DNA from: Corallococcus soli
GTDB lineage: Bacteria; Myxococcota; Myxococcia; Myxococcales; Myxococcaceae
Assembly (NCBI RefSeq): GCF_014930455.1
Contig: NZ_JAAIYO010000001.1
Location: 186,001-250,000 of the forward strand
Reading direction: 5' to 3'
Length of the DNA stretch: 64,000 nt
In this document: piece after piece, positions 1-64,000 of the stretch
Numbering within the stretch: the stretch's first letter is position 1
Layout: the number at the start of each line of letters is the position of its first letter
Notes under the pieces: generated by a model
What the model saw: the letters and a program-made list of their open reading frames with translations, nothing else
The model's database searches: none
What the model was told of the DNA's origin: nothing
Program-made: the position numbers and the translations under genes

Positions 1-496
1 GCCGGGGCACTTCGTGGACGTGGCGCGGGAGGTGGGCATCGAAGCGCCGGACAACTCGCGCGGCGTGCTGATGGCGGACCTGGACGACGATGGGGACCTG
101 GACGTGCTCATCACCAACCAGCACGCGCCGGTGTCGCTGTACCGCAACACGCTGCGCGCGAGCGCCGCGGAGGCGAAGCCGGAGGCGCACTTCGTGGGGC
201 TGTCGCTCGTGGGGGACGGTCAGCGCACGCACCGGAGCGCGGTGGGCACGCGCGTGGTCCTCTCCTACGAGGAGCAAGGCCGGCGGGTGGAGCAGGTGCG
301 CGAGGTGGGGCTGATGGGGGGCTTCTCCGCGTCGGCGGATCCGCGACTGCACTTTGGCCTGGGCCGTCACGCGGGGCCGGTGAAGGCGACGGTCCACTGG
401 TATGGCGCCGAGCCGCAGGAGGTGACGCTGGAGGTGGACCGCTACCAGGAGGTGCGCCAGCCGCCTGCCCCCACGGCGCGACGGGGAGGACGCTGA
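1..496 (+). CDS. ASPIC/UnbV (CRTAC1-like) repeat protein, 3' end
   Basis: The gene enters from the left edge in frame 2, and 164 residues are visible. The visible part holds one FG-GAP/EF-hand-like calcium loop (DLDDDGDLDVL, near residue 27). A C-terminal ASPIC/UnbV-type domain follows, with the signature region GTRVVLSYEEQG, VREVGLMGGFSASADPRLHFGLG and a closing VHWYG segment. Proteins of this family are usually secreted or surface beta-propellers whose substrate is unknown. The stop lies 4 bases before the next start, so it is probably the first visible member of a co-transcribed run with the GNAT-like, GH3 and Rieske genes. The N-terminus and any signal peptide lie outside the window. Confidence 0.8.
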   Translation, partial: PGHFVDVAREVGIEAPDNSRGVLMADLDDDGDLDVLITNQHAPVSLYRNTLRASAAEAKPEAHFVGLSLVGDGQRTHRSAVGTRVVLSYEEQGRRVEQVREVGLMGGFSASADPRLHFGLGRHAGPVKATVHWYGAEPQEVTLEVDRYQEVRQPPAPTARRGGR

Positions 497-500
497 CGCG

Positions 501-1262
501 ATGCTCTCCGCGATGAAGGGCACCACCGTGCGGCGCGAGGACCTCCCCGCCGACACCCGGGCGCGGATGCTGGCGTTGATGCAGTGCTGCTACGTGGGCG
601 TGAGCGCGGAGCGCTTCCAGGAGGACCTGGACGCGAAGCAGTACGTGTTCCTGCTGCACGCCCGGCGCACGGGGGAGCTGGTGGGGTTCAGCACGGTGCG
701 CCTCGCGGAGGAGGACGGGGCGGAGGTGCTGTACTCGGGCGACACGGTCATCCACCCGGACTGGTGGGGGCACAAGACGTTGCAGGTGGTGTTCGGCCGG
801 CTGCTGCTCGCGCGCAAGCTGCGCAGGCCGTGGCGGCCGTTGTACTGGCTGCTGCTGTCGGGCGGCTACAAGACGTACCTGCTGGCGGTGAACTACTTCC
901 CGCGCACGCACCCGAGGCGGGACTGGGCGCCGCCCGTGGGCCGCCCGGAGTTCCTGCATGCGCTGGCGACGCGGTGGTTCGGCGCGCAGTACGACGCGGG
1001 GCGCGGCACGCTGCGGTTCGACGGGGCGCACTACCGCGTGCGCGACGGTGTCTCGCCCATCGACCGGGACGCGGCGGCACACCCGCACATCGCCTACTTC
1101 GCGGAGCGCAACCCGGGCCATGGCGACGGCGAGGAGCTGGTGTGCCTGGTGGAGATCCGTGGCTGGGACCTGGCGCGGGCATTGGCGCGCAGCGTGTGGG
1201 GACAGCTTCGACGGTGGGCCCGGAGAGAGCGCGATGCCTCGCGGATCCGCGTGGGAACGTGA
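501..1262 (+). CDS. GNAT-like hypothetical protein
   Basis: A 253-residue soluble protein. The middle (FLLHARRTGELVGFSTVRL, then a strand and GDTVIHPDWWGHK) has the layout of a GNAT acyltransferase core: the substrate strand followed by an acyl-CoA-binding turn. I do not see a clean R/Q-x-x-G-x-G/A loop. A GGAGG stretch lies 12 bases before the ATG, and a second ATG four codons in is possible. It follows the ASPIC gene by 4 bases and precedes the GH3-family enzyme, so an acyl- or aminoacyl-transfer role in the same pathway is plausible but unproven. It is a different family from the double-GNAT protein at 7467. Confidence 0.7.
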   Translation: MLSAMKGTTVRREDLPADTRARMLALMQCCYVGVSAERFQEDLDAKQYVFLLHARRTGELVGFSTVRLAEEDGAEVLYSGDTVIHPDWWGHKTLQVVFGRLLLARKLRRPWRPLYWLLLSGGYKTYLLAVNYFPRTHPRRDWAPPVGRPEFLHALATRWFGAQYDAGRGTLRFDGAHYRVRDGVSPIDRDAAAHPHIAYFAERNPGHGDGEELVCLVEIRGWDLARALARSVWGQLRRWARRERDASRIRVGT

Positions 1263-1442
1263 CGTGCGGGGCGCGGTTCCTGGTGGAGCTGGACTCGGTC
1301 GTGAAGCGCCGGCTTCGCGCTGGAGGGCGCTCGCGCTGTCTCGTTGTCCGAAGTGGGAGTCCGTGGCGCAGGGCCCGCGCTGGAGCGCCGCTGTGATGCC
1401 TCTTGGCTTCACGGGGGCCGTCCGGTGCTGACTTCGCGCACG

Positions 1443-3104
1443 ATGCTGTCCGCGACGCTGGCGGCGCTGAGCCCCTCCGCGTTGCGCTTTCGTCACGCGC
1501 TGCGGGCCCCTGAAGCGGCGCAGGAGGAGTGCCTCGCGCGGGTGCTCCGGGCGGTGGAAGGCACGGCCCAGGCAGGACGGGTGGCGCACTTCAGCCGCAT
1601 CCGCACCGCGCGGGAGTTCCAGGACGCGGTGCCAGTGTCCACGCCAGATGCGATGGCCACGGATGTGGAGCGCATCGCCCGGGGCGAGGCCCGCGTGCTC
1701 ACGCGCGAACCCGTGCTGCGCTTCGAGTTGTCGGGCGGCTCCTCCGGAGCGTCCAAGCGGGTGCCCGTGACACGCGGCCTGTTGGGCGAGTTCCAGCGCG
1801 CACTTGGGCCCATGCTGCACGAGGTGCTCCTGCGCCGGCCCGCGGTGCGAGCGGGTCCCAGCTACTGGTCCATCTCCCCGCTGGGCCGCAAGCAGCACCG
1901 GACCGCAGGCGGCATCCCGGTGGGCTCGGCCGAGGACAGCGCGTGGTTCCCGCGCCCGTTGCAGCCGCTGCTCTCGCGCGTCTTCGCCGTGCCGGGCGCG
2001 GTGGGACAGGCGCCGCACGTGGAGCCGTGCCGCTACGTGACGCTGTGGTTCCTGGTCCGGTGCGCGGACCTGTCCCTGGTGAGCGTGTGGAATCCCAGCT
2101 TCCTCACCCTGCTGATGGACGCGCTGGAGCGTCACGGCGAGCGGCTGGCCGAAGACCTGGAGCGCGGCACGCTGCGGCCTCCTGAACACGACGCGGACGG
2201 AGTGCCCCTGGCCAACACCGAGCGCGCACCGGGCTGGGAGTCCCTGGTGCGAGGCCTCCAGGGGACCAGGGACACGACCCGGGCCCAGGTGCTGCGAGCC
2301 GCCCTGCGAGACAGCGCAGCGTCCGCGCGCACGCTGTGGCCGGGGCTCGCGCTGTTGAGCATGTGGACGGACGCTCAGGCCGCGCACGCGGTGGCCTCCG
2401 CTCGTCGGCGCTTCGAAGGCGTGGAGGTGCAGGGCAAGGGCCTGCTCGCCACGGAGGGCGTCATCACGCTCCCGCTCTTCGACGCTCCCGCGCCCGTGCT
2501 CGCCGTGCGCAGCCACTTCCTGGAGTTCATGGATCCAGAGCGTCCGGACGCGCGTCCCCTCCTGGCGCACGAGCTGACGGTGGGCCGCGCCTATGCGGTA
2601 CTGCTCTCCACGTCCGGCGGACTGCTGCGCTATCGACTGGGCGACCTCGTTCGGGTGGAGGGCTTCGTGCACGCGACCCCCTGCCTGCGCTTCCTGGGCC
2701 GCGCGGACGCGGTGACGGACCTGGTGGGAGAGAAGCTCTCCGCCGCGCGGGTGGGCACGGTGCTGGAAGCCACGCTGGACACACCGCGCCCCGCCTTCGC
2801 CATGCTCGCGCCGGAGTGGGGGACGCCTCCGGCCTACCGCCTCTTCCTGGAGACGGACCTGCCTGACGAACGCCTGGAGTCCCTGGCGGCGGGCGTGGAG
2901 CGCGCCCTGTGCGAAGGGCACCACTACCGGTATGCGCGGGAGCTGGGGCAGCTCGGGCCGGTGCGCGCGGTGCGGGTGGAGCACGGGGCCCGCCGCTACG
3001 AGGCCCGGTGCATCGCGCTGGGGCAACGCGCGGGGGACATCAAGCCCGTGGACCTGCACCGCCAGACGGGCTGGTCCGAGTGGTTCGCGCGAGGCACGAC
3101 ATGA
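1443..3104 (+). CDS. GH3 auxin-responsive promoter family acyl-adenylating enzyme
   Basis: About 553 residues from the ATG at 1443. GTG at 1425 and TTG at 1344 are in-frame alternatives; the family N-terminus (LRAPEAAQEECLARVL) favours 1425 or 1443. The adenylation signature SGGSSGASK sits near residue 97, and the second conserved block STSGGLLRYRLGDLVRV near residue 388, followed by FLGRADAVTDLVGEKL. Plant GH3 enzymes activate a carboxylic acid with ATP and join it to an amino acid; bacterial homologues mostly have unknown substrates. It sits between a GNAT-like gene and a Rieske oxygenase with short spacing, which suggests a small-molecule conjugation or tailoring operon. Family assignment is firm and substrate unknown. 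Confidence 0.85.
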   Translation: MLSATLAALSPSALRFRHALRAPEAAQEECLARVLRAVEGTAQAGRVAHFSRIRTAREFQDAVPVSTPDAMATDVERIARGEARVLTREPVLRFELSGGSSGASKRVPVTRGLLGEFQRALGPMLHEVLLRRPAVRAGPSYWSISPLGRKQHRTAGGIPVGSAEDSAWFPRPLQPLLSRVFAVPGAVGQAPHVEPCRYVTLWFLVRCADLSLVSVWNPSFLTLLMDALERHGERLAEDLERGTLRPPEHDADGVPLANTERAPGWESLVRGLQGTRDTTRAQVLRAALRDSAASARTLWPGLALLSMWTDAQAAHAVASARRRFEGVEVQGKGLLATEGVITLPLFDAPAPVLAVRSHFLEFMDPERPDARPLLAHELTVGRAYAVLLSTSGGLLRYRLGDLVRVEGFVHATPCLRFLGRADAVTDLVGEKLSAARVGTVLEATLDTPRPAFAMLAPEWGTPPAYRLFLETDLPDERLESLAAGVERALCEGHHYRYARELGQLGPVRAVRVEHGARRYEARCIALGQRAGDIKPVDLHRQTGWSEWFARGTT

Positions 3105-3123
3105 CAGGCAAGGACGTCATCCG

Positions 3124-4293
3124 ATGAGGCACCCCCACGACCGTCACGAAGCGCCCGCGGTGGACCTGGAGGCGGAGGCGGACCTCGCGCGCTGCGGGGC
3201 GCTGAAGGACTTCTGGTACGTGGCGTGTCTGTCCACGGAGCTGCCCGCGAACAAGCCGCTGGCGCGCACCGTGTTCGGCACGGGGCTGGTCCTCTTCCGG
3301 GGGCCGGACGGCGCACCCACCGCGCTGCGCGACCGCTGCCTCCACCGCAACGCGCGCCTGTCGAAGGGCGACGTGTTCGACGGGCGCCTGGGCTGCCCGT
3401 ACCACGGCTGGGTGTACGACGCGTCCGGCGCGGTGGTGGAGGTCCCCGCGCTGGGTCCTCCGCAGCGCGGGGAGAAGCTGGACGCGGCCGCCTGCGCGCA
3501 TGAAGGCCTGAAGCCCGCGCCGTGCGAGCTGGGGCGCCTGGCGCACTTTCCCACGCGCGAGCAGGACGGCCTCGTCTACGTCTACCTGGGCGGGGACGTG
3601 ACGCGGGCGCGGGCCGAGCCCTTCCGCGTGCCCTACTGGGGCGAGCGCGGCTGGACCGTCTACTTCATGGTGACGCGCTTCGCGAACGGCGTGACGAACC
3701 TGGTGGAGAACTTCATGGACGTGCCGCACACGTCCTTCGTGCACCGGGGCTGGTTCCGCAATCCCACGCGCAAGCGCGTCCCCTCCACGGTGAAGCGCCA
3801 CGCGGGCCGCGTGCGGATGACCTACCTCCAGGAGGAGGACGCGCTCACGGGCCTGGGGCGCCTGTTCAACCCGCGCGGCCTGCCGCTGGTGCACACGGAT
3901 GAGTTCATCGCGCCCAACGTCACCCGCGTGGACTACCAGTGGGGTGACAGCGGCTTCGCCATCAACTCGCAGTGCACGCCCATCGGGCCCACGGACACGC
4001 TCGTGTACACGGCCATCAGCTACCGGCTGCCGGTGGACCTGCCGGGCGCCTGGGTGGGCCGCGCGCTGACGCCCTTCGTGCGCTGGTACACGCGGCAGGT
4101 CATCCAGCAGGACGTCGTCATCATGGAGACGCAGCGCCAGGGGCTCGCGGATGGACCCGGCGGCGGCGTGTACTCCGGCACGGAGGCGGACCTGCACCAC
4201 GCGGACGTGGAGGCCTTGCGCCGCTGGCTGCGCGAAGGTGCGCAGGGCCCCGGTCCGGAGGACGCGGAGCGCGACGTGGTGTTCTGGGTGTAG
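3124..4293 (+). CDS. Rieske [2Fe-2S] aromatic/ring-hydroxylating oxygenase
   Basis: A 389-residue Rieske non-heme iron oxygenase alpha-type protein. The Rieske cluster ligands are C72-x-H74 (RCLHR) and C91-x2-H94 (CPYHGW). The catalytic block NLVENFMDVPHTSFVH gives H202 and H207 as iron ligands, with D199 as the electron-transfer bridge between domains. The ATG at 3124 gives the normal N-terminus, ahead of the DFWYVACLS motif shared with VanA-like and sterol-type members. It starts 19 bases after the GH3 gene and closes the operon. No ferredoxin or reductase partner is encoded nearby, so electrons must come from elsewhere. The substrate cannot be read from the sequence. Confidence 0.92.
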   Translation: MRHPHDRHEAPAVDLEAEADLARCGALKDFWYVACLSTELPANKPLARTVFGTGLVLFRGPDGAPTALRDRCLHRNARLSKGDVFDGRLGCPYHGWVYDASGAVVEVPALGPPQRGEKLDAAACAHEGLKPAPCELGRLAHFPTREQDGLVYVYLGGDVTRARAEPFRVPYWGERGWTVYFMVTRFANGVTNLVENFMDVPHTSFVHRGWFRNPTRKRVPSTVKRHAGRVRMTYLQEEDALTGLGRLFNPRGLPLVHTDEFIAPNVTRVDYQWGDSGFAINSQCTPIGPTDTLVYTAISYRLPVDLPGAWVGRALTPFVRWYTRQVIQQDVVIMETQRQGLADGPGGGVYSGTEADLHHADVEALRRWLREGAQGPGPEDAERDVVFWV

Positions 4294-4303
4294 CCCCGCG
4301 CGC

Positions 4304-4717
4304 CTACGAGCGCCGGCCCGTGCGCGGATCCACGTGGAACTCGCCGTCCTCCTCGGGAGTGGACGCGGAGAGGCCCACGAGGTTGTACCCGCAGAGGAAG
4401 GTCGCCACGAAGAAGGCGATCCGCAGGGCCTCTGGCGGAGGCTGGACGCTGAGGTGTGTCTGGAGCCACGCCAGGGTCTCCGGCGCGTTGGAGGCATGGC
4501 ACGACGCCGCCACGCCCAGGTACATGCCGATGGTCAGGCCCTGGAAGAGGCGGTTGGCGGGAGAGGTCACCATCCCCGCGAGGCCGCCCTTCATCCGTTC
4601 GAGGACCCGGGGGAACACGAACTTCTTGTAGAGCGCGCCGCTGATCAATCCCAGGGCCAGCGGCCCCACGATCTCAACCACCACCCTGACCGCTTCAATC
4701 TGCTCGAACCTGCTCAT
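4304..4717 (-). CDS. Small membrane protein of unknown function
   Basis: A 137-residue protein with three likely membrane segments: VVVEIVGPLALGLISGALY near the N-terminus, LFQGLTIGMYLGVAASC in the middle, and IAFFVATFLCGYNLVGL towards the end. A charged tail carries EEDGEFHVDPRTGRR. I recognise no family. It converges on the Rieske gene with a 10-base gap and is followed on the same strand by nothing related. The ATG at 4717 gives a short polar N-terminus (MSRFEQIEAVR) ahead of the first helix. Confidence 0.6.
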   Translation of the reverse strand: MSRFEQIEAVRVVVEIVGPLALGLISGALYKKFVFPRVLERMKGGLAGMVTSPANRLFQGLTIGMYLGVAASCHASNAPETLAWLQTHLSVQPPPEALRIAFFVATFLCGYNLVGLSASTPEEDGEFHVDPRTGRRS

Positions 4718-4756
4718 GGCGTCCGACGATGCCCGAGCCGACCCGATGGAGCAACC

Positions 4757-5812
4757 TCACCCCATGCGCCGCAGGCCCGGCAGGTCCTCCGGGCGCAGCA
4801 CCCAGCGCGGCGACTCCGGCGGTGACGTGCGCGTGCCCACCTGCACGGCGGGGAAGCCCTCCACCAGCGCGTAGTCCGGGAACACCGCGCGGGCCTTCAC
4901 CAGGCTGCCGGCGCTCACGTGACAGCCTTTGCCCAGGTGACTGCCCTCGCAGAGGATGGCGCCGGGCTCCACCACCGTGCCCGCGCCCAGCTGGCACGCG
5001 TGCAGCACGCAGCCCGGCCCCACCACCACGCCCTCCTCCAGCACCAGCATGGTGTCCGGCAGCAGGTGCAGCACCGTGTTCTCCAGGATCTGCACCCGCG
5101 CCCCGATGCGGACCGGGCCGTTCAAATCACCGGTGATCTTCACCCCCGCGCCGATGATGGCGCCCGCGCCGACGACGACGTCGCCGGAGATCTCCGCGGA
5201 GGAGAAGAGGGTGGCGGTGGGGTGGACGAAGGGGTGACGGTCGCGAAAGGCGTAGAGCTGGCCCATGGGGGCATCCTCGGCGCGGTCCCGCGCGGAAAAA
5301 GAGGTCAACGGTGGAGCAGTGAGGGAGAGGTCGCCGCCCCGGCGCTGTTGCAGGCGGGCCAGGTCCTCGGCGGAGAGCAGCCGCAGCACCTGGCCGGGCC
5401 GGCCGAACACCACCGACCCGTCCGGCACCGTCATGCCGGGAGGAATCACCGTGCCTTCACCCACCACGCAGCGGTCGCCCACCGTCACGCCGGGCATCAG
5501 GATGGCGCCGTCGCCAATGTCACACAGCGCGCCCACCCGGGCGCCAATGACGAGCGCGCGGGGCCCCAGCATGCTCTTCTCTCCCAGGAAGGCCGGGCGC
5601 TCGGGTGTGCCCACCACCACCGCGTCCTCGCGCACGGTGGAGGAGGCGCCCATCGTCACGGAGCCCCCCACCGAGCGCACCACGGCGCCCCGGGCAATCA
5701 CGGCCCCGGGTCCGACCTGGAGCGTGCCCAGCAGGCGCGCGGACGAGGCCAGCGTGAAATGCGGTCCCACCACGGTGGGCAGGGGGGAAGCGGTCGCTGT
5801 CGAAGGACTCAT
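4757..5812 (-). CDS. Left-handed beta-helix (hexapeptide repeat) transferase-like protein
   Basis: A 351-residue protein made almost wholly of hexapeptide repeats ([LIV]-G-x4), in two arrays. Residues about 15-135 include GPGAVIARGAVV, IGDGAILMPGVTV and GEGTVIPPGMTV. After a polar linker, residues about 195-320 include VVGAGAIIGAGVKI, IGARVQILENTVL and GAGTVVEPGAIL. Such left-handed beta-helices form trimeric acyltransferases, nucleotidyltransferase tails or gamma-carbonic-anhydrase-like proteins. No separate catalytic domain is visible, so the reaction is unknown. The start at 5812 (MSPSTATA) was chosen because the in-frame region further upstream has no repeat and overlaps the leader of the divergent MATE gene. 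Confidence 0.75.
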   Translation of the reverse strand: MSPSTATASPLPTVVGPHFTLASSARLLGTLQVGPGAVIARGAVVRSVGGSVTMGASSTVREDAVVVGTPERPAFLGEKSMLGPRALVIGARVGALCDIGDGAILMPGVTVGDRCVVGEGTVIPPGMTVPDGSVVFGRPGQVLRLLSAEDLARLQQRRGGDLSLTAPPLTSFSARDRAEDAPMGQLYAFRDRHPFVHPTATLFSSAEISGDVVVGAGAIIGAGVKITGDLNGPVRIGARVQILENTVLHLLPDTMLVLEEGVVVGPGCVLHACQLGAGTVVEPGAILCEGSHLGKGCHVSAGSLVKARAVFPDYALVEGFPAVQVGTRTSPPESPRWVLRPEDLPGLRRMG

Positions 5813-6005
5813 CGGGAATCCGCAAGCTACACCTCGCGCCTCGCATCCGGTGTCACCCCCAAGCGCGACACCGCCGTCCTGCATCCGACGCTCGCCCGCT
5901 GGACGGACAAGGGTGGGTGCCACACCTCCAGACGTCAGGCATTGGGGGCGCTGGGCGTCTCGGGGCGCCAAACCGTCACCGCGTTCCTGTAGGAAGGCCT
6001 CACGC

Positions 6006-7463
6006 ATGAGACCCGCACCCCTGGAAGAGACACCTCCGTCGGAGGCTTCATCCGCCGTCGAGGCCCCGGTGACGCCGGCCAAGGGCCTGTGGACGCTGGT
6101 GAAGGAAGCGCTGCACGGCACGGAGATGGACCTGACGCGGCTGCCCCTGCGGCGCGCCATCTTCCTGCTGGCCGTGCCCATGGTGCTGGAGATGTTGATG
6201 GAGTCGGTGTTCGCCGTGGTGGACGTCGCCTTCGTCGGCAGGCTCGGCGCGGAGGCGGTCGCCACGGTGGGCCTCACGGAGGGCATCCTCACCATCATCT
6301 ACGCGGTCGGCATGGGGCTGAGCATCGGCGCCACGGCGATGGTGGCGCGGCGCATCGGGGAGAAGGACGCGGAGCGGGCGGCGCGCACGGCGGTGCAGGC
6401 GATTGGTCTGGGGGTGATGCTCTCCACGGTGCTGGCCATCGCGGGCATCGTCTTCGCCCGGCCGCTGCTGGCGGCGCTGGGCGGCTCGCCCTGGGTGCTG
6501 GAGCACGGCGTGGGCTACACGCGCGTGATGATGGGCGGCGTGGTGAGCATCCTGCTGCTCTTCCTCATCAACGCCATCTTCCGGGGCGCGGGTGACGCGG
6601 CCATCGCCATGCGCACGCTGGCGCTGGCCAACGGCCTCAACATCCTGCTCGCCCCGTGCCTCATCTTCGGCCTGGGCCCCTTCCCGGAGATGGGCGTGGT
6701 GGGCGCGGCGTGGGCCACCACCCTGGCGCGCAGCGCGGGCGTGCTCTACCAGTTGTTCCGGCTGGCGCAGGCGAACGGGCGGCTCCAGGTGCGGCGGGAG
6801 CACGTGTCGCTGGAGCCCGCGACGATGCTGGCGATGGTGCGCCTGTCGGGCGCCGGCATGGTGCAGGCGCTGGTGACGACGTCCAGTTGGGTGGTGCTGG
6901 TGCGCATCGTGTCGTCGTTCGGCAGCACGGCGCTGGCGGGCTACACCATCGCGATCCGCATCGTCCTGTTCGCGCTGCTGCCCGCGTGGGGCCTGGGCAA
7001 CGCGGCGTCCACGCTGCTGGGGCAGAGCATGGGCGCGGGCGACGTGGCGCGGGGGGAGAAGGCGGTGTGGATGGCGGGCCGCTACAACCTCATCGTGCTG
7101 AGCACCATCGGCGTGGTGTTCTTCGTCTTCGCCACGCCGCTCATGGGGGTGTTCACGACGGACGCGGCGGTGGTGGCGTCGGGCGCCACGGCGCTGCGCA
7201 TCTTCTCCCTGAGCTTCGTCTCCTGCGCGTACGGCATGGTGCTCACCTCCGCGTTCAACGGCGCGGGGGACACGACGACGCCCACGCTCATCGACCTGTG
7301 CTGCCTCTGGGCGCTGGAGCTGCCGCTGGCCTGGGTGCTGGCGCATCCGTTCGGTCTGGGCGAGGTGGGCGCGTACATCGCGGTGCCGGTGGCCTTCGCG
7401 GCGATGTCCGCGTCGGGCATCTTCCTGTTCCGGCGCGGGCGCTGGAAGACGCGCGTCGTGTAG
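6006..7463 (+). CDS. MATE-family multidrug/toxin efflux transporter
   Basis: A 485-residue integral membrane protein with about twelve hydrophobic segments in two homologous halves. The first half opens with RRAIFLLAVPMVLEMLMESVF and the second with VRLSGAGMVQALVTTSSW. The conserved MATE turn (VDVAFVGRLGAEAVATVGL) follows helix 1, and NAIFRGAGD closes helix 5. MATE proteins export cationic drugs or metabolites using Na+ or H+. An AGGAAGG ribosome-binding site lies at 5991-5997, 8 bases before the ATG. A polar 40-residue N-terminal extension precedes the first helix. It converges on the double-GNAT gene with a 3-base gap. Confidence 0.92.
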   Translation: MRPAPLEETPPSEASSAVEAPVTPAKGLWTLVKEALHGTEMDLTRLPLRRAIFLLAVPMVLEMLMESVFAVVDVAFVGRLGAEAVATVGLTEGILTIIYAVGMGLSIGATAMVARRIGEKDAERAARTAVQAIGLGVMLSTVLAIAGIVFARPLLAALGGSPWVLEHGVGYTRVMMGGVVSILLLFLINAIFRGAGDAAIAMRTLALANGLNILLAPCLIFGLGPFPEMGVVGAAWATTLARSAGVLYQLFRLAQANGRLQVRREHVSLEPATMLAMVRLSGAGMVQALVTTSSWVVLVRIVSSFGSTALAGYTIAIRIVLFALLPAWGLGNAASTLLGQSMGAGDVARGEKAVWMAGRYNLIVLSTIGVVFFVFATPLMGVFTTDAAVVASGATALRIFSLSFVSCAYGMVLTSAFNGAGDTTTPTLIDLCCLWALELPLAWVLAHPFGLGEVGAYIAVPVAFAAMSASGIFLFRRGRWKTRVV

Positions 7464-7466
7464 CCC

Positions 7467-8573
7467 TCAGGGCAGGCAGATTTCGAAGCCGGTGCGCCCC
7501 CGGGCGAAGGTCGTCGGGGGACGCGAGGCGGGCGTGACGGCGTACAGGTGGAAGTCCAGCTGGCGCTGGAGGAAGCCCTTCAGCGCGGGCGCCAGCGCGT
7601 CCCCGGAGTCCTGCTGCAGGGTGAAGAAGTGGAAGCCCTGGCCGTGGAACGCGGCGTACACCGCGTCGAGCAGCGCGCGGAAGACGGCCGGGTCGTCCCC
7701 GGGGACGCAGGTGTTGCACAGGTAGAAGTAGCGGAAGTCCCCACCGGGAGGCGGCAGGCGCGGAGCCCCCGTCACGGTGGCCAGCGCGTTGAATCCCCGG
7801 CGCACCCACTTCATGCCGCCCCGGTAGGCCAGCACCCGGTAGCGCTTCACCGCGTCGGGGTTCCACGCGGAGGTGCAGCCGACGAGGCGCCCGTGCGCAT
7901 CGAACGCCAGGAACGTGTCCTCCACGCGCAGCCCCGGCCAGTGGGCGAAGCGGTGCTCCAGCTCGCCCGTGTCGTAGCGGTAGCCGAAGGGGCGCGAGCG
8001 GTGGTCGGCGTCCAGCAGCGCGGCCATGGCGGGCACGTCCGCGGGCGTGGCCCGGCGCACGGTGAAGCGGCTGGGGCGCGGCCTGCGGCGGAGGACGAAC
8101 TGGATGGAGACGGCGGAGAAGGCGCGCAGCAGGTGGTAGTGCGGCTGGGCCTCGCGCGTGGCGGCCCGGCGCACGAGGGCCTGGAGCGCGGCGGCGTTGG
8201 AGGCCATGACGGAGGTGAGGAAGACGTCCACGCCGTGGCGTCGGGCGGTCTCCTCCAGCACCGGCCCGTAGAAGCGCGCGAGGCCCCGGGCGCGGCGCGC
8301 GGAGAAGCGGGTGCGCAGGTCGCCCAGGTAGCCCACGCGGCACGGCTTGCCGTCCAGCCAGCCGTCGCGCACGAGGATGGCGCCCATGCCGTCCAGGCGG
8401 GAGGACTCGCCGTGGGCCCAGACCTCCGCCTCGCCGCGCTGCATGGCGAAGAGGGAGAAGTAGTCCGGCGCGCGCTGGGTGCTGAGCACCAGGTCGCCCG
8501 TCATGGGCACGTCGCCGAACAACTCCAGCAGCGCGGCGTTGTCGTCCCGGGTGGCGCGTCGCAGGGGGCTCAT
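7467..8573 (-). CDS. Tandem GNAT-domain protein
   Basis: A 368-residue protein with two GNAT-like halves. Each begins with the usual N-terminal strand and helix: MSPLRRATRDDNAALLELF at residue 1 and FTVRRATPADVPAMAALLDA near residue 170. The first half carries VGYLGDLRTRFSARRARGLARF, which fits the acyl-CoA-binding loop and helix (R-x-x-x-R/A pattern). The second has GDFRYFYLCNTCVPGDDPAVFRALLDAVY. The substrate is unknown; it could be a peptide or an acyl carrier. Its start faces the small membrane protein gene at 8675 divergently across about 100 bases. Confidence 0.7.
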   Translation of the reverse strand: MSPLRRATRDDNAALLELFGDVPMTGDLVLSTQRAPDYFSLFAMQRGEAEVWAHGESSRLDGMGAILVRDGWLDGKPCRVGYLGDLRTRFSARRARGLARFYGPVLEETARRHGVDVFLTSVMASNAAALQALVRRAATREAQPHYHLLRAFSAVSIQFVLRRRPRPSRFTVRRATPADVPAMAALLDADHRSRPFGYRYDTGELEHRFAHWPGLRVEDTFLAFDAHGRLVGCTSAWNPDAVKRYRVLAYRGGMKWVRRGFNALATVTGAPRLPPPGGDFRYFYLCNTCVPGDDPAVFRALLDAVYAAFHGQGFHFFTLQQDSGDALAPALKGFLQRQLDFHLYAVTPASRPPTTFARGRTGFEICLP

Positions 8574-8674
8574 GGCTTGCGCGGCAGCGTATGCGACACG
8601 CCGCCGGACTTCCGCCCCCGCGTGCGCTGCGCCACACTGCGGGCACGCGCGCAGTGTCGCGCGGGAGGGGTGCC

Positions 8675-8932
8675 ATGGGGTTGTTGGGGTGGATCATCTT
8701 CGGCTTCTTCGCGGGCCTCATCGCCCGGGCCGTGCTGCCGGGGAACCAGCGCCTGGGCTGCATCGGCACCACGCTCTTGGGCGTGGCGGGCGCGTTCGTG
8801 GGGGGCTTCCTCACGTCCGTGTGGCGCGGCACGAACTGGCGCGACCCGGAGCCCGCCGGCTTCCTGGGCGCCATCCTGGGCGCCATCGTCCTGCTGCTGG
8901 TGTCCCAGGCCGCCTTCGGCCGCAAGCCGTAG
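8675..8932 (+). CDS. GlsB/YeaQ/YmgE-family stress membrane protein
   Basis: An 85-residue protein, typical length for the family once annotated as transglycosylase-associated. Three hydrophobic segments are seen: LLGWIIFGFFAGLIARAVL, CIGTTLLGVAGAFVGGFL and GFLGAILGAIVLLLVSQAAF. Gly-rich helix faces and the PGNQRLG turn after helix 1 are characteristic. These small inner-membrane proteins are often induced by envelope or general stress; their molecular role is not known. The ATG at 8675 follows GGGAGGGG at 8662-8670. Confidence 0.85.
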   Translation: MGLLGWIIFGFFAGLIARAVLPGNQRLGCIGTTLLGVAGAFVGGFLTSVWRGTNWRDPEPAGFLGAILGAIVLLLVSQAAFGRKP

Positions 8933-9151
8933 GGGTGGCCCCCTGGCTCCCGGCGGGGGTTTCACCCCTGGGAATCCCGGCCCGGCCCCCCGGTTGTAGG
9001 CCCGGCGGCCGGTTGTCCTACCTGCCGGGGGCACCCATCCGGGGAAAGCACGGTTCCCAAGAGGATGGCGGGCATTTTCTGTAGTAGACCGCGCCCCGGG
9101 CATGCAGCGGGTGGTCGGCTGCCGCTGAGCCAAAGGAAAGGCGACGACATC

Positions 9152-9982
9152 ATGAAGAAGACGATGCTGATTGCGACCCTGCTGAGCCTGACGGCCTGCC
9201 AGGGTCAGGGCGGCGCGGGCGAGAAGCCCGGCGCGACGGGTTCCACCACGGCGGCCACCGCCGGCGCTCCCCAGACCGAGGAGCAGAAGACGTTCTACGC
9301 GCTGGGCCTGTCCATCGGCCGCAGCATCAGCGTGTTCGACATGTCCCCGCAGGAGCTGGAGTTCGTGAAGGCCGGCCTCGGCGCGCAGGTGTCCGGCGCG
9401 AAGACGGACGTGGACCTGGAGACCTACGGTCCCAAGCTCCAGGAGCTCGCCCGCGAGCGGTCGACCCGCAAGGCCACGCAGGAGAAGGAGAAGTCGGTCA
9501 AGTTCCTGGAGGAGAAGGCCAAGGAGCCCGGCGCGCAGAAGACCGAGTCCGGTCTCGTCTACAAGGAAACCCAGCCGGGCACCGGCGCGCAGCCCGTCGC
9601 CTCCGACATCGTGAAGGTGCACTACAAGGGCACCCTCTCCGACGGCAAGGAGTTCGACAGCTCCTTCAAGCGCGGTGAGCCCACCCAGTTCCCGCTCCAG
9701 GGCGTCATCAAGTGCTGGACCGAGGGCCTCCAGAAGATGAAGGTCGGCGGCAAGGCGCAGCTCACCTGCCCCTCCGACATCGCCTACGGCGACCGCGGCG
9801 CGCCCCCGAACATCCCCGGCGGTGCCGCCCTGGTGTTCGACGTGGAGCTCATCGAGATCGTGAAGCCCCCCGAAGGCGCTCCCGCTGGCATGCCCGGCAT
9901 GCCCGGCGGCATGGGTGGCCCGCCCCCCGCTGGCAAGCCCGCGCCGAAGCCGACGACGCCTCCTCCCGCGCCGACGAAGTAA
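9152..9982 (+). CDS. FKBP-type peptidyl-prolyl isomerase lipoprotein
   Basis: 276 residues. The signal peptide ends in the lipobox LTAC at residues 13-16, so the mature protein is probably membrane-anchored in the periplasm. Residues about 45-125 form the helical FKBP_N dimerisation domain. Residues about 140-240 form the FKBP domain, with VKVHYKGTLSDGKEFDSSF, the active-site segment VIKCWTEGLQKMKVGGKA (Trp at the pocket floor) and AYGDRGAPPNIP. A Gly/Met/Pro-rich tail (GMPGMPGGMGGPPP, then PAPKPTTPP) is unusual and probably disordered. The domain order matches FkpA and Mip, which are folding catalysts for exported proteins. A hairpin terminator follows at 10026-10065. Confidence 0.93.
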   Translation: MKKTMLIATLLSLTACQGQGGAGEKPGATGSTTAATAGAPQTEEQKTFYALGLSIGRSISVFDMSPQELEFVKAGLGAQVSGAKTDVDLETYGPKLQELARERSTRKATQEKEKSVKFLEEKAKEPGAQKTESGLVYKETQPGTGAQPVASDIVKVHYKGTLSDGKEFDSSFKRGEPTQFPLQGVIKCWTEGLQKMKVGGKAQLTCPSDIAYGDRGAPPNIPGGAALVFDVELIEIVKPPEGAPAGMPGMPGGMGGPPPAGKPAPKPTTPPPAPTK

Positions 9983-10025
9983 TCACCGCATCACCCATCG
10001 CCTCCGTTTGACGGAGCGGTGAGAC

Positions 10026-10065
10026 GAGGGCCGGACGTGGGGGACACTCCCTCGCGCCGGCCCTC
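10026..10065 (+). terminator. Hairpin terminator after the FKBP gene
   Basis: GAGGGCCGG at 10026-10034 pairs perfectly with CCGGCCCTC at 10057-10065 across a 22-base loop, and TTCGCGTTCC follows. It lies 44 bases after the FKBP stop and before the dienelactone hydrolase gene. The T-tract is weak, as is common in very GC-rich genomes. Confidence 0.6.
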
Positions 10066-10193
10066 TTCGCGTTCCAGGGCGACACCGCGCGGCCCGCCAC
10101 ACTGGCGCCCCCGCCCCCGCCGCGCTACGCCCGGACCCGAGCACGCAACGGGCCCAGGCGAGAAGCGCCGGGCCTTGAAAGGACGCGACGACG

Positions 10194-11042
10194 ATGAGGC
10201 CGGACCTGAAGAGGCTCACGTGGGGAGTGGCGGCAGCGCTGCTGTTGGGCGCCTGCGCGACGGGCAAGCCCGCGGAGGTGGACCGCACGCCGTCCGCCAC
10301 GGGCGCCGTCTCCGAGGCGGAGTTCAAGGCCATGCACACCCTGCGCACGGACGCCGCGCCCGAGCGCAAGGGCGTGGAGATTGAGCTGCCCGGCGGCGCG
10401 AAGGGCTACCTGAGCCTCCCGGAGAACGCGAAGGGCGGCCCGCTGCCCGGCGTCCTCGTCATCCACGAGTGGTGGGGCCTCAACGCGCACGTGCAGCACT
10501 GGACGGACCGCCTGGCCGCGGAGGGCTACGCGGCGCTCGCGGTGGACCTGTACGGCGGCAAGGTGGCCACGAATCCGGACGAGGCGCTCGCGCTGGTGAA
10601 GGCGGTGGACCCCGAACAGGCCACGAAGACGCTGCTGGCCGCGCACGCCTTCCTGAAGAGCGACCCGCGCATCCAGGCCCCGCGCACGGGCAGCATCGGC
10701 TGGTGCTTCGGCGGCGGCTGGTCGCTGCGCACCGCCATGGCCGTGCCGGAGCTGAGCGCGGCGGTCCTCTACTACGGCCACCCGGTGACGGACGCGCAGC
10801 AGCTCTCCACCATCAAGGCGCAGGTGCTGGGCGTCTTCGGCACGAAGGACAAGTCCATCCCGCCGGAGACGGTGCGCGCCTTCGAGAAGGCGCTGGACGA
10901 CGCGGGCGTGCGAAGCCGCATCCTGGAGTACGACGCGGACCACGCCTTCGCCAACCCGTCCGGCGGCCGGTACGACGAACGCTCCGCCGCGGCGGCCTGG
11001 GCGGAGACGTCCGCGTTCCTCGCGCGCACCCTCAAGCGCTGA
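10194..11042 (+). CDS. Dienelactone hydrolase family lipoprotein
   Basis: 282 residues. A lipobox (LLLGAC, Cys near residue 21) follows a Lys/Arg-bearing signal peptide, so the enzyme is probably exported and lipid-anchored, which is not the usual cytoplasmic location of dienelactone hydrolases. The alpha/beta-hydrolase core starts near residue 80 (PGVLVIHEWWGLN, which holds the conserved Glu and Trp-Gly of the family). The triad reads as C171 in GWCFGG, D219 in FGTKDKS and H250 in DADHAF. Substrates may be small lactones or esters. It converges on the CAP-domain gene with a 25-base gap. Confidence 0.9.
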   Translation: MRPDLKRLTWGVAAALLLGACATGKPAEVDRTPSATGAVSEAEFKAMHTLRTDAAPERKGVEIELPGGAKGYLSLPENAKGGPLPGVLVIHEWWGLNAHVQHWTDRLAAEGYAALAVDLYGGKVATNPDEALALVKAVDPEQATKTLLAAHAFLKSDPRIQAPRTGSIGWCFGGGWSLRTAMAVPELSAAVLYYGHPVTDAQQLSTIKAQVLGVFGTKDKSIPPETVRAFEKALDDAGVRSRILEYDADHAFANPSGGRYDERSAAAAWAETSAFLARTLKR

Positions 11043-11067
11043 AGGCGCGCGAATTGCCCGGCCCGCG

Positions 11068-11718
11068 TCAGTACGGGCGCTGGCCGGTGTAGTTGCCCGG
11101 CGGGGCGTAGTTGCACACCCACAGGTCCCACGTGGGGAAGTTCGCGCCGAAGGGCGAGTTGATCGTGCAGCGCTTGTAGGCGCAGCCCAGCCGCGTGGTG
11201 TTGCGCCACACCACCTGCGTGTAGTGGCCGCAGACCTTGCCCGCCGCGCAGGCGTTCTTCGCGTAGTCGTAGTCGCTCTTCTCGTCGTCCCAGCCCTTCA
11301 CCACGCCCTTCGTGGTGAGGTTGTTCGGCGATGAGGCGGCGAGGTTCTCCCCGGCGTTGCCCCGGCCCGCGTTGTGTTCGAACTTGCAGTTGTTCGCCCA
11401 CTTCCGGGCGGTCTCCTCCACGGTGGCGTCCCAGACGAGCGGGGCCAGGGCGGGGGACGGCGTGGGCTGCGCGGCGGCGCGGGCCGCGTTGTGGGCCTCC
11501 AGCATGTCCGTGGCGAACTGCGTGGGCCCCACGGCTCCCCCGTCGGACGTCGTGCCCGCGTCGGAGGACGTGCCCGCGTCGCCGGAGGTGCCGGCGTCGC
11601 CGTCGAGGCCCGCGTCCGCCGTGGGGTCTGTGTCCCCGTCAGGGATGCAGGCGAGCAGGAGGAACGGCGTGAGCAGACCGACGGCGGAGAGGGAGCGGAG
11701 GGAAGGGAGGCGGCGCAT
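11068..11718 (-). CDS. CAP-domain (SCP/PR-1-like) lipoprotein 1
   Basis: 216 residues. A signal peptide with lipobox (LLLAC) is followed by a low-complexity linker built on DAGTS units (residues about 35-62), then a CAP domain. The domain shows MLEAHNAARAA at its start, FEHNAGRGNAGENLA with the CAP Glu/His pair, CGHYTQVVWRNTTRLGCA and the final block VCNYAPPGNYTGQRPY. The CAP cavity residues (two His, two Glu) appear intact. Function in bacteria is uncertain; lipid or sterol binding and wall-associated roles are known for the family. It is a clear paralogue of the gene at 12885, with two unrelated + strand genes between them. Confidence 0.88.
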   Translation of the reverse strand: MRRLPSLRSLSAVGLLTPFLLLACIPDGDTDPTADAGLDGDAGTSGDAGTSSDAGTTSDGGAVGPTQFATDMLEAHNAARAAAQPTPSPALAPLVWDATVEETARKWANNCKFEHNAGRGNAGENLAASSPNNLTTKGVVKGWDDEKSDYDYAKNACAAGKVCGHYTQVVWRNTTRLGCAYKRCTINSPFGANFPTWDLWVCNYAPPGNYTGQRPY

Positions 11719-11834
11719 GGGCAGGATTATCCGCGTGCGGGTGGGTGTGCGGGCAAGCGGACAGGGAGCGCCCGCCAGGGTGGGGTGGGGGTGGGGGGCA
11801 TGCTAGGGTGCGATGTTCGGTCAGGAGACGCGAC

Positions 11835-12047
11835 ATGAGCCACGACGAATCCCGCGCGCGCAAGGTCCAGACAGCCCTGGACGGGAACGATGAGTTCAGC
11901 ACCTTTTCCATCGACCCCGACCTCAAGAAGCTGAAGATGAAGCTGGACCTCCAGGCGAACGCGCAGCAGCAGCAGTCCGGCCGCCCGGAGACCGCGCCGA
12001 AGTCGGGCATGTTCATGCGGCTGTTCCACAAGGTGTTCCGGGGCTGA
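11835..12047 (+). CDS. Small charged hypothetical protein
   Basis: 70 residues starting at the ATG at 11835, with AGGAGA at 11823-11828 as ribosome-binding site. The sequence is highly polar: an N-terminal KVQTALDGNDEFSTFSIDPDLKKLKMKLDLQ segment of likely helix, a QQQQ run, then a basic hydrophobic tail FMRLFHKVFRG that could lie on a membrane surface. I recognise no family. It stands 49 bases ahead of the TPR gene and is probably co-transcribed with it. Confidence 0.6.
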   Translation: MSHDESRARKVQTALDGNDEFSTFSIDPDLKKLKMKLDLQANAQQQQSGRPETAPKSGMFMRLFHKVFRG

Positions 12048-12096
12048 GCGTCCCCGCCGGGCGTCCCGCCTGGGGCGACCGGTCCGGTGGAGGGTG

Positions 12097-12777
12097 ATGA
12101 TGGTGAAGGAGTCCTACCGCGCGCAGTGGGAGCGCTCGCGGGCGTATCTGGAGACGGGGGACCTGGGCCTGGCCCTGCAGGAACTGCGCGACGGGCTGAC
12201 GCTGGCGCCGGACGACGTGGTCCTCTGGGAGGAGGTCTTCAACCTGTCGCTGCTCGGGGGCCTGACGCAGAACGCCCTGGCCGCCGCGGTGCGGCTGCGC
12301 GAGCTGGCGCCGGAGAACACCGACTTCATCGGCCTGCACGCCATGGCCGCGCTGCTCGCCGGCAAGCTGGCGGAGGCCGTGCCGCTCTTCGAGGAGGTGC
12401 TCCGCCGGGACCCGGGTTCGGTGGAGGTGCGCCGGCAGCTCGCGCGGGCGCTGGACGTCGCGGGCCAGCGCGGCCGCGTGCGCGCGCTGCTGGAGGAGGC
12501 CGTGGCGCTCGCGCCCACGGAGACGGGCGCCGCGAACGACCTGGCGGTGCACTACCTGGAGCACGTTCCCCAGGAGGGGCCGGAGCTCGCCACGCGCGTG
12601 CTGCGCCCGGTGCTGGAGGCGCACCCGACGGATGCCCCCACGCACTTCAACCTGGCGCTGGCCCTGCGCCTCAGTGACCCCGCCCAGGCCCGGTACCACG
12701 TCCAGAAGGTCCTCAAGGGCGACGACAAGGACCTGCGAGCGCAGGCGCAGCAGCTGCTGACGATGATCCCGACCTGA
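12097..12777 (+). CDS. Tetratricopeptide-repeat protein
   Basis: 226 residues from the ATG at 12097. GTG at 12094 and ATG at 12100 are equally possible; GGTGGAGGG at 12087-12094 sits closest to the 12100 start. It is built of about five to six TPR-like helix pairs, for example ERSRAYLETGDLGLALQELRDG, LHAMAALLAGKLAEAVPLFEEVLRRDP and FNLALALRLSDPAQARYHVQKVL. There is no signal peptide, so it is probably a cytoplasmic scaffold. The partner is unknown. It is likely translated with the small gene upstream. Confidence 0.8.
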   Translation: MMVKESYRAQWERSRAYLETGDLGLALQELRDGLTLAPDDVVLWEEVFNLSLLGGLTQNALAAAVRLRELAPENTDFIGLHAMAALLAGKLAEAVPLFEEVLRRDPGSVEVRRQLARALDVAGQRGRVRALLEEAVALAPTETGAANDLAVHYLEHVPQEGPELATRVLRPVLEAHPTDAPTHFNLALALRLSDPAQARYHVQKVLKGDDKDLRAQAQQLLTMIPT

Positions 12778-12798
12778 GCCATCCGGGGCCGGGTGTCA

Positions 12799-12842
12799 GG
12801 ATGCCCTGACGGCCTCCGTGACGGGGGCGTCCGGGGGCATCC
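12799..12842. terminator. Candidate terminator between convergent genes
   Basis: GGATGCCC at 12799-12806 pairs with GGGCATCC at 12835-12842. The 28-base loop itself contains GACGG/CCGTG complementarity. It lies between the TPR stop and the stop of the second CAP gene, so it could serve both. There is no clear T-tract. Confidence 0.35.
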
Positions 12843-12884
12843 GCCACCACCTGCCGGCCCCGCCGCTCGCGGCCCGGTAGGGCG

Positions 12885-13556
12885 TCAGTAGGGCTTCTGG
12901 CCCACCCAGTTGCCCGGCGGCGCGTAGTTGCACACCCAGAGCTGCCAGGTGCCCACGTCCCTGCCGAAGGGCGAGTTCTTCGTGCACAGCCGCGTCGCGC
13001 AGCCCACCGCCTTCGTGTTGCGCCACACCACCTGCGTGTAGTGCCCGCACATCTTCCCCGGCTTGCAGGTGCCGCGCGCGTAGTCGTAGTCGGCGGACTC
13101 GTCCGCCCAGCTCTTCACCACCTGCTCCGTGGTCCAGGTGTCCGGCGTCGCGGCGGCCAGGTTCTCCCCGAACGAGCCCCGGTCCGGGTTGTGCTCGAAG
13201 CGGCACTCCTTCGCGTAGGACTCCGCCTTGCGCATGGCCTCGTCGGACCAGGTCAGCGCCGGCAGCGCGGGCTTCGGCGTGGGACGCGAGGCCCGGGCCC
13301 GCGCCTGGTTGTGCGCGCTCACCATGTCGCGCTTCAGGTCGGCGGCGGACGGCACGGGCTTGCGGGGGCCCTCCGTGGGTGCCGGCGTCTGCGTGGACGC
13401 CGGGACCTTGCGCGCGGCGGCGGTGGCCGCGGCCTTCTTCGCGGCGGGAGGCGCGGGACGCGTGGGGTTCGCCGAGGAGACACAGCCGAGCAGCGGGGCC
13501 AGCAACACCACGGCGAGCCCGCGACGGAGCACTGGAAGAGGCATGGGCGTCATCAT
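12885..13556 (-). CDS. CAP-domain (SCP/PR-1-like) lipoprotein 2
   Basis: 223 residues. Signal peptide with lipobox (LLGC), then a Pro/Ala-rich linker to about residue 70, then a CAP domain closely matching the one at 11068: MVSAHNQARARA, CRFEHNPDRGSFGENLAAA, CGHYTQVVWRNTKAVGCA and VCNYAPPGNWVGQKPY. Four Cys in the second half match those of the paralogue (CKPGKMCG, GCATRLC, WVCNY). The linker differs in composition from paralogue 1 (PAPPAAKKAAATAAARK against DAGTS repeats), so only the catalytic-type domain is conserved. Confidence 0.88.
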   Translation of the reverse strand: MMTPMPLPVLRRGLAVVLLAPLLGCVSSANPTRPAPPAAKKAAATAAARKVPASTQTPAPTEGPRKPVPSAADLKRDMVSAHNQARARASRPTPKPALPALTWSDEAMRKAESYAKECRFEHNPDRGSFGENLAAATPDTWTTEQVVKSWADESADYDYARGTCKPGKMCGHYTQVVWRNTKAVGCATRLCTKNSPFGRDVGTWQLWVCNYAPPGNWVGQKPY

Positions 13557-13649
13557 CCCGTGCCGCGCCCCGTCGTGCAGGGGAAGTGAACGGGGCAGGC
13601 GGCCCCGGAGGTGCCCGAGCGGGTGCCTGCTCCTGGATGCCCCGGTGCG

Positions 13650-14984
13650 CTACCCGGCCAGCCCGGTGAGGGGCCCCGTGCCGTCGTCACCGAAGGTGCT
13701 CGCGGGCACGCCGAACATGTTCAGCAGGGAGACGTAGAGGTTCGCCAGGGGCTGGCCCCCGTACCGCACGTGCCGGCCCGGCGCCAGCGCGCCGCCCGCG
13801 CGGCCCGCGAGGAGGATGGGCAGGTTGCGGTGCTCGTGCATGTTGCCGTCGGCGATCTCACTGGAGAAGTACACGGCGCTGTGGTCCAGCAGCGTCCCGC
13901 CCTCCTCCTGCACGCCCTTCATGCGCTGGAGCAGGTACGCGTACTGCTCCACCTCCCACTTGTCGATCTTCGCCAGCGCGTCGTAGTTGGCCTGGGCCTT
14001 CTGGTGGTGCGAGTACGCGTGGTGCTCGCCGGACAGGCCCAGGAACGAATACACGCGCTGGCTGCGCGCGTTGCCCAGCATGAAGGTGCACGTGCGGGTG
14101 AGGTCGCACTGGAACGCGAGCACGATGAGGTCCAGCATCGCCTTCGTCTTCTCGCGGACGTCCTCCGTCCGCGCCGGGGCCACGGCCGTGCCGCAGGTGG
14201 GGCCTGCGCCCGCCATCGCGTTGACGCGCAGCTCCAGCTCCCGCACGCCGGTGAAGTACTCGTCCAGCTTGCGCCGGTCGGTGGTGCCCAGCCGGCCCTG
14301 GAGCGCCTTCGCGTCGTCGCGCACGGCGTCGATGATGCTCAGGCCGTAGGCCCGGCGCTTGGCCAGCTCCGCCTGGGTGACGTTCGGGTCGAAGTCCGCG
14401 AAGAGCCGCTCGAACGCGGCGCGCGGCTGCGTCTCCTTGGGCACCGGCGTGGACGGCCCCGCCCACGCGATGTTGTTCGCGTACGGGCACGCGTAGCCGG
14501 AGTCGCAGTTGCCAATGCCCTTGCCCGGGTCGATGCCCAGCTCCAGCGACGGGAAGCGCGTGGCCTTGCCCACGGCGTTCGCCAGCACCTGGTCCATGGA
14601 GATGCCGGTGCGGATGTTGGCGCCCTCCGTCTTGCGGGCCTTCACGCAGCTCAGGAACGCGGACGTCGCGGCGGCGTGGTGGCCGTCGCCGTCCGGCCGG
14701 CCCGGCAGGTTGTCCAGCCCGCCCAGCACCAGCACGTCGTCCTTCACCGGAGCCAGGGACGCGAGCGTGGGCGTCAGGGACCAGTCCGGCCCCTCGCCCG
14801 AAGGGGTCCACTTTGCCATGTGGATGCCGCACGGCGTGTAGAAGGCCACGAAGCGGCGCGGCACCGGCGCCTGCGATGCACCGCGGGCCACGCCGGGGCG
14901 CATGCCCTCCAGCAGGGGCAGCGCCATCATCGCGCCCAGTCCACGCAGCAGGGTCCGACGGGACAGGGGAGGCAGGCGGCTCAT
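13650..14984 (-). CDS. DUF1552 secreted protein
   Basis: 444 residues. It starts with a Tat-like signal (RRTLLRGLGAMMALPLLEGM). The body matches DUF1552: FVAFYTPCGIHMAKWTP, the GGLDNLPG segment, GHHAAATSAFLSC, and a C-terminal region with HSAVYFSSEIADGNMHEHRNLPILLAG. These proteins are known mainly from Planctomycetes and Myxococcota and are always paired with DUF1592-type proteins; the reaction is unknown. The start ATG at 14984 overlaps the stop of the partner gene by 4 bases (ATGA), so the two are translationally coupled. Confidence 0.88.
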   Translation of the reverse strand: MSRLPPLSRRTLLRGLGAMMALPLLEGMRPGVARGASQAPVPRRFVAFYTPCGIHMAKWTPSGEGPDWSLTPTLASLAPVKDDVLVLGGLDNLPGRPDGDGHHAAATSAFLSCVKARKTEGANIRTGISMDQVLANAVGKATRFPSLELGIDPGKGIGNCDSGYACPYANNIAWAGPSTPVPKETQPRAAFERLFADFDPNVTQAELAKRRAYGLSIIDAVRDDAKALQGRLGTTDRRKLDEYFTGVRELELRVNAMAGAGPTCGTAVAPARTEDVREKTKAMLDLIVLAFQCDLTRTCTFMLGNARSQRVYSFLGLSGEHHAYSHHQKAQANYDALAKIDKWEVEQYAYLLQRMKGVQEEGGTLLDHSAVYFSSEIADGNMHEHRNLPILLAGRAGGALAPGRHVRYGGQPLANLYVSLLNMFGVPASTFGDDGTGPLTGLAG

Positions 14985-16615
14985 GGCTTCGGTCCTTCCG
15001 TGTCGCCCCCCCGCTGCTGGAACGCGTCGCTGCGGACGATGGCGAGGATGTAATCGACCAGGCGGCCGCCCCGGGACTCGGCCTGCTGGGCGATGTCGTG
15101 CACGTTGCAGCGGTCGGACGGCTCCGCGCCCCGGCCCAGCGCGTACGACAGCAGGTGGCGCGTCATGCACCGGGACAGGTCCGGGTCCTGCTTCACCACG
15201 GCGCGCATCTCCACCACGCCGTTGAACACCTTGCCCCCGGGCAGCTCGCCGCTGGGGTCCACCGCCGCGCCGCCCTCCTCCTTCAGGCGCCAGCGGCCCA
15301 CCGGGTCGAAGTTCTCCAGGCCGAAGCCCAGCGGATCCATCAGCGTGTGGCACCCCGAACACGTGGGGTCCACGCGGTGCTGCCGCATGCGCTCCTTGAT
15401 GTTGAGCGTGGGGTCCACCGTCGGCGCCAGGCCGCCCGCGTTGGGAGGCGGGGGCGGCGGTCCCTTGCACAGCAGCTGCTCCAGCACCCACACCCCGCGC
15501 TTCACCGGCGAGGTGCGATCCGCGTTGGCGGTGACGGTGAGCAGCGCGCCCTTGCCGAAGAGGCCCGCGCGCTCCGGGTGGCCCTCCAGGCTCACGCGCG
15601 TCATGGCGTCGGTGCCGGGCGGGGGCAGGCCATAGTGCGTGGCCAGCCGGTCGTTCACGTAGGTGAAGGGCGCGTCCAGCAGGTCCTTGAGCCGGTGGTC
15701 GCCGGTGATGAACTCCTGGAAGAGCAGCCGCGTCTCCTCCCGCATCGCCTGGCGCAGCGGTTCGTCGAAGCCGTAGCGCGCCTCCGGCTGCGCGAAGTCG
15801 AGCGCGCGCGTGTAGAGCCACTGGCCGGCGAAGTTGTCCACCAGCGCCCGGGCCTTGGGGTCCGCCAGCATGCGCCGCACCTGCGTCTCCAGCACCACGG
15901 GGTCGCGCAGGCGGCCTCTCTCCGCCACCTTGAGCAGCGCTTCGTCCGGCATGCTGCTCCAGAGGAAGTAGGACAGGCGGCTCGCCAGCTCCACGTCGCT
16001 GATGGGGTGCGTCCTGGGGGACGCGGGCGCGGGGTCCAGCTCCACGCGGAAGAGGAAGTGCGGGGACACCAGCACCGAGCGCAGCGCCAGCTTCACCCCC
16101 ACCTCCGGCCCGTCACCGTGCTGACGGGCCAGCGCGATGAAGCCGACGAGCCCCTCCACCTCCTGCGCGGACACCGGCCGCCGCCAGGCGCGCCGCGCGA
16201 AGCTCCGCAGCAGGTCCCGCGCGCAGGGCTCCGGCGTGGCGGGATCCAGGACGCAGGTGCGCAGCGTGCCCTTCGCCCACGCGGCCTCCACCAGCCGCTC
16301 CGCCGCGTGCGAGTACTTCTCCATCAGCAGCGGCGACATGCTGAGCACGTCCGCGTTGTTGTCGAAGCCGAAGCCGTGGTCGTCCGGAGGGAAGTCCTGT
16401 GAGGGCTGGCCCGTGTCGCCCAGCAGGTCGCGCACGGTGTTGTCGTACTCGGCGCGGTTGAGGCGGTGCAGGGTGACGCGGCCCGGGTCCCGGGACTCGG
16501 AGCGGCACAGGGCGTCCAGCGGATCCACCGGGCCCCCGGCGTCCGGACCCGGCAGCACCCGCGCCCTGGGCACGCTGCTGTCGCAGCCGACGAGCAGCCA
16601 CACCGCGACCGCCAT
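14981..16615 (-). CDS. DUF1592/DUF1588/DUF1585 c-type cytochrome-like lipoprotein
   Basis: About 544 residues. The start at 16615 gives a short lipoprotein signal (MAVAVWLLVGC) preceded by GGAGG; an in-frame GTG at 16675 would add an Arg-rich leader and is less likely. Domains in order: DUF1587 (LHRLNRAEYDNTVRDLLGD), DUF1595, DUF1592 (SRLSYFLWSSMPDEALL), DUF1588 (RAGLFGKGALLTVTANADRTSPVKRG, then a heme-type CSGCH motif in DPTCSGCHTLMDPLGF) and DUF1585 (CMTRHLLSYALGR). The CxxCH suggests covalent heme attachment. The layout is that of the planctomycete-type cytochromes, but here the N-terminal PSD1-like cytochrome domain is missing. It probably forms an exported complex with the DUF1552 partner. 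Confidence 0.88.
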   Translation of the reverse strand: MAVAVWLLVGCDSSVPRARVLPGPDAGGPVDPLDALCRSESRDPGRVTLHRLNRAEYDNTVRDLLGDTGQPSQDFPPDDHGFGFDNNADVLSMSPLLMEKYSHAAERLVEAAWAKGTLRTCVLDPATPEPCARDLLRSFARRAWRRPVSAQEVEGLVGFIALARQHGDGPEVGVKLALRSVLVSPHFLFRVELDPAPASPRTHPISDVELASRLSYFLWSSMPDEALLKVAERGRLRDPVVLETQVRRMLADPKARALVDNFAGQWLYTRALDFAQPEARYGFDEPLRQAMREETRLLFQEFITGDHRLKDLLDAPFTYVNDRLATHYGLPPPGTDAMTRVSLEGHPERAGLFGKGALLTVTANADRTSPVKRGVWVLEQLLCKGPPPPPPNAGGLAPTVDPTLNIKERMRQHRVDPTCSGCHTLMDPLGFGLENFDPVGRWRLKEEGGAAVDPSGELPGGKVFNGVVEMRAVVKQDPDLSRCMTRHLLSYALGRGAEPSDRCNVHDIAQQAESRGGRLVDYILAIVRSDAFQQRGGDTEGPKP

Positions 16616-16958
16616 CCTCCTCCAGCGCCGACCCCGACCCCGACCGCAGGCTGTCACGTCGCGTCCCCCTTCCACGAGTCCGTGGCGGGCACGCTCAAAG
16701 CAAAAGCCTCACCAGCCGCGCGGTGGTGACGGGTGGACGCAGGGCTCCATCCCCCGGGCGGGGATGTGCGCACGCGGAGGTTCGGGGAAGGGAAGAGAAG
16801 TTCCGCGGGCGGGGGAGGTGCTTGGAGCGCGTGGGTGCCGCGCCGACCCCTGCCCACGAGGGCGGGTCAGGCGGGCGACGGCCTCCGCGCGGTGGCCGGG
16901 AACTCCACCGGAAGCAGGCGGTGCGCGCCTGCTTCCGGGGGCGACGGGGCGCGGATGG
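16616..16958. other. Intergenic region without recognised features
   Basis: A 343-base gap between the upstream end of the DUF1592 gene and the stop of the M3 peptidase, both on the minus strand. It must carry the DUF1592/DUF1552 promoter and perhaps the peptidase terminator, but I see no convincing hairpin with a T-tract, no -10/-35 pair and no small gene. Confidence 0.4.
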
Positions 16959-19046
16959 TTACTGCGAGTCCTTCGCGGTACCCGGCGCCTTCACGGTGCC
17001 ATCCAGGTAGGCGCGGAAGGCCTCGAAGGCGTAGGGGCGGCCGAGGAAGTCCTGCACCTGCTCCGCGGCGGGCTTGGAGCCGCCCGGGTTCAGCACGGTG
17101 GTGCGGTACTTCATCGCCGTGTCCCGGTCCAGGTAGCCCGTCTCCTGGAACTTCGACTCCAGGTCCTTCGCGATGACGAACGACCACAGGTACGTGTAGT
17201 ACGCGGCCGAGTACCCATCCAGGTGCCCGAAGGCGGCCTCGAAGTGGGTGCCGTCGCGGTACTCGTGGCGGAAGGGGCTGAGCTTCTTCTGCTGCTCGGC
17301 GAGGACGGCGGTCGTGTCGAAGCCCGGCTCGCGCGAGTAGTACTGGAGGCTGACCGCGGACAGGAAGAGCTGGCGGCGCGCCCACAGGCCCTGGCCGAAC
17401 TCCTTCGACGCGCGCAGCTTCTCCACCAGCTCCACGGGCATGGGCTCGTTCGTCTCATGGTGCCTGGCGAAGCTCTTGAGCACCTCCGGCTGCTGCGCCC
17501 ACTGCTGGAGCAGCATGGATGGCGTCTCCACGAAGTCGCGCTCGGTGGAGATGCCGGAGATGGGCGTCCACTTCTGCTGGCCGGAGAAGACGGTGTGCAT
17601 CAGGTGGCCGAACTCGTGGAAGAACGTCTCCACCTCGTCGTGCGTCATCAGGTCGCCGGGGCGCGGGAAGTTGCACACCAGCACGGCCTCCGGCAGCCGC
17701 TTGTCGGCCTCACCGGTGATGAGGTCGAACTGCGCCGCGTGCTTGTACTTGTCGTCGCGCGGGTGCATGTCCAGGAAGATGCGGCCCAGGGGCTTGCCGC
17801 CCTCCAGGACGTCGTAGGCCTCCACGTCCGTGTGCCACGTCTTCAGCTCCTTCACCGGCTGGAACGTCACGCCCCACAGGCTGGAGGTGATGCCCATCAC
17901 GCCGTCCTTCACCCGGGCGTACTCCAGGTAGGGACGCGCCGCCTGCGAGTCGTAGCCGAAGCGCTCCGCGCGCACCCGGTCCTCGTAGTAGTCGTGGTCC
18001 CACGGCTCCACCGTGGTGGCGCCCCGCACGTCCTTCTTCTTGCGCGACAGCAGCTCCGCCATCTCCTTCTTCGCGCGGGCCTCCGACGACTGCGCCAGCT
18101 GGTCGATGAAGTCCGCCGCCGCCTGCTGCGTGCGCGTCATCCGCGTCTCGGTGGTGAAGGCCGCCCAGTTCGCGTACCCCAGCAGCGTCGCCAGCGCGTG
18201 GCGCTTCTCGATGAGCTGGCCGAGCACCGCCTGGTTGGCGGGGAACGCGCGCTGCCGGTAGGCGCGCCACAGCTTCTCGCGCGCCTTGGCGTTCTTCGCG
18301 TACGTCATGAACGGGAAGTAGTCCGGGTAGTTGCTGGTGATGACCACCTTGCCGTCCGCGCCCGGCGCGTGCGCCTTCTTGTAGTCCTCCGGCAGCCCGT
18401 CCAGCTCCTTGGGCGTGAAGGCCACCTTGCGGACGTCCTCCGCGATGTTCCGGCCGAACTGCTGGCCCAGCTTGAGGATCTCCTCGTTGAGGGCCTTCAC
18501 CTGCTGACGCGTGGGCTCGTCGCGGTCCACGCCCGCGCGGCGGAAGTCCAGCAGCGTGCGGCCCACCCAGTGGCGCGTGGACGCGTCCTCCTTGGACAGG
18601 TCCACCAGCGACAGCGCGTCATAGACGCCGCGGTCCTGGGACAGCGCCACGTTGGCCGCCTCCACCTGCTGCTCGCACTCGCGGGCCGCGTCGCGCATCG
18701 CGGGGTCCGGGTGGACCGCGGGCGTGAGGCTGGAGCGGTTGGCGGCGTTGATGAGCGCCGTCTGCGCCTCGTCATAGGCCTTGAGCACCGCCTGCCCGTT
18801 CGCCTTCGCATCCAGCTTCTTCAGCGCCACCACCTGCGCCTGGGCCCGCTCCAGGTCCGCCTTGCACAGGGCCTTGAAGGTGTCCGGCGTGCCCGCCAGC
18901 GGCTCCGAACCCTTGAAGGGCGCCAGCTGGGGCTTGGATGCATTGGCCGCGATGCGGGCCTGGGCCTCGCGGTTGTTCGTGATGCTGCCGTTGGAGCAAC
19001 CCGTCGCGGCGAGCGCCGCCATGACGGTGAGCGCGGGGATTTTCAA
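16959..19046 (-). CDS. M3-family zinc oligopeptidase, lipoprotein
   Basis: 695 residues. The start is read as TTG at 19046, because GGAGG lies 8 bases upstream (25 codons before the first internal Cys-Gly motif) and this gives a proper lipoprotein signal: MKIPALTV, then LAATGC. The mature protein is a thimet/Dcp-type peptidase. The zinc motif HEFGH lies near residue 474, with the second-ligand region ERDFVETPSMLLQQW about 25 residues later. The substrate-binding tail HLDGYSAAYYTYLWS is also present. M3 enzymes cleave short peptides; most are cytoplasmic, so a lipid-anchored one suggests periplasmic peptide degradation. An ATG at 19022 would lose the positively charged signal start. Confidence 0.88.
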   Translation of the reverse strand: MKIPALTVMAALAATGCSNGSITNNREAQARIAANASKPQLAPFKGSEPLAGTPDTFKALCKADLERAQAQVVALKKLDAKANGQAVLKAYDEAQTALINAANRSSLTPAVHPDPAMRDAARECEQQVEAANVALSQDRGVYDALSLVDLSKEDASTRHWVGRTLLDFRRAGVDRDEPTRQQVKALNEEILKLGQQFGRNIAEDVRKVAFTPKELDGLPEDYKKAHAPGADGKVVITSNYPDYFPFMTYAKNAKAREKLWRAYRQRAFPANQAVLGQLIEKRHALATLLGYANWAAFTTETRMTRTQQAAADFIDQLAQSSEARAKKEMAELLSRKKKDVRGATTVEPWDHDYYEDRVRAERFGYDSQAARPYLEYARVKDGVMGITSSLWGVTFQPVKELKTWHTDVEAYDVLEGGKPLGRIFLDMHPRDDKYKHAAQFDLITGEADKRLPEAVLVCNFPRPGDLMTHDEVETFFHEFGHLMHTVFSGQQKWTPISGISTERDFVETPSMLLQQWAQQPEVLKSFARHHETNEPMPVELVEKLRASKEFGQGLWARRQLFLSAVSLQYYSREPGFDTTAVLAEQQKKLSPFRHEYRDGTHFEAAFGHLDGYSAAYYTYLWSFVIAKDLESKFQETGYLDRDTAMKYRTTVLNPGGSKPAAEQVQDFLGRPYAFEAFRAYLDGTVKAPGTAKDSQ

Positions 19047-19271
19047 AGGGACTTCCTCCAAAAGGAACGACGCGAAACGCGGGCCCGTCATGCCACATCC
19101 CCACCCCTCCGCGCCCGTCCGCCGTGAACGGTGCGCCTGCCCCCTGGGGGGGGCCTGACCCCCTTGCGCCCACCGTAACGCACCTCGCCTTGAGCAGCGC
19201 CCGGCCTCCCGGTAACTCCCTCGGCTGCTTCGTGGTCCAAGCAGGTCTCCTGGCCGGAGGGTGACAGACAC

Positions 19272-20171
19272 ATGCGCAAGGCAATGGGTGCGGTCGCGGC
19301 GTTGCTGTTGTGGGGCTGTGGTGGCGCGGGGACGGACGTGCCATCCGCCGCTCCGGGCTCTCCCGAGGGCTTGACGCTCGGGTCGGAAGCGGGGCTGACC
19401 CGGGGCACCTGGACGCGGGAGGGACAGGAGGTGTCCTTCTCCTCGCGCGAGGTGGAGCCCGGGGTGTACCGGCTGGAGGTGCGCACGCACGGCCTGACGC
19501 TCACCGGCTTGATGGACCCCGCCTCCGGCGTGTCCACGCTGGATGGCTTCGCGGACCAGAACGCGCAGGACACGCAGGTGGTGGACGCGGATCGCGACGT
19601 GCTGGCGGCCTTCTACCAGGCGCTCAACCAGGGCCTGCCCGCGGGCGACGCGGCGACGCCGGAGGCCATGTACCTGCGGCGCGCGGTGGGCATGTGGGCG
19701 CAGCACCCCACGAGCGTCACGCTGAAGCGCACGGTGATGGGCGAGCAGGGCCGCGGCTACACCATGCTGTGCAGCTACGCGAAGTGCGGCGGCAAGAACA
19801 CCGGCAGCTGCGGCGGCACGTACAACTGGTACTCGTACGCGAAGCACGACTGCAACAAGGGCGGCTTCGACAACGCGAAGAACCAGCAGATTGCCCAGCT
19901 GGGTGACCACACGACGTGCAACGGCGACGAGTACTACATGAACGGCAGCACCTGGGTGTGCGGTGAGCCGGACCACTGGTCGCGCCCCAAGGTGATGGGC
20001 AACTGCTTCGGCCGCTGCGGCGGAGGCTGCGGCGGTGACACGCAGTACACGCTGGACGCGACGAACCACGACGGCTGCGTGCGCAACGGGCACATGCTGG
20101 CGAGCGCCTACTGCGACGACCAGTTCATGTCCGCCACGGACGACGAGCTGTTCGCGCCCAACTGCTACTGA
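19272..20171 (+). CDS. Cys-rich secreted lipoprotein of unknown function
   Basis: 299 residues, with a signal peptide and lipobox (LLLWGC, residues 11-16). Residues about 20-150 are an ordinary polar domain. From residue about 165 the protein becomes rich in Cys, Gly, Tyr and Asn: MLCSYAKCGGKNTGSCGGTYNWYSYAKHDC, then NCFGRCGGGCGG and CVRNGHMLASAYCDDQF. At least twelve Cys in this half suggest a disulfide-knotted extracellular domain. I recognise no family. It starts divergently from the M3 peptidase across 225 bases and is followed after 6 bases by another lipoprotein gene, so the two are probably co-transcribed. Confidence 0.75.
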   Translation: MRKAMGAVAALLLWGCGGAGTDVPSAAPGSPEGLTLGSEAGLTRGTWTREGQEVSFSSREVEPGVYRLEVRTHGLTLTGLMDPASGVSTLDGFADQNAQDTQVVDADRDVLAAFYQALNQGLPAGDAATPEAMYLRRAVGMWAQHPTSVTLKRTVMGEQGRGYTMLCSYAKCGGKNTGSCGGTYNWYSYAKHDCNKGGFDNAKNQQIAQLGDHTTCNGDEYYMNGSTWVCGEPDHWSRPKVMGNCFGRCGGGCGGDTQYTLDATNHDGCVRNGHMLASAYCDDQFMSATDDELFAPNCY

Positions 20172-20177
20172 CGGCGG

Positions 20178-20552
20178 ATGGGACGCGTGACGCGATACGG
20201 GGCGGTGGGGCTGTGGCTGGCCCTGTCGGCCTGCTCGTCCTCGACGTCCGCGAAGACGGAGGCCGGGGAGGCGGCGGTGCGCCGCTTCTTCCAGGCCCTG
20301 CCGTCCGGGGACTGCGCGGTGCTGGGCCCGCTGCTCGTGAGCGGCCAGGGCCTGCCGTCGTGCGAGGACACCGTGAAGGACCTGCACGAGCACGACCTGC
20401 GCCTGGTGGACGTCGTCGAGGCGAAGGTGGACGGGCGTGATCCGGACGCGGTGCTCGTGCGGGCGCGCGTGTCCCAGGGCGGCCGGGAGCGGCGGGAGCC
20501 GTTCGTGTTCCGGGTGGAGCGCCAGGCGGAAGGCTGGCGCTTGCGGCTGTGA
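20178..20552 (+). CDS. Small lipoprotein with NTF2-like features
   Basis: 124 residues. The lipobox is LSAC near residue 19. The mature part (AVRRFFQALPSGDCAVLGPLLV ... VRARVSQGGRERREPFVFRVERQAEGWRLRL) has the strand and helix order of small NTF2/SnoaL-like domains, ending in the typical WRL-strand. The substrate or partner is unknown. It begins 6 bases after the Cys-rich lipoprotein and ends 31 bases before the next gene. Confidence 0.65.
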   Translation: MGRVTRYGAVGLWLALSACSSSTSAKTEAGEAAVRRFFQALPSGDCAVLGPLLVSGQGLPSCEDTVKDLHEHDLRLVDVVEAKVDGRDPDAVLVRARVSQGGRERREPFVFRVERQAEGWRLRL

Positions 20553-20583
20553 AGGGCCCACGTAGGCTTCGAGGGTGCGGACC

Positions 20584-21117
20584 ATGCGACGCCGTGAGCG
20601 GGTGATGCTGCTGGGAGGCGCGGGGCTGGTGGTGGCCGGGGTGCTGGCCGTCGCGCTCCTGACGTCCCAGGAGACGGGGGCTCCCACCGACAGGCCTCCG
20701 GAGCTTCCGTCACCCCCCAGGGTCGTGGCGACGGAGGTCGCGCCGCCGCGAACGGCGCCGGTGCGGCCGGCTGCGCCCAGGACGCCGGAGGCCACGGTGG
20801 TGCCACCGGCCCCCGGGGACGTGCCGCCGGAGCCGGAGGTGGAGGGGGCGCCCCCGCAGCCGAACGACCCCATCGTGGAGGAGCTGCCGCAGACGGCGCG
20901 GTGGAAGCTGGAGAAGACGGAGCACGTCGCGTCGCTGCTGGGGCGGGACGTGGCGCGGCTGGAAGGGGAGAAGCAGGAGGCCCGGGCGCGGGGTGACACG
21001 GTTCGCGTCGAACAGGTGGAGGCGCTGCTCCAGCGTCACCGCGTCCGGTTGGAGGAGCTGCGCGAGGAAGCGCGGTCGCTCACCGAGGCTGCCCGGAACG
21101 AACCGCCCGAGCCTTGA
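20584..21117 (+). CDS. Single-pass membrane protein with Pro-rich stalk and coiled coil
   Basis: 177 residues from the ATG at 20584 (a GTG at 20575 is an alternative). One N-terminal membrane helix (VMLLGGAGLVVAGVLAVALL) follows an Arg-rich start, so the rest should be outside the cytoplasm. Residues about 30-100 are Pro/Ala/Glu-rich and low-complexity. Residues about 110-170 form a charged coiled coil (TEHVASLLGRDVARLEGEKQEARARGDTVRVEQVEALLQRHRVRLEELREEARSL, read in pieces). I recognise no family. It is probably the third gene of the run that starts at 19272. Confidence 0.6.
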   Translation: MRRRERVMLLGGAGLVVAGVLAVALLTSQETGAPTDRPPELPSPPRVVATEVAPPRTAPVRPAAPRTPEATVVPPAPGDVPPEPEVEGAPPQPNDPIVEELPQTARWKLEKTEHVASLLGRDVARLEGEKQEARARGDTVRVEQVEALLQRHRVRLEELREEARSLTEAARNEPPEP

Positions 21118-21301
21118 GTTCCAGGCGCCTTTCGGCTCCGGGGCAGGACGCAGGGCCCTGATGCGTAGCCTGCCTGCCCGCCCTCCGTGAGGCCGGCCGG
21201 CATGTCCGGGTGGGGAGCCGGCGACGCTGTGGGCTCGGAGTACGCTCGCTTCTGATTCCTGGGACCCACCGGCCGGGCGTGCGTGACAGGCACGGCGCGG
21301 C

Positions 21302-22756
21302 ATGCGCATAGAAAAGGACGTGTCCGTCTCCACCGCGACCGCACCCACCGGACCCGTCCGCTCCACCCGAGGCTCCCGGCTGGCATCCGTCGCGGTGGCC
21401 AGTGCGCTGTTCATGGAGTTCCTGGACTCCACGGCGCTGTCCACCGCGCTGCCCACGCTGTCGGTGGCGTTCGGCACGGATCCAGTCCACCTCAAGCTCG
21501 CGCTGACGTCGTACATCCTGGCGCTGGCGGTGCTCGCGCCCGCGAGTGGGTGGATCGCCGACCGCTACGGCCCGCGCCGCGTCTTCATGTGGGCCATGGC
21601 CGTGTTCGTGATGGCCTCCGTGCTGTGTGGCTTCTCGCAGTCCCTGACGCAGCTCGTGCTCTTCCGCACGCTCCAGGGGCTGGGCGGCGCGCTGATGACG
21701 CCCGTGGGCCGCCTCATCGTCGTCAACTCGGCGCCGCGCGAGAAGCTGGTGTCCGCGATGAGCTGGTTCACCATGCCCGCCCTGGTGGGGCCGCTGCTGG
21801 GGCCACCGCTCGCGGGCCTCATCCTGGGCGTCGCGGACTGGCCGTGGATCTTCTTCATCAACGTCCCCGTGGGCCTGCTGGGCATGTGGGCCGTGGCGCG
21901 CTTCGTGCCCGCGTTGCGGCAGCCGGACCCGGGCCCCTTCGACAAGAAGGGCTTCGCCCTGGCGGCGGTCGCCATCACGACGCTGATGGGCGCGGCGGAG
22001 ACGGCGGGCATCGGGCTGGTGCCGTGGCCCGTGCAGCTGGGCATCGCGCTGGTGGCCGTGGGGACGCTGGTCGCCTACGTGCGCCATGCGCTGCGCACGC
22101 CGCGTCCGGTGCTCGACCTGCGCCTGTTCAAGGTGCCCACCTTCCGCGCCAGCATGATGGGGGGCGCCCTGGTGCGCATGGGCCTGGGCGCGACGCCCTT
22201 CCTGCTGCCGCTGCTCTTCCAGGTGGGCCTGGGGTGGGGGCCGCTGGAGGCGGGGCTCGTCACCATTGGCACGTCGATGGGGGCCTTCGCGTGCAAGCCG
22301 GTGGCGCCCGCGCTCATCCGGCGCGTGGGCTTCCGCCAGACGCTCATCGCCTCCAACCTGCTCACCGCGGCGCTGACGGCCGTGCCCGCCTTCTTCCGTA
22401 TCGGCACGCCCGTCCCGCTCATCATCGGCACGCTCATCTTCAGCGGCTTCATGCGCTCGTTGCAGTTCACCGCCACCAACACGGTGGCCTACGCGGACCT
22501 CCCCAAGGAGGCGGTGAGCAGTGCCTCCACGCTGGCGGTGGTGACGCAGCAGATGGCGCTGAGCGTGGGCATCAGCTTCGGCGGCCTGATGCTGCACGTC
22601 GCGCGGGGCGGTGGTGACGTGCGCCTCACGCCGGAGCGGTTCCTGCTGCCCTTCCTGGCCATCGGCCTCGTGTCGTCGCTGGCCGGGCCCCTCTTCCGCC
22701 GGCTGCCTCCCGACGCGGGGGCGCAAATTGGCGGCCGGGCCGCCGCGCGCGGCTAG
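21302..22756 (+). CDS. MFS transporter, DHA2 (14-TM, EmrB/QacA-like) type
   Basis: 484 residues. A short polar N-terminus is followed by the membrane segments of an MFS drug-export protein: SVAVASALFMEFLDSTALSTALP (motif D1-like, with the LDST variant of LDxTIVNVALP), motif A GWIADRYGPRRVF, and motif C ALVGPLLGPPLAGLI. DHA2 members export amphipathic drugs in exchange for protons. No regulator gene is adjacent. The start ATG lacks a strong ribosome-binding site. Confidence 0.9.
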   Translation: MRIEKDVSVSTATAPTGPVRSTRGSRLASVAVASALFMEFLDSTALSTALPTLSVAFGTDPVHLKLALTSYILALAVLAPASGWIADRYGPRRVFMWAMAVFVMASVLCGFSQSLTQLVLFRTLQGLGGALMTPVGRLIVVNSAPREKLVSAMSWFTMPALVGPLLGPPLAGLILGVADWPWIFFINVPVGLLGMWAVARFVPALRQPDPGPFDKKGFALAAVAITTLMGAAETAGIGLVPWPVQLGIALVAVGTLVAYVRHALRTPRPVLDLRLFKVPTFRASMMGGALVRMGLGATPFLLPLLFQVGLGWGPLEAGLVTIGTSMGAFACKPVAPALIRRVGFRQTLIASNLLTAALTAVPAFFRIGTPVPLIIGTLIFSGFMRSLQFTATNTVAYADLPKEAVSSASTLAVVTQQMALSVGISFGGLMLHVARGGGDVRLTPERFLLPFLAIGLVSSLAGPLFRRLPPDAGAQIGGRAAARG

Positions 22757-22904
22757 AGGGCGCTGTCCGCCAAACGACGTCTCCGTCCGCGCAACGCCTC
22801 CGCGCGGGTGCCCTCCGCAGGGCAGACAGGCAGGCAACTCCCCGTTTCCCCCACCTTCTCCAGGGCGACCCCGCTGGCCAGCTTTCGCGCCAGGAATCCA
22901 ACGG

Positions 22905-24401
22905 ATGGGGGCTGGAATGGGTTGGGCAGTACTGACAGGACTGCTGCTGACGGGCATGACGGCCGCGACGCCGCCGTCGGCCATTCCGGTGCGAGGGGGC
23001 AACGCGCTGACGCTGCCCGCGCACCGGCACATCGTGCGGGTGTCGCGCAGCGAGGGCTCCGTGCTGCTCGCCGCGGTGCAACAGGGCGGACTGGACGGCC
23101 AGGGGCTGCGCATGTTCCGCAGCGACAACGGCGGCAACACCTGGAAGCTGGAGGGCGTCATCCACGACGGCTCGCCGTATGACCGCGCGGACCTCATCGT
23201 GGTGGGCCAGGACGTGGCGCTCGTCTACGCGGTGGAGACGCCGGACAGCACGGGCATCAGCGGCTCCACCAGCCGGGACGTGTACTTCCAGTGGTGGCGC
23301 TACAGCGCGTCGAAGGGTCGCTGGAGCGCGCAGTCTCCCGTGCGCGTCTTCGACTCCACCAGCTCCAGCACCGCGTACTACCGCGCGGAGCTGGCGCGCG
23401 ACTCGAAGGGCCGGCTGTGGGTGCAGGCCTTCTTCCGGGAGAAGGACGCCAGCAACACGCTGAGCATCGCGGTGAGCAGCGATGGGGGCTCCACCTTCCG
23501 CGAACAGTCCGCGCTCGCGCGCGACATCCCGAAGCGCGGCGGTGGACGGCTCGTGAGCCTGGGCAGCCGGATGATGGTGCTGTGGAGCTCCCACGACGGC
23601 CACGACCGCACGCACTACCGGATCCGCGACGACAGCGCGTCGCTGTCCACCTGGTCCTCCACGCGCACGGCCTTCTCCGACGGCATCTACCATGGGGCCG
23701 CCCTGAGCGCGGTGGCGGACGGGAAGGGCGGCCTGCACCTGGTCTACAAGGACAACTCCGAGCGGCTCGTCTACCGCCGCTTCGACGGCAGCGCGTTCGG
23801 CTCCGCGGTGCGCGTGCTGGAGGACGGAGACTGGGCCACGCAGCCCGCGCTCACCCGCGTGGGCAGCGCCCTGTACCTCTTCTACAACCAGCCCCGGAGC
23901 GACGGCGCCGGCTACCGGCTGTGGGTCCGCGCGCTCTCCTCCAGCGGCAAGCCGGGGGCGGGCAGGGAGCTGGCGTCGGTGTCCGGCTTCGCGGGCTACC
24001 CGGCCGCGCCGGAGGTGCTGCCCTCGGGCGTGCCGCTGGTGTGCTTCTTCGGCATCGAGCCGTCGTCCGGCTCCAGCGTCCGGCTGTCGTTCTTCTCCAC
24101 CAGCGCGTCGTCGCTCAAGTCCCAGACAGTGGCCGCGAAGCAGGCGGAGGCCTCCGCCGGAGAACGCCCAGGAGACGAAGCGGGAGACGCTCGGAGCGTG
24201 GCCGCCACCGGAGGCTCGGGAGGGCCGTCTTCGTTCGACCCGCCCCCAGACGTGGGCTCGGTGGGCAGCGCCCTGACGGGGGCCTCGCAGCAGGCGATGG
24301 CCGCCGGGTGCGGCGGTGCCAGCGCGATGCTCGCGGTGGGCGTGACGTTGCTGCTGATGGAGGCGGGGCGTCGCCGGCGCGTCCGGGTCCTGCGCTTCTA
24401 G
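22905..24401 (+). CDS. BNR/sialidase-like beta-propeller surface protein with C-terminal sorting tail
   Basis: About 498 residues from the ATG at 22905 (a second ATG at 22917). A signal peptide (AVLTGLLLTGMTAATP) precedes a repeat domain with Asp-box elements such as SDNGGNTWKLEG and SSDGGSTFREQ, each leading to a strand, as in sialidase/BNR propellers. The catalytic Arg triad of true sialidases is not evident, so it may be a carbohydrate-binding or structural propeller. After a Ser/Pro-rich spacer (residues about 415-465) the C-terminus is GCGG, then a hydrophobic helix (ASAMLAVGVTLLLMEAG) and RRRRVRV, which resembles a MYXO-CTERM sorting signal. A hairpin immediately follows the stop. Confidence 0.75.
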   Translation: MGAGMGWAVLTGLLLTGMTAATPPSAIPVRGGNALTLPAHRHIVRVSRSEGSVLLAAVQQGGLDGQGLRMFRSDNGGNTWKLEGVIHDGSPYDRADLIVVGQDVALVYAVETPDSTGISGSTSRDVYFQWWRYSASKGRWSAQSPVRVFDSTSSSTAYYRAELARDSKGRLWVQAFFREKDASNTLSIAVSSDGGSTFREQSALARDIPKRGGGRLVSLGSRMMVLWSSHDGHDRTHYRIRDDSASLSTWSSTRTAFSDGIYHGAALSAVADGKGGLHLVYKDNSERLVYRRFDGSAFGSAVRVLEDGDWATQPALTRVGSALYLFYNQPRSDGAGYRLWVRALSSSGKPGAGRELASVSGFAGYPAAPEVLPSGVPLVCFFGIEPSSGSSVRLSFFSTSASSLKSQTVAAKQAEASAGERPGDEAGDARSVAATGGSGGPSSFDPPPDVGSVGSALTGASQQAMAAGCGGASAMLAVGVTLLLMEAGRRRRVRVLRF

Positions 24402-24423
24402 CGGGGGAACAGCGGTCCCCCGC
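24401..24423. terminator. Hairpin terminator after the BNR gene
   Basis: GCGGGGGA at 24401-24408 pairs perfectly with TCCCCCGC at 24416-24423 over a 7-base loop, starting at the last base of the BNR stop codon. It lies between that gene and the convergent infC, about 145 bases from the infC stop, so it mainly serves the BNR gene. Confidence 0.5.
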
Positions 24424-24568
24424 GACGCGCGGGACGTGGGAAGCAGCCCCGGACGACGACGGGCGCGGGCGGGTCCCCAGGGGTCATCCTGGAGGGCACC
24501 GCCCGTGGGCGCGTCTCCCATCCTCACGAGAAGGAAGAGGAGACGCGAAGCCCGTTCGCGCGAAGCGG

Positions 24569-25315
<747 letters not shown>

Positions 25316-25323
25316 GTGAACAT

Positions 25324-25328
25324 CCTCC
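25324..25328 (-). promoter_or_regulatory. Ribosome-binding site that fixes the AUC start of infC
   Basis: The minus strand reads TTTTTGGAGGATGTTCAC and then ATC. The GGAGG core is 8 bases from the ATC and 11 from the following ATT. The ATG just after the GGAGG is out of frame and too close to be used. This is the arrangement expected for autoregulated infC. Confidence 0.75.
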
Positions 25329-25436
25329 AAAAAGGGTTGCAGACCCACCACCCGTGAAGATGTGGCGGGCCCTTCAATGTGGCAGGCCCCAACGGCATGT
25401 CCGGCAGGCAGGCAGCCTGTCTGACTCCCGTCCGGA

Positions 25437-25452
25437 CCGGTAGAGCTACCGG
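25437..25452. repeat. Perfect inverted repeat in the infC leader
   Basis: CCGGTAG and CTACCGG are separated by AG. It lies about 120 bases upstream of the infC start, between infC and the divergent protease gene. A second weaker hairpin (CAGGCAGG with CCTGTCTG) lies near 25404-25424. They could be an operator or leader-RNA structures; nothing in the sequence decides between them. Confidence 0.35.
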
Positions 25453-25583
25453 CCGAAGAGCGTCTTGAAGCACGCCTTCTGGCCGGGTGGGCAGGGAGAC
25501 GTGCAACGGACTCTATCCGGTTCACGACCCCCCAAGGCAAGGTAACGCGGGCGCCTCCCCATTCCCACGACCCCCTGTTGCCT

Positions 25584-26855
25584 ATGATGCGCCTCATGGC
25601 GAAACGGTCCACCGCGTCCGCCCGGGACCCGACAGGATGCCGACCCCCCAGGGAGGTTGCGCTCGCCGCGCTCGCCGCCCTCCTGCCGCTCGGCTGCCTG
25701 CCTGCCTGGGAGCCCCTGGAGCCTCCGGAGCCCGCACCGACGGTGGCCCGGGGCCTCGTCCAGGGGACGGACGCCCCCGGGGAGGGGGCGACGGTGGCGC
25801 TGGTGGCCCGGCGCACGCGCTGTGGCGGAGAGCCGCCGGTGCTCCTGTGCTCGGGCGCCCTCATCGCCCCGGACGTGGTGCTGACGGCGGCCCACTGCCT
25901 GGCCGTCTTCGGGGAAGCAGGGCCCTATGAGGTGTTCGTGGGACCTACCTTGTTCCCGGAGCCCGGGGCCGCCGGGCCGGAGGGCCGGTTCGTGCGCGTC
26001 ACCCGGGCCGTGGCCCATCCGTCCCATGTCCCGGCCACCCACGCCTGGGACGCGGCCCTGCTGCGGCTGGCGACGCCCGTCACGGAGGTCCCACCCTACC
26101 GGCTCCCGGGGGGGCTGGACGCCCCGGTGTCGGTGGGCAGCCTCGTGCGGGCGGTGGGCTACGGGGACACGAAGGACGCGGCCCGTCCCTCCGGCCAGCG
26201 GCGCCAGGGGCTGCTCCAGGTGACCGGCGTGCAGGCCGCGGCCTTCCAGGCGGGCCCCGCCCCCGCGATGACCTGCGTGGGCGACAGCGGCGGGCCGGTG
26301 CTGGGGGGGCCGGAGGGAGGCGAGGTGCTGTGGGGGCTCACCGTGAGCGGGGACGTGGCCTGCCGTTCGGAGGCGGTCCAGGTGCGGGTGGACGCGCTGG
26401 CGGACTTCCTCCAACCCTTCCTGGACGAAGCCCCACCCCCGCTCGCCTCCGCCCCCCTCCCCGTGGAGGCGCTCTGCCGGGAGTCCTGCGCCACCGACGC
26501 CCAGTGCCCCGCGGGCCTCCTCTGCGTCGCGGCCGGGGACGCTCCCGCCCGGTGCCTGCTGCCCGCGCTCCAGGCGGGGACCTACGGGGCGTCGTGCTCG
26601 GAGGACGCCGCGTGTGGCGCGCAGGGCGTGTGTGCCCGGCTGGAGGTGGACGGGGACGACGCCTGCCGCTGCTTCACCCCCTGCGAGGCCATCACCGACC
26701 CGCCGGGCCCGGACGAAGAACCCCGGGCCGAAGGAGGAGGCTGCGCCGCGTCCCCCGCGTCTCCGGGCTTCACAGGGGCCATGCTCCTGGGGCTCCTGTG
26801 GCGACAGTCCTGGCGGAGGATTCCAGGAGGTCGGTCCAGGACTGACTCCGCGTGA
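25584..26855 (+). CDS. Secreted trypsin-like serine protease
   Basis: About 423 residues from ATG at 25584 (ATG at 25587 or 25596 also possible). A basic N-terminus and hydrophobic stretch end in a lipobox-like LPLGC. The S1 peptidase domain has all three catalytic residues: H104 in TAAHC, D156 in HAWDAALL and S235 in GDSGGP. The usual propeptide cleavage site is the weak VARGLVQGTDA rather than IVGG. After the protease domain come Cys-rich segments (CRESCATDAQCPAGLLC, CSEDAACGAQGVCARL). Near the C-terminus is GGGCAAS followed by a short hydrophobic run and Arg residues, perhaps an eroded MYXO-CTERM tail. It is divergent from infC across 268 bases. Confidence 0.85.
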   Translation: MMRLMAKRSTASARDPTGCRPPREVALAALAALLPLGCLPAWEPLEPPEPAPTVARGLVQGTDAPGEGATVALVARRTRCGGEPPVLLCSGALIAPDVVLTAAHCLAVFGEAGPYEVFVGPTLFPEPGAAGPEGRFVRVTRAVAHPSHVPATHAWDAALLRLATPVTEVPPYRLPGGLDAPVSVGSLVRAVGYGDTKDAARPSGQRRQGLLQVTGVQAAAFQAGPAPAMTCVGDSGGPVLGGPEGGEVLWGLTVSGDVACRSEAVQVRVDALADFLQPFLDEAPPPLASAPLPVEALCRESCATDAQCPAGLLCVAAGDAPARCLLPALQAGTYGASCSEDAACGAQGVCARLEVDGDDACRCFTPCEAITDPPGPDEEPRAEGGGCAASPASPGFTGAMLLGLLWRQSWRRIPGGRSRTDSA

Positions 26856-26860
26856 AAGCG

Positions 26861-26882
26861 CCTACAAAAACGCAAGTGTAGG
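26861..26882. repeat. Inverted repeat between protease and LysM genes
   Basis: CCTACA at 26861-26866 and TGTAGG at 26877-26882 flank a 10-base A-rich spacer, 5 bases after the protease stop and 69 bases before the LysM gene. It could be a weak terminator or a regulator site for the LysM gene. The stem is only 6 bp. Confidence 0.25.
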
Positions 26883-26950
26883 AGCAACTCCGCCGGTAGG
26901 CGCCCGAGAATCACGCATCACTGTTTTCGGCCATCTCCGAGGTTCTTCAC

Positions 26951-27568
26951 ATGGGTGACTACCGGATCAAGTCGGGCGACACGCTGGGTGCACTGGCCAA
27001 GCGCTTCAACACCGACGTGGGCACGCTGATGAAGGCGAACCCGGACATCAAGAACGCGGACCTCATCCTCGCGGACGCCAAGCTCAACGTCCCGGGCAGC
27101 AAGGACGAGTTCAAGGCGGAGGGCGCGGCCAAGGGCCCGGACCTGACCGGCGGCGGCACCCAGCAGACCCAGGGCGCCAGCGGCGCCGAGCCCGTGGGCG
27201 ACATGCCTCCCGGCCAGGTCGGTGACTGGATCAAGCAGGCGACGGACATCCTCAAGGCGAACGGCATCCCGGCGGACAAGATGAACCCCCAGGACATCGC
27301 CAAGATCATCGAGCACGAGTCCAGTGGCAACCCGAACGCCATCAACAACTGGGACTCCAACGCGCAGAAGGGCACGCCTTCCATCGGCCTGATGCAGACC
27401 ATCCAGCCGACGTTCGACGCGCACAAGCTCCCCGGCCACGACAACATCCGCAACCCGGTGGACAACATCATCGCGGCGGTCCGCTACTCCATCGACCGCT
27501 ACGGCTCGGTATCCAACGTCCCCGGCATCAAGGGCCTCAACGGCGGCGGCGCGTACGTCGGTTACTGA
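26951..27568 (+). CDS. LysM plus lytic-transglycosylase (SLT) protein
   Basis: 205 residues. An N-terminal LysM domain (YRIKSGDTLGALAKRFNTDVGTLMKANPDI, residues 4-50) binds peptidoglycan. A linker to about residue 100 leads to an SLT-type domain: IIEHESSGNPNAIN with catalytic Glu near residue 123, then SIGLMQTIQPTFD and IIAAVRYSIDRYGS. Such enzymes cut the glycan strand, leaving 1,6-anhydro ends. There is no signal peptide or membrane helix, so export must use another route (lysis, a type VI-like or other non-Sec path). The order LysM-SLT with no signal is also seen in phage-type and effector-type lysins. Confidence 0.88.
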   Translation: MGDYRIKSGDTLGALAKRFNTDVGTLMKANPDIKNADLILADAKLNVPGSKDEFKAEGAAKGPDLTGGGTQQTQGASGAEPVGDMPPGQVGDWIKQATDILKANGIPADKMNPQDIAKIIEHESSGNPNAINNWDSNAQKGTPSIGLMQTIQPTFDAHKLPGHDNIRNPVDNIIAAVRYSIDRYGSVSNVPGIKGLNGGGAYVGY

Positions 27569-27672
27569 CCGGCGCTCGCGGCACCGCGCCCCGCGGTGGA
27601 AGGCGGTCCCCTGAAAAGAGGGGCTTCGTCTCCCACGCGGGGCGTCGTCTTTTCCGGCGTGCGGCGGGAGCT

Positions 27673-27969
27673 TCAGCCCCCGTGCAGTCCGGAGCGATTG
27701 CGCGGTCCGCCCTCGCTCTTGATGTGGATCTGACTGGGCGCCTTCTTCCGGCCCCGCAGCCCCGTGCCCCGGTTGTTGCGCTTGGGGCCGTGGTCGCTCG
27801 CCGCGGGCCCCAGCGTCACGCGCTTCAAGTCCTTCTGCCGCATCAGCGCGGCCTCGTCGTCGTGCGCCAGCGTCTTGCGACCTTTGCTGGCCTGCACACT
27901 GGGTTGGGCCGCATGGGCATCCACGCGCCGCTTGTTCTTGATTCCCGCCACCAGGGTCCGCACGGACAT
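27673..27969 (-). CDS. Small basic hypothetical protein
   Basis: 98 residues from ATG at 27969, preceded by AAGGAGG with a 6-base spacer; this choice discards a long in-frame upstream extension that has no ribosome-binding site. The protein is rich in Lys, Arg, Gly and Asn (GIKNKRRVDAHAAQ, ALMRQKDLKRVTLGP, GPKRNNRGTGLRGRKK), suggesting nucleic-acid binding or disorder. I recognise no family. It is convergent with the LysM gene. Confidence 0.6.
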   Translation of the reverse strand: MSVRTLVAGIKNKRRVDAHAAQPSVQASKGRKTLAHDDEAALMRQKDLKRVTLGPAASDHGPKRNNRGTGLRGRKKAPSQIHIKSEGGPRNRSGLHGG

Positions 27970-28214
27970 AGAGGTCCTCCTTGTCCTCAAGAGGTAGGGA
28001 CCCCCGCAGGGAGGTGCCATCCCCCGGCGGAGGGCAGGGCAGGGGCCGCTCCATGGGCATGCAGGGTGGCGGCGCTCGTCCGCGCGCGAGGTCAGGAGGG
28101 ACGAGGCGAGCGTCCGTCCGCACGGGATGGCCGCAAGCATGGCCCACGGAAGCGGATGGCCTGGGCCGGTCTGAACCCAGGCGTCCGTCTGGACAGGCAT
28201 TGATATTCCTCGCC

Positions 28215-28244
28215 TTGAGGTGAATTCCAGCTTCCGCCTATCTT
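28215..28244 (+). promoter_or_regulatory. Possible promoter of the effector/immunity cassette
   Basis: TTGAGG at 28215-28220 and TATCTT at 28239-28244 are separated by 18 bases, in an AT-richer patch. Transcription would begin at or next to the ATG at 28251, so the message would be leaderless or nearly so. There is no ribosome-binding site in front of 28251, which agrees with this. Confidence 0.35.
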
Positions 28245-28250
28245 TTCCCA

Positions 28251-29351
28251 ATGAGGCTGGAGATTGCCGCCGCCGCGATGAGTTCGTGTCTGGGGCCGCT
28301 CATCACGGCCTGTGCGGCATTCCGGGCGGGGCTGACGCATGCCCGAGCGTCACGCGAGTTCCAGTACTTCCCAGAGGGGGACAACGCCCCGGCTCCGCTG
28401 GTGGCGTGTGCCATTCCGGAAGTCACCTTTGGGTTCTCCGCCGCGGGCAGGCTCATCGCCATCCTCCATGAGACGCTCTTGGACTTGCGGGGCCGGGTGG
28501 AACTCCAGGCGTTGGGGGCTGACACTCCACTCTTCCTGGTGCTGCCGGACGCCCTGGAGCGCGACTTCCCGATGCGCCCCGAACTTCGGGAGGACGCGGC
28601 GCGGCGGCGCGATGTGCTCGGCGCCTTCGTCTTGAAGCAGGCCTTCGACAACCTGGGGATGGTCTGGCGGGGGGGATGGCGCTGCTTCATGGGGGGCCAT
28701 GTGGCCTTTGCCCAGGCGCTCCAGGCCGCGCGGGACGTCATCCGCTCCCACGAAGCGGAGGCCTGCCTGGTGGTCGCGGTGGACAGCCTGCTGTCGCCTC
28801 CGACCTTGCACTCCCTGGCCCTGCGGCGGTGCCTCAAGACGGAGGACCAGCCCGTGGGGTTCATTCCGGGAGAGGCTGGCGTCGCGCTGCTGCTCCGGCC
28901 CGCGGAGAGACGTCTGGACTCCCGGGTTCCTTCGCCAGTCCTCCTCGATGACGTGTGCGTCCTGGAGTCCCCCGAGCCCGAGCGGGCGGATGGCCGTGAC
29001 CTGGCGGCCTGTGTGGAGCGGGTGCTGCCGCCCGGAGCGTCCGCTTCGGAGGAGCCGTTGCTGGTGGGGGACCACAATGGCGAGCAGCGACGGGCCCACG
29101 AGTGGGGCAGCCTGCTGCTGCACCTGCGTGCGGCGCATCCCGCGTGGCGGCTTGAGCGCTCCTGGTTTCCGGCGCTCGGCTTCGGTGAGACGGGAGTCGT
29201 CTCGGGGGCCCTGGGGGTCTGTGTGGTGCTTCGGGGGTTCGAGCGTGGTTATGCCCGGGCCCGCTCGGGCGTGGTGCTCACGTCGGAAGACAGACAGGCG
29301 CCACGGGCCGCCATCCTGCTGTCCACTGCGGAGAAGGAGGGTCGCGCATGA
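28251..29351 (+). CDS. Ketosynthase-fold (3-oxoacyl-ACP synthase-like) accessory protein
   Basis: 366 residues with a thiolase/ketosynthase pattern. The N-terminal strand and turn (MSSCLGPLITACAAFRAGLT) come first. A central CFMGGHVAFAQALQAARDVI could align with the ketosynthase ACxSG nucleophile block (Cys near 145). AVDSLLSPPTLHSLALRRC and GFIPGEAGVALLL match the family. Near residue 274 is DHNGEQRRAHEWG, where enzymes have the His of HGTGT, and the close is FGETGVVSGALGVCVVLRGFERG. Proteins like this, distant from real fatty-acid enzymes, are found beside PAAR-like, DUF2169 and toxin genes. It overlaps the AHH nuclease gene by 4 bases (ATGA), so an effector-adaptor or modification role is inferred. 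No acyl-carrier gene is nearby. Confidence 0.72.
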   Translation: MRLEIAAAAMSSCLGPLITACAAFRAGLTHARASREFQYFPEGDNAPAPLVACAIPEVTFGFSAAGRLIAILHETLLDLRGRVELQALGADTPLFLVLPDALERDFPMRPELREDAARRRDVLGAFVLKQAFDNLGMVWRGGWRCFMGGHVAFAQALQAARDVIRSHEAEACLVVAVDSLLSPPTLHSLALRRCLKTEDQPVGFIPGEAGVALLLRPAERRLDSRVPSPVLLDDVCVLESPEPERADGRDLAACVERVLPPGASASEEPLLVGDHNGEQRRAHEWGSLLLHLRAAHPAWRLERSWFPALGFGETGVVSGALGVCVVLRGFERGYARARSGVVLTSEDRQAPRAAILLSTAEKEGRA

Positions 29352-30346
29352 GCAGCTCCGGGACGAGCGGTGCACCGAAGAGGACCCGCTTCAGCGAGTT
29401 CAGCTTCAGCAACGTCGATGAGGACACCTTCAAGCACGAGAAGTTTCCGGAGCTGGAGGACCCGGCCTACCCCCATCAGCTCATCCAGGAATTGGAAGCC
29501 CGGTCGAAGGAGGACTCCGAGCACGCGAGCACGCCGGATCCATTGAAGCGCAGGGGACACGCCCAATACCGGGGGCCTGCGTACGTGCACAAGCACGGAG
29601 GCCGGGACCGCTACAACCAATGGCCCTTCGACTTCCTCTTCACGGGCTGCGACGACGCCCGGAAGCAGACGATGCGGGAGAAGGTGGAGAAGCTCGCGGA
29701 GCAGCGCCCGGTCTGGGCCATCGTGAAGGACCGTGCGAAGTGGCAGGCGTGCTTCGAGTTCCCCGAGCCCGGTGGCTTTCCTGGGAGGGACAAGCGGTTC
29801 TTCCTGACGAAGAAGCTCACCCACAAGACGGAGGCGGAACGCTACTTCTTCTTCTCGGCTTCCACGCCGTACCGGTGGGTGGCACACCACCTCATCCCCA
29901 TCGAGGTCTTTGACAGTCGGAGTCTGTCCCACTTCACCGATGAGGAGCAGGAGTTGATTCGCGCTTCGGGCTACGACGTGAACAACGGGCACAACATCGT
30001 GCCACTGCCTACCTGGGATGTGTCCCCGCATTGCCTGCTGGCGCACCTTGGCGGGCACTCCGAGTACATCAAGTACGCCAAAGGGCTGTTGGAAGGCGTC
30101 AAGGACAAGATCAAGAAGGCTCGGGAAAGTGACAAACCTCACGCGGCGTTCTACGCACAGATCATCAAGGAATTGACCCGGGCTGAGGACAAGCTCTGGA
30201 ACAGGCTCAAGAGTCTGGGCAGGGAGTCGGTCAAGCTGTACCTGCAGGGCAAGCGCCCCAAGGACAACCTGGTGAAGTTCATTTCCAAGGGCAAGCGGAA
30301 GAGCACCGGGCGGCGCAGGCGCTTCCCGGAGGGAGCGATGAACTGA
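29348..30346 (+). CDS. AHH-family (HNH/EndoVII fold) nuclease toxin
   Basis: 332 residues, no signal peptide. The AHH nuclease core lies at residues about 175-245: VAHHLIPIEVF with A179-H180-H181, then GYDVNNGHNIVPLP and GGHSEYIKYAKG, which supply the second and third metal or catalytic positions. AHH nucleases are known warhead domains of polymorphic toxins and type VI effectors. The preceding 170 residues are polar (HGGRDRYNQWPFDF, KDRAKWQACFEFPEPGGF) and could be a delivery or adaptor-binding region; the C-terminal 80 residues are strongly basic. GC content looks lower than in neighbouring genes. It is translationally coupled to genes on both sides. The nuclease call is good, the delivery route inferred. 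Confidence 0.82.
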   Translation: MSSSGTSGAPKRTRFSEFSFSNVDEDTFKHEKFPELEDPAYPHQLIQELEARSKEDSEHASTPDPLKRRGHAQYRGPAYVHKHGGRDRYNQWPFDFLFTGCDDARKQTMREKVEKLAEQRPVWAIVKDRAKWQACFEFPEPGGFPGRDKRFFLTKKLTHKTEAERYFFFSASTPYRWVAHHLIPIEVFDSRSLSHFTDEEQELIRASGYDVNNGHNIVPLPTWDVSPHCLLAHLGGHSEYIKYAKGLLEGVKDKIKKARESDKPHAAFYAQIIKELTRAEDKLWNRLKSLGRESVKLYLQGKRPKDNLVKFISKGKRKSTGRRRRFPEGAMN

Positions 30347-30960
30347 TGACGACCGACAACCGGACGTTCTGGATGCTCGACACCATCAGCAATCCCGGAG
30401 CCGTCATCGAAACCTACGTGGCGGACGCTCCGTCCAAGTGGCGTTTGTTCGAGGGACAGAGTCACATCGCGCAATTTCCAGCGGGGGCCACCTTGAAGTT
30501 CTCCAGGGACTTCCCCAAGCACCGCAAGCTCTTCGACTTCGTGGCCAATACGATGAGCCTGATCATCGCCTCGAAGAAGGTGAAGGACATCCTCGACGCG
30601 TTGGGGGTGGACAACTGCGAATACCTGCCCGTGGCGGTGAAGGACCACAAGGACAAGGTCGTGGGGCCCGAGTACTTCATCATCCACCCGGTGGGCGGGG
30701 AGGACGGCATCGACCTGGAGAAGTCCGTCTATCACAAGGACTCCTTTGACGAGCGCGAGATCGGGGATGTCGACCTGCTCGTCCTGAACAAGGAAGCCAT
30801 TTCCCCGCGTGCCCGCTTCTTCCGCTTCAAGCCGTTGATGCGGGAGTACGTCATCGACCAGGTCGTGGCAGATGCGTTCAAGGCCGGCAAGGTCACCGGC
30901 TACCGGCTGTTCGCGGCGGAAGGTTGGGACGGCTCCTTCATGCACCTTGAGGCGGAGTGA
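30346..30960 (+). CDS. imm11-like (DUF1629) immunity protein
   Basis: 204 residues. The layout fits the imm11/DUF1629 family: LKFSRDFPKHRKLFDFVANTMSLIIASKKVKDIL, EYLPVAVKDHKDKVVGPEYFIIHPVGG, then DIDLEKS-like and LFRFKPL-like segments (RFFRFKPLMREYVIDQVV). Such proteins follow toxin genes in Myxococcota and other bacteria and are thought to block the toxin. Its ATG overlaps the nuclease stop by one base (TGATG), as does the next gene with this stop, which ties its expression to the toxin. The family call is from memory of pattern and should be checked. Confidence 0.65.
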   Translation: MTTDNRTFWMLDTISNPGAVIETYVADAPSKWRLFEGQSHIAQFPAGATLKFSRDFPKHRKLFDFVANTMSLIIASKKVKDILDALGVDNCEYLPVAVKDHKDKVVGPEYFIIHPVGGEDGIDLEKSVYHKDSFDEREIGDVDLLVLNKEAISPRARFFRFKPLMREYVIDQVVADAFKAGKVTGYRLFAAEGWDGSFMHLEAE

Positions 30961-31763
30961 TGGAGTTCGACCTCGCTCAGCTCCGGGAGGAGGCCGCGGA
31001 CTCGCTCGACATCCTCTTCGACGACGCCTTCCCGGAAGTGCTGGCGGAAGGCACGGTGGAGGAACTCGTGGGGCTGGTGCGCGAGGCCTGCGTGCACTTC
31101 CACACCCAGGGCGTGACGACGCTGCTCCTCGACGGGAGCCCCCAGCACTTCTTCTACCAGCTGGCCTGCGCGGCGGAGAACTGGCGCCGGTTGCTCATCC
31201 ACCTGCGGGCCCGGGGGGCGGACCTTCCGCCCGCCTCCGACAACGCCTCGCTGCTGGGGGCCGTGGCCGGCGGGTATTGGGAGCTCGCCCGCGACCTGTG
31301 CCGGGTCTCCGCCTCCCAGCAGGGCGAAGAGGAATACGAGGACGAGTTCGCCTGGGCCCGGCTGCTCCAGCAGTTCATCGCGCTCCCCTCGGATGGAGCC
31401 CCTTCCGAGCAGTGGCTCCGCCAGCAGGAGAGCGCCCTCGCGAAGTCCCAGGCGGACCGGTGGGAGTGGTTCCAGGCCCTGCTGTCAGGAGACGGAAGCC
31501 GCTTCCTCGCCGCCTTTGAACAGGTCCTCCAGCAGCATTCGGCGGAAACCGAAGCCCAGGCCGTGAGGTGGGGCACTTCTCCGGAGCAGTTCGTGGCCTA
31601 CCGGTTCATCTGGTTTGAAGGCCTCGCGATGCTTCGCCTCGCCGAGCGCCGGGGGATGAAGGTCGAAGCCCCGCTGCTCTACTGCCCGCCCCTGGCACGG
31701 GTTCCGATGAAGATGGCCTACGACGGTGACTGGGCACTCTCGTTCGGCGCGGCTCCAGGCTGA
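30960..31763 (+). CDS. Imm49-like immunity protein
   Basis: 267 residues, mostly helical and acidic. LLLDGSPQHFFYQLACAAENWRRLL, WELARDLCRVSASQQGEEEYEDEFAWARLLQQFI and YRFIWFEGLAMLRLAERRGMKVEAPLLYCP resemble the Imm49 family of toxin-immunity proteins. Its start overlaps the stop of the imm11-like gene by one base. A second, unrelated immunity family behind one nuclease suggests either a two-target toxin or a stored immunity gene for another toxin variant. Confidence 0.65.
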   Translation: MEFDLAQLREEAADSLDILFDDAFPEVLAEGTVEELVGLVREACVHFHTQGVTTLLLDGSPQHFFYQLACAAENWRRLLIHLRARGADLPPASDNASLLGAVAGGYWELARDLCRVSASQQGEEEYEDEFAWARLLQQFIALPSDGAPSEQWLRQQESALAKSQADRWEWFQALLSGDGSRFLAAFEQVLQQHSAETEAQAVRWGTSPEQFVAYRFIWFEGLAMLRLAERRGMKVEAPLLYCPPLARVPMKMAYDGDWALSFGAAPG

Positions 31764-31817
31764 CAGCCGGGCAGGCCCCTGGCGGTAGGGACGCCGGGAC
31801 GCGCGGCAGGCCCCCGC

Positions 31818-32333
31818 TCAGGTGAGGTCGTCGTTGCTGCGGCGGGCGCGCTTCTTCGCCTTGGGCTTGCCCGGCTTGGCGTCCGGCCGGGTCTTCTGCT
31901 GCCGCGTGGTCTCCGGCGGGAACAGCCAGCCGTCCTCGGGGCGGGGCGCGCTGGCGTTCACCACCGGCTCCAGGTGCTGGCCCCGGCAGCCCCGGCACCA
32001 GGACTGCGGGCGGCGCTGGCCCCGGCTCATGATGCGGAAGCCGAAGTCCTGCTCCGTGGGCCCCGTGTGGCCGCAGCGCGGGCAGCGCGTCATCGACGTG
32101 GTGCCCGTCTCCTTGGCCTTCTCCCGGCCGTGCTCCACCACCAGCGCCAGCGCCGCCGCGAAGCCGAGCTTCCGCTCCGTGGACACGTGGAACTGACGCG
32201 CGCGCTTGCGGCTGCCCATCACGGGCAGGAGGTCGAGTCCCCCCAGCAGGTTGCGCTGCTCCAGGACTCGCGACGACGACGATGGCGGGGTCGAGTGGCT
32301 CACGCGATCATTCATACGGGAGGGGTCTGACAT
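31818..32333 (-). CDS. Zinc-ribbon hypothetical protein
   Basis: About 171 residues from ATG at 32333 (ATG at 32315 also possible; neither has a clear ribosome-binding site). A basic helical segment (KRARQFHVSTERKLGFAAALALVVEHGREKAKE) is followed by a four-Cys zinc ribbon, CPRCG about residue 105 and WCRGCRGQH about residue 130. The tail is very basic (PDAKPGKPKAKKRARRS). The ribbon and the basic tail point to nucleic-acid binding; no enzymatic motif is visible. Confidence 0.6.
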   Translation of the reverse strand: MSDPSRMNDRVSHSTPPSSSSRVLEQRNLLGGLDLLPVMGSRKRARQFHVSTERKLGFAAALALVVEHGREKAKETGTTSMTRCPRCGHTGPTEQDFGFRIMSRGQRRPQSWCRGCRGQHLEPVVNASAPRPEDGWLFPPETTRQQKTRPDAKPGKPKAKKRARRSNDDLT

Positions 32334-32544
32334 GGACGGTTCGCGCGCCTGCCCGCCAGGTCCCCCTCCGTTCGGAGGTCTGGACACATGTTCAGTAACT
32401 CCGGGCACTTGGCGGCTATTTCCCGCCGGTGGGCGGCCCAGGGTGGGGGGCCGGAGGCCGGGGCCCGGCTGGTTGGCGGGCGCGAACGGCCAGGAGGATG
32501 TGCACCTTGGGGCTGCCCTCCCAACGCCCCACCCAAGGTGTGCC

Positions 32545-33003
32545 ATGGCCCAGTCCCACGAAAGCGAATCCGAGAAGCAGGCTCGCCACGAGCGTCGGCA
32601 TGACGCCCACCTGCGCGCCACCTACGCGGCCTTCCTGCGCCACCTGGAGGAGGTGAGCGGCCTGCCCCGCAACCTCGCGGAGTGCGCCGCCGTGTCGGTG
32701 CTGACCACCCTGGAGCGCCGCGTCCTGCCGGAGGGGGCGCGCAACCTGGAGGCGCAGCTGCCCCGCCTGCTGGTGGCCTTCCTCCCGCCCCCGGAGGAGC
32801 GTCCCGCCCGGCTCCAGCGCTTCGGCCGGGAGGAGTTCATCGAATCCGTCGCGGAGGACCTGAAGATGCCGGTGGACCGCGCGGAGCTGGTCATCCGCGC
32901 CGTGCTGCGCGCGTTCCAGGATCAAATCACGGAGGGCGAGGCGGACAAGTTCGCCAGCAACCTCCCCGCGGACCTCCAGGCCCTGTGGCGCCTCACTCAG
33001 TAG
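32545..33003 (+). CDS. DUF2267-like protein
   Basis: 152 residues. The helical pattern matches DUF2267: YAAFLRHLEEVSGLPRNLAECAAVSVLTTLERRVLPEGARNLEAQLP, then EEFIESVAEDLKMPVDRAELVIRAVLRAFQDQI. Function is unknown. The ATG at 32545 follows AAGGTG at 32535-32540. It converges on the HAD gene with a 32-base gap. Its start faces the zinc-ribbon gene divergently. Confidence 0.65.
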   Translation: MAQSHESESEKQARHERRHDAHLRATYAAFLRHLEEVSGLPRNLAECAAVSVLTTLERRVLPEGARNLEAQLPRLLVAFLPPPEERPARLQRFGREEFIESVAEDLKMPVDRAELVIRAVLRAFQDQITEGEADKFASNLPADLQALWRLTQ

Positions 33004-33035
33004 GTGAAGCGCCCCGGAGCCCGGGCGTGGCGCGG

Positions 33036-34529
33036 CTACTCCGCGGGGCCGCTGCCCGCGCCATCCCCGGTGGTGAACACGGGGGTTCCTCCGGGGAGGC
33101 TGGGGTCGTGCGGGAGGCTGCCGCGCGGGCTGCGCAGGTAGACGAAGGGCGTGGCGAACAGGAAGTTGCTCACGCGCGACGTGTAGATGTCCGCGTAGCG
33201 CTCCACCTGCCGCGCCAGGTGGCTCTTGTCGTTGCCGGCGCGGGTGAGCAGGCCCCAGTGGGGGTTGGACAGCTCCCCGGCCGCGCGCGCCATGGGGCCC
33301 AGCTCCGCGTCCAGGGCCTCCGTCTCCGTGCGCAGCTCGGCGAGGCGGGTGACCAGCTCGCCCTCCAGCGTGTCGGTGCGGGGGCCGTACTGGTGGCGGC
33401 GGCGCTGCAGCTCCAGCCGGACCTGACAGCTCTCGTCCTCCAGGCGCTCCTTCTTGAGCATGCGCTCGCCGATGCGCATCTCCGTGGCGCGGAACGCGGC
33501 GATGGCGCGCACCTCGTCCTCCAGCTCGCGCAGGATGAGCGCGGTGCGCCAGCGCAGCACGTTCTTGGTGACGTGCACGTCGCCGAACATGTGGTCGCCC
33601 ACGTAGAGGATCTCATCGCCGGACAGGCCCAGGTGCCGCTCCAGTTCCAGCGCGCTGCCCCCGAAGTAGGGCTTGCTGCGGTTGAGCGGGCCGGAGTGGG
33701 GGCGCAGGAGCGCCTCCCCGTTGGCCTCCACCACCTCGAAGAGGGTGGAGCGGGTGGTGAAGAACTCCGGCTTGCGCGCGCTGACGATGACGACGTCGAA
33801 GAGCTGGCGCCAGGTCATGCCCTCGGGCAGGTGCTTGTCGAAGGCGAAGTGCATCATGGGCTCGGTGTAGGCCCACTCGCTGTTGGTGATGAGCAGCAGC
33901 TTCTTGCCGGCGCTCTTCTGGTCCAGCAGCGCCAGCGGCGTCTCCGGATCATCGATGACGTAGCGCTCGGGGTCCGCGATGATTTCGGCCTTGAGGCGCC
34001 CCTGCATGTGCGTGGCGTCCAGGTTCTTGCGCACGTGCTCGTAGAGGTCCACGTAGCCCATGGGGCCGGGGAGCTGGCCCGCGTCCAGGCGGTCCACCAG
34101 CTGCGCGTAGATGCACGCCTCCGACAGGGAGAAGAGCGTGTTGAGGAACACCCAGCGGCGGTCCGCCAGGTCGATGACGGTGCGGTTGTAGGCCTCGCGC
34201 TGCGCGTCGAAGTCCATGGCCTTGCTGCCGTGGAGGGCCTTCTTCACGAAGCCGAAGCGGTTGGCCTTGAGCAGGTTGCCCTTGGCCGTGTCGATGATGA
34301 GCCCGCGGATGGCGAGCATCGGGTCGAACGTCAGGTCGGCGACGGGCCAGCCCTGCTCGACCAGCCGGTCGCGGATGTATTCGTAGGCGCGACGCTCCCA
34401 CGCTTCCACCCGGTAGTGGATGAGCGTGTAGTCCATGTCGTAGCCCACGGCCTTGATGGCGCGCATGTTGAGGGTGCGGTTGCAGAACAGGCCGCGCTCG
34501 GGCGGGGGACCGGAGTATTGAGGACGCAT
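33036..34529 (-). CDS. HAD-superfamily 5'-nucleotidase (HAD-IG type)
   Basis: 497 residues. The HAD nucleophile motif DMDYTLI is at D31/D33. LLLITNSEWAY supplies motif II, and EILYVGDHMFGDV the C-terminal acidic motif IV. The length and motifs match the HAD-IG cytosolic-purine-5'-nucleotidase-like family, which removes phosphate from nucleoside monophosphates. A helical insert (LRWRTALILRELEDEVRAI ... LEDESCQVRLELQRRRHQYG) follows the core. The start at 34529 was chosen for the short conserved N-terminus; a longer in-frame extension lacks similarity and runs into the divergent START gene. Confidence 0.88.
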   Translation of the reverse strand: MRPQYSGPPPERGLFCNRTLNMRAIKAVGYDMDYTLIHYRVEAWERRAYEYIRDRLVEQGWPVADLTFDPMLAIRGLIIDTAKGNLLKANRFGFVKKALHGSKAMDFDAQREAYNRTVIDLADRRWVFLNTLFSLSEACIYAQLVDRLDAGQLPGPMGYVDLYEHVRKNLDATHMQGRLKAEIIADPERYVIDDPETPLALLDQKSAGKKLLLITNSEWAYTEPMMHFAFDKHLPEGMTWRQLFDVVIVSARKPEFFTTRSTLFEVVEANGEALLRPHSGPLNRSKPYFGGSALELERHLGLSGDEILYVGDHMFGDVHVTKNVLRWRTALILRELEDEVRAIAAFRATEMRIGERMLKKERLEDESCQVRLELQRRRHQYGPRTDTLEGELVTRLAELRTETEALDAELGPMARAAGELSNPHWGLLTRAGNDKSHLARQVERYADIYTSRVSNFLFATPFVYLRSPRGSLPHDPSLPGGTPVFTTGDGAGSGPAE

Positions 34530-34699
34530 GGGGTGAAGGCTTGCCAATCCCCGAGCGCAAAGTCGAGCGGCCCGTGCATTCCGTTGGTTCGTGGGCAGGG
34601 CCTGGGTCGTCCAGATGTCGGAATGATGGGATACGGGTGACGCGCGCGACACGAGGGGCCGGCGGCGGGCGCGATGCGAAGGACAGGTGCACGGTGGAA

Positions 34700-35344
34700 A
34701 TGACGCGACGGTTCGGTGGAGTGGTGGTGGTGGCGGCGGCGGTGCTGCTGGTGTCGGGCATGGCGGGGGCAGAGGAGGCCTGGGACACGGTGGCCACGGA
34801 GCCCTTCGTGGTGAAGGTGCGGCCTCGCCCGGGGACCAAGGCGAAGGACATCTGGGCGGAGGGCGAACTGAAGGCGTCCGCGGCGCAGGTGCAGGCGGCC
34901 CTGGAGGACATGGAGTCCTACCGGTCGTGGATGCCGTACGTGAAGGAGTCGCGCGTGGTGAGGCCGACGGACGACGGCGGTCGGCTGACGTACACGCGGC
35001 TGGACCTGCCGGTGGTGTCCTCGCGCGACTACATCTGCCACGTGGTGACGGAGTCGAAGGTCGCGCCGGATGGGACGGGCGTGTACCAGCAGCGCTGGAA
35101 GGCGGAGCCGGACGCGTTCCCCGCGCGGCGCGACGTGGTGCGCCTGCGCTTGAACGAGGGCAGCTGGAGGGTGGAGTCGCGAGGCGAGGGGCAGTCCTGG
35201 GCCGTCTACAAGTTCACGGTGGACCCCGCGGGCTCCATCCCCGGGTTTCTGGCGAACGTGGGCCAGAAGGACGCGGTGGTGGACACGCTGCGCGCGGTGG
35301 AGAAGCGCGCGAAGTCGCTGACGGTGACGCCCCCGGCGAAGTAG
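34700..35344 (+). CDS. Secreted START/SRPBCC-domain protein
   Basis: 214 residues. A cleavable signal peptide (VVVVAAAVLLVSGMAGA) is followed by a START-like lipid-binding domain: WAEGELKASAAQVQAALEDMESYRSWMPYVKESRVV, then YTRLDLPVVSSRDYICHVV and VYKFTVDPAGSIPGFLANVGQK. The pattern is that of bacterial START domains, which hold a hydrophobic ligand in a helix-grip fold. Export to the periplasm suggests lipid handling in the envelope. The partner is unknown. It converges on the LysR remnant with a 21-base gap. Confidence 0.82.
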   Translation: MTRRFGGVVVVAAAVLLVSGMAGAEEAWDTVATEPFVVKVRPRPGTKAKDIWAEGELKASAAQVQAALEDMESYRSWMPYVKESRVVRPTDDGGRLTYTRLDLPVVSSRDYICHVVTESKVAPDGTGVYQQRWKAEPDAFPARRDVVRLRLNEGSWRVESRGEGQSWAVYKFTVDPAGSIPGFLANVGQKDAVVDTLRAVEKRAKSLTVTPPAK

Positions 35345-35365
35345 GCGCGAGGGCCCTGGGAGTGA

Positions 35366-35860
35366 TTATTTCCCCGGATCGCGCCGCCGGCCTTTCTTCA
35401 AGAAGTCGATGAGCGCCTTGAGCTTCGGCGCCACCTGGGCCCGGCTCGGATAGAAGAGGAAAAAGCCGGGGAGGACGGGGCCGTACGGTTCGAGCGCCCG
35501 CACGAGGCGTTTGTCCGCCACGTGCTTCCGCACGCGGGTCTCTGGCAGGGCGCCGAGCCCCAGGCTGTCCACTGCGGCGTCCATCATGAAGTCCACGTCG
35601 TCCAGGGACACCCGCCCGTCGACCGCGACCTCGATGCGCTTGCCGCCTTCCACGAACTCCCAGCGGAAGAGGCCCCCATGCGTCCGGCTGCGGTAGTGGA
35701 TGCAGTCGTGGTCGCGCAGCTCGCGTGGGTGCCGGGGCTTGCCGCGCGTCGCGAAGTACGACGGTGAGCCCACCACGGTCATGCGGATGTCGTTGCTCAC
35801 CTGGACGGCGATCATCTCGCGCTCCAGCAGCTCGCTTGCGCGATGGCGTTCTGAAGCCAC
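35366..35860 (-). pseudogene. LysR-type regulator remnant (effector domain only)
   Basis: About 165 codons of a LysR substrate-binding domain remain: MIAVQVSNDIRMTVVGSPSYFATRG, HPRELRDHDCIHYRSRTHG, VDFMMDAAVDSLGLGALPE and the C-terminal FYPSRAQVAPKLKALIDFLKKG. The winged-HTH and the first part of the effector domain are gone. Only about 185 bases separate the remnant from the isochorismatase-like gene, too few to hold the missing 120 residues. It probably once regulated that divergent gene, whose other neighbour is an intact AraC regulator. Confidence 0.8.
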
Positions 35861-36045
35861 GCGGTCCCTGGAGGAGGACTCGCGGCGTGGGGGGCGGGCT
35901 CCGGCCATCCGGCCTGATTTCAGAGCAGGAACCGACCAGAAACCGCAGCTCCGTACCGTGTCTTGACCCCGGGGCTCGGGCCCAATGTCCGCATCGGCCT
36001 GTCCGCCCCCACAGGGCGGTCACTTCACCCAGGAGTCACCACACC

Positions 36046-36711
36046 ATGAGCACGACCCAGGCTTCCTCCCACCGCGGGCTCGACGCCCTGCTGACGCCCC
36101 AGAACAGCGTGCTGGTGCTGATCGACCATCAGCCCTACCAGTTCGCCAACCTGCACAGCCACGAACCGACGATGGTGATGAACAACGTGGTGGGCCTGGC
36201 CAAGGCGGCCAAGGTCTTCGACGTGCCGACCCTCCTCACCACCGTGCTCGAGGAGCGCGGCGGCTACCTGATCAAGAGCCTCCAGGACGTGTTCCCCGAG
36301 CAGAAGCCCATCGACCGGACCTTCATCAACACCTGGGAAGACAGCCGCGTGGTGGACGCGGTGAAGAAGACAGGGCGCAAGAAGCTGGTGATCGCCGCGC
36401 TGTGGACCGAAATCTGCCTGGCCATGCCCGCCATCCAGGCCGCGGGCGAAGGCTACGATGTCTATGCCGTCACCGACGCCTCGGGCGGCGTCAGCCGCGA
36501 GGCGCATGACATGGCGGTGAGGCGCATGCAGATGGCGGGCGTGACGCCCATCACCTGGATGGCGGTGCTCGGCGAGTGGCAGCGCGACTGGGCCCGCGAG
36601 GCCAGTGCCACCGCCCTCGCCGGTGTGCTCGGCGATCACGGCGGCGGCAGCGCCGTGGCCTTCGCCTGGGAGCTGCAATTGCTGGCAGGCCGGCCCGGTC
36701 GGGGCGTCTGA
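36046..36711 (+). CDS. Isochorismatase-family hydrolase (YcaC-like)
   Basis: 221 residues. Catalytic triad positions are visible: D in LVLIDHQPYQF near residue 26, K in the TGRKKLVIAAL segment, and the nucleophile Cys in WTEICLAMPA near residue 124. The family cleaves vinyl-ether or amide C-N bonds; YcaC-like members have uncertain substrates. AGGAG lies at 36031-36035, 10 bases before the ATG. The C-terminal 30 residues (VLGDHGGGSAVAFAWELQ) form the extra helix of the YcaC subgroup. An AraC regulator follows 64 bases downstream. Confidence 0.85.
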   Translation: MSTTQASSHRGLDALLTPQNSVLVLIDHQPYQFANLHSHEPTMVMNNVVGLAKAAKVFDVPTLLTTVLEERGGYLIKSLQDVFPEQKPIDRTFINTWEDSRVVDAVKKTGRKKLVIAALWTEICLAMPAIQAAGEGYDVYAVTDASGGVSREAHDMAVRRMQMAGVTPITWMAVLGEWQRDWAREASATALAGVLGDHGGGSAVAFAWELQLLAGRPGRGV

Positions 36712-36775
36712 GCGAGCGGCCTTCCTCGTTCGGGGATGACTCTCCCCTGGATTGCTGACAACGTCCTCCCGAGCG

Positions 36776-37684
36776 ATGGACCCCCCTCGGGAGGACGATG
36801 CCGTGGAGACACGCGCTGAGCGGCTGAGCCCGCTGCCGGAGAACGTGGTGGGCGTTTCCGTCGTTCGGCGGAAGTGGAACGGGATCTGCGTGGATGTGAA
36901 CGAGAGCCGGTGTTCGGGCCCGACCTCGCACCCCCTGTTCCTGGAAAGCCACACGCGACTGAGCGCGCTGCTGGAGGAGGTGGGCTCGCCCTGTGAGCCC
37001 CGCTTGCGCGAAGGCAGGCCCTGCGAAATCGGTTACGTACCCCGGCAGCTGAACCTCATGCCCGCCGGCATGCCGCTGTGGGGCTACAGCGCCAATTCAC
37101 GCCTGGTGCGCGATGCCGTGCTCCTCTTCGACCTGCCGACGCTGGGCGAGCGCCTGGGCCAATCCCTAAACCCCGCCGACCTGGATGCGCCGCGGTTGCG
37201 CTTCGCCGATGACCGCCTCTGGACGCTGGTGCGCTTGCTCGCCGACGTGGTGGAGGACGATGACCCCACCACCCAGCTCTACGGGGACGGCCTGACCGCC
37301 GCCATCTTCGCCGTGCTGGGCTCGCGCCGTGGGAGAGGCCATGTGACGCGCAGGGGCCTGGCGCCGTGGCAGCTGCGGCGGGTGCTCGACTTCCTGGAGT
37401 CGCGCCTGCCCGAACGGGTCGAATTGGCGGCGCTGGCCGCACTGGTGGACCTGTCGCAAGCGCACTTCAGCCGCGCCTTCAAGGCCTCCACTGGCATGGC
37501 GCCGTATCAATGGCAGTTGCAGGCCCGCCTCAAGCGCGCGCAGACGATGCTGCTGTCGACGCCAGCATCGCTGGAGCAGGTCGCCGAAGCGACGGGCTTC
37601 GCCGATGCCGTGCACTTCGGCAAGGCCTTCCGGCGGGCTCATGGCACCACGCCCGCGATGTGGCGGCGGGACCGGAAGGGCTGA
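36776..37684 (+). CDS. AraC-family transcriptional regulator
   Basis: About 302 residues from ATG at 36776 (TTG at 36752 is in frame). The N-terminal half is a ligand-binding-type domain without recognised specificity. The C-terminal 100 residues hold two helix-turn-helix motifs: VELAALAALVDLSQAHFSRAFKASTGMAPYQW and LEQVAEATGFADAVHFGKAFRRAHGTTPAMWRR, both matching the AraC consensus closely. It is codirectional with and adjacent to the isochorismatase-like gene, which is its likely target. Confidence 0.9.
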   Translation: MDPPREDDAVETRAERLSPLPENVVGVSVVRRKWNGICVDVNESRCSGPTSHPLFLESHTRLSALLEEVGSPCEPRLREGRPCEIGYVPRQLNLMPAGMPLWGYSANSRLVRDAVLLFDLPTLGERLGQSLNPADLDAPRLRFADDRLWTLVRLLADVVEDDDPTTQLYGDGLTAAIFAVLGSRRGRGHVTRRGLAPWQLRRVLDFLESRLPERVELAALAALVDLSQAHFSRAFKASTGMAPYQWQLQARLKRAQTMLLSTPASLEQVAEATGFADAVHFGKAFRRAHGTTPAMWRRDRKG

Positions 37685-37739
37685 CCAGGAGGGGTCAGCC
37701 CCGCTTGTCCGCGCCGCGCCGCCGAAGCTCCGCGTCCGT

Positions 37740-39185
37740 TCAGCGTGGGGGTCCGTCCTCGGAGGTCTCCTTGAAGTCCGCGGCGGACAGTCCGTGCCGC
37801 TTGAGCAGGTCGTAGAAGTCGCTCCGGTTGCGACCGGCCATTCGGGCCGCGGCGCTGACACTGCCGCTGCTGCGGCGCATGGCCTCCGCCAGGTAGGCGC
37901 GCTCGAAGGCATCGCGTGCTTCGCGCAGCGAGGGCAGGTCCGCTGTCCCGCCTGGAACGCCTGGCAGCTGCGCGCTCCCGGCGGGGGGCCGCTCCAGCGC
38001 CTGACCCAGGCGGGGCACGTGGCGCGGCTGAAGCTCGTCCGTGCCGGCCAGGAGCACCGCGGCCTCCATCTCGTGGATGAGCTCCCGGACGTTGCCAGGC
38101 CAGCCATAGCGCTGCAGCAGCTCCACCGTCGCGGGTGAGAGGCGCGGCGGGCGCAGGCCATAGCGGTTCGCCGTGCGCTCCAGGAAGAGCTGCGCGAGCA
38201 GGGGGATGTCCTCGAGCCGCTCGCGCAAGGGCGGCAGCTCGATGGGCACCACGTGCAGCCGGAAGTAGAGGTCCTGACGGAAGCGCTTCGCGGCCACCTC
38301 CTCCGCGAGGTCCCGGTTGGTGGCGGCGACCACCCGCACGTCCACGGGCTCCTCCACGTCCGCGCCCACGCGCGTGAGCCGCTGCTCCTGCAGCACGCGC
38401 AAGAGCTTCACCTGCACGGACGGGGACGCCTCGCCGACTTCATCCAGGAACAGCGTGCCGCCGTTGGCCGCGCCAAACAGGCCCTCGCGCTCGCGCACGG
38501 CCCCGGAGAACGCGCCCTTCACGTGCCCGAACAGCTCGCTCTCCAGCAGCTCTGGCGGAAGGGCGCCGCAGTTGACGGCGACGAAGCGCTCCTTGTTGCG
38601 GCGCGAGAGCACGTGGAGCATCCGCGCCGCCAGCTCCTTGCCGGTGCCACTCTCGCCGGTGAGCAGGACGGTGGCGTCGGTGGGGGCAATGCGGGCAATC
38701 ACCTCGCGCACGCGCGAGATGGCATCGCTGGTGCCCAGCAGCAGGGGCTCGCCGTCCTCCCCCATGCGCCGCCGCAGCTCGGCCACCTCCCGGCGCAGAC
38801 GCGAGCGCTCGAGCGCGTGCGTGAGCTTCTGCATGAGCTCGTGGTCGTGAAACGGCTTGGTGAGGAAGCCGTAGGCACCCTCCTGCATGGCCTGCACCGC
38901 GGTTTCGATGGAGCCGTGCGCGGTGAGCATGATGACGGACAGCTCGGGAGCGCTCTGTCGCGCGGCACGGAGCACGTCCATGCCATCCATGTCCTCCAGG
39001 CGCAGGTCGAGCACCATCGCGTCCACGCGCTCCTGCGCGAGCCTGCGCAGGGCGCCCTTGCCCTCGCTCTCCACGGTCACGTGGTAGCCGCGTGAAGTCA
39101 TCCGCATGGACATCAGCTCCGCGAGCTGAAGGTCGTCGTCCACCAGGAGCACATGGGGCTGCTGAGCGGGGGATTCATGTGTCAA
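37740..39185 (-). CDS. NtrC-family sigma-54-dependent response regulator
   Basis: 481 residues from TTG at 39185, which overlaps the kinase stop by 11 bases; no upstream ATG fits. Receiver domain: acidic DDD at 16-18, phospho-acceptor D60, conserved K110. AAA+ domain: Walker A GESGTGKE at 177-184, sigma-54 contact loop GAFSGA at 224-229 (Thr replaced by Ser, a known functional variant), Walker B GGTLFLDEVGE. A C-terminal Fis-type helix-turn-helix follows (SVSAAARMAGRNRSDFYDLLKRHGL). It should activate sigma-54 promoters when phosphorylated by the adjacent kinase. A sigma-54-like sequence and repeated CCGACAG sites precede the divergent sulP gene. Confidence 0.93.
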   Translation of the reverse strand: MTHESPAQQPHVLLVDDDLQLAELMSMRMTSRGYHVTVESEGKGALRRLAQERVDAMVLDLRLEDMDGMDVLRAARQSAPELSVIMLTAHGSIETAVQAMQEGAYGFLTKPFHDHELMQKLTHALERSRLRREVAELRRRMGEDGEPLLLGTSDAISRVREVIARIAPTDATVLLTGESGTGKELAARMLHVLSRRNKERFVAVNCGALPPELLESELFGHVKGAFSGAVREREGLFGAANGGTLFLDEVGEASPSVQVKLLRVLQEQRLTRVGADVEEPVDVRVVAATNRDLAEEVAAKRFRQDLYFRLHVVPIELPPLRERLEDIPLLAQLFLERTANRYGLRPPRLSPATVELLQRYGWPGNVRELIHEMEAAVLLAGTDELQPRHVPRLGQALERPPAGSAQLPGVPGGTADLPSLREARDAFERAYLAEAMRRSSGSVSAAARMAGRNRSDFYDLLKRHGLSAADFKETSEDGPPR

Positions 39186-40671
39186 GGCGGCCTCCAGGGG
39201 GCGCGGGGTCTTCCAGGGGAATCCAGAAGGTGAAGGTGGCTCCAGGGGGAGGCGTGTCCGCGAGCGACAGCTCTCCTCCGTGAGCGGTGATCATCTCGCG
39301 CGCGATGGCGAGCCCCAGCCCCGTGCTGCGGCGCCCGCCCACCTCCAGGCTCGCGAAGGGCCGGAAGATCCACTCGCGCGCGTGCACGGGCACGCCTGGG
39401 CCCTGGTCCGCGACGGACAGCTGGACCGCGGGCACGGTGCTGGCGGCGCCAGGGCGCTTGCGGCTCACCAGCTCACAGGAGATGCGCACCGTCTGGCCTG
39501 AGCTGGAGACGGCGATGGCGTTGCTCACCAGGTTGGACAGGGCGCGCTCGACAAGAGGGTCGTCGATGGGCGCGCGCACGGGCTTCGCGGCTGGCTCGTA
39601 CACCAGCTGGACCTTGCGCTCATCCGCTTCGAAGGTGAGGTCCTGGAGGACGTTCTGGACAATCTGGTCCACCGAGGCCCCGGCATTGCGTTGCAACGGC
39701 TGACCGGACTGCACGCGCGACAAATCCAACACGGAGGTCACCATGCGAATCTCGCGCTCGCACGCTGCCTGCGCGAGCTTCACCACGCGGGCCTGCTGCG
39801 GCGTCAGGGGGCCTGTGCTGCCATCACCCAGGAGCGAGAGGGCCTCCCGCACCCGGGCCAGCGGCGTGCGCAGGTCGTGGGACACCGACGCCACGAACGC
39901 GCTCTTGAGGTGGTCCAGCTCCGCCAGGCGCCCACGCATGCGGTCCAGGTCCAGTGAGAGCGCGCGCAGCTCCTCGGGCCCGCGCAAGGGGGGCAGGGGG
40001 CTGAAGTCACCCTGGCCAATGCGGCGCGCATGCGTGGAGAGCAGCGCCACCGAGTTCGACACCGCGCGCGCCTGCGCGAAGGCGAGCGCTCCCGCGGCGA
40101 GGATGCCCAGGAGGCCGAAGAGGCTGCCTGAGCTCAGCGCCTCCGCGCCGATGGAGCGCGCGTGGTCCTCCTTCGCCTGGATGGCCAGGCGCATCTCCCG
40201 CGTGCGCTCGGACCACACCGTGGTGAGGGTCTCGTCCAATTGCAGCCGCCGCTCACGCAGGGGAAACGCCAGCATCGACTCACAGGTGCCTGCCTGCTCC
40301 AGTTGCAGGGCGTACTGCACATAGTCCTGGGCGCTTGCGCGGATGCCCGCATCGAGCTTCACCGTGCCGGCGCCGAGCGCGGTCTGGAGTTCCTGGCGAG
40401 CGCTGGCGATGGCGCTGTGCACGGAGGGCGCGCTGCTGTCGTGCTGCTCGCAGGCCACCACGCCGCGCCGCACCGCCAGTTCAAGCGCCCAGGCTGCGAC
40501 GTACACGCGCTGCTCCCGCTCGAAGGCCGCGAGCTCCTGCTGGCCCACGCTTGCCACCAGCTCGTGGGTGCGCATGAGGCCCACCGCCATCTGTGAGAAC
40601 GCCGCCACCAGCAGCGCGGTGACCACCGCATAGGACAACAGGAGCCGGGCGCGCAGCCGAAGCACGAACAT
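39175..40671 (-). CDS. Sensor histidine kinase
   Basis: 498 residues from ATG at 40671 (TTG at 40680 in frame). Two membrane helices (LLLSYAVVTALLVAAFSQMAVGLM near residues 12-35 and LFGLLGILAAGALAFA near 185-200) enclose an extracytoplasmic helical sensor of about 150 residues. A HAMP-like linker leads to the H-box SHDLRTPLARV. N-box (NLVSNAIAV), G1 (DQGPGVP) and G2 (GLGLAIA) follow. It pairs with the overlapping NtrC-type regulator. What it senses is unknown; the helical sensor with many Glu/Gln residues resembles a four-helix bundle. Confidence 0.92.
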   Translation of the reverse strand: MFVLRLRARLLLSYAVVTALLVAAFSQMAVGLMRTHELVASVGQQELAAFEREQRVYVAAWALELAVRRGVVACEQHDSSAPSVHSAIASARQELQTALGAGTVKLDAGIRASAQDYVQYALQLEQAGTCESMLAFPLRERRLQLDETLTTVWSERTREMRLAIQAKEDHARSIGAEALSSGSLFGLLGILAAGALAFAQARAVSNSVALLSTHARRIGQGDFSPLPPLRGPEELRALSLDLDRMRGRLAELDHLKSAFVASVSHDLRTPLARVREALSLLGDGSTGPLTPQQARVVKLAQAACEREIRMVTSVLDLSRVQSGQPLQRNAGASVDQIVQNVLQDLTFEADERKVQLVYEPAAKPVRAPIDDPLVERALSNLVSNAIAVSSSGQTVRISCELVSRKRPGAASTVPAVQLSVADQGPGVPVHAREWIFRPFASLEVGGRRSTGLGLAIAREMITAHGGELSLADTPPPGATFTFWIPLEDPAPPGGRLDT

Positions 40672-40724
40672 GGCGCGCAATCTAACGCGCTTCAGCGCGC
40701 GCGCTCGTCACTGTGCACGGCCGT

Positions 40725-40784
40725 CTGTCGGCCCCGACAGTGTTGGCCTGGGCCGACAGGGGGCCTGCTGGGATGGACCGACAG
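40725..40784. promoter_or_regulatory. Cluster of CCGACAG regulator sites
   Basis: A near-palindrome CTGTCGG-CC-CCGACAG spans 40725-40740. Two more CCGACAG copies lie at 40753-40759 and 40778-40784 in the same orientation, spaced 19 and 25 bases; the second is also preceded by a degenerate arm (TGTTGGC). All fall in the 172-base gap between the kinase gene and sulP. This is the pattern of dimer sites for an enhancer-binding response regulator, probably the one at 37740. Confidence 0.55.
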
Positions 40785-40813
40785 CGAGGCACGCCGCACT
40801 CGGAGACGGGGGC

Positions 40814-40829
40814 TGGCACGACATCTGAA
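40814..40829 (+). promoter_or_regulatory. Possible sigma-54 promoter of sulP
   Basis: TGGCACG at 40814-40820 matches the -24 element perfectly. After 4 bases, CTGAA at 40825-40829 is a poor -12 element (TTGCA expected). Transcription would start near 40839, leaving almost no leader if the sulP start at 40844 is right; a later ATG at 40922 would leave a normal one. Suggestive only. Confidence 0.35.
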
Positions 40830-40843
40830 AGACGCCTTCGTCC

Positions 40844-42610
40844 ATGCGTTCGACGACCGTCTTCTCCAAGCGACCCTTCTGGACCCAGCGTGCGGGCGAG
40901 CTCATCCACAGCTGGCGCGAAATGGTGCACCCAAGCAGCCTGCCCGCCGATGCGGCCGCCGGCTTGAGCGTGGCGTGCGTGGCACTTCCTCTCAACGTCG
41001 CGCTCGCCACAGCGGCGGGACTGCCCGCGAGCGTGGGGCTCGTCTCCGGCGTGGTGGCCGGCATCATGGGCGGGCTCTTCAGTGGCAGCCGCTTCCAGGT
41101 CACCGGCCCGGAGGCGGCGCTGCTGCCCCTGGCCGCGGCCATCGTGGCGGCGCATGGGGCCGCGGGCCTCGTCATCGCCACGGTGCTCGCGGGCGCCATG
41201 CAGGTGGCGCTGGGGCTCGTGCGCGCCGGGCGCTTCGCGCGGCTCATTCCCCGGCCCGTGGTGATGGGCTTCACGGTGGGTATCGGGCTCTTGCTGCTCA
41301 ACACGCAGCTGCCGCGGCTGTTCGCGGTGGAGAACACGCACGCGGACGCCGTGGCGCTCGTGATGCAGCGCACCTGGGGCGAGCGCGTGGGGTGGCTCGG
41401 GGTCGCCGCCGGGGCCCTCACGGCGCTGGCCATGCTGACCCTGCCCCGGCTGCACAAGCGCATCCCCGCGGTCCTCGTGGGGCTGACGCTCGGCACCGCG
41501 CTCATGGTCTTCCTCGGGGCGGGCTACGACGCGGTGGGCGCCCTGCCGCGCTCGCTGCCCATGCCGGCGCTGCCGTCCTTCGAGGGCGTGGACCTCGCGG
41601 GGCTCCTGCCGGCGGCCCTGGGCCTCGCGCTGCTGGCGTCGCTCGGCTCGCTGCTCGCGACGAGCTCGCTCGATACGCTCACGGGTGCGCGCACCCACAG
41701 TGACCTGGACCAGGACCTGGTCGCGCAGGGGCTGGCCAACATCGCGGCCGGACTGTGCGGTGGCTTCCCGGTGATGGGGGCCATCGTGCGCGCCAGCGCG
41801 TCCATTCAAGCAGGCGCGCGCACCCGCGCCGCCTCCGTCATGCATGCACTGTGGCTCTTCGTGGCCATGGCGCTTCTCGCGCCGCTGGTGGCGCGCATCC
41901 CTATCGCTGCACTCACCGCCATCCTGCTCGTCGTGGGAGTGCGGCTGCTCAACCTGGAGGGTCTTGTTGCCATGTGGAATCAGTCCAAGTCGACGTTGGG
42001 CGTGGTGCTCGTCACCGCGCTGGGCATTGCGATGTTCAATGTGTTCGCCGGCATCGGGGCCGGGCTCGCGCTGGCGAGCATCCTCTACATGCGGCGCCAT
42101 GGCGCCCTGCGGCTGGAGGTGCAGCGGGTGACGGATGCGTCGCAGCTGCAGCGCGGCCTGCACGTGCAGTCCCCGGAAGCGCTCAACGCCTCCAAGGCGC
42201 TGGACCTCCTGGTCGCGCGCGTGGACGGGCCCATCCTGTTCATCAACCACCTCAAGCTCTACGACCTTGTCGACGGGCCCCCCTGGGCGAAGCTCGTGGT
42301 CATTGACCTGTCGCGTGTGTCGCTCGTGGACGCCGCCGGTGTGGCGACGCTCCAGTACCTGGCGGAGTTCCTCGCCGTGCGCAGCTCGCACCTGGCCCTG
42401 GTGAAGGTTCCGCACCAGTTGGAGGCCACGCTCGAGCCGCTCGCGAAACACCTGCTCGAAGCGCGGATGCACGACTCGCTCGAGGCCGCGCTCCAGGGGG
42501 CTGGCCTTGCGCACGGCGCGCCCATGGAGCCCGTCGCCAACCCCACGCCCGCCGCGCTCGCTGCCCACGCCGTGCCTCCCGCTCCTGCCGCGCACTCCGC
42601 GCACTTGTAG
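40844..42610 (+). CDS. SulP-family anion transporter with STAS domain
   Basis: 588 residues. The SulP membrane domain has about 12-14 helices, starting with DAAAGLSVACVALPLNVALATAAGLPASVGLVSGVVAG and GSRFQVTGPEAALLPLAAA (the conserved anion-binding region after helix 2). A STAS domain follows near residues 440-555 (LLVARVDGPILFINHLKLYDL, then VIDLSRVSLVDAAGVATLQYLAEFL). SulP proteins carry sulfate, bicarbonate or other anions. A Pro/Ala-rich tail ends the protein. It is divergent from the two-component system, which probably controls it. ATG at 40922 is an alternative start that removes 26 residues outside the conserved domain. Confidence 0.9.
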   Translation: MRSTTVFSKRPFWTQRAGELIHSWREMVHPSSLPADAAAGLSVACVALPLNVALATAAGLPASVGLVSGVVAGIMGGLFSGSRFQVTGPEAALLPLAAAIVAAHGAAGLVIATVLAGAMQVALGLVRAGRFARLIPRPVVMGFTVGIGLLLLNTQLPRLFAVENTHADAVALVMQRTWGERVGWLGVAAGALTALAMLTLPRLHKRIPAVLVGLTLGTALMVFLGAGYDAVGALPRSLPMPALPSFEGVDLAGLLPAALGLALLASLGSLLATSSLDTLTGARTHSDLDQDLVAQGLANIAAGLCGGFPVMGAIVRASASIQAGARTRAASVMHALWLFVAMALLAPLVARIPIAALTAILLVVGVRLLNLEGLVAMWNQSKSTLGVVLVTALGIAMFNVFAGIGAGLALASILYMRRHGALRLEVQRVTDASQLQRGLHVQSPEALNASKALDLLVARVDGPILFINHLKLYDLVDGPPWAKLVVIDLSRVSLVDAAGVATLQYLAEFLAVRSSHLALVKVPHQLEATLEPLAKHLLEARMHDSLEAALQGAGLAHGAPMEPVANPTPAALAAHAVPPAPAAHSAHL

Positions 42611-42652
42611 AGCGCTGCGCACGGATGGGCGGCAGAGGAGCCATGTGGATGG

Positions 42653-42685
42653 AGCCCCCACGCCCCGCGGGCCGTGGGGGCTTTA
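42653..42685 (+). terminator. Rho-independent terminator after sulP
   Basis: AGCCCCCACG at 42653-42662 pairs perfectly with CGTGGGGGCT at 42673-42682 over a 10-base loop, followed by TTAGCG. It lies 43 bases past the sulP stop. Confidence 0.7.
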
Positions 42686-42783
42686 GCGCCTGGGCCAGGC
42701 GCGCACCTGCCATGGGCAGGCCCCGGTGCTCCAGGATCGCGCGCACCCCTTGCGGCGGGCCCTCCCATCAAGGCTGCTGGAGG

Positions 42784-43557
42784 CTAGGGGACTGGATAGA
42801 CGCAGACGGCGAGCGCGCCGCAGCCGAACTCGACCGCGAGCTTGTTGCAGCCCGGCTTGAAGTCCGACCGGTACATGGAGTGGGTCTGGGTCCGGCTGTA
42901 GGGCCCATTGACGCCCACGCCGCTGTAGCTGATGGACACGGTGAGGTCGCCGTTGCTCCCGGTGCCTGGAGGGATGAGCGTCGTGACGCTGCACGCGGTC
43001 TCCGCGCTCGCCTTCACCGGGATGCCCTCACCGCCAATCTTCACGCCGTTGATCTTCATCTCCCCGCTGTTGTCGAAGACCACGTAGGCGGTGGCCGAGT
43101 TGTCGATGAGCTCACCGTCCTTCAGCGTGAAGTCGCAGGCCCCGGGAGTCCAGGTGCCCTGCCGGTACTGTCCCAGGAACGTGTTGGTGCCGTTCTGGGG
43201 CTTGAAGCGCATGGTGGTTTCCTCGAACACGACCTCGTAGTCGGGCAGGTTGTGGTTCGCGTCCCAGCGGATCATCCGCGGGCCAATGAGCCGGCCCTTG
43301 TAGAGGCCCGCGGAGGGGGAGCCGGGCAGCTCGCACATGTACACCCGGTCCGACGACTGGCCCGCGATGCCGCCGTACGCGATGTCGGTCTGATAGCCGT
43401 ACTCGCTGCCGTAGCGGTTCCAGATGCCGGTCACGACCATGTTGTCGCCGCCGGTGTCCGTGTCGTCATCGTCATCGCCGGCGGCGCTGGTGTCACAGGC
43501 GCTCAGGGAGGTGGACAGGACGCAGCCGAGGAGGAGACGCGCGAGGGAGAGGTTCAC
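42784..43557 (-). CDS. Lipoprotein of unknown function
   Basis: 257 residues from GTG at 43557, with AAGGA 9 bases upstream. A signal peptide and lipobox (LSAC) are followed by an Asp-run linker (GDDDDDTDTGGD). The mature domain is beta-rich with few Cys, including RVYMCELPGS, MRFKPQNGTNTFLGQYRQG and CDFTLKDGELIDNSATAYVVFD; it closes with KLAVEFGCGALAVCVY. I recognise no family. The reading of an immunoglobulin-like or jelly-roll fold is only a guess from strand spacing. Confidence 0.65.
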   Translation of the reverse strand: MNLSLARLLLGCVLSTSLSACDTSAAGDDDDDTDTGGDNMVVTGIWNRYGSEYGYQTDIAYGGIAGQSSDRVYMCELPGSPSAGLYKGRLIGPRMIRWDANHNLPDYEVVFEETTMRFKPQNGTNTFLGQYRQGTWTPGACDFTLKDGELIDNSATAYVVFDNSGEMKINGVKIGGEGIPVKASAETACSVTTLIPPGTGSNGDLTVSISYSGVGVNGPYSRTQTHSMYRSDFKPGCNKLAVEFGCGALAVCVYPVP

Positions 43558-43739
43558 CGGAGTTCCTTCAGTGGGGGGTGACGGTTCGCAGCACACCCCA
43601 TACCACCCAGGTCGACAAGGTCCTGGCGAACTCCCGCAGGTCCTGCGCCGATGCGTCCAGCACCTCCCTCGCGGGAACAGACGGGAGCCGTGCTCGGCGA
43701 GCACCGCGACATGGAGTCGCGGTGCGCGCCGCTTACCCC

Positions 43740-44093
43740 TTACCCCTTCAGTTCGCGCGTCAGCTTCGAGTCCCACGGACACCAGTGGCCGCCAGGGAGG
43801 AACGCGCCGCCGGCTTCGTCCAGGTGGTCCTCGACGTACATCATGTTGGCGTCGCACACCTCGATGGCCATCGAGAAGAACCGGACGGTCGAGGGGTCGA
43901 TGTGGAACGAGAACTTCGGATTGTAGGGCGCGGTCCTCTTGATGATGCGCCCGTGGACGTGAACCTCGTTCTTCTCCTCTCCGGCGAGGATGCGGCGCGC
44001 ATGGGAAATCATCGCCTCGTCCGTCAGCTCAATGACGAATTCGGCCCCAGGCGAGCTGGGCTGGGTGAAGGCGAAGCGGGTGGCGGTTGCCAT
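43740..44093 (-). CDS. BP74-like small protein
   Basis: 117 residues with no signal peptide. It recalls the N-terminal domain of Dictyostelium calmodulin-binding protein BP74: FVIELTDEAMISHARRILAGEEKNEVHVHGRIIKRTAPYNPKFSFHIDP, then FFSMAIEVCDANMMYVEDHLDEAGGAFLPGGHWCPWDSKL. The pattern fits closely but I give it from memory. In bacteria such stand-alone domains have no known role. Its start faces the terminus of the UdgX gene across about 120 bases. Confidence 0.6.
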   Translation of the reverse strand: MATATRFAFTQPSSPGAEFVIELTDEAMISHARRILAGEEKNEVHVHGRIIKRTAPYNPKFSFHIDPSTVRFFSMAIEVCDANMMYVEDHLDEAGGAFLPGGHWCPWDSKLTRELKG

Positions 44094-44216
44094 TGTGAGG
44101 CTCCTTTGGGTGGTGGCCGCCCGGTGTAGAGGATTGGGTTTTCCCTGGGAACCGGCTTGGGGATGGATGGGTGTGTTTGGAATTTGTTAGTGCGACGCGC
44201 CGTGGAGCCCGCGCCT

Positions 44217-45620
44217 TCACCCGAGCGCACGCAGCGTGCCCGCCACCCGGCGCAGGTCCTCCTCGAAGTGGACGCGGGCCTGGGCCCGCGCCCGCTCGTC
44301 CGGCATGCGCAGGAGCGCCGAGGGGTGGAAGGTCGCCATCCACGCCTTCGCCCAGGGCGTGTCGAAGATCTGCCCCCGGCTCAGGTTGATGCGGAAGCCC
44401 GGCCCGAGGAAGGACTGCGCCGCCGTGGCCCCGAGGCAGAGGATCATCTTCGGCCTCACCTGCGCCACCTCGGCGTCCAGCCACGCCTTGCACGCGAGCA
44501 CCTCCTGCCGCCCGGGCTTCGCGTGCAAACGCTGCTTCTCCTCGCCCGCCACCCACCCGAAGTGCTTCACCGCGTTGGTGAGGTAGAGCTGCCCACGCTC
44601 AAGGCCCACTCCGGCGAGCACCTTGTCGAGCAGCTGGCCCGCCGGACCGACGAAGGGCCTGCCCACCCGGTCCTCCTGGTCTCCCGGTTGCTCACCCACG
44701 ATCATCAGCCGTGCCCCCGCTGGGCCCTCGCCGAACACCGTGCGCGTGGCCCGCTCGTGCAGCGGACAGGCCCGGCAGCCTTGCGCCGCCTGGGCGAGCG
44801 AGGCGAGGTCCCGGTGCTCGGGCAGGAAGCGGCCCGCTTCGGAGAGTTCCAGCTTCGGGCTCACCATGCGCGAGGTGCGCTCGGGCGCCTGCCGCACCAG
44901 CTCTGGAATGAGTCGGGCTTCGGGTAGGGTGGCCCAGTGCTTCTTGGGCATCTCCGCGCGCATGGCCCGCACGTTGAGCCGCGCCGGATTGAAGGTCGAC
45001 GCATAGTACGTCCCCCACATCTCCTCCAGCGCATCCCCGTCGGGGGCATGCGAGCGCGGCACGCCCGGCCCGTACGTGAGTTGCTCCAGGTCCCATGTCA
45101 CGCTCGCGTCCGGCGTGAGGATGCTCCAGCGCATGGAGGGAAAGCGCCGCGCGAAGAAGGGCGCCACGTAGCGCACGATGAGGTGCTCGGGCCGGTGCCA
45201 CGCGATGAAGGACTCCTCGCCCTCACGCTCCACCCGCCGGAAGCGCACGAAGGCCTTCATCTTGTGCGCGTCGCGCTGCACACCCTTGGCCAGCGTGAGC
45301 ACGCGGTACACGTCCGCGTCGCTCTCGACCTCCAACAACTTGCGCTCTCCCCGCGTGAGCCGCCACAGCACCCGGTAGAGCAGCCCCCAGCGCTCGGGCG
45401 AGCGGTGGCAGGCCACCTTCTGAGCCAGCTCCAGGAACGCCGGAGGCACGGACAGCCCCGCTACGGGCGCGCTCGCGGGCACCACGTCCGGTGCGAGCAG
45501 CGAGCCCTGTCCGAGCCCTTCCTCGGTGAACAGCACCTGGTCCGGGGACACGCCCCGGGCGAGCAGTCCGCGCGCCGCCACGCGGAACGAGTCCAGGTCC
45601 GGTCCCACCTCCACCCGCAT
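44217..45620 (-). CDS. udgX: DUF4130-UdgX uracil-DNA glycosylase fusion
   Basis: 467 residues. Residues 1-245 form DUF4130 (the TIGR03915-type region that accompanies the radical SAM partner; RTSRMVSPKLELSE begins the linker). Residues about 275-467 are a family-4-like uracil-DNA glycosylase: CRACPLH near 281 with CxxC for a [4Fe-4S] cluster, uracil-pocket motif GEQPGDQED near 307, and TFHPSALLR near the end. The loop EEKQRLH (His near 366) sits where UdgX proteins have KRRIH, whose His bonds covalently to the abasic product. It overlaps the upstream radical SAM gene by one base, so the two form an operon. Function: trapping or excising uracil in DNA; detail unproven. Confidence 0.9.
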   Translation of the reverse strand: MRVEVGPDLDSFRVAARGLLARGVSPDQVLFTEEGLGQGSLLAPDVVPASAPVAGLSVPPAFLELAQKVACHRSPERWGLLYRVLWRLTRGERKLLEVESDADVYRVLTLAKGVQRDAHKMKAFVRFRRVEREGEESFIAWHRPEHLIVRYVAPFFARRFPSMRWSILTPDASVTWDLEQLTYGPGVPRSHAPDGDALEEMWGTYYASTFNPARLNVRAMRAEMPKKHWATLPEARLIPELVRQAPERTSRMVSPKLELSEAGRFLPEHRDLASLAQAAQGCRACPLHERATRTVFGEGPAGARLMIVGEQPGDQEDRVGRPFVGPAGQLLDKVLAGVGLERGQLYLTNAVKHFGWVAGEEKQRLHAKPGRQEVLACKAWLDAEVAQVRPKMILCLGATAAQSFLGPGFRINLSRGQIFDTPWAKAWMATFHPSALLRMPDERARAQARVHFEEDLRRVAGTLRALG

Positions 45621-46870
45621 CAGAGCTCTCCGGTGAGTGCTTCCTGGGCGGAGGTGAACAGGGAGAGCTGGGTGGCGGGGGGCGTCACCCGCTCGGCGAG
45701 CCGGGGCGAGTCGATGAGCCCCGTGGGCCGGTGGTCCGCCGTCACGATGAAGGGCTTCATGCGCGTGAGGGGCACGCGCAGCCGCGCCAGGTCCGCGAGC
45801 GTGATGCGGTGCCAGCGGCGGATGCGGATGAGCCGGTCCACCGTGCGCACGCCCATGCCCGGCACGCGCAGCAGGGCCTCGCGCGGGGCGCGGTTCACGT
45901 CCATGGGGAACGCCTCACGTCGGCGCAACGCCCACGCGAGCTTCGGGTCCATCTCCAGGGACAGGTCTGGCTGTTCGGGTGGCGCGAGTTCGTCCACGCG
46001 AAAGCCGTAGAAGCGCAGGAGCCAGTCCGCCTGGTACAGCCGGTGCTCGCGCACGAGCGGCGGAGACTTCGCGGGCAGGCGGGCGTCGACGAGGGGGATG
46101 GGGCTGTAGGCCGAGTAGTACACACGCCGCAGCTTGAAGCGCGTGTAGAGGCGGCTCGCGGTGTCGAGGATGGCCGCGTCCGGCGTGGGCGTGGCGCCGA
46201 CGATCATCTGCGTGCTCTGGCCCGCGGGGGCGAACTTCGGCGCCTTGGGGCTCTCCATGCGCTCGGCCTTGGATTGCTCCACCCGGGTGGAGATCTCCTT
46301 CATCGTCCCGCCGGTGACGGCGAAGCTCTTCTCCGGCGCGAGCCTCTTCAGGTCGCTGTCCGTCGGCAGCTCGATGTTGGCGCTCAGCCGGTCCGCGTAC
46401 CGCCCCGCCTTGTCGATGAGCTCCCTGGACGCGCCCGGCACCGCCTTGAGGTGGATGTAGCCCTGGAAGCCGTGCACCTCGCGCAGCGTGCGCGTCACCT
46501 GGATGAGCTGCTCCATCGTGTAGTCCGGGCTCTTGATGACGCCGGAGCTCAGGAACAGGCCTTCGATGTAGTTGCGCTTGTAGAAGTCGAGCGTGAGCTG
46601 CACCACCTCCGCGGGCGTGAAGCGCGCCCGGGCGGTGTCACTGGAGATGCGGTTGATGCAATACTGGCAATCGTAGATGCAGAAGTTGGTGAGCAGGATC
46701 TTGAGCAATGACACACAACGCCCATCCGGCGTGTAGCTGTGACAGATGCCCATGCCCTCGACGCTGCCGAGCCCCTCCTTCCCCGCCTTGCGTTTGCCGC
46801 CGCTGCTCGAGCACGAGGCGTCGTACTTGGCGGCATCAGCGAGGATCTCCAGCTTCTTGCGCACGTCCAT
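45620..46870 (-). CDS. Radical SAM DNA modification/repair protein (TIGR03916-like)
   Basis: 416 residues. The radical SAM motif CIYDCQYC is at C64, C68 and C71; further Cys lie near the N-terminus (ASC at 20, GIC at 43). The C-terminal 100 residues hold a helix-hairpin-helix (VNRAPREALLRVPGMGVRTVDRLIRIRRW) for DNA binding. The pattern fits the putative DNA modification/repair radical SAM family, which is nearly always paired with the DUF4130-UdgX protein that follows here. Substrate and chemistry are unknown. ATG at 46870 was taken as start because it gives the short conserved N-terminus (MDVRKKLEILADAAKYD). Confidence 0.9.
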   Translation of the reverse strand: MDVRKKLEILADAAKYDASCSSSGGKRKAGKEGLGSVEGMGICHSYTPDGRCVSLLKILLTNFCIYDCQYCINRISSDTARARFTPAEVVQLTLDFYKRNYIEGLFLSSGVIKSPDYTMEQLIQVTRTLREVHGFQGYIHLKAVPGASRELIDKAGRYADRLSANIELPTDSDLKRLAPEKSFAVTGGTMKEISTRVEQSKAERMESPKAPKFAPAGQSTQMIVGATPTPDAAILDTASRLYTRFKLRRVYYSAYSPIPLVDARLPAKSPPLVREHRLYQADWLLRFYGFRVDELAPPEQPDLSLEMDPKLAWALRRREAFPMDVNRAPREALLRVPGMGVRTVDRLIRIRRWHRITLADLARLRVPLTRMKPFIVTADHRPTGLIDSPRLAERVTPPATQLSLFTSAQEALTGEL

Positions 46871-47073
46871 GGAGGCAATCCTAGTCACCGCCCCTGACGC
46901 ACGAAGCAGGGAGGGACCCCGGCAAGCAAGGAGACGAGGAGTAGTCCTCTTCGCCTGATGGTTGACCTGGACGACGAGCGTGCCCCTGCATGCTCGACGC
47001 GTCACATCAATGGCTCAATGCGGCACGAGGCTCTGCTGCTCCTCTTTCCGCAACCAAACGCGCGTCGAGCCAT
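46871..47073. other. Intergenic stretch left of the island
   Basis: Between the radical SAM start and the first tRNA/tmRNA-like repeat I see no gene, hairpin or clear promoter. The radical SAM promoter must lie here, and base composition already drops a little to the right. Confidence 0.4.
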
Positions 47074-47104
47074 TGGAGGCGGCGGGAATCGAACCCGCCG
47101 CTCT
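47074..47104 (-). repeat. tRNA/tmRNA 3'-end fragment, left copy
   Basis: On the minus strand this reads as a T-arm and acceptor end: GGCGGGTTCGATTCCCGCC followed by GCCTCCA. The sequence upstream on that strand does not form the rest of a tRNA and lacks the pairing 5' acceptor strand, so this is a fragment; the GCCTCCA end is also typical of tmRNA (ssrA). The + strand copy TGGAGGCGGCGGGAATCGAA matches 25 of 30 positions with 51176-51205, in the same orientation. Phage and island integrases often use such 3' ends as attachment sites. Confidence 0.65.
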
Positions 47105-47249
47105 GAGCTTCTGGCGAGAGCGCTCCGTCTGGGTTGAGCGCAGGTCCCATAGGACTTCCAGGCACGGCATTTTAGAGCGGGCTTGGCGAAGTTCCGTGGT
47201 TGCCCACCGGTAGCGTGTGCCCTGGCGAGGTGTGGCTGGGGAGGGACTG

Positions 47250-47387
47250 GTGAAGGAGCGCGGGTGGGAGTATCGGCGCAGGCGGCCAGAGGGGACGGTG
47301 CTGTATGAGGCGGTGAGGGATAACCTCGCCACGCTGCTGGCGGAGGCAGGCGAGCTGGGGCGCGGAATGCCCCTTAGGTGCCGCTAG
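47250..47387 (+). pseudogene. IS91-family transposase, N-terminal fragment
   Basis: About 45 codons from GTG at 47250: [20 protein letters not shown], then [16 protein letters not shown], ending in a stop after LRCR. This is the N-terminus of an IS91/IS801-type transposase as found in myxobacteria (YRxRxPExTxLYxxVxxxLxxFLAEA). The rest of the gene (catalytic Tyr domain) is gone. The break falls about 10 bases before the CTAGCATGCC element that begins the inserted genes. The C-terminal piece of the same kind of protein lies at 50740. Confidence 0.7.
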
Positions 47388-47405
47388 CATGCCTTTTGGT
47401 TATGC
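47387..47405. promoter_or_regulatory. LysR operator candidate, copy 1
   Basis: GCATGCC-TTTTG-GTTATGC, 19 bases, an imperfect palindrome that overlaps the 5' leader of the LysR gene (8 bases before its ATG). A near copy with equal spacing lies at 50539-50557 upstream of the amidohydrolase. Both are preceded by CTA, so CTAGCATGCC is identical in the two. Confidence 0.6.
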
Positions 47406-47412
47406 TGCGATC

Positions 47413-48336
47413 ATGGAACTCAGACACGTGAGGTATTTCGCGGCGGTTGCCGAGCAGCTCAGCGTGACCCGCGCGGCGCAACTGCTTCATATTTCTCAAC
47501 CTGCGCTCAGTCGGCAAATCCGCGACTTGGAGGAGGAGCTCGGAGTCGATCTCCTCGAGCGATATCCCAATTCCATCGCTCTGACGGAAGCGGGCAAGGT
47601 GTTTCTCGCCGAATGCAAGGTCATCCTCCGTCGGGTCGAAGACGCCGTCGAGAAGGTGCGACGGAAATCGCCTTCGCATCGGTCCATCCTGAGGATCGGA
47701 TTCGCCGCCACGCCGGCCGTGGAAATCCTGAAGCAAGCGATGCGGGTTTTCCACAAGCAGCATCCATCGATCCAGATCGAGCTAAAAGACCTGTCGAGCA
47801 ACGGGATCGTCCGCGGCGTGAGGGATCTGAAGCTGGATCTCGGAATCACCATCGGCGTCGCCCCCCAGTCATTCGAGGGGCTGGCGATGAAAGAGCTCGG
47901 AAGCTACGGCGTCACCGTGGCTTTCCCCAAAGAGCACCGTTTCGCGAAGCTGAAGCAAGTGCCGTTGGCCGAAGTCGCGAAGGAAGGGCTGATCACCTTC
48001 ACGAAGAGCGAGCACCCGGAGGCTCATTCGGCGATCCGGAAGATCCTCTCCGGGTTCACCGAGGAGCCGAACATCGTGATGGAGTGCGACGGGATCTCCA
48101 GTCTCTTCGCGGCCGTCGAGTCCGGCAAAGGCGTCGCGATCGGCTTCGAGACGATGGCTAAGCTCGCGGGCAGCCGGCTCAACTTCCGTCCGGTGCTGCC
48201 GGCCCCGCCCAGGCTGCCCGTCGTGGTGATCTACGATCAAGCCAAGCTGTCCTCGGCAGGGAACGACTTCCTGGCCATCCTGGCCGCCGTGAAGCTGAAG
48301 TCGCTTCGTCCGGCGGCGGGTCTGCTCATCGTCTGA
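47413..48336 (+). CDS. LysR-family transcriptional regulator
   Basis: 307 residues from ATG at 47413. N-terminal winged HTH: MELRHVRYFAAVAEQLSVTRAAQLLHISQPALSRQIRDLEEEL, read in pieces. The effector-binding domain (residues about 90-300) includes LRIGFAATPAVEILKQAM and VESGKGVAIGFETMAKL. A 47389 start would lie inside the palindrome, so 47413 is preferred. Codon use and GC are clearly lower than in the host genes. It probably regulates itself and the amidohydrolase 2.1 kb away through the shared 19-base site. Confidence 0.92.
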   Translation: MELRHVRYFAAVAEQLSVTRAAQLLHISQPALSRQIRDLEEELGVDLLERYPNSIALTEAGKVFLAECKVILRRVEDAVEKVRRKSPSHRSILRIGFAATPAVEILKQAMRVFHKQHPSIQIELKDLSSNGIVRGVRDLKLDLGITIGVAPQSFEGLAMKELGSYGVTVAFPKEHRFAKLKQVPLAEVAKEGLITFTKSEHPEAHSAIRKILSGFTEEPNIVMECDGISSLFAAVESGKGVAIGFETMAKLAGSRLNFRPVLPAPPRLPVVVIYDQAKLSSAGNDFLAILAAVKLKSLRPAAGLLIV

Positions 48337-48342
48337 CGCCTC

Positions 48343-48605
48343 TCATCGGAACAGCTCGTGGGCGAGCTTCTCGGCCAACATGATCGTGGTCAGATTGGTA
48401 GGAACCGACGGGATCGCCGGAATGATCGACGAATCGATGACCCGTAGGCCTTCCACGGCCCGAACCTGTCCCCATCGATCCACGACCGAGGTCGGATCGC
48501 TCTGCGCGCCCATCGGCGGGCCAGGACGGCCCCCGCCGACCCAGCGCCCACGATGATCACGTCCGCTCCGGCGGCTCCATGCGCTCTGTTCACGCTTTGG
48601 CCCAT
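48343..48605 (-). pseudogene. GMC-family FAD oxidoreductase, internally deleted
   Basis: The minus strand carries a normal GMC start (ADVIIVGAGSAGAVLARR, the FAD-binding motif). Within about 30 codons this joins, in another frame, the C-terminal signature of the same family: VEGLRVIDSSIIPAIPSVPT and NLTTIMLAEKLAHELFR, then a stop. About 450 of some 530 residues are missing. It begins 13 bases after the amidohydrolase stop on the same strand, so the two once formed an operon. Confidence 0.85.
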
Positions 48606-48618
48606 GGGTTTCAGCTCG

Positions 48619-50418
48619 TCATTTCGCGCCATAGTAGCCGCCGAAGTACTTGATCGGGGACCACGTCGGGATGATCTTCGGCAGTTCCGGAGCGAGTTTG
48701 CTGTATTTGCCCGCACCGAACACGACCTTCCCGTCCACGACGGTCATCACGGAAGTGATATGCTGGATCTCCTCTTCCGGCACCGAGAAGTAGTCGGTGC
48801 TCAGCAGCGCGAAGTCCGCTAGGTTGCCCGGCGCGATCCTCCCGCTCTCGTTCTCGGTCTTGGTGAACCACGCGGCACCCAAAGTATAGAGTTTGAGCGC
48901 CTCTTCCCGGCTCAGGCGGTTGTCCTTGGCCAGGATCTCCGAGCCCGACACCGACTTGCCGGTGACCATCCAATGGATAGCCACCCATGGGTTGTAAGAA
49001 GAAGCCCTGAATCCGTCGGTGGTCATGGCCAGCGGGATCCCGCTGTCGACGAGCTGACGCAAGCGAGGCGTCTGCAGGGCCACCTCGCGGCCGTGGGTCT
49101 TGATGAAGCCGTCTCCGTGGAGCGCCATCTTGTCGTCCAGCGCGATTCCGCCGCCCAGTTTCTTGATCCTTTCGATGTTTTTCGGGCTGATCGTTTCGGC
49201 GTGCTCGATGCTCCACCGCAGGCCGTCGAAAGGCGTTTTCTTGTTCAGCGCTTCCAGAGCATCCAGGAATGGAGAGATGTTCTCGTCGTAGCTGATATGC
49301 ATCCGGAACGGGCTTCGCCGCTTCACCAGCTTGCCCACGTCCTCTTCGACGGTCTTTCGCATGAATTCCCGATCGATCACCACAGCCGGCCGGTCGAAGT
49401 TCTCATGGTCGTGGAGTTGGGCGTTCAGCACTTCTCCGTTGGTTTGGTATTCGTGACCATGCGCCAGGGTCGGGTGCGTGTTGTCCCCGGGGCTGGTCGG
49501 AGACTTCTTGGTGATGGCATCGATCTCTGCGTCCACCATCGAAGCGCCGGGCTCGACGAGCTGGAGATCCATGAAAGGGAAACGAACGTTCAAACGCTGA
49601 TCCCTGATCAGGGCTTCGATGGGCTTGTGCCCTTCCGGGTAGGGGATGATGCTGCCGGACTCCAGCGCCGATACCACTCCGAACCGGTTCAAGTCGTTGA
49701 TCGCGTAGGCGAGCGAGTTCACCTTCTCCGCGAAGGAAGGCAACGGGACCACTGCTTCGAGCGCCACGAAGGTCCAGGTGAACCCTCGCACGACGCCGGT
49801 GTACTTTCCTTGCATGTCTTTCTCGAATTCCGTGCCGGGCGGCATCTGGAACTTGGGGGTTCCCACGCCGATCTCCTTCATCGCCAACTCGTTCAAGAAC
49901 GCCTGGTTGTAGGCGTATTGAACGATGTACGGCCGGTCAGGTACCGCGGCGTTCAGCTCCTCCAAGGTCGGGAACCGGTTCTCCTTGAACTGATACGGCG
50001 ACCAACCCCCGATCACCTTGACCCATTGGCCCTTGGGCGTTCTTTTGGCCTGTTCCTTCAACATCTCGAGGGCGCGGCTCAAGGTGGGAACCCCGTCCCA
50101 CCTCACGTTGTAGTTGTAGTTGTTCTCATTCAGCACGTGGACGTGGGCATCATTGATGCCCGGGATCAGGCGATGCCCCTCCGCATCGATCAGTTTGGTT
50201 TTGCTGTTCTTGAGGGCGAGGATCTCGGCGTCGTCGCCCACTGCGTAGATCCGCCCTCTTTTGATCGCGACTGCGGAAGCCGCCGGCTGCGCTAGGTGCT
50301 GAGTGGTGATCTTCGCGTTGAAAACGATCAGATCGGCCCCGGGACGAAGCTCGTCTCCACGCGCATGGAGGCCGACGAGCAACAGGTGCGAGAGAGCCAG
50401 GAGTCGGAGTGCAGACAT
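48619..50418 (-). CDS. Secreted YtcJ-like amidohydrolase
   Basis: About 599 residues from ATG at 50418 (AAAGGA 5 bases upstream; an ATG at 50448 lacks a site). A signal peptide (LRLLALSHLLLVGLHA) precedes the amidohydrolase fold. Metal ligands are seen in INDAHVHV, the HE-containing IEHAETIS and in MTTDG (D). The C-terminal block RLSREEALKLYTLGAAW and GNLADFALLSTDYF closes the barrel. The family hydrolyses amide or similar bonds of small molecules; YtcJ-type members have few known substrates. GC is lower than the host average. A LysR operator candidate lies 120 bases upstream. Confidence 0.9.
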   Translation of the reverse strand: MSALRLLALSHLLLVGLHARGDELRPGADLIVFNAKITTQHLAQPAASAVAIKRGRIYAVGDDAEILALKNSKTKLIDAEGHRLIPGINDAHVHVLNENNYNYNVRWDGVPTLSRALEMLKEQAKRTPKGQWVKVIGGWSPYQFKENRFPTLEELNAAVPDRPYIVQYAYNQAFLNELAMKEIGVGTPKFQMPPGTEFEKDMQGKYTGVVRGFTWTFVALEAVVPLPSFAEKVNSLAYAINDLNRFGVVSALESGSIIPYPEGHKPIEALIRDQRLNVRFPFMDLQLVEPGASMVDAEIDAITKKSPTSPGDNTHPTLAHGHEYQTNGEVLNAQLHDHENFDRPAVVIDREFMRKTVEEDVGKLVKRRSPFRMHISYDENISPFLDALEALNKKTPFDGLRWSIEHAETISPKNIERIKKLGGGIALDDKMALHGDGFIKTHGREVALQTPRLRQLVDSGIPLAMTTDGFRASSYNPWVAIHWMVTGKSVSGSEILAKDNRLSREEALKLYTLGAAWFTKTENESGRIAPGNLADFALLSTDYFSVPEEEIQHITSVMTVVDGKVVFGAGKYSKLAPELPKIIPTWSPIKYFGGYYGAK

Positions 50419-50538
50419 GGGGTCCTTTTTCACGGCAGTGGGTTGCATTGGGAGGCCAGCAGAGGGCCAAGTGATCTGCCTTGGGTGAGAGTCTCGTACG
50501 GAAGAAAATCCCGGAACAATACTTGCTCGTAGGGACTA

Positions 50539-50557
50539 GCATGCCTATCGGGTATGC
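50539..50557. promoter_or_regulatory. LysR operator candidate, copy 2
   Basis: GCATGCC-TATCG-GGTATGC, 19 bases, arms match at 6 of 7 positions. It lies 121 bases upstream of the amidohydrolase start on its promoter side. It differs from the copy at 47387 in 4 positions, and CTA precedes both. Confidence 0.6.
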
Positions 50558-50607
50558 CGCGTGGGGACTGCCCTGGTCCGAGAACCGCGCCTGAATGTCT
50601 GCCTCGG

Positions 50608-50706
50608 TTCAGAGCTGTTCAGCCGCAGCGAGCGCGGGTCGAAGTTGGTCAACCCCACCGAAGTCCAGACGCCGTCCACGATCATCGTCTTGACGTGGTA
50701 CATGGC
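50608..50706 (-). pseudogene. Phospholipase D / cardiolipin synthase fragment
   Basis: 33 codons with the second HKD motif: MYHVKTMIVDGVWTSVGLTN followed by FDPRSLRLN. The HxK-x4-D core is intact, but everything before and after is missing, so it cannot act. It is a relic of a PLD-type enzyme, probably carried by or broken by the mobile element on its right. Confidence 0.75.
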
Positions 50707-50708
50707 CG

Positions 50709-50750
50709 GCTCCCTCAAGCGGGGGCAGAGCTCCCTCAAGCGGGGACAGA
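50709..50750. repeat. Two-copy 21-base tandem repeat
   Basis: GCTCCCTCAAGCGGGGGCAG(A) at 50709-50729 and GCTCCCTCAAGCGGGGACAG(A) at 50730-50750 differ at one base. The repeat sits exactly at the joint between the phospholipase relic and the transposase C-terminal fragment, and could mark an end of the element or slipped-strand duplication at the junction. Confidence 0.7.
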
Positions 50751-51024
50751 GCCGAAGCCGGAAGAGGCAAGTGAGCCGCCTTTAGCAGCGACGAGGCAGG
50801 AGCCGACCCAAGAGCGCACGCCGCGGCTTACTTGGGCCGGGTTGCTGCGCAGGAGCTTCGCGCTGGACGTGTTCGCCTGCGGCAGGTGTGGAGGCAGGCG
50901 CCGGGTGCTGGCGTATCTGACGGCTCCCGGTGGGGTGCGTGCCATCCTGAAGCACCTGGGACTGCCCACGCTGCCTGGGAGACTGGCTCCAGCGCGGGGG
51001 CCACCCCAGAACGCGTGGTGTTGA
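50740..51024 (+). pseudogene. IS91-family transposase, C-terminal fragment
   Basis: About 94 codons that match the end of an IS91/IS801-type transposase: RLTWAGLLRRSFALDVFACGRCGGRRRVLAYL, read in pieces, then VRAILKHLGLPTLPGRLAPARGPP and a stop. The CGRCGG zinc-finger half and the ILKHLGLP tail are diagnostic. The start is lost. Together with the fragment at 47250 it accounts for the two ends of one transposase, with the cargo genes in between and the middle deleted. Confidence 0.78.
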
Positions 51025-51175
51025 GTCTGCAGCAGCAGTGGCCCGTCGCCTGCCGCCTCCTCATCCTTCTTATGCGCTCCGGATTTGGTCCTACAAGAAC
51101 CGATTTGGTCCCGAAATATAAGCCCCGCTCTCTTCTTCAGAGGGAACTCGCTTGAGAGCGGCGGGCTGCCCGGCG

Positions 51176-51207
51176 TGGAAGCGGCGGCATTCGAACCCGC
51201 AGCTTCC
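51176..51207 (-). repeat. tRNA/tmRNA 3'-end fragment, right copy
   Basis: The minus strand gives GCGGGTTCGAATGCCGC and the acceptor-like end GCTTCCA. It matches 47074-47103 at 25 of 30 positions in direct orientation. A stem CCGCTCTC/GAGAGCGG lies just to its left (51126-51161). No complete tRNA can be folded around it. Confidence 0.55.
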
Positions 51208-51260
51208 ATGGCCTCTCCGCTCAGCAGTGGAAGTCACTCCACGTAAGCGGGTTGATCTCC

Positions 51261-51317
51261 AAACGTTCTGTTGAGCAACTCCGCCCAGTCCACTCGCGGC
51301 ATCTTCTCCTTTAGTAG
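51261..51317 (-). pseudogene. Second transposase scrap (IS91-type C-terminal motif)
   Basis: LLKEKMPRVDWAELLNRTF on the minus strand is the same motif that opens the fragment at 50740 (RLTWAGLLRRSF), but in opposite orientation and ending abruptly. Only 19 codons remain. Confidence 0.55.
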
Positions 51318-51337
51318 CCGACTGGCGTTCCCTGGAA

Positions 51338-51520
51338 GTGGCCACGCTGGCACCGGGGACCTCGTGCGTCCGCGAGCTGCGCCGGCGCACGGTGGCCCGG
51401 GAGACCTGGACCGAAGTGCTGACAGGGGAGGGCAAGCGGGGCTGGGTGAACCGGCGCTTCCTGCTCCGGGCCCAGGGCCCATGCTCCTCCACCCACGGCG
51501 GGAGGGCCCTCCCGCCGTGA
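51338..51520 (+). pseudogene. SH3-like domain fragment
   Basis: VATLAPGTSCVRELRRRTVA, then TWTEVLTGEGKRGWVNRRFL and a short tail before the stop at 51520. It has the strand order of a bacterial SH3 domain, with the closing GWVxxxFL. The upstream part of the gene is missing, replaced by the transposase scrap. Confidence 0.5.
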
Positions 51521-51689
51521 GATGAAGTCGCGCGCACGAGGAGGCTTCTTCCCGTCTCCCCGGCGGTGTTGCCTGGCGCACCCTTCGTGTAGGTGGATGT
51601 CTGATGATTTCAGGTATTCCGAGCAGAATTGGCTATGCTTGCTTTGAAGGTAATCCATGCTGCGTTGGAACCATCACGAAGGGGCATCC

Positions 51690-52850
51690 ATGTTCTCAAG
51701 AAGCATCGTCGTCGCGGCAGGCTGCATCGCGCTGGGTCTCGGGTGTGGTGAGTCTCCGGACGAGACGCAGGAGATTGTCGGCAACCTGGTCTCCGCCGGG
51801 TTCCCGTCCGACGACATCATGGTCGTCGACGGGAAGGTCTACGTCGGGCGGGACGCCGAGGTGTCCCTGGCCGCCTCGCGCGAGATGCTCGTGACCGGCG
51901 GCACGCCCGAGGAGCAGTACCGCACGAACAACGTCGTCAGCGCCTCCGTGACGAAGATCTGCATCAACGCTCCGGCGTTCACCGGCGCGTTCAGCACGGC
52001 GCTGGACCTGGCCATCCAGAACTACGACGAGCTGCCGCTCACCTTCGCCATGGCGCGCGCGCCGAGCACCGGCTGTAGCTTCACCATCAACGGGTTCATC
52101 GACCCGAACATGAACGGCGGCGTGGCCGGGTTCCCGGCGAACGGCCTGCCGTTCGGGCAGTTCACCGTTGGCGGCCAGCTCAGCCAGTACGGCGTCAACG
52201 TCATCGCGCACGTCATCACGCACGAGATTGGCCATGCCGTCGGCTTCCGTCACTCGGACTACTACAACCGCGCCATCAGCTGTGGCAGCGGCGGTAACGA
52301 GGGGGACGCGGGGGTTGGCGCGATCCACATCCCGGGCACGCCGACCACGGCGTCCACCGGTAGCTCGATCATGAACTCCTGCTTCCGCGCGGTCGAGACG
52401 GGCGACTTCACCTCCAGCGACCTCACCGCGCTGTCCGCGATGTACACGCCCTCCACCGCCCCCAGCCTGTTCAGCGGCCTGGATCCGAATCGCTGCCTGG
52501 ACGTGGCCGGAGGCACCCCCACGCAGGGGACGCCCGTCCAGCTTTGGGATTGCAACGGATCCGCCGCGCAGCGTTGGACCCTGACGCCTCAAGGGGAGCT
52601 GCGCAGCGGCGTGGCGCCCAACCTCTGCCTGGACGTCAAGGACGGCATCGGCGCCCAGGGCACGAGCGTCCAGATCTACGGATGCAACGGAACGGCCGCG
52701 CAGCGCTGGACGAAGGTCGGCGCCACGTTCCGGAGCGCATTGATGGCCAACCTCTGCCTGGACGTCTTCAACGCCTCGACGACCCCCGGCACGAAGGTTC
52801 AAATCTGGGAGTGCAACGGCACGAACGCCCAGAACTGGTTCACGCGGTGA
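51690..52850 (+). CDS. M57 (HEIGH) metalloprotease with ricin-type lectin domain
   Basis: 386 residues from ATG at 51690. The lipoprotein-type signal ends at LGLGC (Cys near 19). The zinc motif HEIGHAVGFRHSD begins near H178 and fits the M57 dual-action HEIGH family described first in Myxococcus. The region to residue about 255 is the protease domain. A ricin-B-type domain follows (residues about 262-386) with three repeats: CLDVAGGTPTQGTPVQLWDC, CLDVKDGIGAQGTSVQIYGC and CLDVFNASTTPGTKVQIWEC, each with a QxW element after it. It is probably a secreted protease directed to a glycan-bearing substrate. It is just outside the mobile island. Confidence 0.88.
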   Translation: MFSRSIVVAAGCIALGLGCGESPDETQEIVGNLVSAGFPSDDIMVVDGKVYVGRDAEVSLAASREMLVTGGTPEEQYRTNNVVSASVTKICINAPAFTGAFSTALDLAIQNYDELPLTFAMARAPSTGCSFTINGFIDPNMNGGVAGFPANGLPFGQFTVGGQLSQYGVNVIAHVITHEIGHAVGFRHSDYYNRAISCGSGGNEGDAGVGAIHIPGTPTTASTGSSIMNSCFRAVETGDFTSSDLTALSAMYTPSTAPSLFSGLDPNRCLDVAGGTPTQGTPVQLWDCNGSAAQRWTLTPQGELRSGVAPNLCLDVKDGIGAQGTSVQIYGCNGTAAQRWTKVGATFRSALMANLCLDVFNASTTPGTKVQIWECNGTNAQNWFTR

Positions 52851-52887
52851 GCGTGTCGCTCGCGACGGTCTGAGCGATGGAAGTCCT

Positions 52888-52918
52888 GCCGGGCGCCCGC
52901 GACAGACGGGCGCCCGGC
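52888..52918. terminator. Strong bidirectional terminator
   Basis: GCCGGGCGCCCG at 52888-52899 pairs perfectly with CGGGCGCCCGGC at 52907-52918 across a 7-base loop. It stands between the convergent M57 protease and glyoxalase-like genes. Confidence 0.75.
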
Positions 52919-52985
52919 CCCAGGCAATGCTCATGCTCGGCTCTCCCTGGAGCCCGACTCCATCAGCCAAGGCGTGAATCAGACG

Positions 52986-53792
52986 CTATCTCCGCCGTGA
53001 GGCACCCGTCCGCTTGGGCGGTGTGGGCTGGGAAGGTCGGGTTCGGGCAAGCCAGTCCTCCAGCCGCTCCGCGGCCTTCAGCTCATCGGACAGGTGACTC
53101 CGTGCCTCCTCGGAGAGGGGCAAGTCCAGGAGCTGCTGCTTCAGGGACTGCCCCGTCGTGGCCTCCTGCAGCGCGATCACCAGCTCCAAGCGGGCGGCCA
53201 GGGCGCGAGCCTTGTCCTCCACGGTGGCTGCCGCCCCGAACCTGGCGAGCCCGATGTCGAGCGCCCGCGCGGCGGCTCTGTCGTCATTCTTGAACTCGCG
53301 CAGGATGCGCGCGTTGTCGATGACCTTCGCCAGACCCGTGAGCTTCGCGGAGCCGCCGTACTCCAGCTCCTCCGGCTCATCGCGCTGGATGAAGATGACG
53401 TTGTTGCCGGCGGGGTCAACCAACGAGAATCGGCTCTGGCCGGGCCGGAAGCGGGTGATGCGGGGTCTGCCCGTGGCCAGCACCTTGCCGTACTTCGCGC
53501 GCAGCGCCTCCGTGAAGGCCCGGTGGTAGGGCTCCACCGTGTCCACCATGACCAGACAGCCCCCTGCGTTCTCTTCGCTCGGGTCCAGATTCTTGGAGCC
53601 CTTGCCGAAGTGCAGCTCGATGTCGCTCCAGCGCAGCGCCAGGTACAGATACGGCCTGGTCATCTGGTACGTCACGGCGAATCCCAGTGCCTGGTAGAAC
53701 GCCAGTGTCTCGTCAGCCGAGATGCAGGGGAGCAACGGGACAGTTGTTTCCCGACCGCTGATGGTGGTGGTTTTTGTCGCATGGGTTGGCAT
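52986..53792 (-). CDS. Glyoxalase/bleomycin-resistance-like protein
   Basis: 268 residues. Residues 15-130 are a VOC-type domain: VPLLPCISADETLAFYQALGFAVTYQ, YLALRWSDIELHFGKG, and the closing FSLVDPAGNNVIFIQRDEP. A second, helical region (residues about 140-250; LTGLAKVIDNARILREFKNDD) is unusual for the family. VOC proteins bind metals and act on thiols or drugs, or only sequester. ATG at 53792 was chosen because the in-frame upstream part is poor. A few residues of basic tail end the protein. Confidence 0.8.
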   Translation of the reverse strand: MPTHATKTTTISGRETTVPLLPCISADETLAFYQALGFAVTYQMTRPYLYLALRWSDIELHFGKGSKNLDPSEENAGGCLVMVDTVEPYHRAFTEALRAKYGKVLATGRPRITRFRPGQSRFSLVDPAGNNVIFIQRDEPEELEYGGSAKLTGLAKVIDNARILREFKNDDRAAARALDIGLARFGAAATVEDKARALAARLELVIALQEATTGQSLKQQLLDLPLSEEARSHLSDELKAAERLEDWLARTRPSQPTPPKRTGASRRR

Positions 53793-54014
53793 CGCGCGAG
53801 GATAAACGAGCGCCGTCGCCGGATGCATATCTTCGCTTCATGCGCGGAGGTGTCTGTGCCTGCGTATGACGGCGCCATGATACGCACATGCATGTGTCTT
53901 TGGGGGTAGGACTTCAAGACTGCCGGGCCCCGTTCTGCCCGGACACGATAGAATCCTTCCGCCATTCGCCTCGCGACCTCCCTCGCGGCGCAGACTGGAC
54001 GGAGCCTTTCCAGA

Positions 54015-54467
54015 ATGATCCTCCGCAACGTCACGGATGAGGACCTTCCCATCTTCTTCGAGCACCAGCGCGACCCGGAAGCGCTGCGCATGGCCGCGTT
54101 TCCATCGCGGGAGCGCGATGCGTTCATGACCCACTGGCGCACGAACGTCCTCCGCCCTGAAAACGTCACGCGCGCCATCGTCATGGACGGCGTGGTCGTT
54201 GGGAACATCGGCAGTTGGGAACAGGAGGCCAAGCGCCTCGTCGGCTATTGGATTGGTCGCGAGCACTGGGGCAAAGGCATCGCTACCCGGGCCCTCTCTG
54301 GGTTTCTCCTGGTCGAGCCCGCCCGGCCGCTTCATGCGTGGGTCGCTCTCCACAACCTCGCGTCGATCCGCGTCCTGGAGAAGTGTGGCTTCCACGCCCT
54401 GCCCGACGAAACCCCGCATCACCCGGGTGAAGTCGCCGAAGTCCTCATGAGGCTTGGTTCGACGTAG
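54015..54467 (+). CDS. GNAT-family N-acetyltransferase
   Basis: 150 residues, full GNAT length, of the RimJ/RimL-like kind: MILRNVTDEDLPIFFEHQRDPEALRMAAF at the start, VGNIGSWEQEAKRLVGYWIGREHWGKGIATRALSGFLL with the acetyl-CoA loop (HWGKGIAT) in the middle, and HNLASIRVLEKCGFHAL at the end. The substrate is unknown. It converges on the DUF2381-like gene. Confidence 0.9.
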   Translation: MILRNVTDEDLPIFFEHQRDPEALRMAAFPSRERDAFMTHWRTNVLRPENVTRAIVMDGVVVGNIGSWEQEAKRLVGYWIGREHWGKGIATRALSGFLLVEPARPLHAWVALHNLASIRVLEKCGFHALPDETPHHPGEVAEVLMRLGST

Positions 54468-54509
54468 TGGGTGTGGCTCGCGCTACGACGACATGCCCGC
54501 CAGGGGAGC

Positions 54510-54995
54510 CTAGAAGGACGGAAACCGCACCCCGGGAAGGACGAGGAACCGCGTGCCCTCCGCGTCCAGGAACTCCAGCGTGTAGACGCCCCGGGCTTCT
54601 GCTGCGGACGCTGAGGCTTCCACGATGATCCACGCCCTTTCGCTCGTTGATCTGGGCGCGACTTGAAGCACCTTCAGCACTTCAGGGGACTGAAGCCCAG
54701 GCGCGGTCAGGCTCGCGCGAAGGGCGCCGCCTGGGGGCGACGAACCCTCGGGAAGTTCGATGATCAACGCGACCCGCAGTGCGGAGCGAAAGCTCCTGAC
54801 ACGAAGATTCCCTTCTTCATTCAAGGGGGCACTGGCGAATTGCAGGACCTTGATGCCCTGCTCGTCGATCAGGCTCTCGGATAGAAGGGGAGAGAGTTCC
54901 GCCAGCGCGTGACACGTCTGTTGAGGAGCGGGAGCGGGGACGTCAGCCGCCGTGGCTTCAGCAGACGTAAGCAGCGAAAGGAACAACAGAATCAT
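54510..54995 (-). CDS. Short DUF2381-like secreted protein
   Basis: 161 residues. A signal peptide (ILLFLSLLTSAEATA) precedes a domain that fits the C-terminal half of DUF2381 proteins of myxobacteria: CHALAELSPLLSESL, VRSFRSALRVALIIELPEGSSPPGGALRASL, and the closing GVYTLEFLDAEGTRFLVLPGVRFP. The N-terminal half of a normal DUF2381 protein is missing but the signal peptide is directly joined, so it may be a natural short form. It ends 11 bases from the start-side of the kinase stop and is likely in the same operon (kinase first). Confidence 0.7.
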   Translation of the reverse strand: MILLFLSLLTSAEATAADVPAPAPQQTCHALAELSPLLSESLIDEQGIKVLQFASAPLNEEGNLRVRSFRSALRVALIIELPEGSSPPGGALRASLTAPGLQSPEVLKVLQVAPRSTSERAWIIVEASASAAEARGVYTLEFLDAEGTRFLVLPGVRFPSF

Positions 54996-55006
54996 TCGCC
55001 TGGACG

Positions 55007-56872
55007 CTACTGCTCGTCGTATCGAATAACGGATTTGACGGTGACCTGATTGAGGACGACCGCTGTGTCTTCATCACCGCCTCTCAGGCGCGGGAGTCCT
55101 GTCGCATCCTCGATGTACACCTCTCCATCCTTCGTCCAGCTCTGTGTCCAGAACTCAAGGCAGACGGGGTAGATGTTGCCGGTACGCTTTTGCTTCAGTT
55201 GGGTGAAGCGTCCGTAGACCCGCTTGGAGCCGACATAGAACTGTCCAGTGACGACGTCACCCTCCCTCACCTTGCCTTTGCCCCACATGTACACGGAGCC
55301 CCTTCCCTCACGAACCGTTACATTTCCCCATTTCCCCTTGGGGTCGAGCGCGCCGTCCAGCAGGCGGCCACTGATATACAGCTCCTTCATGGCTGCGAGC
55401 GCCTCCGCCGGACAGTCCTCGGAGGGAGGCGTGGGACGGTCCACCATGGGCGCATTGCTGGCGCAGGCCATTCCCATACAGACGGAAGCCATGACGGCCT
55501 TGAGCGGACGGCTCGGCTTCTGGGGCGTTGCGACAGGGGCTGAAACAGTCGGTCTGGAAGTCACGGGTGAGCGTTCCTCGGGAGGCGTCGCCACGGGGGC
55601 AACGGTCGCCAATGGAGGGCCCGGGGTCAGCGGGGCAGCGACAGGAGCACTGTGCAGTCGCTCGGGCGGACCCGCCAGTTTATGACCACTGGGGGCGGAA
55701 GCGTTCGGTAGGACTCCTGGGGTTGTATGACGAGTCCAGGCCCCCGACAGGACCTCCCAGGTTCCAGGCCCCGCGACCAGGAGCATCAGGCACAGCAGCA
55801 GGCTGATCAGCCCCGTTCCCCCAAGAGGCTGGAACCATCCCGCGGGGCGCATCAGGGGCAGCAGCGCCACGGGCTCCGTCTCCGCCGTCCGGTACGGCTG
55901 GGACGGCCACTCAGGGCGCCGGATCCTCCCGGGCGCCTCCCCCGGAAGCTCATCGAAGAGCCGCGCATCGAACGCCGCACCGTCGGAGAGCAACCCCTCC
56001 ACGAGCTCCGCGTGCGCCTGCACCCCCGTGCGGGGCCTCCGCTCCGGCTCCTTCTCCAGCAACCTCAGGATGGCCGTGGCGAGCGGCACGGGCACCTGGG
56101 GATTGATGGTCCGGGGCGACGGCGGCAGCCGCTGGGTGATGGCCACGGTGAGCAGGTCCGGCGTCAGCTCCGGAGAGTACGGGTAGTGGCCGGTGGCCGC
56201 GCGGTACAGGCACACCCCCAGCGCGTACAGGTCATCCGCCTCCGTACAGGGATAGCGCACCTCCGGTTGCCGCCAGTGGAGCTGCTGGAAGCGGATGGCC
56301 TCCGGGCTGCGCAGGTGCAGCGTGCCCGGGGGCAGGGTGGTGGTGGTGAGGGTGGTGGCCCCCGCCTGGTCCCCGGCGCCGAAGTCGATGAGCACCGGCA
56401 CGTGGCCTGGCTCGCGCACCAGGATGTGCTCCGGCTTGAGGTCGCGGTGCAGCACGCCCCGCGCGTGCAGCACGTCGAGCGTCATCGCCACGGAGCCCCC
56501 CACCATGGCGAGCTGCCGGAACGTGGGGTTGCGGGTCTCCGCCCAGGTGTGGAGCGCCACCCCCTCCACGAGGTCCATGACGAAGTACGGCAGTCCGTCG
56601 ATGGGGTCCGGCCAGCGCCCGGTAGCGTGGACGCGGACCACCTGGGGATGCCATGCCCGGTCCAACAGCAGCGACATCTCCCGCAGCGCCCGCGCCGGAT
56701 CCGGATGCAGGGACAGCTTGAGCGCGAAGCTCCGGCCCGCCCCCTCCAGCGGTTCAACCCGGTAGACCGCCCCGTACCCACCCACCCCCAACGTCCCGAG
56801 CACGCGCCAGCGCCCCACCTCCGTGCCGGGTTGGAGCGCCGCCGGGAACACCTGTGACCGTTCTGGAGCCAT
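55007..56872 (-). CDS. Membrane Ser/Thr protein kinase
   Basis: About 621 residues from ATG at 56872 (GTG at 56890 is an alternative). Residues about 20-295 hold the eukaryotic-type kinase domain: glycine loop LGVGGYGAVYRV, K in FALKLS, catalytic HRDLKPEH, and DFG in IDFGAGD. A membrane helix (LISLLLCLMLLVAG) lies near residue 365. The extracellular part has a Pro/Thr-rich stalk and a C-terminal domain starting near residue 490 (CPAEALAAMKELYISGRLLDG ... GSVYMWGKGKVREGDVVTGQF), a domain found after several myxobacterial kinases. It probably senses the envelope and works with the DUF2381 protein. Confidence 0.9.
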   Translation of the reverse strand: MAPERSQVFPAALQPGTEVGRWRVLGTLGVGGYGAVYRVEPLEGAGRSFALKLSLHPDPARALREMSLLLDRAWHPQVVRVHATGRWPDPIDGLPYFVMDLVEGVALHTWAETRNPTFRQLAMVGGSVAMTLDVLHARGVLHRDLKPEHILVREPGHVPVLIDFGAGDQAGATTLTTTTLPPGTLHLRSPEAIRFQQLHWRQPEVRYPCTEADDLYALGVCLYRAATGHYPYSPELTPDLLTVAITQRLPPSPRTINPQVPVPLATAILRLLEKEPERRPRTGVQAHAELVEGLLSDGAAFDARLFDELPGEAPGRIRRPEWPSQPYRTAETEPVALLPLMRPAGWFQPLGGTGLISLLLCLMLLVAGPGTWEVLSGAWTRHTTPGVLPNASAPSGHKLAGPPERLHSAPVAAPLTPGPPLATVAPVATPPEERSPVTSRPTVSAPVATPQKPSRPLKAVMASVCMGMACASNAPMVDRPTPPSEDCPAEALAAMKELYISGRLLDGALDPKGKWGNVTVREGRGSVYMWGKGKVREGDVVTGQFYVGSKRVYGRFTQLKQKRTGNIYPVCLEFWTQSWTKDGEVYIEDATGLPRLRGGDEDTAVVLNQVTVKSVIRYDEQ

Positions 56873-57003
56873 CAACCTCCAGGGTCGCACGGAACTGACT
56901 CAACCTGGAAGGTCATGTCGGCCCTGTCGCCGGGCTCACATGTGCTCTCACGTCAGGAAGTCTCGCCCCGGGCCGCGATGACGCTCCCAGCGGAATCAGG
57001 AGT

Positions 57004-57022
57004 TGTTCACTGAAATGTGACA
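57004..57022. promoter_or_regulatory. Possible operator upstream of the HHH lipoprotein
   Basis: TGTTCAC-TGAAAT-GTGACA is an imperfect inverted repeat of 19 bases, 101 bases before the 57123 start and in the gap divergent from the kinase. It resembles a CRP/TetR-size dimer site. Only position and symmetry support it. Confidence 0.3.
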
Positions 57023-57122
57023 CGAACCGGGTGGGTCCAAAGTGAAACAGGCGGGGTGAGTCAGACCGTTCTGGTGTATTGAGCCGCGTCGCACCGCTGT
57101 CTCCCCCCTCCAGGAGTTCCTG

Positions 57123-58154
57123 ATGCGTCGTCTTGGCTCAGCCCTTCTTGCTGTGAGCATGTTCGCCGGTTGTGGCGGTCTCGAAACCGAGCCGTCCCCC
57201 GAATCCCTCACGTCTCCGTCCTTCGAATCGCAGCAGGCGCCCATCACCACGACGGACGTGGACGTGGCCCCCGAGTGCAAGGGCATCATCACCTTCGTGA
57301 ACACGGCGACGTTCCAGACGCTGGATGCGTACCTGCCGAGCAACGTCGTCACGAACCTCGTGAACCGCCGCGCGACGGCCCCGTTCACGTCGCTGGCGGA
57401 CGTGTCGTCGGTGAGCCTGGTCGGTGAGACCCGCCTCAAGCAGCTCGAGCAGGGCGCTCGCGCCAGGGGCGCCATCAACAGCACCTGTGTCGGCATCTTC
57501 GACGGGCTCGCGCTCTCCACCTCCGACGCGGCCGCCATCGTGTCGCTGGTGAACACCATCGACGACTCGGAGCTGCACGACGTCCTGCCGGACGCCTGGA
57601 ACGGCGCCGCGAACCTGCTCAACCTGCGCCCGTTCACGTCGGCCCAGGCCATCTCCAACGTGGCGGGCATCGGCGAGGTGAGCTTCCGGAACATCCGGAA
57701 CGCGGCCACGCTGAGCCGGCCGTTCGAGGCGCTCGCCGCCGCGGTCAACGCCATCCCCAGCAACGGGTCCGCCGGCGTGCAGCTCAAGCGCCACTTCGAC
57801 TGGTGGAATGAAGTGACGGCCCAGCATGGCTACTCCCAGGGCGGGCCGACGTGCTTCGGGCTGGAGCCCAGCAGCGTGCCGTACGGCGCGACCATCCGTC
57901 CGTACCTGGCCAACTCCGCCGAGGTGATGGCCGAGGTCCAGAGCACGCTGGACTACGTCGACGCGGACACGAAGATCTCCCCGAACGTCATCGCCGCGGG
58001 CATGGCGAACCTCAGCGCGCGGACCCAGGGCCGTTCGTTCAAGGGCTGCATCTTCTCCTACGCGGACGACCCGTGGAGCCGCCACAACGTCGCCATCTTC
58101 GTCGACACCGTGAACGGCTTCAGCGTGTTCAGCGAGACCTGGTGGGCGGAGTAG
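57123..58154 (+). CDS. Lipoprotein with two helix-hairpin-helix-like repeats
   Basis: 343 residues. The lipobox is FAGC near residue 17. Two ComEA-like HHH repeats follow: residues about 52-110 (IITFVNTATFQTLDAYLP, ADVSSVSLVGETRLKQLEQGA) and about 125-195 (IVSLVNTIDDSELHDVLP, ISNVAGIGEVSFRNIRNAATL). Such repeats usually grip double-stranded DNA, so a surface DNA-binding role is possible. The C-terminal 140 residues (CFGLEPSSVPYGATIRPYL, FKGCIFSYADDPWSRHN, ending FSETWWAE) match nothing I recognise. A strong terminator follows. Confidence 0.7.
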   Translation: MRRLGSALLAVSMFAGCGGLETEPSPESLTSPSFESQQAPITTTDVDVAPECKGIITFVNTATFQTLDAYLPSNVVTNLVNRRATAPFTSLADVSSVSLVGETRLKQLEQGARARGAINSTCVGIFDGLALSTSDAAAIVSLVNTIDDSELHDVLPDAWNGAANLLNLRPFTSAQAISNVAGIGEVSFRNIRNAATLSRPFEALAAAVNAIPSNGSAGVQLKRHFDWWNEVTAQHGYSQGGPTCFGLEPSSVPYGATIRPYLANSAEVMAEVQSTLDYVDADTKISPNVIAAGMANLSARTQGRSFKGCIFSYADDPWSRHNVAIFVDTVNGFSVFSETWWAE

Positions 58155-58179
58155 TCCGAAGCTGACGTCCTGACGTGAA

Positions 58180-58214
58180 GAAGCCCCGGGTTCCCATGCG
58201 GAGCCCGGGGCTTC
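58180..58214. terminator. Strong bidirectional terminator
   Basis: GAAGCCCCGGG at 58180-58190 pairs perfectly with CCCGGGGCTTC at 58204-58214 (13-base loop), followed by GTCCTTTGG. It lies between the convergent HHH lipoprotein and the oxygenase-like gene. Confidence 0.85.
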
Positions 58215-58243
58215 GTCCTTTGGAGACGGCGGGACGTTGCCGG

Positions 58244-59395
58244 CTACTCCGCCATCGGCGGGACGGTGCCGGAGACGCTCCAGGCCTCCTTCAGCGACTC
58301 GGGGATGCGGAAGTTCACCCGGCCGCCGCCCCGCTCGGAGGTGTGCAGCCCTTCAATGAGCTTGCGCGACAGGGAGGCGGACAGCTTCGCCGCGAGCCCG
58401 GACTGGTCCTGCACCTCATCCGCCAGGTTGAACATCCACTTCATCGGCGTCAGCAGGTGGCGGGTCCAGTCCGTCTTCTCCAGCCCCACGGCCTCCGACA
58501 CCGTGTCGCCGCACAGCTCGCGGATCAACGTCACCGCCAGACCGTCCATCATCGTGCCGGGGATGCGCAGCTTCAGGTAGTCGACGAGCGCCCTGGTCAG
58601 CGCGGCCCCGTTCTCCGACGGCGCCACCTGCCGCTCGGTGATGGCGGCCCAGAGCTGCTGGCCGTCCTCCACGTCGCGCGGCAGCAGCTCCGGCCGGATG
58701 CCCATGAAGTGACCAATCAACATCCAGCAGTGGAAGTAGGCGTGCTCCTCCTCCGGGGTGAAGTCCATCCCCAGCTTGGGCAGCACCTGGGGCACCAGGG
58801 CGAGCGACAGGAGCGTCGCGACCTGGTCCTCCTGGTTGATGGGCATGTCCCATTCGGCGGCGTTCCACCGCGGGTCCTTGGAGATGTGGTGGCGGATGGC
58901 GGCGTGCAGGAGGCGGATCTTCTGCGCCGTGCGGACCCCGAAGCCCCCGTGCTCCAGGCCGCCCTCGGCCATCACGTCCAGGACGAACTGGGCCGTTTCG
59001 ATGATGCGGCGGTGCACGTACTTGTCGATGCCGCCCGTCCACGTCAGCACCCGGGCCGCCTTCGCCCACGCGTAGGCGGAGGGCAGGGACCACAGGAAGA
59101 GCGCCAGGGTCATCTGCATGCCGTAGCGGTGGAAGAGCTTCTGCCCCAGCCGGACCTTCTCCGGATCCGCCCAGTCCGGCCAGTCATCCGTTTCGTTCAG
59201 GTACACCTCCACGGAGTCCGGCATCTCCGCGGGCACCAGGTGCACGTTCGATTCAATGCTCCGGAGCATGCGGTTGACGGCCTCCGCCTCCTTGTTGGCG
59301 AAGACGGACTGGATGACGGGATCCGCCACGGGATCGCCCATGGAACGAAAGGGGTCGAGCACCGCATCGGTCCAACGGCCACGAAGACTGGACAC
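58244..59395 (-). CDS. MpaB/latex-clearing-type oxygenase (DUF2236)
   Basis: 383 residues from GTG at 59395 (GGGAG 5 bases upstream). The all-helical fold of the ER-bound oxygenase mpaB/rubber oxygenase family is evident in YVHRRIIETAQFVLDVMAEGG, QKIRLLHAAIRHHISKDPRW, DQVATLLSLALVPQVLPKLG and YFHCWMLIGHFMGI. The conserved His and Arg/Lys residues that carry heme in Lcp-type enzymes are present. Known members cut polyisoprene or oxidise terpenoid side chains. No Tat signal is seen, so this one is probably intracellular. Confidence 0.85.
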   Translation of the reverse strand: MSSLRGRWTDAVLDPFRSMGDPVADPVIQSVFANKEAEAVNRMLRSIESNVHLVPAEMPDSVEVYLNETDDWPDWADPEKVRLGQKLFHRYGMQMTLALFLWSLPSAYAWAKAARVLTWTGGIDKYVHRRIIETAQFVLDVMAEGGLEHGGFGVRTAQKIRLLHAAIRHHISKDPRWNAAEWDMPINQEDQVATLLSLALVPQVLPKLGMDFTPEEEHAYFHCWMLIGHFMGIRPELLPRDVEDGQQLWAAITERQVAPSENGAALTRALVDYLKLRIPGTMMDGLAVTLIRELCGDTVSEAVGLEKTDWTRHLLTPMKWMFNLADEVQDQSGLAAKLSASLSRKLIEGLHTSERGGGRVNFRIPESLKEAWSVSGTVPPMAE

Positions 59396-59564
59396 TGATT
59401 CTCCCTGCGAGGTTTCCGGGCAATCTCGCACACGCGGTGCCCGACACGGGCCTCCTCCGTGGGCACCCCGGCGCCTCGCGCCCCGGCCCGCCGGGCGTCC
59501 CGCCAGCCGACCTCCGCCCCGTCCGCCCACCCCCACGGAGGGGAAGGATTCCGTGCATCCGTGC

Positions 59565-59584
59565 GTGTCTACGCGTATAGACAC
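59565..59584. promoter_or_regulatory. Palindromic operator candidate
   Basis: GTGTCTA-CGCGTA-TAGACAC, 20 bases with perfect 7-bp arms, ends 4 bases before the ATG at 59589. It overlaps a plausible -10 (TATAGA). It could be the binding site of the small HTH protein it precedes, in negative autoregulation. Confidence 0.55.
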
Positions 59585-59588
59585 CCGC

Positions 59589-59825
59589 ATGTGCCCCCTG
59601 GTGAATACGAAGGACTTGATTGACGCCCAGGCGGTGGCGGGCCTGTTGCGCCTGGCCCACCCCAACAGCGTCAGCACGTACCTGCGCCGCTACCCGGACA
59701 TGCCCCGTCCGGTGCTCGACCTGGGCGCCGGGCGTCCGCGCCTCTGGCTCAAACCCCAGATGCTGCGGTGGGCCCGTGCCCGCCAGGCCGCCTCCACCGA
59801 CTCCCGCTCCGGAGCCTCCCGATGA
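59589..59825 (+). CDS. Small helix-turn-helix protein
   Basis: 78 residues from ATG at 59589. DLIDAQAVAGLLRLAHPNSV, then STYLRRYPDMPRPVLDLGAGRPRLWLKPQMLRW is the pattern of an AlpA/excisionase or MerR-type winged HTH: recognition-like helix followed by a turn and a strand pair. Its stop overlaps the next start by 4 bases (ATGA), so it is coupled to the methionine aminopeptidase. Role: probably a DNA-binding regulator of this operon. Confidence 0.72.
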   Translation: MCPLVNTKDLIDAQAVAGLLRLAHPNSVSTYLRRYPDMPRPVLDLGAGRPRLWLKPQMLRWARARQAASTDSRSGASR

Positions 59826-60823
59826 CCACCGCCACCCCCCGAACCGCTCCCGCCGTCCTGCCCGGGCCCAATGACACCTGCTGGTGCGGCAGCGGCTCCA
59901 AGTACAAGAAGTGCCACCGTGGCGCCGACACCGTGGAGGCCCGCAAGCGGGGCCCTGACGCCCCCCGCCAGGGCGTGCGCCCCGGCATCGTCAGCCCCCG
60001 GCGCGTCGTGCCCCTCACCATTGCCCGGCCCGACTACGCGGACTCCGTGGCGGGCCGTCCGTCGCGCACGAAGCGGGAGTCCGACCTGAAGTCGCCGGAC
60101 GTCATCGCCCGCATGCGCCGCGCCTGTCAGGCCGCCGCGCAGGTGCTGGTGGAGACCGCCCAGCACGTGCGGGTGGGCATCACCACGGATGAGCTGGATG
60201 CCATCGCCCACGAGGCCTACCTCAAGCGCGGCGGCTACCCCAGCACGCTCAACTACCACAACTTCCCCAAGTCGCTCTGCACCTCCGTCAACGAGGTCAT
60301 CTGTCACGGCATCCCGGACAGCCGCGCCCTGGAGGACGGCGACATCGTCAACCTGGACATCACCATCTACCTGGATGGCGTCCACGGTGACTGCTCCGCC
60401 ACCTACCTCGTCGGCAACGTGGAGCCCCGGCACCAGAAGCTGGTGCAGGTGGCCCGCGAGTGCCTGGACGTGGGCATCGCCGCGGTGAAGCCCGGCCGCC
60501 CCATCAGCGACATTGGCCGCGCCGTGGAGGCCCACGCCGTGAAGAACGGCACCAGCGTCGTGCGCGCCTACTGCGGCCACGGCATCGGCGAGACCTTCCA
60601 CACCGCGCTCCAGGTGCCCCACTACTACGAGCCGGAGGCCGACACGATCATGCAGCCCGGCATGATCTTCACCGTGGAGCCGATGATCAACCAGGGCCAC
60701 TGGGACCACCGCACCTGGAACGACGAGTGGACCGTCGTCACCGCGGACGGCCAGCGCAGCGCCCAGTTCGAGCACACCCTGCTCGTCACGGACACGGGCG
60801 CGGAGATCCTCACGCTCCCGTAG
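59822..60823 (+). CDS. map: Type I methionine aminopeptidase with SEC-C zinc motif
   Basis: 333 residues. Residues 17-33 hold a SEC-C zinc motif (CWCGSGSKYKKCH), which in other bacteria helps the enzyme meet the ribosome. The catalytic domain starts near residue 90. Metal ligands are seen as D and D in NLDITIYLDGVHGDCS, H in GHGIGE, E in TVEPM and E in QFEHT. It removes the N-terminal Met from new proteins. It follows a small HTH gene with a 4-base overlap, and a strong terminator follows it. A second aminopeptidase may exist elsewhere in the genome; the SEC-C form is typically the longer isoform. Confidence 0.95.
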   Translation: MTTATPRTAPAVLPGPNDTCWCGSGSKYKKCHRGADTVEARKRGPDAPRQGVRPGIVSPRRVVPLTIARPDYADSVAGRPSRTKRESDLKSPDVIARMRRACQAAAQVLVETAQHVRVGITTDELDAIAHEAYLKRGGYPSTLNYHNFPKSLCTSVNEVICHGIPDSRALEDGDIVNLDITIYLDGVHGDCSATYLVGNVEPRHQKLVQVARECLDVGIAAVKPGRPISDIGRAVEAHAVKNGTSVVRAYCGHGIGETFHTALQVPHYYEPEADTIMQPGMIFTVEPMINQGHWDHRTWNDEWTVVTADGQRSAQFEHTLLVTDTGAEILTLP

Positions 60824-60843
60824 TGTTGCTCCTGGAAACACCA

Positions 60844-60885
60844 CGGGCCCCGGACGCGCTGACTGGCGTCCGGGGCCCGCTTCAT
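60844..60885. terminator. Strong bidirectional terminator
   Basis: CGGGCCCCGGACGC at 60844-60857 pairs perfectly with GCGTCCGGGGCCCG at 60866-60879 over an 8-base loop, followed by CTTCATTTCC. It lies between the convergent map and pullulanase genes. Confidence 0.88.
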
Positions 60886-60907
60886 TTCCAGCGCCTGGGG
60901 CCGCCCG

Positions 60908-64000
<3,093 letters not shown>

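Follow-up and report, generated by a model that had tools for sequence, protein, structure and literature searches.

The window, a stretch of 64,000 nucleotides from Corallococcus soli, carries on its minus strand a radical SAM gene followed downstream by a gene encoding a DUF4130-UdgX fusion (table 1). The stop codon of the first gene and the start codon of the second overlap by one base (TGATG). An earlier note on this DNA had given the coordinates of the pair exactly, had placed the start of the fusion inside the radical SAM stop codon and had described UdgX as joined to DUF4130 and coupled to a radical SAM/HhH protein. Our searches bear this description out, with TIGR03915 and TIGR03914 in a single 467-aa protein and TIGR03916, at 576 bits, in the adjoining gene; scores of this size are far above what chance would give.

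The nearest genes encode a SulP-type transporter, a BP74_N protein, a divergently transcribed LysR regulator and an amidohydrolase, so that the unit most likely consists of the two genes only; no base-modification gene was found among these nearest neighbours. One neighbouring ORF, without any family match, resembles a lipoprotein on visual inspection. None of three proteins compared with the PADLOC anti-phage defence models matched, and no tRNA genes were found within the window.

Table 1. Positions of genes, domains and motifs of the locus, numbered from the first letter of the window
Feature	Position	Strand	Basis
DUF4130-UdgX fusion, 467 aa (TIGR03915 + TIGR03914)	44217..45620	-	ORF and family profiles
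UdgX domain, residues 237-459	44244..44912	-	TIGR03914, M. smegmatis UdgX alignment
UdgX motif B HPSALLR, residues 432-438	44307..44327	-	Census
UdgX R-loop KQRLH, residues 362-366 (R107 = Arg364, covalent H109 = His366)	44523..44537	-	
UdgX motif A GEQPGDQED, residues 309-317 (E52, Q53, D56, D59 equivalents)	44670..44696	-	Alignment, census
DUF4130 C-terminal arm, residues 196-236	44913..45035	-	Conservation, absence in radical SAM-less relatives
DUF4130 core, residues 1-195	45036..45620	-	Pfam, AF2 model
Radical SAM protein, 416 aa, TIGR03916 (rSAM_link_UDG)	45620..46870	-	ORF and NCBIfam
Helix-hairpin-helix-like stretch, about residues 322-352	45815..45907	-	Weak RuvA alignment, inspection
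Radical SAM CX3CX2C, Cys64/68/71	46658..46681	-	Alignment
Region with further invariant Cys20, Cys43, Cys52	46715..46813	-	Alignment
Upstream region, common to divergent LysR gene	46871..47388	.	No LexA box recognised

Domains of the two proteins

The radical SAM protein scored 575.8 bits against TIGR03916 (cut-off 343.5), the sole family returned by NCBIfam when membership in SplB was in question, and 28.8 bits against Pfam PF04055, just under the cut-off of 29.5. The CX3CX2C motif lies at residues 64-71. Towards the C-terminus, a helix-hairpin-helix-like (HhH-like) stretch aligned weakly with RuvA (E 0.76); many short genome matches of the protein are confined to this stretch. In an alignment of the window protein with 54 of the 81 available relatives, all 55 sequences match TIGR03916, and the window protein has only six cysteines, every one of them invariant in the 55. 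In nine aligned sister proteins, from genomes with no TIGR03915 match, Cys43 and Cys52 are replaced. The three cysteines outside the motif (Cys20/43/52) might be auxiliary ligands of a second Fe-S cluster, which is suggestive only, since the AF2 model (mean pLDDT 87) has low confidence around residues 21-50 (block pLDDT 41-61) and since L140 keeps Cys52 and not Cys43. The solved folds closest to the model are those of HydE, lipoyl synthase and biotin synthase, with Z of about 16-17.

In the fusion, DUF4130 extends over residues 75-234 according to Pfam and 8-235 according to TIGR03915, which scored 198.4 bits (cut-off 112.25) over profile positions 6-243, thus reaching the end of the 243-position profile. 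We aligned the window domain with those of 74 loci having a single DUF4130 match above 200 bits. Across the 75 sequences, residues 196-236 form the most conserved block, with a mean modal fraction of 0.73 vs 0.34-0.69 elsewhere. An AF2 model of residues 1-236 reached a mean pLDDT of 87.5, and Foldseek found no match to it at E 0.001, the best having E 0.1. A second fold comparison placed the DHH superfamily (RecJ, PAP phosphatase, Cdc45) at the top, with Z 8.8 for PAP phosphatase and 8.3 for RecJ; even the best of these scores, over 179 residues with an rmsd of 4.2, is borderline. HHalign of DUF4130 against small alignments of RecJ, AlaRS (frames cut at locus ends) and NrnA returned nothing. 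The fold comparison leans towards a DHH-type domain, an assignment that is no more than tentative given the borderline Z, the Foldseek E of 0.1 and the HHalign result.

The UdgX part scored 269 bits against TIGR03914 (curated cut-off 189.95), and its residues 256-460 aligned with Mycobacterium smegmatis UdgX (PDB 6ail) at 191 bits. The available part of Aroli et al. (2023; PMC10359453) gives as the UdgX signature Q53 together with R107 and H109 of the R-loop, and that of Liang et al. (2024; PMC10776899) describes tests of E52, Q53, D56, D59, F65, H178, N91, K94, R107 and H109, with E52, D56, D59, F65, N91, K94 and H178 reported as important. The fusion has the signature as Q311, R364 and H366; equivalents of E52, D56, D59, N91, K94 and H178 are present in both the 6ail alignment and the census described below, and that of F65 in the alignment. 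The earlier note was therefore right that the covalent His is retained, and right in its numbering, His366 being the counterpart of M. smegmatis His109.

The same note had read the KQRLH loop as a meaningful variant of KRRIH, from which it differs only in Gln for R106 and Leu for I108. We took a census of 79 UdgX domains: that of the window, those of 12 out of 17 Myxococcota loci in which the radical SAM gene is retained, and those of 66 UdgX-matching loci from the best 80 of at least 584 radical SAM relatives. Position 106 varied freely (R in 46, Q in nine, F in six, L in five, K in four, another residue or a gap in the remaining nine), position 108 was L in 53, I in 23 and M in two, and Arg107 and His109 were kept in 78 of the 79. 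KQRLH itself occurs in nine, eight of them the window's relatives and one a planctomycete (L047). A loop that varies at 106 and 108 while retaining R107 and H109 is ordinary, and we rejected KQRLH as a special loop. The sole domain without R107 and H109 is that of Paludisphaera soli (L063), which has lost the UdgX motifs and still shows good matches to the radical SAM and DUF4130 parts.

Association of the two families and LexA boxes

Scanning genome_contigs with the radical SAM protein yielded at least 584 relatives, of which we analysed the best 80, from Myxococcota, Planctomycetes, Verrucomicrobia, Acidobacteria, Proteobacteria and others. Among these best 80, a DUF4130 gene is present in 76 loci; it lies downstream on the same strand in 75, within 60 bp in 59 of these, and on the opposite strand in one (L047). 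The other four loci (L040, L042, L044 and L050) reach the contig end before DUF4130 becomes readable, two of them showing its first residues. The coupling described in the earlier note is not unusual; it is the rule in a unit already named by NCBIfam. Within the same 76 loci, UdgX is fused to DUF4130 in 66, DUF4130 stands alone in nine, and the remaining one (L101) is truncated where its contig stops. Seven of the nine genomes with a UdgX-less partner have no UdgX above the cut-off anywhere and two have a separate one, several of the nine being MAGs that may be incomplete. The absence of UdgX from nine partners, together with its motif-less state in L063, indicates that the core of the unit is radical SAM plus DUF4130, and that UdgX is a dispensable module of the pair.

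We then searched 246 genomes of the alphaproteobacterial order that includes the Sphingomonas soli genome of locus L094 (G204). TIGR03915 and TIGR03916 exceeded their cut-offs in the same 118 genomes, and five further genomes showed only short radical SAM matches, below the cut-off. Outside this set, both family models also matched the genome of Caulobacter crescentus (C. vibrioides), which served as a control. In three genomes (G389, G434 and G447) the two genes are unlinked, either on separate contigs, 17 kb or more away from any contig end, or about 650 kb apart, so inheritance as an operon does not by itself explain the co-occurrence. The two families are near-obligate partners.

In phage records, the radical SAM protein matched 10 of 50,697. 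One match, in an annotated Acinetobacter 'phage' contig, is surrounded by glyQ/glyS and further housekeeping genes, and its contig is probably chromosomal. A second match lies in a record without annotation. Around two radical SAM matches in viral_contigs, no DUF4130 hit was found within the available sequence, which in one case (L119) stops before the radical SAM gene is complete.

The alphaproteobacterial LexA box, GTTC-N7-GTTC, was sought on either strand in the 300 bp before the start of the radical SAM match. It was present ahead of the pair in 37 of 40 loci taken as alphaproteobacterial by their titles (that of L070 reads just Pseudomonadota), most commonly at position -26; it is missing from L049, L069 and L080. 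None of the 40 had a control motif of equal composition, and the rate of the box elsewhere in the loci was 0.011 per 330 bp. The pair is thus strongly associated with LexA in the alphaproteobacterial relatives. A GTTC-N4-GAAC palindrome was found in 4 of 11 Verrucomicrobia loci, a count made without a control motif, and the patterns tried gave no LexA box in eight gammaproteobacterial loci.

For the window we used the LexA consensus of Myxococcus xanthus, taken from the available part of PMC9705874, a transcriptome study that reports a contraction of direct control by LexA in that species. At up to three mismatches it matched the window 13 times, vs 20.5 expected, and the sole match in the upstream region of the pair has three mismatches. 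Over the whole genome, six matches with at most one mismatch (four for the reversed control) were found, none at the operon. A sigma-70 promoter scan of the upstream region returned nothing.

Coupled loss in Myxococcota

A TIGR03915 match is present in 44 of 193 Myxococcota genomes. The radical SAM gene adjoins DUF4130 in 17 of the 44 (its frame is broken in G169), and all 17 proteins contain the arm, searched with window residues 196-255, as well as the UdgX motifs. The other 27 genomes, which belong to two related genera and represent few independent events, have no radical SAM match beyond an N-terminal stub, and in none of their 27 DUF4130 proteins was the arm found. Motif A of UdgX is recognisable in four of these (once as GDQPG), motif B in five, and the loop Arg and His in four (three by script and a KRRPH by alignment); 22 retain none of the three motifs. 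That the most conserved block of DUF4130 should be missing from every radical SAM-less protein is most simply read as the arm serving the radical SAM partner, and residues 196-236 may be its docking segment. The decay of UdgX motifs in the fusion may have another cause: a short UdgX is encoded separately in 12 of the 27 genomes, so that the decay could reflect redundancy and not dependence on the partner.

Traces of the radical SAM gene persist in L028, L030 and L031, where its first 29-30 residues are in-frame ahead of the DUF4130 part. Of 15 longer radical SAM-less loci, 14 have at least one flanking frame in common with G156, whose pair is intact, and the fifteenth (G170) has no clear one, so that for the most part a single locus is being compared. 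In a tree of the DUF4130 core, G156 is sister to the radical SAM-less G152 (support 97/87), which requires at least two changes. Short of a regain of the radical SAM gene by G156, both are losses.

The 27 matches all lie in open frames free of stops. By a crude counting method, dN/dS in nine radical SAM-less pairs was 0.18-0.49 for the DUF4130 core, 0-0.45 for the C-half of the UDG part and 0.10-0.88 for its N-half (0.41-0.88 in seven of the nine), with 0.10-0.28 in six intact pairs and 0.08-0.41 in two mixed ones. The shortened genes thus still look constrained. Some genomes speak against strict coupling. In G158 the frame right after an intact radical SAM gene is an unrelated one, and the genome has no TIGR03915 match; G064 lacks DUF4130 but carries a divergent relative of the radical SAM gene. 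Deletion remnants of both genes remain in G029, G039 and G044, and a radical SAM remnant in G031.

Proposed function of the pair

Based on our data, that is, the families, the motifs, the co-occurrence, the alphaproteobacterial LexA boxes and the coupled loss, we propose that radical SAM and DUF4130 form the obligate core of a damage-response unit to which UdgX is an optional recruiting module, a reading to which we give a probability of about 0.5. The radical SAM protein, with its six invariant cysteines and HhH-like DNA-binding stretch, would carry out 5'-deoxyadenosyl radical chemistry, and its obligate pairing with DUF4130 would most simply take the form of a complex, in which DUF4130, through its residues 196-236, docks onto the enzyme or serves it. 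In the order of events that we infer, the fused UdgX would excise uracil and stay bonded to the DNA site through His366, marking or shielding it, and the pair would reverse or remodel a damaged base or an abasic site, possibly an unusual lesion. The HhH-like stretch and the fused UdgX give limited grounds for taking DNA as the radical SAM substrate. Against this model stand the missing LexA box in the window, the unpartnered genes of G158 and G064, the small number of independent losses and the separate UdgX of 12 of the 27 radical SAM-less genomes. A more far-reaching version of it, which we consider unlikely, would make the unit a so far unrecognised class of damage-inducible repair machine: with a second Fe-S site at Cys20/43/52, the radical enzyme would act on DNA only when DUF4130 is docked through its 196-236 arm, and would reverse or process the adduct that UdgX forms with a uracil or abasic site.

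The weight of the Myxococcota results depends on whether the coupled losses are plain pseudogene decay and thus uninformative on function, which is quite possible, if not what we expect. The remnants in G029, G039, G044 and G031 and the dN/dS of 0.41-0.88 for the N-half of UdgX in seven of nine pairs favour decay; against it stand the 27 stop-free frames out of 27, the dN/dS below 0.5 of the DUF4130 core and the UDG C-half, and the fact that the missing segment is always the one that is otherwise most conserved. It is less likely than not that the genes encode repair enzymes that act independently and have only their regulation in common, with UdgX acting on uracil, an SplB-like radical SAM enzyme on another lesion and DUF4130 as a linker or DNA-binding part. 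SOS-type regulation alone could explain the conservation of the operon, a standalone UdgX is functional in M. smegmatis according to the available part of PMC10359453, and G158 keeps its radical SAM gene alone; yet the retention of both families even when unlinked, and the disappearance of one particular segment of DUF4130 along with the radical SAM gene, point to a joint function.

A substrate other than DNA, such as RNA or protein modified during the damage response, would suit a radical SAM enzyme that, among solved structures, best matches HydE, lipoyl synthase and biotin synthase, none of which is known to act on DNA. This seems improbable for a protein with an HhH-like stretch and a near-obligate DUF4130 partner that is itself fused to a uracil-DNA enzyme. 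Least credible, to the point that we would be surprised by it, is a UdgX with different specificity or chemistry, signalled by KQRLH, within an unusual base-modification pathway: it has in its favour nothing beyond the loop difference itself, positions 106 and 108 vary in relatives that keep all reported catalytic residues, and the nearest neighbours include no modification genes. The earlier suggestion of a base-modification pathway likewise found no support, as the nearest genes are those named above and the alphaproteobacterial relatives carry a LexA box.

Previous work and known systems

The radical SAM/UdgX pair was noted in 2013 (PMC3765255), the COG1573-COG4277 operon figures in PMC8565304 as a putative system of base-excision repair under LexA regulation, and such a radical SAM gene is up-regulated during desiccation of Acinetobacter (2026; PMC13130816), as given in the available parts of these papers. 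Our literature search, which covered mostly papers free of subscription, found no biochemical or genetic study of the radical SAM/DUF4130 pair. To this widespread, damage-linked unit our work adds the occurrence of both families in the same 118 of 246 genomes (unlinked in three), the LexA box at 37 of 40 loci taken as alphaproteobacterial, the dispensability of UdgX, absent from nine partners among the best 80 of at least 584 relatives, and the 27 of 44 Myxococcota DUF4130 proteins that lack both the radical SAM gene and the arm. These comparisons offer concrete targets: the predicted 41-residue linking segment, the three extra cysteines, and genomes with and without UdgX.

The radical SAM barrel resembles that of HydE, lipoyl synthase and biotin synthase, with which VIA aligned some 220 residues at a Z of about 16.6; identity is at most 20% by Foldseek, and no common function is implied. 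With the SplB-like photolyases the protein shares the radical SAM core and the SOS association, as far as the available parts of PMC3765255 and PMC8565304 describe them; it differs in its three extra invariant N-terminal cysteines and C-terminal HhH-like stretch. M. smegmatis UdgX has its catalytic residues and R-loop His in common with the fusion, but its solved chains are single-domain proteins of 205-229 residues, whereas the window UdgX is fused to DUF4130. The closest counterpart is the TIGR03916/TIGR03915/TIGR03914 unit (COG4277-COG1573), whose first family NCBIfam itself named rSAM_link_UDG. Apart from the LexA box, not recognisable in the window, nothing essential distinguishes the two: both window proteins score above the curated cut-offs, and gene order and fusion are those of most relatives. 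The window pair is an ordinary member of this widespread, already named two-gene unit.

Loci without the radical SAM gene or the UdgX signatures

At three myxobacterial loci of the set in which the radical SAM gene is gone (L028, L030 and L031), the open frame of the DUF4130-UdgX fusion also includes residues 1 to 29-30 of the radical SAM protein. Here the remainder of the radical SAM gene has been deleted, leaving its N-terminal piece in the DUF4130-UdgX frame. Among the 27 genomes having the shortened protein that lacks the radical SAM partner, 12 carry a separate short UdgX, in frames of 237-277 aa (G023, G035, G056, G124, G135, G136, G140, G142, G143, G147, G152 and G154).

The UdgX domain of Paludisphaera soli (L063) is missing both motif A and the R-loop, while DUF4130 and the adjoining radical SAM gene match well. 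Judging from these sequences, this UdgX is probably dead and the rest of the unit intact.

Other features of the window

The immediate downstream neighbour of the operon encodes a small BP74_N-domain protein. Elsewhere, a palindrome lies near the SOS box of M. xanthus, with two mismatches on one strand and three on the other; no gene was linked to this site in the window.

Coordinates of additional features in the window
Feature	Position	Strand	Evidence
BP74_N-domain protein gene	43740-44093	-	Pfam, 166 bits
SOS-box-like palindrome	32379-32396

Related radical SAM genes

In a record labelled Acinetobacter phage (L197, CAKLQH020000003.1), the gene after the radical SAM gene is annotated as a "probable DNA metabolism protein", and its product has the size of DUF4130 alone. 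The surroundings comprise glyQ/glyS and further housekeeping genes, and the phage label seems doubtful.

A sister radical SAM family without DUF4130 was observed in Myxococcota (L141-L145 and L151-L154), scoring 280-317 bits against our radical SAM model, below the TIGR03916 cut-off (343.5 bits). Its members are devoid of Cys43 and Cys52, and share an HhH-like end with the radical SAM protein of the operon.
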